A DNA stretch of 14,080 nucleotides from Candidatus Raymondbacteria bacterium RIFOXYA2_FULL_49_16 (GCA_001789205.1 MFYT01000022.1:1-14080), one strand, 5' to 3'; positions 1-14,080 are shown, counted from the first letter of the stretch. Notes: generated from the letters alone by a model not told the origin. Made by a program: numbers and translations.

Positions 1-23
1 TCCTCTATCGATGAATGACGCCC
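1..23. repeat. Right part of a dispersed palindromic repeat, cut by the window edge
   Basis: The right arm gaatgacgccc is at 13-23. The bases before it (tcctctatcgat) resemble the end of the loop in the full copy at 62-114 (tcttctatggat), so this is probably the right part of another copy whose left arm lies outside the window. Together with 62-114 it would make two copies within about 115 bp downstream of ispG. Confidence 0.6.
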
Positions 24-61
24 CTGCAATGAATCGCAATGCATTTTCCCCATCATTTTCC

Positions 62-114
62 GTACGGGCGTCATTCGGCAAATGGCGTCTTCTATGGATG
101 AATGACGCCTGTAC
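62..114. repeat. Dispersed palindromic repeat, full copy downstream of ispG
   Basis: The left arm gtacgggcgtcattc (62-76) and right arm gaatgacgcctgtac (100-114) are complementary at 14 of 15 positions, around a 23-nt loop (77-99). The copy lies 41 bp past the ispG stop codon on the leftward strand. No U-tract follows the stem on either strand, so it fits a REP-like repeat better than a classical intrinsic terminator. The same arms recur at 8041-8089, 11712-11760 and 13994-14008. Confidence 0.8.
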
Positions 115-155
115 ATTCGATTTTCAATGAATTTTCGCCAATAATGATCCCTAAT

Positions 156-1214
156 TCACCATTCCTCGACAATCCTGACGACCTCACGGACCATCTCCTT
201 TTCGCCAACCTGTTTGATTTTTTTCCCTCGAATAAAAAGAAGGGCAGCGCCCTTGCCGCCTGCAAGGGCAATATCAGCTTCGCGCGCCTCGCCCGGGCCA
301 TTGACCACGCAACCCATGACCGCTATGCGAAGGGGCTTTTTGATGTGACGTACCATTTTCTCAATTTCAGCCGCGGCTTTTTCCATGTTGTACTGCAGCC
401 TGCCGCACGTGGGGCATGAAATGATCTCAGGGCTGACAATACGTGCGCCAGTGGCCTTGAGTATATCGTAGGCAACAGGGATCTCGTTAACAGGATCACC
501 AGTAAGAGAGACCCTGATTGTATCACCAATGCCATCGACAAGCAAGGCGCCTAAACCTGTTGCGGATTTTATTGAACCATAGTATTTACCGCCAGCTTCA
601 GTTATACCAAGGTGAATGGGATAATCCATTTTCTCCGAAAGATCCCGGTTTGCCGATACAGCGTCCATTACATGAGTCGCCTTAATGGAAACCACGAGCT
701 GATTATATCTAAGTGATTCACAAATACTGAGATAGTGAACAGCGCTTTCAACCATTGCCTTGGGGGTGGGTCCGGAATGTTTTTCAAGAAGCTCTTTTTC
801 AACTGATCCTGAATTCACGCCAATGCGCATGGCAACACCCTTGTTCTTACAGCAGCGGATAACAGCTTTAAACCGTTCGAGGCCACCGATATTTCCAGGA
901 TTTATCCGGATTTTATCCACCCCTACCGCAACAGCGGCAATGGCATATGCAGCCTGAAAATGGATATCAGCCACAAGGGGGACCGGGCAATATTTCTTAA
1001 TACCTGGCAGCGCTTTCAATGCCTTCAGATCAGGTACCGCAACGCGGACAATTTCGCACCCGGCATTCACAAGCCGCTTGATCTGTTTGCAGGTAGCGGC
1101 GATGTCCGAAGTCTTGGTGCTGGTCATGGATTGCACCCTGATAGGGTTGCCCTGGCCAAGGACAAGCTTCCCGACCCCTATTGCGCGAGTTTTCCGTCTC
1201 TGGGGATTATTCAT
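156..1214 (-). CDS. ispG: 4-hydroxy-3-methylbut-2-en-1-yl diphosphate synthase (flavodoxin/ferredoxin)
   Basis: This enzyme performs the penultimate step of the MEP isoprenoid pathway, reductive ring opening of 2-C-methyl-D-erythritol 2,4-cyclodiphosphate to HMBPP, in the cytoplasm using a [4Fe-4S] cluster. The 352 residues match the short bacterial two-domain form. The N-terminal TIM-barrel shows the family strings VQSMTSTKTSD (28-38), VADIHF (81-86) and KIRINPGNIG (101-110). The C-terminal cluster domain has SCPTCGR with C267 and C270, then GCVVNGPGE with C302 and E309, which are the expected three Cys and one Glu ligands. The start gives MNNPQRRKTR, a normal short leader. It is divergent from purD with a 62-bp gap and is followed by palindromic repeats. 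No other MEP-pathway gene is visible here. Confidence 0.97.
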   Translation of the reverse strand: MNNPQRRKTRAIGVGKLVLGQGNPIRVQSMTSTKTSDIAATCKQIKRLVNAGCEIVRVAVPDLKALKALPGIKKYCPVPLVADIHFQAAYAIAAVAVGVDKIRINPGNIGGLERFKAVIRCCKNKGVAMRIGVNSGSVEKELLEKHSGPTPKAMVESAVHYLSICESLRYNQLVVSIKATHVMDAVSANRDLSEKMDYPIHLGITEAGGKYYGSIKSATGLGALLVDGIGDTIRVSLTGDPVNEIPVAYDILKATGARIVSPEIISCPTCGRLQYNMEKAAAEIEKMVRHIKKPLRIAVMGCVVNGPGEAREADIALAGGKGAALLFIRGKKIKQVGEKEMVREVVRIVEEW

Positions 1215-1276
1215 TTATTTTAAAAGAATCAATAATTATATTTCAATATACGTTTTAACAGCGGAGATTTCAAACC
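1215..1276. promoter_or_regulatory. Divergent AT-rich promoter region between ispG and purD
   Basis: This 62-bp gap separates two divergently read genes and must hold at least part of both start signals. On the minus strand a tataat hexamer lies at 1240-1235, but no good -35 box sits at the usual spacing. On the plus strand cggag (1262-1266) is a plausible ribosome binding site 10 nt before the purD ATG. I see no riboswitch-like structure or PurR-type operator. Confidence 0.4.
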
Positions 1277-2539
1277 ATGAAAGTCCTGGTAATAGGCAAC
1301 GGCGGCAGGGAACACGCCATTGCTTGGAAACTCAAACAGTCTCCCCACATTTCAGAGATCCACTCCTCACCTGTCAATGTGGGCATCGCGTCATTCGGGA
1401 CCTGCACAAGCATTGCGGTGGAAGATACGCGCGGACTCCTCGATTACGCCATTAAAAACAGCATAGACCTCACAGTTGTGGGTCCTGAAGTGCCCCTGTC
1501 ACTGGGCTTGGTCGATGCATTCCGCGCAGCAGGAAAAAAAATCTTCGGTCCTACAAAGGCGGCGGCCCGTATTGAAAGCAGCAAGGCGTTTGCAAAAGAA
1601 GTAATGACAAAATATGGTGTACCCACAGCGCGCTATAAGAAGTTCTCGTCTGAGGCTGGGATCGAGGAATATATCCGTTCCTTCCCAACCCCTCCGGTCA
1701 TTAAAGCTGACGGCCTTGCAGCTGGAAAAGGGGTCACTATACCCGAAACCATGGACCAGGCAATACATGAGGCACGGGCAATGCTCAAAGAGGGTAAATT
1801 CGGTCCTGCAGGAGCCTCAATTGTCATCGAGGAATGCATGACCGGTCCCGAAGCCTCTATTTTCGCCATTACTGACGGCAATAATTTTAAAACATTCGCT
1901 TCCGCGCAAGACCATAAACGGGCGTTTGACAATGACCAGGGTCCCAATACCGGCGGCATGGGCGCCTATGCTCCTGCGAAAATAATCACCCCTGCCCTTC
2001 AGCAAGAAATTGATGAAAAAATCCTGCGGCCGGTAATACAGGGCATGGCAGCCGAGGGATGCCCCTATACCGGCATACTCTATGCTGGGCTCATGCTCAC
2101 GCCACAGGGACCAAAAGTTATTGAGTTCAACTGCCGGTTCGGAGACCCTGAAACCGAGGTCGTGCTCCCCCTGTTCAACGGCGATCTGTGCGAGGCAATG
2201 CTCGCCTCGATAAACAGCACAGTTGATAAAATTTCACTGCCAATGTTCCAGGGCACCGCTGTCACCGTGGTGCTGGCTTCAGGCGGATATCCCGATGCGT
2301 ATGAAAAAGGCAAGGTGATCACTGGTCTGGCTGAAGCTGAAAAAGCCGGGGCTATCATCTTTCATGCAGGAACAAAGAAACAAGGGCCCGATATTGTGAC
2401 CGCGGGCGGACGGGTCCTTAATGTGGTTGCCACTGGCCCAACTCTGAATGCCGCAATCACAACAGCGTACGCTGCCGCGGCCAATATCTCTTTTCAAAGA
2501 AAAATGATGCGCTCTGATATAGGCAAAAAAGGAATTTAA
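1277..2539 (+). CDS. purD: Phosphoribosylamine--glycine ligase (GAR synthetase)
   Basis: This cytoplasmic ATP-grasp enzyme makes glycinamide ribonucleotide from phosphoribosylamine, glycine and ATP, the second step of de novo purine synthesis. At 420 residues it has the usual length of monofunctional bacterial PurD. Signatures are the N-terminal GNGGREHAIAWKL (7-19), GPEVPLSLGL, the ATP-grasp region with KADGLAAGKGV, NTGGMGAYAPA, and the metal/ATP-binding EFNCRFGDPETE, with E283, N285 and the RFGDPE signature from R287. A GGAG ribosome binding site precedes the ATG by 10 nt. It is the first gene of the rightward cluster and ends 17 bp before purE, which acts in the same pathway. No purK or other pur gene is visible. 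Confidence 0.98.
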   Translation: MKVLVIGNGGREHAIAWKLKQSPHISEIHSSPVNVGIASFGTCTSIAVEDTRGLLDYAIKNSIDLTVVGPEVPLSLGLVDAFRAAGKKIFGPTKAAARIESSKAFAKEVMTKYGVPTARYKKFSSEAGIEEYIRSFPTPPVIKADGLAAGKGVTIPETMDQAIHEARAMLKEGKFGPAGASIVIEECMTGPEASIFAITDGNNFKTFASAQDHKRAFDNDQGPNTGGMGAYAPAKIITPALQQEIDEKILRPVIQGMAAEGCPYTGILYAGLMLTPQGPKVIEFNCRFGDPETEVVLPLFNGDLCEAMLASINSTVDKISLPMFQGTAVTVVLASGGYPDAYEKGKVITGLAEAEKAGAIIFHAGTKKQGPDIVTAGGRVLNVVATGPTLNAAITTAYAAAANISFQRKMMRSDIGKKGI

Positions 2540-2556
2540 CAACAAAGGAACAAACC

Positions 2557-3018
2557 ATGCAAAACCCTGTTGTCAGTATAGTCCTTGGCAGTAAATCCGA
2601 TGAGCCCAAAATCCAGAAATGCCTTGAAGCACTCACCGCATACAACATCCCTTTTGAAACAAACATTATGTCCGCCCACCGGACGCCAAAAAAGGTCGCT
2701 GCCCTTGCTTCGGGCGCTAGAGCGCGGGGCATCAAGGTCTTTATCGCTGCGGCTGGCCTTGCAGCGGCCTTACCCGGCACAATCGCGGCGCACACCACGC
2801 TGCCAGTCATCGGCATACCTCTTGCCGCTGGAGTCCTGAACGGCACTGACGCACTCTACGCTATTGTACAGATGCCTCCGGGGATCCCCGTTGCCACGGT
2901 GGGCATTGATAATGGCGCAAATGCCGCCCACCTGGCCGCGCAAATCCTTGCCGTTGAAAACGGAGAAATCTCCAGGAAAATCGCGGAATTCAGAGCAGGG
3001 TTTGGGGATGATCAGTAA
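2557..3018 (+). CDS. purE: PurE-family enzyme (N5-CAIR mutase or AIR carboxylase), atypical active site
   Basis: PurE forms 4-carboxyaminoimidazole ribonucleotide in purine synthesis. The 153-residue protein has the class I layout: LGSKSDEPK near the N-terminus, SAHRTP with catalytic H41, LPGTIAAHTTLPVIGIP, and QMPPGIPVATVGI followed by NAAHLAAQIL. The odd point is A-A-A-L-P-G at 69-74, where class I enzymes have A-A-H-L-P-G. The second active-site His (H75 in E. coli) is therefore Ala71. Class II AIR carboxylases also lack this His but carry SAHK and GRSN motifs, which are absent here. A ribosome binding site (aaagga) precedes the ATG. The 3' end overlaps tsaC by 11 bp. Family assignment is firm; which of the two reactions it runs is open. 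Confidence 0.93.
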   Translation: MQNPVVSIVLGSKSDEPKIQKCLEALTAYNIPFETNIMSAHRTPKKVAALASGARARGIKVFIAAAGLAAALPGTIAAHTTLPVIGIPLAAGVLNGTDALYAIVQMPPGIPVATVGIDNGANAAHLAAQILAVENGEISRKIAEFRAGFGDDQ

Positions 3019-3625
3019 AATAAAGGTCGCAAACCGGGCCGAGACCATCCAACGGGCAGCTGAACTGCTTAAAAAGGGCGGTGTCATTGTTCATCCCACT
3101 GAAACGCTCTACGGATTTGCGACAAACGCGCTCATTATAAATGCGATCAAGCGGGTGGATCGGATTAAAGAACGCGGACTTCGCGAAAGCTACATCATCC
3201 TGGTGCGCGATATTGATATGGCGCGATCCCTTCAAATTTCCTTTGACGAAACCGCTGTAAAACTGGCTGACCGGCACTGGCCTGGCCCACTGACGCTTGT
3301 GCTCCCGGTTTCCCGCGAATCATCCCTGCTCCACCTTGCATTCAATGGCGCCATAGGCATGCGCGTGTCCCCGGATGAATTCGTTAGAAAACTTTTTACC
3401 CACATCGATTTTCCCATCATATCGACCAGTGTAAACATAAGCGGCAAGCCGCCTATGAACGATATTACTAAAATTGAGGCGCAGTTTTACAACGACATTG
3501 ACCTTTTCTGCGGCAGAGGCACGCTGCCCCATCGTCCGCCTTCTACCATTGCCACTGTTGTGAACAATACCATAAAAATCCTGCGCAAAGGCGCTGTCTC
3601 TGAAGAGCAGGTATATGCCGTTTAA
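3008..3625 (+). CDS. tsaC: L-threonylcarbamoyladenylate synthase (TsaC/YrdC/Sua5 family)
   Basis: This enzyme makes threonylcarbamoyl-AMP from threonine, bicarbonate and ATP, the first step of the universal t6A37 tRNA modification. The 205 residues correspond to a single YrdC domain without the C-terminal Sua5 extension. Motifs are HPTETLYGF (29-37), the K54/R56 region, WPGPLTLVLP (91-100), GMRVSPDEF (117-125), STSVNISGKPP (139-149) and PSTIATV. The open frame extends upstream to 2864, but that part lies inside purE in another frame. The ATG at 3008 gives a proper family N-terminus (MISKIKVANRAETI), so I chose it. It overlaps purE by 11 bp and the next gene by 11 bp, which suggests translational coupling. 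The partner genes tsaB, tsaD and tsaE are not in the window. Confidence 0.93.
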   Translation: MISKIKVANRAETIQRAAELLKKGGVIVHPTETLYGFATNALIINAIKRVDRIKERGLRESYIILVRDIDMARSLQISFDETAVKLADRHWPGPLTLVLPVSRESSLLHLAFNGAIGMRVSPDEFVRKLFTHIDFPIISTSVNISGKPPMNDITKIEAQFYNDIDLFCGRGTLPHRPPSTIATVVNNTIKILRKGAVSEEQVYAV

Positions 3626-4073
3626 CATACTCTTTGTCTGTTCGGGAAACACCTGCAGAAGCCCCATGGCGGAAGGATTATTTAAGAATCTGCTGCCTCA
3701 GGACAAGAAGGAAAATTTCAGGGTTTCTTCCGCTGGTATTGTCGCTGCACCTGGCATACCCGCTTCAGACATGGCTATCGCGGCCATGCGGGAACTCGGT
3801 ATTGATATCTCACGCCACCGCTCTGAAGTGACAGGACAGGGAATTGTTGAAAAAAGTGACTTGATATTGGCAATGACCGAGAACCACAGCCAGTTTCTCA
3901 AACGCCAATTCCCGGACGCGGCAAACCGGGCCTTCACCCTTGCCGAATACGCGGACAAAAACGCGAAATCAACCGATATCACCGACCCTGTGGGTGGAAA
4001 TCTTGGCGAATACAGGCAAACACGCGACCAGATAAAACGGTTCGTTGAACAGATAATCGGAAACATGCAATAA
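3615..4073 (+). CDS. ywlE: Low-molecular-weight phosphatase, YwlE-type (probable protein-arginine phosphatase)
   Basis: This 152-residue protein is a complete LMW-PTP domain. The P-loop CSGNTCRSPMAE holds nucleophile C9 and phosphate-binding R15, and the general acid is D124 in DITDPVGG. T13, between N12 and C14, is the position that is Thr in Bacillus YwlE (T11), where it favours phosphoarginine, and usually Ile in tyrosine phosphatases (CLGNICRS). The rest also reads like YwlE (FTLAEYA, YRQTRDQIKRF). By family knowledge it would remove phosphate from arginine residues marked by a McsB-type kinase; no such kinase is in the window. It overlaps tsaC by 11 bp, echoing the ywlC-ywlE neighbourhood of B. 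subtilis. The domain is certain; the arginine specificity is inferred. Confidence 0.88.
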   Translation: MPFNILFVCSGNTCRSPMAEGLFKNLLPQDKKENFRVSSAGIVAAPGIPASDMAIAAMRELGIDISRHRSEVTGQGIVEKSDLILAMTENHSQFLKRQFPDAANRAFTLAEYADKNAKSTDITDPVGGNLGEYRQTRDQIKRFVEQIIGNMQ

Positions 4074-4077
4074 CCCC

Positions 4078-4839
4078 ATGGGCCGCATCCTTTTCCTTTG
4101 TCTCCTCGCCATATATATCCACGGGCAGGACCCTCTTAGACATGTAGAAAACAAGGTCTTTGGCCCTGACGAACGGTTTATCTTTAATGTCTCGTATGGA
4201 TTTATCCATGGCGGCTTTGCCTCGCTCGAGATCCAGGACACTGCTCGCATAAACGGCCACCTCTGCCACAAAATACGGGCCGTGGCCCACTCCAGCGCCG
4301 CGCTCTCTATCTTTTTTCCTGTGCGCGATACCAACTACAGCTATATGGATGTGGAAGGGCTCTTTTCCCGGAAAATCATCAAATACATCCGTGAGGGCAA
4401 CTATAAGCAGTTCAAATGGGCCTTTTTCGAGCCGGAAATACGGCGTGCAACCACTCGCGACACATGTTATACCACACTGCCTTTTGTGCAGGACGTAGTC
4501 TCCTCGTTCTATTATTTCCGGCTCTTTAACGTAAAAGACTCCCTTGACATCAACTGCTTTGACGATAAAAAGAACTACCCCATGCGCGTAAAGGTTGTAC
4601 GCAAAGAAAAGATAAAGACCCTGTTTGGAAAAATAGAGTGCCGGGTGGTGGAACCCCTGCTCACCTCCAGCGGCATATTCATGAAAAAAGGCCGGCTCCT
4701 CATATGGCTTACGGACGATGCAAGAAAAATCCCGGTCAAGGTAACGTTTAAGCTTCCTTTCCTGGGGCACATCACCTGCACGCTTGAAAAGCATTTCCCG
4801 GGATCTATTATTGCCCAGAGCGCCCCCCCTGTGCAATAA
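4078..4839 (+). CDS. DUF3108-like exported protein
   Basis: This 253-residue protein begins with a short hydrophobic signal-like segment (residues 1-16, ending IHG before QDP), so it is probably exported to the periplasm or outer membrane. The body resembles the DUF3108 family: an N-terminal GPDERFIFNVSYGFIHGG, a central YSYMD, and a late beta-rich part with FGKIECRVVEP, GRLLIWLTDDARKIPVKV and a final GHITCTLEK. No catalytic motif stands out and the function is unknown. The gene starts 4 bp after ywlE, has no clear ribosome binding site and probably depends on upstream translation. A long open frame on the opposite strand (3979-4836) is a shadow. The family call rests on pattern memory only. 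Confidence 0.75.
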   Translation: MGRILFLCLLAIYIHGQDPLRHVENKVFGPDERFIFNVSYGFIHGGFASLEIQDTARINGHLCHKIRAVAHSSAALSIFFPVRDTNYSYMDVEGLFSRKIIKYIREGNYKQFKWAFFEPEIRRATTRDTCYTTLPFVQDVVSSFYYFRLFNVKDSLDINCFDDKKNYPMRVKVVRKEKIKTLFGKIECRVVEPLLTSSGIFMKKGRLLIWLTDDARKIPVKVTFKLPFLGHITCTLEKHFPGSIIAQSAPPVQ

Positions 4840-4860
4840 ATTATATTATTTTGATTATTT

Positions 4861-5550
4861 ATGATGATCAAAACGATTGTCTGCGACATGGACGGGACCC
4901 TCTTTTCGTCAGAAAACATGGTTGGCGAAGCCTATGCCCGTGCCGTACGCGCCTTTAACCGGGAATTCTCGCGCAGGATGCGCATCCCAACGACCGAAGT
5001 CATCATGCGCGAAATTGGCCGTCCTGTTGAGGAGATACTCAAAATCATCTTTCCCCAGCTAAAGGATTCTGAGCGGGCCTTTATCCGCACGCTTTCCCGA
5101 AAATACCTGGTCGATCTTATCAAAGAGGACAAAGGCCTTGTCTATCCATCGGTCAAAGAAACAATCGCCATCCTAAAACAGATGGGATACAATCTTAAAC
5201 TGGCAAGCAATGGCGGCACAGCCTATATCAATGCCATACTCGACCACTATCACCTTTCCCCTATCTTCGGCCCCTTTATTCCGCTGAACAACGAGAACCT
5301 GAAGGACAAAGGCGACGTGCTCAACCTTCATAAATCGATTTTAGGCCTTATGGCAGATGAAATGGTGATGGTGGGCGACCGTCTGCAGGACGCGCAGGCA
5401 GCTGAAAAAGCGGGCTGCAGGTTCATCGGCGTCACGTATGGCCATGGAACCATCCGCGAACTGAAAAGCGCAGTAAAAATCATCCGTTCATTCCACGAAC
5501 TTCCGAACGCCATAGTCACCCTGGAAAAAGAGACAATAGTCAAAGTATAG
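4861..5550 (+). CDS. HAD-superfamily hydrolase, phosphoglycolate phosphatase-like
   Basis: This 229-residue cytoplasmic phosphatase-type HAD protein shows all four motifs: motif I DMDGT with nucleophile D9 and acid/base D11, motif II S116-N117 in LASNGG, a motif III lysine near 148-150, and motif IV GDRLQD with D173 and D177. The helical cap between residues about 15 and 90 marks a subclass I (Gph/PGMB-like) enzyme. Substrate cannot be read from sequence. It lies 18 bp upstream of serC, so a phosphoserine phosphatase role is conceivable but unproven. Two ATGs (4861, 4864) are in frame and neither has a ribosome binding site. The 21-bp upstream gap is almost pure A/T and could also hold a promoter. 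Confidence 0.9.
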   Translation: MMIKTIVCDMDGTLFSSENMVGEAYARAVRAFNREFSRRMRIPTTEVIMREIGRPVEEILKIIFPQLKDSERAFIRTLSRKYLVDLIKEDKGLVYPSVKETIAILKQMGYNLKLASNGGTAYINAILDHYHLSPIFGPFIPLNNENLKDKGDVLNLHKSILGLMADEMVMVGDRLQDAQAAEKAGCRFIGVTYGHGTIRELKSAVKIIRSFHELPNAIVTLEKETIVKV

Positions 5551-5568
5551 AACCGAAAGGAGCGCCCC

Positions 5569-6654
5569 ATGAGCAGAGTTTTCAATTTCAACGCAGGACC
5601 ATCAGTTTTACCAGTCGAAGCACTTGAAACCGTTTCCAAAGGCATTATCGATTTCAACAACAGCGGTATGTCCATCCTGGAAATGAGCCACCGGACCGCG
5701 GATTTTGACGCAGTCATTAAATCAGCCGAAAGCAACCTGCGCACGCTGCTGGGCATTCCTGAAGATTACGCTGTGCTTTTCCTTGGCGGCGGCGCATCAC
5801 TCCAGTTTACCATGGTTGCCATGAATCTGCTGCCCGAAGGCGCTACTGCGGACTATACTGATACCGGTTCATGGGCAAGCAAGGCGGCCAAGGAAGCGAA
5901 ACTCTTCGGCAAAGTAAACTATGCTTCGTCGTCAAAGGACAAAAACTATACCTTTATTCCCAAGACGCTGAATCTCACGAAGGGCGCGGCCTATCTGCAT
6001 ATTACCAGCAACAACACCATCTACGGCACTCAGTACCGGACCTTTCCCAAACCCGAGACAGGCGTGCCCCTGGTGGCCGACATGTCGTCCGATATTTTAA
6101 GCAGGCCAATAACCGTGTCTGATTTCGGTCTCATATACGCTGGTGCGCAAAAAAATATGGGACCTGCTGGCGTTGTCACGGTCATTGTCCGCAAAGATCT
6201 TCTTGGCAAATCAGGCCGCACCATACCCTCCATGCTCGACTACAAGGTCCATGCTGAGAATGTATCTCTCTACAATACACCGCCGGTCTTTGCCATCTAT
6301 GTTGTGTCTGAGGTGCTCAAGTGGCTCAAGGCAAAAGGCGGCATTGCCGGAATGGAGAAAATCAACGAACGCAAGGCCAAAAAGCTCTATGCGGCAATTG
6401 ATAGCAGCACGCTCTTTACCGGCACCTGCGCAAAAGAAGACCGCTCGTACATGAACGTGGTTTTTGTATTGAAGAACAAGAATGAGGATCTGGAGAAAAA
6501 ATTCCTCGCGGGCGCCAAGGAGCGCAAGCTTGTGGGCCTCAAGGGCCACCGCAGCATCGGCGGCTTCCGCGCCTCCATCTACAACGCCTTCCCCGAAGAG
6601 GGCATTGACGCGCTAGTCAAATACATGGAAGAATTCGCCAAGGCGAATAGTTAA
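5569..6654 (+). CDS. serC: Phosphoserine aminotransferase
   Basis: SerC converts 3-phosphohydroxypyruvate and glutamate to 3-phosphoserine and 2-oxoglutarate, the second step of serine synthesis; it can also serve PLP synthesis. The 361 residues match the family length. It begins FNFNAGPSVLP and contains MEMSHRT-like ILEMSHRTADF, FLGGGASLQF, and the PLP-lysine motif YAGAQKNMGPAG with K195. It ends with HRSIGGFRASIYNAFP and a helical C-terminus. An AAAGGAG ribosome binding site (5556-5562) precedes the ATG by 6 nt, the best in the cluster, so it is probably well translated. It closes the rightward cluster and is followed by hairpin terminators. serA and a canonical serB are not present. Confidence 0.97.
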   Translation: MSRVFNFNAGPSVLPVEALETVSKGIIDFNNSGMSILEMSHRTADFDAVIKSAESNLRTLLGIPEDYAVLFLGGGASLQFTMVAMNLLPEGATADYTDTGSWASKAAKEAKLFGKVNYASSSKDKNYTFIPKTLNLTKGAAYLHITSNNTIYGTQYRTFPKPETGVPLVADMSSDILSRPITVSDFGLIYAGAQKNMGPAGVVTVIVRKDLLGKSGRTIPSMLDYKVHAENVSLYNTPPVFAIYVVSEVLKWLKAKGGIAGMEKINERKAKKLYAAIDSSTLFTGTCAKEDRSYMNVVFVLKNKNEDLEKKFLAGAKERKLVGLKGHRSIGGFRASIYNAFPEEGIDALVKYMEEFAKANS

Positions 6655-6665
6655 TCCCCCTAGTC

Positions 6666-6683
6666 CCCCCTTTTCGAAGGGGG
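6666..6683 (+). other. Short hairpin with TTCG loop after serC
   Basis: The arms cccccTT (6666-6672) and AAggggg (6677-6683) form a perfect 7-bp stem closed by a ttcg tetraloop, starting 12 bp after the serC stop codon. No T-tract follows, so it may stabilise the serC mRNA 3' end rather than terminate transcription. Confidence 0.5.
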
Positions 6684-6696
6684 CATCCATGAGTAA

Positions 6697-6740
6697 CCTA
6701 AAATAAAAGAGCCCGTTCCCACGGGCTCTTTTATTTTAGG
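6697..6740. terminator. Bidirectional intrinsic terminator between serC and the oxidoreductase gene
   Basis: A perfect 20-bp stem (6697-6716 with 6721-6740) encloses a 4-nt loop (tccc). The inner part is GC-rich (gagcccgt/acgggctc), and the outer part is an A-run on the left arm and a T-run on the right arm. This is the classic layout of a terminator that works in both directions, fitting its place between convergent genes. Confidence 0.85.
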
Positions 6741-6750
6741 CAATACGTCA

Positions 6751-6785
6751 AAAAAACGCAGGCCTCGATCGCGACCGAGGCCTGC
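6751..6785 (-). terminator. Intrinsic terminator of the oxidoreductase gene
   Basis: Read on the minus strand, a 10-bp GC-rich stem gcaggcctcg/cgaggcctgc (6785-6776 with 6767-6758) around an 8-nt loop is followed by a run of six T's (6756-6751). It lies 31 bp past the stop codon of the leftward oxidoreductase gene, the expected place for its own terminator. Confidence 0.85.
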
Positions 6786-6816
6786 TACCAAAACAGCTAT
6801 AGGTGAGATAAAATTA

Positions 6817-7848
6817 TTACCCTACTTCAACGACCTTCCCGGTTTTCTCCGACTGCTTCATTGCGAGAAGCACTTCGAGTACATGCCGCCCTTCCTGGAT
6901 GGGAACAACGTTAACCGGATACCCGGTGTCGGCCTTTTCCCCGGTCACAGCCTGGACAAAGGCACGCATGGCATCATCGCCATATGATTCGGGTGTAAAT
7001 TGGATGGAATGGCCACCATGGCCGTAGCGCGCCTTGTTTTCAGCGTCAAAACCGCGGATAAACAAACTCTTGTGATCAATAGTATATCCGCTGGCCTTGG
7101 TACCAACGTATTCAAGGAATTCCGTATGCTGCTGGGTAAGTCCATCGTTGAGGCAAGCAATGGCGCCTGACTGCGTGGTAAGAATTGCGCTGATCGCCTC
7201 TTCTGAAGGGCATTCGGAAGCGCTTTTAGCCGTTTTACAAAAGACCGAAACAACCCGTTCGCGTGTGAGGCGTAAAACAAAATCGACCTGGTGGCACATG
7301 TGGTGCAGAATCCATCCGCCGGAAAGCTCCGGGGTAAGTACGGCCTTGTGCGCGCTGTTCTGGCAAAAAAGGCCTACGCTCCGGTCAATCCGGTGAATCA
7401 GGTGCAGGGGCTTGCCGAATTCGCCCGCATCGGCCAACTCAATCAGTTTCCGGCTGACTCCGCCAAACCGCATGCCAAAATTGCAATGGGTGATCACCTT
7501 TGCCTTCTCTACGGCCTTGATGATCTCGTCGTAGTCCTCGAGACTGAGGACCAGGGGCTTTTCAGCCCAGAGAGGTTTCTTTGCCACGCATACCTTGAGA
7601 CAGTGTTCCTTGTGGAGAGAGTTCGGCGACGCAACAATGATTGCTTCGACCTTTGGGCTATTGATGAGTTCGTCAATATCATTAGTCCCGACAAAGCCAT
7701 TGGCAAAAATCTGTTCTTTGGTCTTCTCGCTCCGGGTCCATATCAGGGAGATATCAGCGGCCGTGGTGTTCAGGGCCATGCGCGCAAGATGCATGGCATA
7801 CGGCCCATAACCGATAAGACCTATCTGGAGACGTTTGGCAGGGGTCAT
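6817..7848 (-). CDS. Gfo/Idh/MocA family NAD(P)-dependent oxidoreductase
   Basis: This 343-residue cytoplasmic protein has the two-domain Gfo/Idh/MocA layout. The N-terminal Rossmann fold has the dinucleotide loop GLIGYGPYA (10-18), then VASPNSLH (72-79) and the signature AEKPLVL (95-101) with K97. The C-terminal substrate domain has GGWILHHMCHQVD (177-189), where H186 and D189 match the conserved H-x-x-D; the usual Asp four residues before that His is H182 here. Members oxidise or reduce sugars, inositols and similar polyols; the substrate cannot be told. A strong ribosome binding site (aaggag, 6-7 nt before the ATG) fixes the start. It is a single-gene unit with its own terminator and an operator-like inverted repeat upstream. 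A 207-codon frame on the other strand (7291-7914) is a shadow. Confidence 0.92.
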   Translation of the reverse strand: MTPAKRLQIGLIGYGPYAMHLARMALNTTAADISLIWTRSEKTKEQIFANGFVGTNDIDELINSPKVEAIIVASPNSLHKEHCLKVCVAKKPLWAEKPLVLSLEDYDEIIKAVEKAKVITHCNFGMRFGGVSRKLIELADAGEFGKPLHLIHRIDRSVGLFCQNSAHKAVLTPELSGGWILHHMCHQVDFVLRLTRERVVSVFCKTAKSASECPSEEAISAILTTQSGAIACLNDGLTQQHTEFLEYVGTKASGYTIDHKSLFIRGFDAENKARYGHGGHSIQFTPESYGDDAMRAFVQAVTGEKADTGYPVNVVPIQEGRHVLEVLLAMKQSEKTGKVVEVG

Positions 7849-7861
7849 GAAATACTCCTTT

Positions 7862-7902
7862 TGGTAAAATATTGTAAGTCCAGAGAAAATAAAATTTTAC
7901 CA
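7862..7902 (-). promoter_or_regulatory. Operator-like inverted repeat and possible -10 box upstream of the oxidoreductase gene
   Basis: The arms tggtaaaat (7862-7870) and attttacca (7894-7902) are perfect 9-bp inverted repeats with 23 nt between them. On the minus strand a TACAAT hexamer (7876-7871) lies between the arms, 23 bp upstream of the start codon. The arms could be a repressor-binding pair flanking the promoter. No good -35 box is seen, and the regulator is unknown. Confidence 0.4.
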
Positions 7903-7952
7903 GCAGAGGAGTAAAAACAAAAAGGGGGCGCTATTCAGAAACATTGTCTGGG

Positions 7953-8100
7953 GGTGGCATGCAATTAATAGGATGCCACCTATACGTGCTCAAAATATCA
8001 TTCATACATGAACACAAATAATCCTTTTCTCCGGATCTTTGTACGGGCGTCATTCTGCGAAAAAAGGCCACGTTCGTTGAATTACGCCCCTCCAGAGGGG
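7953..8100 (-). repeat. Conserved 3'-flanking block of the 1166-aa VWA gene, copy 1
   Basis: This non-coding stretch is closely similar to 11624-11769 behind the sister gene. It carries two inverted repeats: ggtggcat/atgccacc (7953-7960 with 7973-7980, 12-nt loop) and the palindrome at 8041-8089. Between them lies a nearly invariant string including acatgaacacaaataatcc. The similarity runs without a break into the last coding bases of the gene. It may be a shared 3' UTR, a remnant of the duplication unit, or a region kept alike by gene conversion. Confidence 0.75.
8041..8089. repeat. Dispersed palindromic repeat, copy behind the 1166-aa VWA gene
   Basis: The left arm gtacgggcgtcattc (8041-8055) pairs with gaattacgccc (8079-8089) with one mismatch over 11 bp, around a 23-nt loop. 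Inside the loop cgaa and ttcg can extend the stem. It lies 11 bp beyond the stop codon of the leftward gene. Confidence 0.8.
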
Positions 8101-11100
8101 CTATTTCACCATTATCATCTTGCGTTGCTGCACAACACTCCCGGCCTCCATGCGGCACACATACAAGCCCGACTGCACGCCCCTGCCCAGGGCATCTTTC
8201 CCATCCCATATTGCCTGATAATATCCAGGCTCATGCATACGGCCCACCAACCGGAAAACGATCTCTCCCCTGACATTGAAAATGGTCAGAAAAACAGGCG
8301 CTTGTGTGGGAACAGCATAGTTCAAGGTTGCTGTTGGATTAAAAGGGTTTGGTGTTGGATCGGACAATAAAAACATTGCAGGCAACGCGTTCCAAGGCGG
8401 ATTTTCGATCGCAATATTCCCTGAATCAATTTTGAAAAAAACAGTGTCTAACAACGGCGCAATACCAAGACCCGATGTATCAAAACGGGCAATCAGACAA
8501 ATCACATTTGCTACGTAATTTATTGGTTTCAAGGCTATTGTTGCGCTTTGAGAAAAAGCAGTTTCCTCGCACCAGGAATAATCAGACGCTATCCACTGAA
8601 CGCTTAAAGAGTATGCATCATGGCCCGGATTAAGGTTGCTCGCTTGTTTGACTCGCAAGACAACAGTATCTCTAAGCGCTCCTAAAACAATGGTATCATT
8701 CGATTGTATGGGTTCCTGTCTGTATTGTGTTCCCTTTGTATTATAGATGCCGGTCTCGTACAAGCTCTGGAAATCATTGGACGAATCAGCATATATCGTG
8801 TTTGTTATAAATGAATATGGGGGCAAAGTTATAGCGACGGTGTCATATTGCGTAGATGCATTTACTCCAGCAATAGGCTGGGCGTTAAGTGTTGCGACCA
8901 GCAAATATGTGGGCCATAGACCACTAGGCGTACTCGTTTTGATGATAACACATTCGTTAGTTGATACATCATATAGAGGAACCGTCAGATATGTGTATGC
9001 CGCGATATCCGTAAAGCTCCATCTCTCAATCGGATCGTTTGCGACCGCATAGCCAAAGTCGTCGCGAATAACTGCGTACAAAGTATCTGACTGCATATTA
9101 ACCGGCAAAGTAATGGCCTCTATATCAAGAATTGGGGTATTTGTGTTAAGGATTGCCGGCGCTGTTTCAATATGGAGGTAACGATGCACACCCAAACCCC
9201 AACTAACGATCATTGTATCGCGAATGCTATTGTAAACTGCCACTACGGTGTCTTTTTCACCAGGCTCATTGGTAAGTTGGAGTACGGGGTCTGCACCACC
9301 TGTTGAGGATCGTATGACTCCATTGACATACCAAGTTAGTTGTGTTGCGTTGAACGGCACCTCGGCATTACCCACAAAATGGGGACCAGAAACATTGATG
9401 TCAAAAATGAGACCAACAAGTTTCACTGTATCTTGGGCGCTTGGAGAAACAACCAATCCTGGTCTGTTGTACAAAATATCTTTATTGACCTGGTTTATAT
9501 AATCAGCATACTGGTTAATAACAATAACATCTGCAGTATCATAATCCGTAGTATCACGTATGATCAGGTTGAAGCTCCCTGTTTTTACCTGGCCTGCTGG
9601 CGCGGATGGCGTATAAGTAATCGTTATAATTCCCGTATCATTGACCGGAGTATTTGTCCTTGCAGGTAATTGCGCATTGCTTAAAAGAATGGCTTTGCTA
9701 TTTGAACTACCTGATAAAATACTTGTAAAATCATATGTAGAAAAACCAGAAGCGCTCCACTGGGCGTCAATGGCCCAAAAATTCAGAAAGTTTGTGCTTC
9801 CGGTTGAATAGAAAGAACAGGGCAAAGTAGCGAGTTGATTGTAGTTTCCCATAATGGTATAGGTTGTCAGAAATTGGCTGGTAGACGTGATTTGGGGCGC
9901 AGCCTGTCTTGTGATGCCGGCGACAGTGACTGATTCATCCACAGCAATGTACATGGCGTTGAAGATTATTGAATCCCTGAAAGTAGCGCTGCCATCATTG
10001 TAGGAAATGGAAAGAGTGCGTTGGCCTGCCAATGCATTATTCCCTGCAATCGAAAGTCCAAGAAATTGAAAGGAACTAATACTATTCGTTATACCACCGG
10101 GGGGGTTAGCCACCCAGCCTGATATGGGAGAAAAATTCCATGTTGCTGCAATCTGGGCATATTGTGTAATACCCGTACCACGTTGGAGTAAAAGAGGATA
10201 AAATATGACTGGCCCGTATTTTGCCGTATCGGCTAAATTGTAAGAAAGGTGTATTATCTGGCCGGGGTCGGTGAATGCACTGGGGCTTGTGGAGATGAAT
10301 ATTCCATCGTTCAGAGAGCGTACGTATATATATGCCCGTCCAATAGGTGTAAGGATAGTTTGGCCGACCATGTTTATATATTGCATTTTGGAATAATTTA
10401 TAGCATCATCACTGGCGGCATTATTCACACGCTTACGTTCCGTAGGCCCGCCAGAAAGCGTGGTACGCGCTGCTGAAATATCGTAATGAATTTCAAAAAA
10501 CTGGCCGAGTTTAACAGTATCAATAGAAAAATTTAGAACCTGGTAGCCGCCGACATTGGTGACAGAAAAGTTGGCGGGAACAATATAACCAGCAGCTGTG
10601 TTGGCGCCATAGCTGCCTGGCACAAAATGAATGTCTGGCCCCAATACATCAACGACCATCGGCGTGCTCGAGTTGATTTTTTTGGCTATAACGTCGACAA
10701 TATCGGCCCAAAAACTTTGGAAAATCGGCGAAAGATCAGCCCCGCTGTTTGAATAGGCCCATTGGCCGTTTCCAGCTGCGGCAATGTTATGTAGGTAATT
10801 ATTAACATCTTGCAGTCCAAGGTTAATTGTATATACCTTGAGATTAACACCGGCATTTCGGACTGAATCGATAACACGGATAACTGAATCAACGGCTGCA
10901 ATTTCTACAGGTCCCAAATTTGGCTGTAATGCGGGCCAACAATATCCGTAACCGCTATAACAGTGTACGGTACCCCATTCGCCAGAAGCATTATCATCGC
11001 CATCCGTAAGGGCAATGACTATTGGAATTGCGCCTTCGCTCTTCCGGTAATTTGCAGCAACATAACGGACGGCATTGTGAATGCCCGTATAAAGGGCTGT

Positions 11101-11601
11101 CCCGTTATAAACAGTGCCATTGACCATCGCCGAACCATTTACAAAAGTATCGATTCTTGCTTTAACAAGGTTAAGATCAGATCCCAGGAGGCACGAGGTT
11201 CCCACAACAGCGCTGAAATACATGTGACCAATACGCATGCCGGGATTGCCAAAGCTATCAATGAAATTCGCACACGCATTATATGCAGCCTGAATACGCG
11301 AACACGTATCGGTCCAATCACGATCACCTGCCTGACGGCCGCCCATCGACCCGCCATTATCGGTCACAAATATAATGTCGTATTTCTGACCAAAAAAAAG
11401 AGTGCCGTTGCTGGCATACCCGTGTAGTGTCACAGTTGAACGCGTATTGTACGATCCATACGCATCTGCACCTTCAAAATAGATGGTATCGTGCGATAAA
11501 GTACGGGTAATAAACAATTCGGAAGTATCCGTCTGGCAAAACGCAACACTTGAAAAGATTAGAACCAATAGCGCAGATGAAATAAATTTCTTAGAAACCA
11601 T
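8101..11601 (-). CDS. Large secreted VWA-domain protein with C-terminal type IX-like sorting domain
   Basis: The 1166-residue protein starts with a signal peptide (1-22, cut likely after FCQ). A von Willebrand A domain spans about 72-310, with a MIDAS-like DNGGS at 81-85 and LTDGDDNASG with D200. The first MIDAS serine is Gly83. Five Cys in the domain (100, 110, 137, 214, 221) are shared with the sister protein, suggesting disulphides in an extracellular domain. Residues 310-550 are beta-rich and shared; about 560-1065 is unique, beta-rich and probably Ig-like. The last 90 or so residues (NPFNPTATLNY to QQRKMIMVK) form an FlgD-Ig/T9SS-type tail, implying transport to the cell surface. VWA domains usually bind proteins or matrix; the ligand here is unknown. 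No strong ribosome binding site is seen. By eye the gene is AT-richer than the housekeeping genes. Confidence 0.9.
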   Translation of the reverse strand: MVSKKFISSALLVLIFSSVAFCQTDTSELFITRTLSHDTIYFEGADAYGSYNTRSTVTLHGYASNGTLFFGQKYDIIFVTDNGGSMGGRQAGDRDWTDTCSRIQAAYNACANFIDSFGNPGMRIGHMYFSAVVGTSCLLGSDLNLVKARIDTFVNGSAMVNGTVYNGTALYTGIHNAVRYVAANYRKSEGAIPIVIALTDGDDNASGEWGTVHCYSGYGYCWPALQPNLGPVEIAAVDSVIRVIDSVRNAGVNLKVYTINLGLQDVNNYLHNIAAAGNGQWAYSNSGADLSPIFQSFWADIVDVIAKKINSSTPMVVDVLGPDIHFVPGSYGANTAAGYIVPANFSVTNVGGYQVLNFSIDTVKLGQFFEIHYDISAARTTLSGGPTERKRVNNAASDDAINYSKMQYINMVGQTILTPIGRAYIYVRSLNDGIFISTSPSAFTDPGQIIHLSYNLADTAKYGPVIFYPLLLQRGTGITQYAQIAATWNFSPISGWVANPPGGITNSISSFQFLGLSIAGNNALAGQRTLSISYNDGSATFRDSIIFNAMYIAVDESVTVAGITRQAAPQITSTSQFLTTYTIMGNYNQLATLPCSFYSTGSTNFLNFWAIDAQWSASGFSTYDFTSILSGSSNSKAILLSNAQLPARTNTPVNDTGIITITYTPSAPAGQVKTGSFNLIIRDTTDYDTADVIVINQYADYINQVNKDILYNRPGLVVSPSAQDTVKLVGLIFDINVSGPHFVGNAEVPFNATQLTWYVNGVIRSSTGGADPVLQLTNEPGEKDTVVAVYNSIRDTMIVSWGLGVHRYLHIETAPAILNTNTPILDIEAITLPVNMQSDTLYAVIRDDFGYAVANDPIERWSFTDIAAYTYLTVPLYDVSTNECVIIKTSTPSGLWPTYLLVATLNAQPIAGVNASTQYDTVAITLPPYSFITNTIYADSSNDFQSLYETGIYNTKGTQYRQEPIQSNDTIVLGALRDTVVLRVKQASNLNPGHDAYSLSVQWIASDYSWCEETAFSQSATIALKPINYVANVICLIARFDTSGLGIAPLLDTVFFKIDSGNIAIENPPWNALPAMFLLSDPTPNPFNPTATLNYAVPTQAPVFLTIFNVRGEIVFRLVGRMHEPGYYQAIWDGKDALGRGVQSGLYVCRMEAGSVVQQRKMIMVK

Positions 11602-11623
11602 GTTTTTCTCACATTTTTATTAT

Positions 11624-11769
11624 GGGCGGCATGTAATTCATTGGATGCCACCCATACCTGCCCAAAATATCATTTTACATGAACACAAATAATCCTTTTC
11701 TTCGTATTTTTGTACGGGCGTCATTCTGCGAAAGAAGACTGCGTTCGTTGAATGACGCCCCTCCAAAGG
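11624..11769 (-). repeat. Conserved 3'-flanking block of the 658-aa VWA gene, copy 2
   Basis: This is the counterpart of 7953-8100. It holds the inverted repeat gggcggcat/atgccaccc (11624-11632 with 11645-11653, one mismatch), the shared acatgaacacaaataatcc string and the palindrome at 11712-11760. Here the block ends 22 bp upstream of the start codon of the 1166-aa gene, so it fills nearly the whole gap between the two paralogs. Any promoter for the downstream gene must lie in it or further upstream. Confidence 0.75.
11712..11760. repeat. Dispersed palindromic repeat, copy behind the 658-aa VWA gene
   Basis: The left arm gtacgggcgtcattc (11712-11726) and right arm gaatgacgccc (11750-11760) are perfectly complementary over 11 bp, with a 23-nt loop whose cgaa/ttcg can pair further. 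It lies 9 bp beyond the stop codon of the leftward gene. Confidence 0.85.
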
Positions 11770-13746
11770 CTATTTCACCATTATCATCTTTCTCTGCTGC
11801 ACAAAATTCCCGGCCTCCATGCGGCATACATGCAGGCCCGACTGCACACTCCTGCCCAAGACATCTCTCCCATCCCACACTGCCTGATAATATCCAGGCT
11901 CGTGCATACGGCCCACCAACCGGGAAACGACCTCTCCCCTGACATTGAAAATGGTCAGAGAAACAGGCGATTGTGTGGAAACAGCGTAGCTCAAGGTTAC
12001 TGTTGGGTTGAATGGGTTTGGCGTGGGGTTGGACAAGGCAAATGCATCCGGAATTTTATGTTCCGGCTGTTTTTCTGGTTTATCGCTAGAATAAACAGCA
12101 TTGAAGATCAAAGAATCGGTATACACCGCATTACCGTCATTGTAAGAAATAGATAGACTACGTTGTCCGGCAAGCACCTCGTCTCCGGCAATTGTGAGGC
12201 CAAATGTCTGAAAGGAACGAATTGAATTTGTAAGACCGCCAACCGGGCTGGTGATCCACCCTGAGATGGGAGAAAAATCCCAGTTAGCAGGCACTTGAGT
12301 ATACTGAGTAATACCTGTTCCCCGCTGAAGCAATAAAGAATACAATGTTATAGGACCGTATTTCGCCGTATCGTATTGGTTGAAAGACAAGAAAATACCA
12401 CGACCTGGATCAGTGAATACGCCGGGGGTCGTTGAAAAATAAACACCATCGGTCAGAGAGTGAACGAAAATATACTTTTGTGGTATTGGTTTAATTATTT
12501 GAATGTCGGCTGAATTAATATACTGAATTTTGGAATAAATCACAGAGTCATCAGACAAACTGTTATTCACCCGTTTACGCTCAACGAGTCCACCAGCAAG
12601 CGTGGTACGCACGGCAGTAATTTCGTATCGCAATTCTAAAAATTGACCAGGAGCGATCGTATCGATAATAAAACTTAATATCTGCCCAGTCGCAGTATTC
12701 ATAATCGAGCAACTTCTTGGGACAATATAGCCGTAACCAGCGGTCGCGCTATAGCTTCCTACAACAAAATGTATGCCCGGTCCAAGCGCATCAACAATCA
12801 TTGGCTTATTTGCGGATATCGATTTACCTGCAATAAATTTATTAAAACAATGCACCGAGCTATTGGAGATGAGCATGTCAGTACCCGTCTTGGTATATTG
12901 CCATTGTCCAGCACCTACACCAGCAAGCTTTTTTAAATAGGCGCTATCCTCAACTGAACTGATATTTATAGTATAAACTCGCAGATCAATTCCGACGTTC
13001 CGGATGGAATCAATGACTTTGATAACTGAATCAACAACTGCGGACTCGGTAATCCCAAGATTCGGTTGAAGCGAAGGCCAGCAATAACCATAGCCGCTTG
13101 CGCAGGTTGTGGTCCCATACGCTCCTGATGCATTATCCCCTCCATCAGTAAGCAGTATCACTACAGGCATCGACCCTTCAGATTTTCGAAAATTAGTCGC
13201 AACATAACGAATAGCGTTGTATATTCCCGCATATATTGCTGCCCCACCATAGAGAACACCATCCACTGTCTGAGAGCCGTTGATAAACGTATCAAGTTTT
13301 GCTTTGGCTAGTACGGCATCCACTCCCAACGAACACGACATACCCGTAATCCCGCTAAAATACATATGGGCAAAATGAATACCCGGATTTTGGAGACTAT
13401 CGATATAATTCGCGCAGGCGTTATATGCGGCCTGTATCCGGGAACATGAGTCGCTCCAATCCCTGTCACCAGACTGGCGCATACCCATTGACCCGCTGTT
13501 ATCAGTAACGAAAACAATATCATATTTGGGATAAATTATCAGTGTCTCTGCAAACGCGCAGCCTCGAAGCGTCACTGTTGTACGCGTATTATATGGGCCA
13601 TACGCATCAGCGCCTTCAAAATAGATTGTATCGTTAGAGAGAGATCGAGTTATAAATACCTCTGAGGTATCAAGAAAAATGCATTGCCCAAAAATTCCAA
13701 GGGGGCACAGCAGAAAAAAACAAATAAGCAGCAATGATTTAGGCAT
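11770..13746 (-). CDS. Secreted VWA-domain protein with C-terminal type IX-like sorting domain (shorter paralog)
   Basis: The 658-residue paralog of the 1166-aa protein has a signal peptide (1-21, ending GIFGQ) and a VWA domain at about 73-310. The metal-site motif is intact (DNSGS 82-86, then LTDGGDNASG with D201), and five Cys (101, 111, 138, 215, 222) match those of the sister. The shared beta-rich part ends near residue 552. A short Lys/Glu/Pro linker (about 553-565) leads straight to the sorting tail (NPFNPTVTLSY to QQRKMIMVK), which I count as 68 of 82 residues identical to the sister's. Residues 288-312 diverge abruptly from the sister without a length change. No clear ribosome binding site precedes the ATG. 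It is probably displayed at the cell surface for adhesion or binding; the ligand is unknown. Confidence 0.9.
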   Translation of the reverse strand: MPKSLLLICFFLLCPLGIFGQCIFLDTSEVFITRSLSNDTIYFEGADAYGPYNTRTTVTLRGCAFAETLIIYPKYDIVFVTDNSGSMGMRQSGDRDWSDSCSRIQAAYNACANYIDSLQNPGIHFAHMYFSGITGMSCSLGVDAVLAKAKLDTFINGSQTVDGVLYGGAAIYAGIYNAIRYVATNFRKSEGSMPVVILLTDGGDNASGAYGTTTCASGYGYCWPSLQPNLGITESAVVDSVIKVIDSIRNVGIDLRVYTINISSVEDSAYLKKLAGVGAGQWQYTKTGTDMLISNSSVHCFNKFIAGKSISANKPMIVDALGPGIHFVVGSYSATAGYGYIVPRSCSIMNTATGQILSFIIDTIAPGQFLELRYEITAVRTTLAGGLVERKRVNNSLSDDSVIYSKIQYINSADIQIIKPIPQKYIFVHSLTDGVYFSTTPGVFTDPGRGIFLSFNQYDTAKYGPITLYSLLLQRGTGITQYTQVPANWDFSPISGWITSPVGGLTNSIRSFQTFGLTIAGDEVLAGQRSLSISYNDGNAVYTDSLIFNAVYSSDKPEKQPEHKIPDAFALSNPTPNPFNPTVTLSYAVSTQSPVSLTIFNVRGEVVSRLVGRMHEPGYYQAVWDGRDVLGRSVQSGLHVCRMEAGNFVQQRKMIMVK

Positions 13747-13774
13747 ATCGTTATTCTAGTTGTATCATTACCAT

Positions 13775-13810
13775 TAATAGATTAGACCCTGATAATAGAT
13801 TAGACCCTGA
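13775..13810. repeat. Two tandem copies of an 18-bp unit
   Basis: The unit taatagattagaccctga occurs at 13775-13792 and again, identically, at 13793-13810. It lies 29-64 bp upstream of the start codon of the leftward 658-aa gene, so it could be a pair of regulator sites or simply a small tandem duplication. Confidence 0.8.
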
Positions 13811-13844
13811 ATACCTAGAATTTATCCAATTTTTATCTCATTTA

Positions 13845-13864
13845 ATATCATAGTGTTATGATAT
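13845..13864. promoter_or_regulatory. AT-rich inverted repeat upstream of the 658-aa VWA gene
   Basis: A perfect 8-bp inverted repeat, atatcata (13845-13852) and tatgatat (13857-13864), is separated by gtgt. It lies about 100-120 bp before the start codon. The symmetry suits a dimeric regulator, but no family can be named. Confidence 0.35.
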
Positions 13865-13993
13865 GATCAAAAAACAGGCTGTCGCGTAACACCAATATTC
13901 ATCCCATTAGTTACTGTTTTGCAATAATTGTTCTAAAAAAAGGCGGGAAATAGCTCATGGTATGCTGCGGGGGCAAAAAAAGCCAGGGTTGCT

Positions 13994-14008
13994 GAATGAC
14001 GCCTGTAC
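13994..14008. repeat. Dispersed palindromic repeat, half copy behind the right-edge gene
   Basis: The right arm gaatgacgcctgtac is identical to that at 100-114. The preceding bases (aaaaaagccagggttgct) resemble the loop of the copy at 8041-8089, but the left arm is not recognisable, so this is a degenerate copy. It lies 41 bp past the stop codon of the gene at the right edge. Confidence 0.65.
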
Positions 14009-14024
14009 AGATATGTATGTGAGC

Positions 14025-14053
14025 ATAGAGGCGCCAATACATGGCGCCTCTAT
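14025..14053 (-). terminator. Strong hairpin spanning the stop codon of the right-edge gene
   Basis: The arms atagaggcgcc (14025-14035) and ggcgcctctat (14043-14053) pair over 11 bp around a 7-nt loop. On the minus strand the stop codon lies inside the first arm. No T-run follows, so it may protect the mRNA end or act as a weak terminator. Confidence 0.55.
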
Positions 14054-14080
14054 TTGAGCATCATCATTTTCTTGGTTTGC
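14050..14080 (-). CDS. Partial CDS: last codons of a further protein with the same kind of C-terminal tail
   Basis: Read leftward from the window edge, the last nine codons before the stop (14052-14050) give QTKKMMMLK. This closely matches the QQRKMIMVK ends of the two VWA proteins, the usual K-M-hydrophobic-K finish of FlgD-Ig/T9SS-type sorting domains. The same orientation and a palindromic repeat just downstream suggest another member of the array. Only nine residues are visible, so whether it has a VWA domain is unknown. Confidence 0.6.
   Translation of the reverse strand, partial: QTKKMMMLK

Follow-up and report, generated by a model that had tools for sequence, protein, structure and literature searches.

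The genome of Candidatus Raymondbacteria bacterium RIFOXYA2_FULL_49_16 carries a hairpin repeat with the consensus TGTACGGGCGTCATTC-TGCAATnGnnGnCnTCnATTGAT-GAATGACGCCCCTGCA and a length of 54–56 bp in each copy, which is probably a lineage-private, miniature and non-autonomous mobile family of the REP/REPIN type. A covariance model of the repeat recovered about 51 copies in 39 loci from the whole genome. The first-pass annotation of the window (the whole stretch of DNA analysed, which is contig C22, 14,080 bp, in a genome of 5.43 Mb and 112 contigs) had proposed REP-like mobile repeats as one explanation. This proposal is favoured by the dispersal of the copies, their extragenic position, their capacity to form hairpins, sharp edges at 55 bp, tandem arrays and compensatory changes in the stem. 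The repeat is no strict member of the REP or REPIN class, because its loop lies outside the published range, no RAYT gene is flanked by it and the expected tag is only partly present.

Copies in the window

The copies in the window are listed in Table 1. Arms and 23-nt loops had been described at 62–114, 8041–8089 and 11712–11760, and all three full copies are found there, but the last two are not independent. The segments 8005–8098 and 11676–11769 are 90% identical and form a duplicated block, into which two paralogous VWA genes extend with their 3' ends. Both copies therefore belong to one segmental duplication and are counted once, leaving two independent full copies plus fragments. The low fold score of the copy at 8040–8094 is explained by a single mismatch in its right arm (gaatTacgcc). 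The partial copy noted at 1–23 is real, and it is incomplete solely because the contig begins within it: contig C20 closes with exactly the same 64 bp that open the window, and it carries the whole copy. The partial copy noted at 13994–14008 is likewise a genuine half-copy, with one arm and half a loop at 13991–14009. With at most one mismatch, GGCGTCATTC occurs nine times in the window against 1.15 expected, a number reached in none of 200 shuffles.

Table 1. Copies and fragments of the repeat in the window.
Feature	Position	Strand	Arms	Distance to stop codon of leftward gene	Evidence or remark
Right half-copy (loop end, arm GAATGACGCC, CCTGCA edge)	1..28	+			Contig start cuts the copy
Tandem-array spacer, unit ~87 bp, common to C20	29..60	.			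Sequence comparison, 64-bp overlap with C20
Full copy: CGTAC + GGGCGTCATTC, 23-nt loop (77–99), GAATGACGCC + TGTACA	61..115	+	62–76 and 100–109, N23 between	40 bp past stop (156–158) of ispG/gcpE gene	63.4 bits; RNA fold z −5.3
Full copy, one arm mismatch	8040..8094	+	8041–8055 and 8079–8088, N23 between	6 bp past stop (8101–8103) of VWA gene 8101–11601	62.0 bits; RNA fold z −1.5
Full copy, duplicate of copy 8040–8094	11711..11765	+	11712–11726 and 11750–11759, N23 between	4 bp past stop (11770–11772) of VWA gene 11770–13746	66.2 bits; RNA fold z −4.4
Half-copy (minus strand TGTACAGGCGTCATTC + AGCAACCCTGGC, then T-run; one arm and half loop)	13981..14009	-		~41 bp past stop (14050–14052) of next leftward gene	Real, truncated

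Anatomy of the element

The aligned unit consists of TGTAC GGGCGTCATTC, the loop TGCAATnGnnGnCnTCnATTGAT and GAATGACGCC CCTGCA. The inner arms of 11 bp are near-identical and can be extended, with mismatches, to imperfect arms of 16 bp, and the copies end in TG...CA terminal inverted repeats. Position 5, at the stem foot, stands unpaired opposite position 51 in 24 of 36 copies, usually as C.C. On the opposite strand, one foot reads GCAG or GTAG (GYAG) in 20 of the 36 distinct copies, and the second foot reads GTAC in 18 of them.

The loop had been taken to be fixed at 23 nt, which holds for the full copies of the window, but its actual range genome-wide is 22–24 nt. In fetched DNA, 31 copies have loops of 23 nt, 5 of 22 nt and 6 of 24 nt, as determined by a scan allowing 5–60 nt, in which all other lengths were overlaps or spurious. 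Loop sequence is loosely conserved, at its two ends, and loops fold no more stably than shuffled ones, which rules out a folded loop interior. The arms are far more conserved than the loop (partly an artefact of searching by arms) and their spacing is nearly fixed.

Double-sided changes in the stem were counted in 17 cells against 4.5 in shuffles, and the stem covariation score was 0.159 against 0.101; for neither measure was any of 500 shuffles as high. Compensatory arm variants include ATTC/GAAT, ATGC/GCAT and ACGC/GCGT. The covariance model further added copies with changed arms, namely GGGCATTATGC/GCATAATGCCC on C15 and GGGCGTCACGC/GCGTGACGCCC on C90 and, with one mismatch, on C79. The C79 and C90 copies occupy equivalent positions in paralogous genes and represent a single event, and duplication likewise accounts for the C15 copies, so that the independent stem changes are few.

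Copy number and occurrence in other genomes

That the repeat forms a family, as the first-pass annotation had it, was borne out by a genome search with the two arms. Allowing a 23-nt gap and at most three mismatches, the two-arm pattern matched 32 places per strand in the genome, and the reversed control none. Exact single arms gave 54 + 58 matches in the genome against 6 + 5 for the control. In fetched DNA these arms are mostly paired, and those without a partner are either broken pieces of copies or matches by chance in other sequence. The count of copies is a minimum, because an exact 64-bp array end is common to C20 and C22, and another array is shared by the ends of C110 and C14; the repeat thus accounts for at least two contig breaks in the assembly.

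The repeat was missing from 59 relatives in a pattern search and, apart from weak matches in one genome (G027), from the 166 further genomes of the phylum screened with the model. The weak matches correspond to a 31-bp REP, TGTAGGGGCGTGATTCAATCACGCCCCTACA, in which the arm is nearly the same as that of the repeat and the loop is almost absent. This classical short REP of the same phylum, which the arms of the repeat resemble, occurs in a genome without a Y1_Tnp match. It provides the best hint as to origin, a lead and not a proof: judged by sequence likeness, the repeat may descend from a GTAGGGGCG-type REP that gained a long loop. No match was found in Rfam, and neither plasmid records nor viral contigs contained the repeat. 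Among 84,980 species genomes, the exact two-arm pattern gave three single matches with unrelated loops, close to the one estimated by chance, and these were rejected as relatives. In a literature text search with the arm sequence, the top matches were unrelated and held no description of the repeat.

Placement relative to genes

Gene contexts were derived from fetched regions with a simple home-made gene-calling script, and a few gene ends so called overlap the element. All scored loci lie between predicted genes, except two paralogous intragenic matches. Where both neighbours are known (30 loci), 16 loci have tandem neighbours, 8 have divergent and 6 convergent ones, proportions similar to those of intergenic DNA (58%, 30% and 12%). 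The position just after stop codons, as first described, is correct for the window, whereas genome-wide it is a bias. Within 20 bp of a stop codon lie 12 of the 30 loci against 6.6 expected (p = 0.001), and within 20 bp of a start codon 2 of 30 against 3.6, the expectations being simulated by random placement in the same intergenic gaps. With 8 of the 30 scorable loci between divergent genes, stop-codon placement is no rule; it is the usual bias of REPs. Published conv-REPs, for instance, lie less than 20 bp from 3' ends (PMC3733652).

Where a gene ends no more than 20 bp from a copy, it is the CCTGCA end that points toward the gene in 12 of 16 cases (one-sided p = 0.04), a post hoc observation that fades with distance and is gone beyond 40 bp. 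In the sense of the upstream gene, the hairpin is followed by only 0–3 T in eight bases at 11 near-stop loci. This absence of a T-run rules out Rho-independent terminators at these loci, in agreement with the earlier statement that the repeats are not ordinary terminators. No shared function was found among the neighbours, for which 106 Pfam families were counted over 56 genes, the commonest occurring in four.

Dispersal, arrays and flanking sequence

In an all-against-all comparison with 80-bp flanks, the alignments of unlinked copies span about positions 81–135, which is the element only (for example, C14_51 versus C85_18054 at 81–137, 89%; C11_8795 versus C20_448 at 86–135, 98%). Because similarity ends at the element edges, the repeat is a defined unit that has been dispersed, and such sharp edges point to mobility. 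Matches longer than the element are tandem arrays or gene duplications. Copies stand singly or in such arrays, and the flanks of unlinked copies are unrelated. The array units measure about 42, 52, 65, 87, 92 and 96 bp, and some of them are without the second arm.

No target-site duplication was detected: one direct repeat of at least 4 bp was found in the flanks against 2.15 by chance, a result that rules out a DDE MITE with target duplication. In a palindrome-centred subset, 5 of 33 copies showed flank pairing of −14 kcal/mol or lower against 1.1 expected (p ~0.007). As a general property of the copies, flank pairing was not significant by number of pairs. The enclosing palindromes differ by site, for instance gtgcgtgtg...cacacgcac and gatcccccc...ggggggatt. 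The symmetric seat of this minority in longer palindromes suggests insertion at the centres of pre-existing hairpins.

Search for a mobilizing enzyme

A RAYT partner, which the first-pass annotation had named as something to look for, was not found beside the repeat. Four Y1_Tnp (RAYT-like) genes, one on C31, two on C18 and one on C107, are present in the assembly, all below the NCBIfam cut-off for RAYT, and they have other palindromes alongside or none. Among the transposase genes found in the assembly, RAYT or other, none is flanked by the repeat, and since the assembly is broken at repeat arrays, a transposase-flanking copy may have been missed. A separate REP, GTAGGGGCGGGTTTCAAACCCGCCCCTAC, found in six copies in the genome, flanks the RAYT-like gene on C107, and the arms of the repeat begin like this REP. 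Three DDE_Tnp_1 genes are present as well. No gene enclosed by two arms, and so no parent insertion sequence, emerged from the 100 exact arm matches listed out of 112. Candidate movers would be a RAYT acting in trans, one that has been lost, or one lying in an assembly gap. Tyrosine recombinases are encoded in the genome, and no integron integrase exceeds the TIGR02249 cut-off (best 121 bits against 265); matches below the cut-off also occur in all 14 control genomes.

Comparison with known repeat systems

In REPINs, spacers vary in sequence, whereas their length and hairpin capacity are critical (PMC3116915). Like them, the repeat has a pair of conserved inverted ends, each about 16 nt long, a spacer constrained more in length than in sequence, compensatory changes, extragenic dispersal and clusters (PMC3116915). 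It differs in that each end of a REPIN is itself a REP, whereas a single arm here has no palindrome of its own beyond GTAC; in that the spacer is 22–24 nt, as compared with 71 bp from the start of one 16-mer to that of the other in SBW25 GI; and in that no cognate RAYT was found.

Members of the GTAG REP superfamily are also extragenic stem-loops near 3' ends (PMC2817692, PMC3733652), and the repeat shares with them GTAGGGGCG-type arms and, in 20 of 36 copies, a GYAG head at one foot. This head is degenerate here, while GTAG is found in more than 90% for most GTAG families (PMC3733652), and a flanked RAYT is missing. Many published families of this kind comprise only 20–100 units (PMC2817692, PMC3733652). 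By the general description of a REP as short, palindromic, dispersed, extragenic and present in many copies, the repeat qualifies. Published REPs have stems of 5–13 bp and loops of 2–20 nt (PMC3733652); the stem of the repeat, 11 bp and extendable to 16 with mismatches, is longer than most, and its loop of 22–24 nt lies above the published range.

REP families without an associated transposase have a precedent in the CGTC-tagged REPs (PMC3733652), although these have loops of 4–5 nt, stems of 8–9 bp and a terminal unpaired CGTC, which here lies within the stem. The TIR repeats of TIRYTs likewise have long inverted ends and stand outside canonical REPs, but they are defined by a flanking tyrosine transposase gene (PMC3733652), and none was found for the repeat. 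The MITEs NEMIS, RUP and ERIC (named in PMC3733652) are small, extragenic and hairpin-forming with terminal inverted repeats, but larger than the repeat described here.

Proposed mechanism and alternative explanations

On the REP/REPIN-type reading, the arms would fold into a hairpin in single-stranded DNA, either on the lagging-strand template or on a displaced strand. The folded stem and its foot (GYAG on one side, GTAC on the other, in most cases with a mismatch between foot and main stem) may be recognized in trans by a Y1/HUH single-strand transposase of the RAYT/IS200 kind, which would cut and rejoin at the foot without target duplication. If such an enzyme reads the stem and the overall length, loop sequence would be free to drift while loop length is held. 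Most surviving insertions would be those between genes and close to 3' ends, where they presumably do little harm; tandem arrays would arise afterwards by slippage at the palindrome, and consequences for the 3' ends of mRNAs, if any, would be secondary. Against the reading stand GYAG in just 20 of 36 copies, the lack of a flanked RAYT and a loop above 2–20 nt. A hairpin transposable family outside the RAYT/REPtron system, in which a single-strand enzyme of a deep-branching lineage gauges a loop of 22–24 nt and inserts preferentially at the centres of existing palindromes, seems quite unlikely.

The sharply bounded unit, its terminal inverted repeats with TG...CA ends and the three DDE_Tnp_1 genes could also be understood if the repeat were a very short MITE that bears the 16-bp inverted repeats of a DDE insertion sequence, either lost or overlooked, and is mobilized as a duplex in trans by the transposase of that sequence. 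Many MITEs of the NEMIS, RUP and ERIC type carry a target-site duplication. Here flank repeats are not above chance, an absence that also fits some DDE elements; no arm pair surrounds a gene among the matches listed, 55 bp is unusually short, and the loop limit together with the compensatory stem changes is better explained by a folded strand, so that a MITE appears unlikely. Nor is it probable that the repeat is a selected cis element, whether an mRNA 3'-end hairpin that blocks exonucleases or marks a processing site, or a pair of protein-binding half-sites about 34 bp apart. The stop-codon bias, the orientation of the CCTGCA end, the strong hairpin and the conserved, evenly spaced arms are what such an element would display, but about a quarter of the scorable loci lie between divergent genes, neighbours have no common function, the orientation bias does not persist with distance, the repeat is absent from phylum relatives, and its tandem arrays and truncated copies look like decaying repeats and not like sites under selection. 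An attC-like folded integron site, or another target of a site-specific recombinase, would account for an imperfect, mismatched hairpin in tandem clusters in a genome with tyrosine recombinases. The consensus lacks a GTTRRRY core, the arrays repeat the same spacer in place of differing gene cassettes, and the integrase search rules out an integron attC; recombinase sites in general are very improbable. The first-pass suggestion of recombination sites found no support.

Significance

REP-type repeats are known best from Proteobacteria and cyanobacteria, where a matching RAYT accompanies them. The repeat described here is private to a distant lineage, its large loop is restricted in length and no cognate RAYT was found for it; such a family offers a test of which hairpin features matter for mobility (stem, foot and loop length), and also of whether orphan REP families are driven in trans.

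Copies of the hairpin element, and another REP, elsewhere in the genome

Two copies with variant arms (GGGCGTCACGC/GCGTGACGCCC), the only intragenic hits of the covariance model, lie on contigs C79 and C90 within a pair of paralogous open reading frames of 547 and 648 aa. On C15, the ATGC/GCAT arm variant is present twice, in identical form, within an exact duplication that has an offset of 492 bp, and a third copy is found in inverted orientation 2.1 kb away. The RAYT-like gene on C107 carries its own REP, GTAGGGGCGGGTTTCAAACCCGCCCCTAC, on both flanks, and a further copy within the gene is in frame and encodes the peptide GAGLKPAPT.

Other features of the window

Between serC and the gene next to it lies an inverted repeat (CCTAAAATAAAAGAGCCCGT), perfect over 20 bp and with a loop of 4 nt, that resembles an ordinary bidirectional terminator. 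Two genes encode paralogous secreted VWA proteins, both with the sorting tail FNP...SGxYxCR, tails of this type having well over 100 further matches in the genome; upstream of the second gene lie two exact tandem copies of TAATAGATTAGACCCTGA. Because the beginning of the window overlaps the end of contig C20 exactly over 64 bp, C20 and C22 (the window) are neighbours, and the break between them falls in the array of the hairpin repeat.

Coordinates of the features (C, contigs; L, fetched regions with own coordinates)
Feature	Position	Contig position
Overlap with C20	window 1-64	
Inverted repeat	window 6697-6740	
First VWA gene	window 8101-11601	
Second VWA gene	window 11770-13746	
Tandem copies	window 13775-13810	
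Intragenic hairpin	L115:2998-3051	C79:9997-10050
Intragenic hairpin	L113:3091-3144	C90:13090-13143
Duplication, C15	L111:5469-6014	
RAYT-like gene, C107	L043:5770-6516
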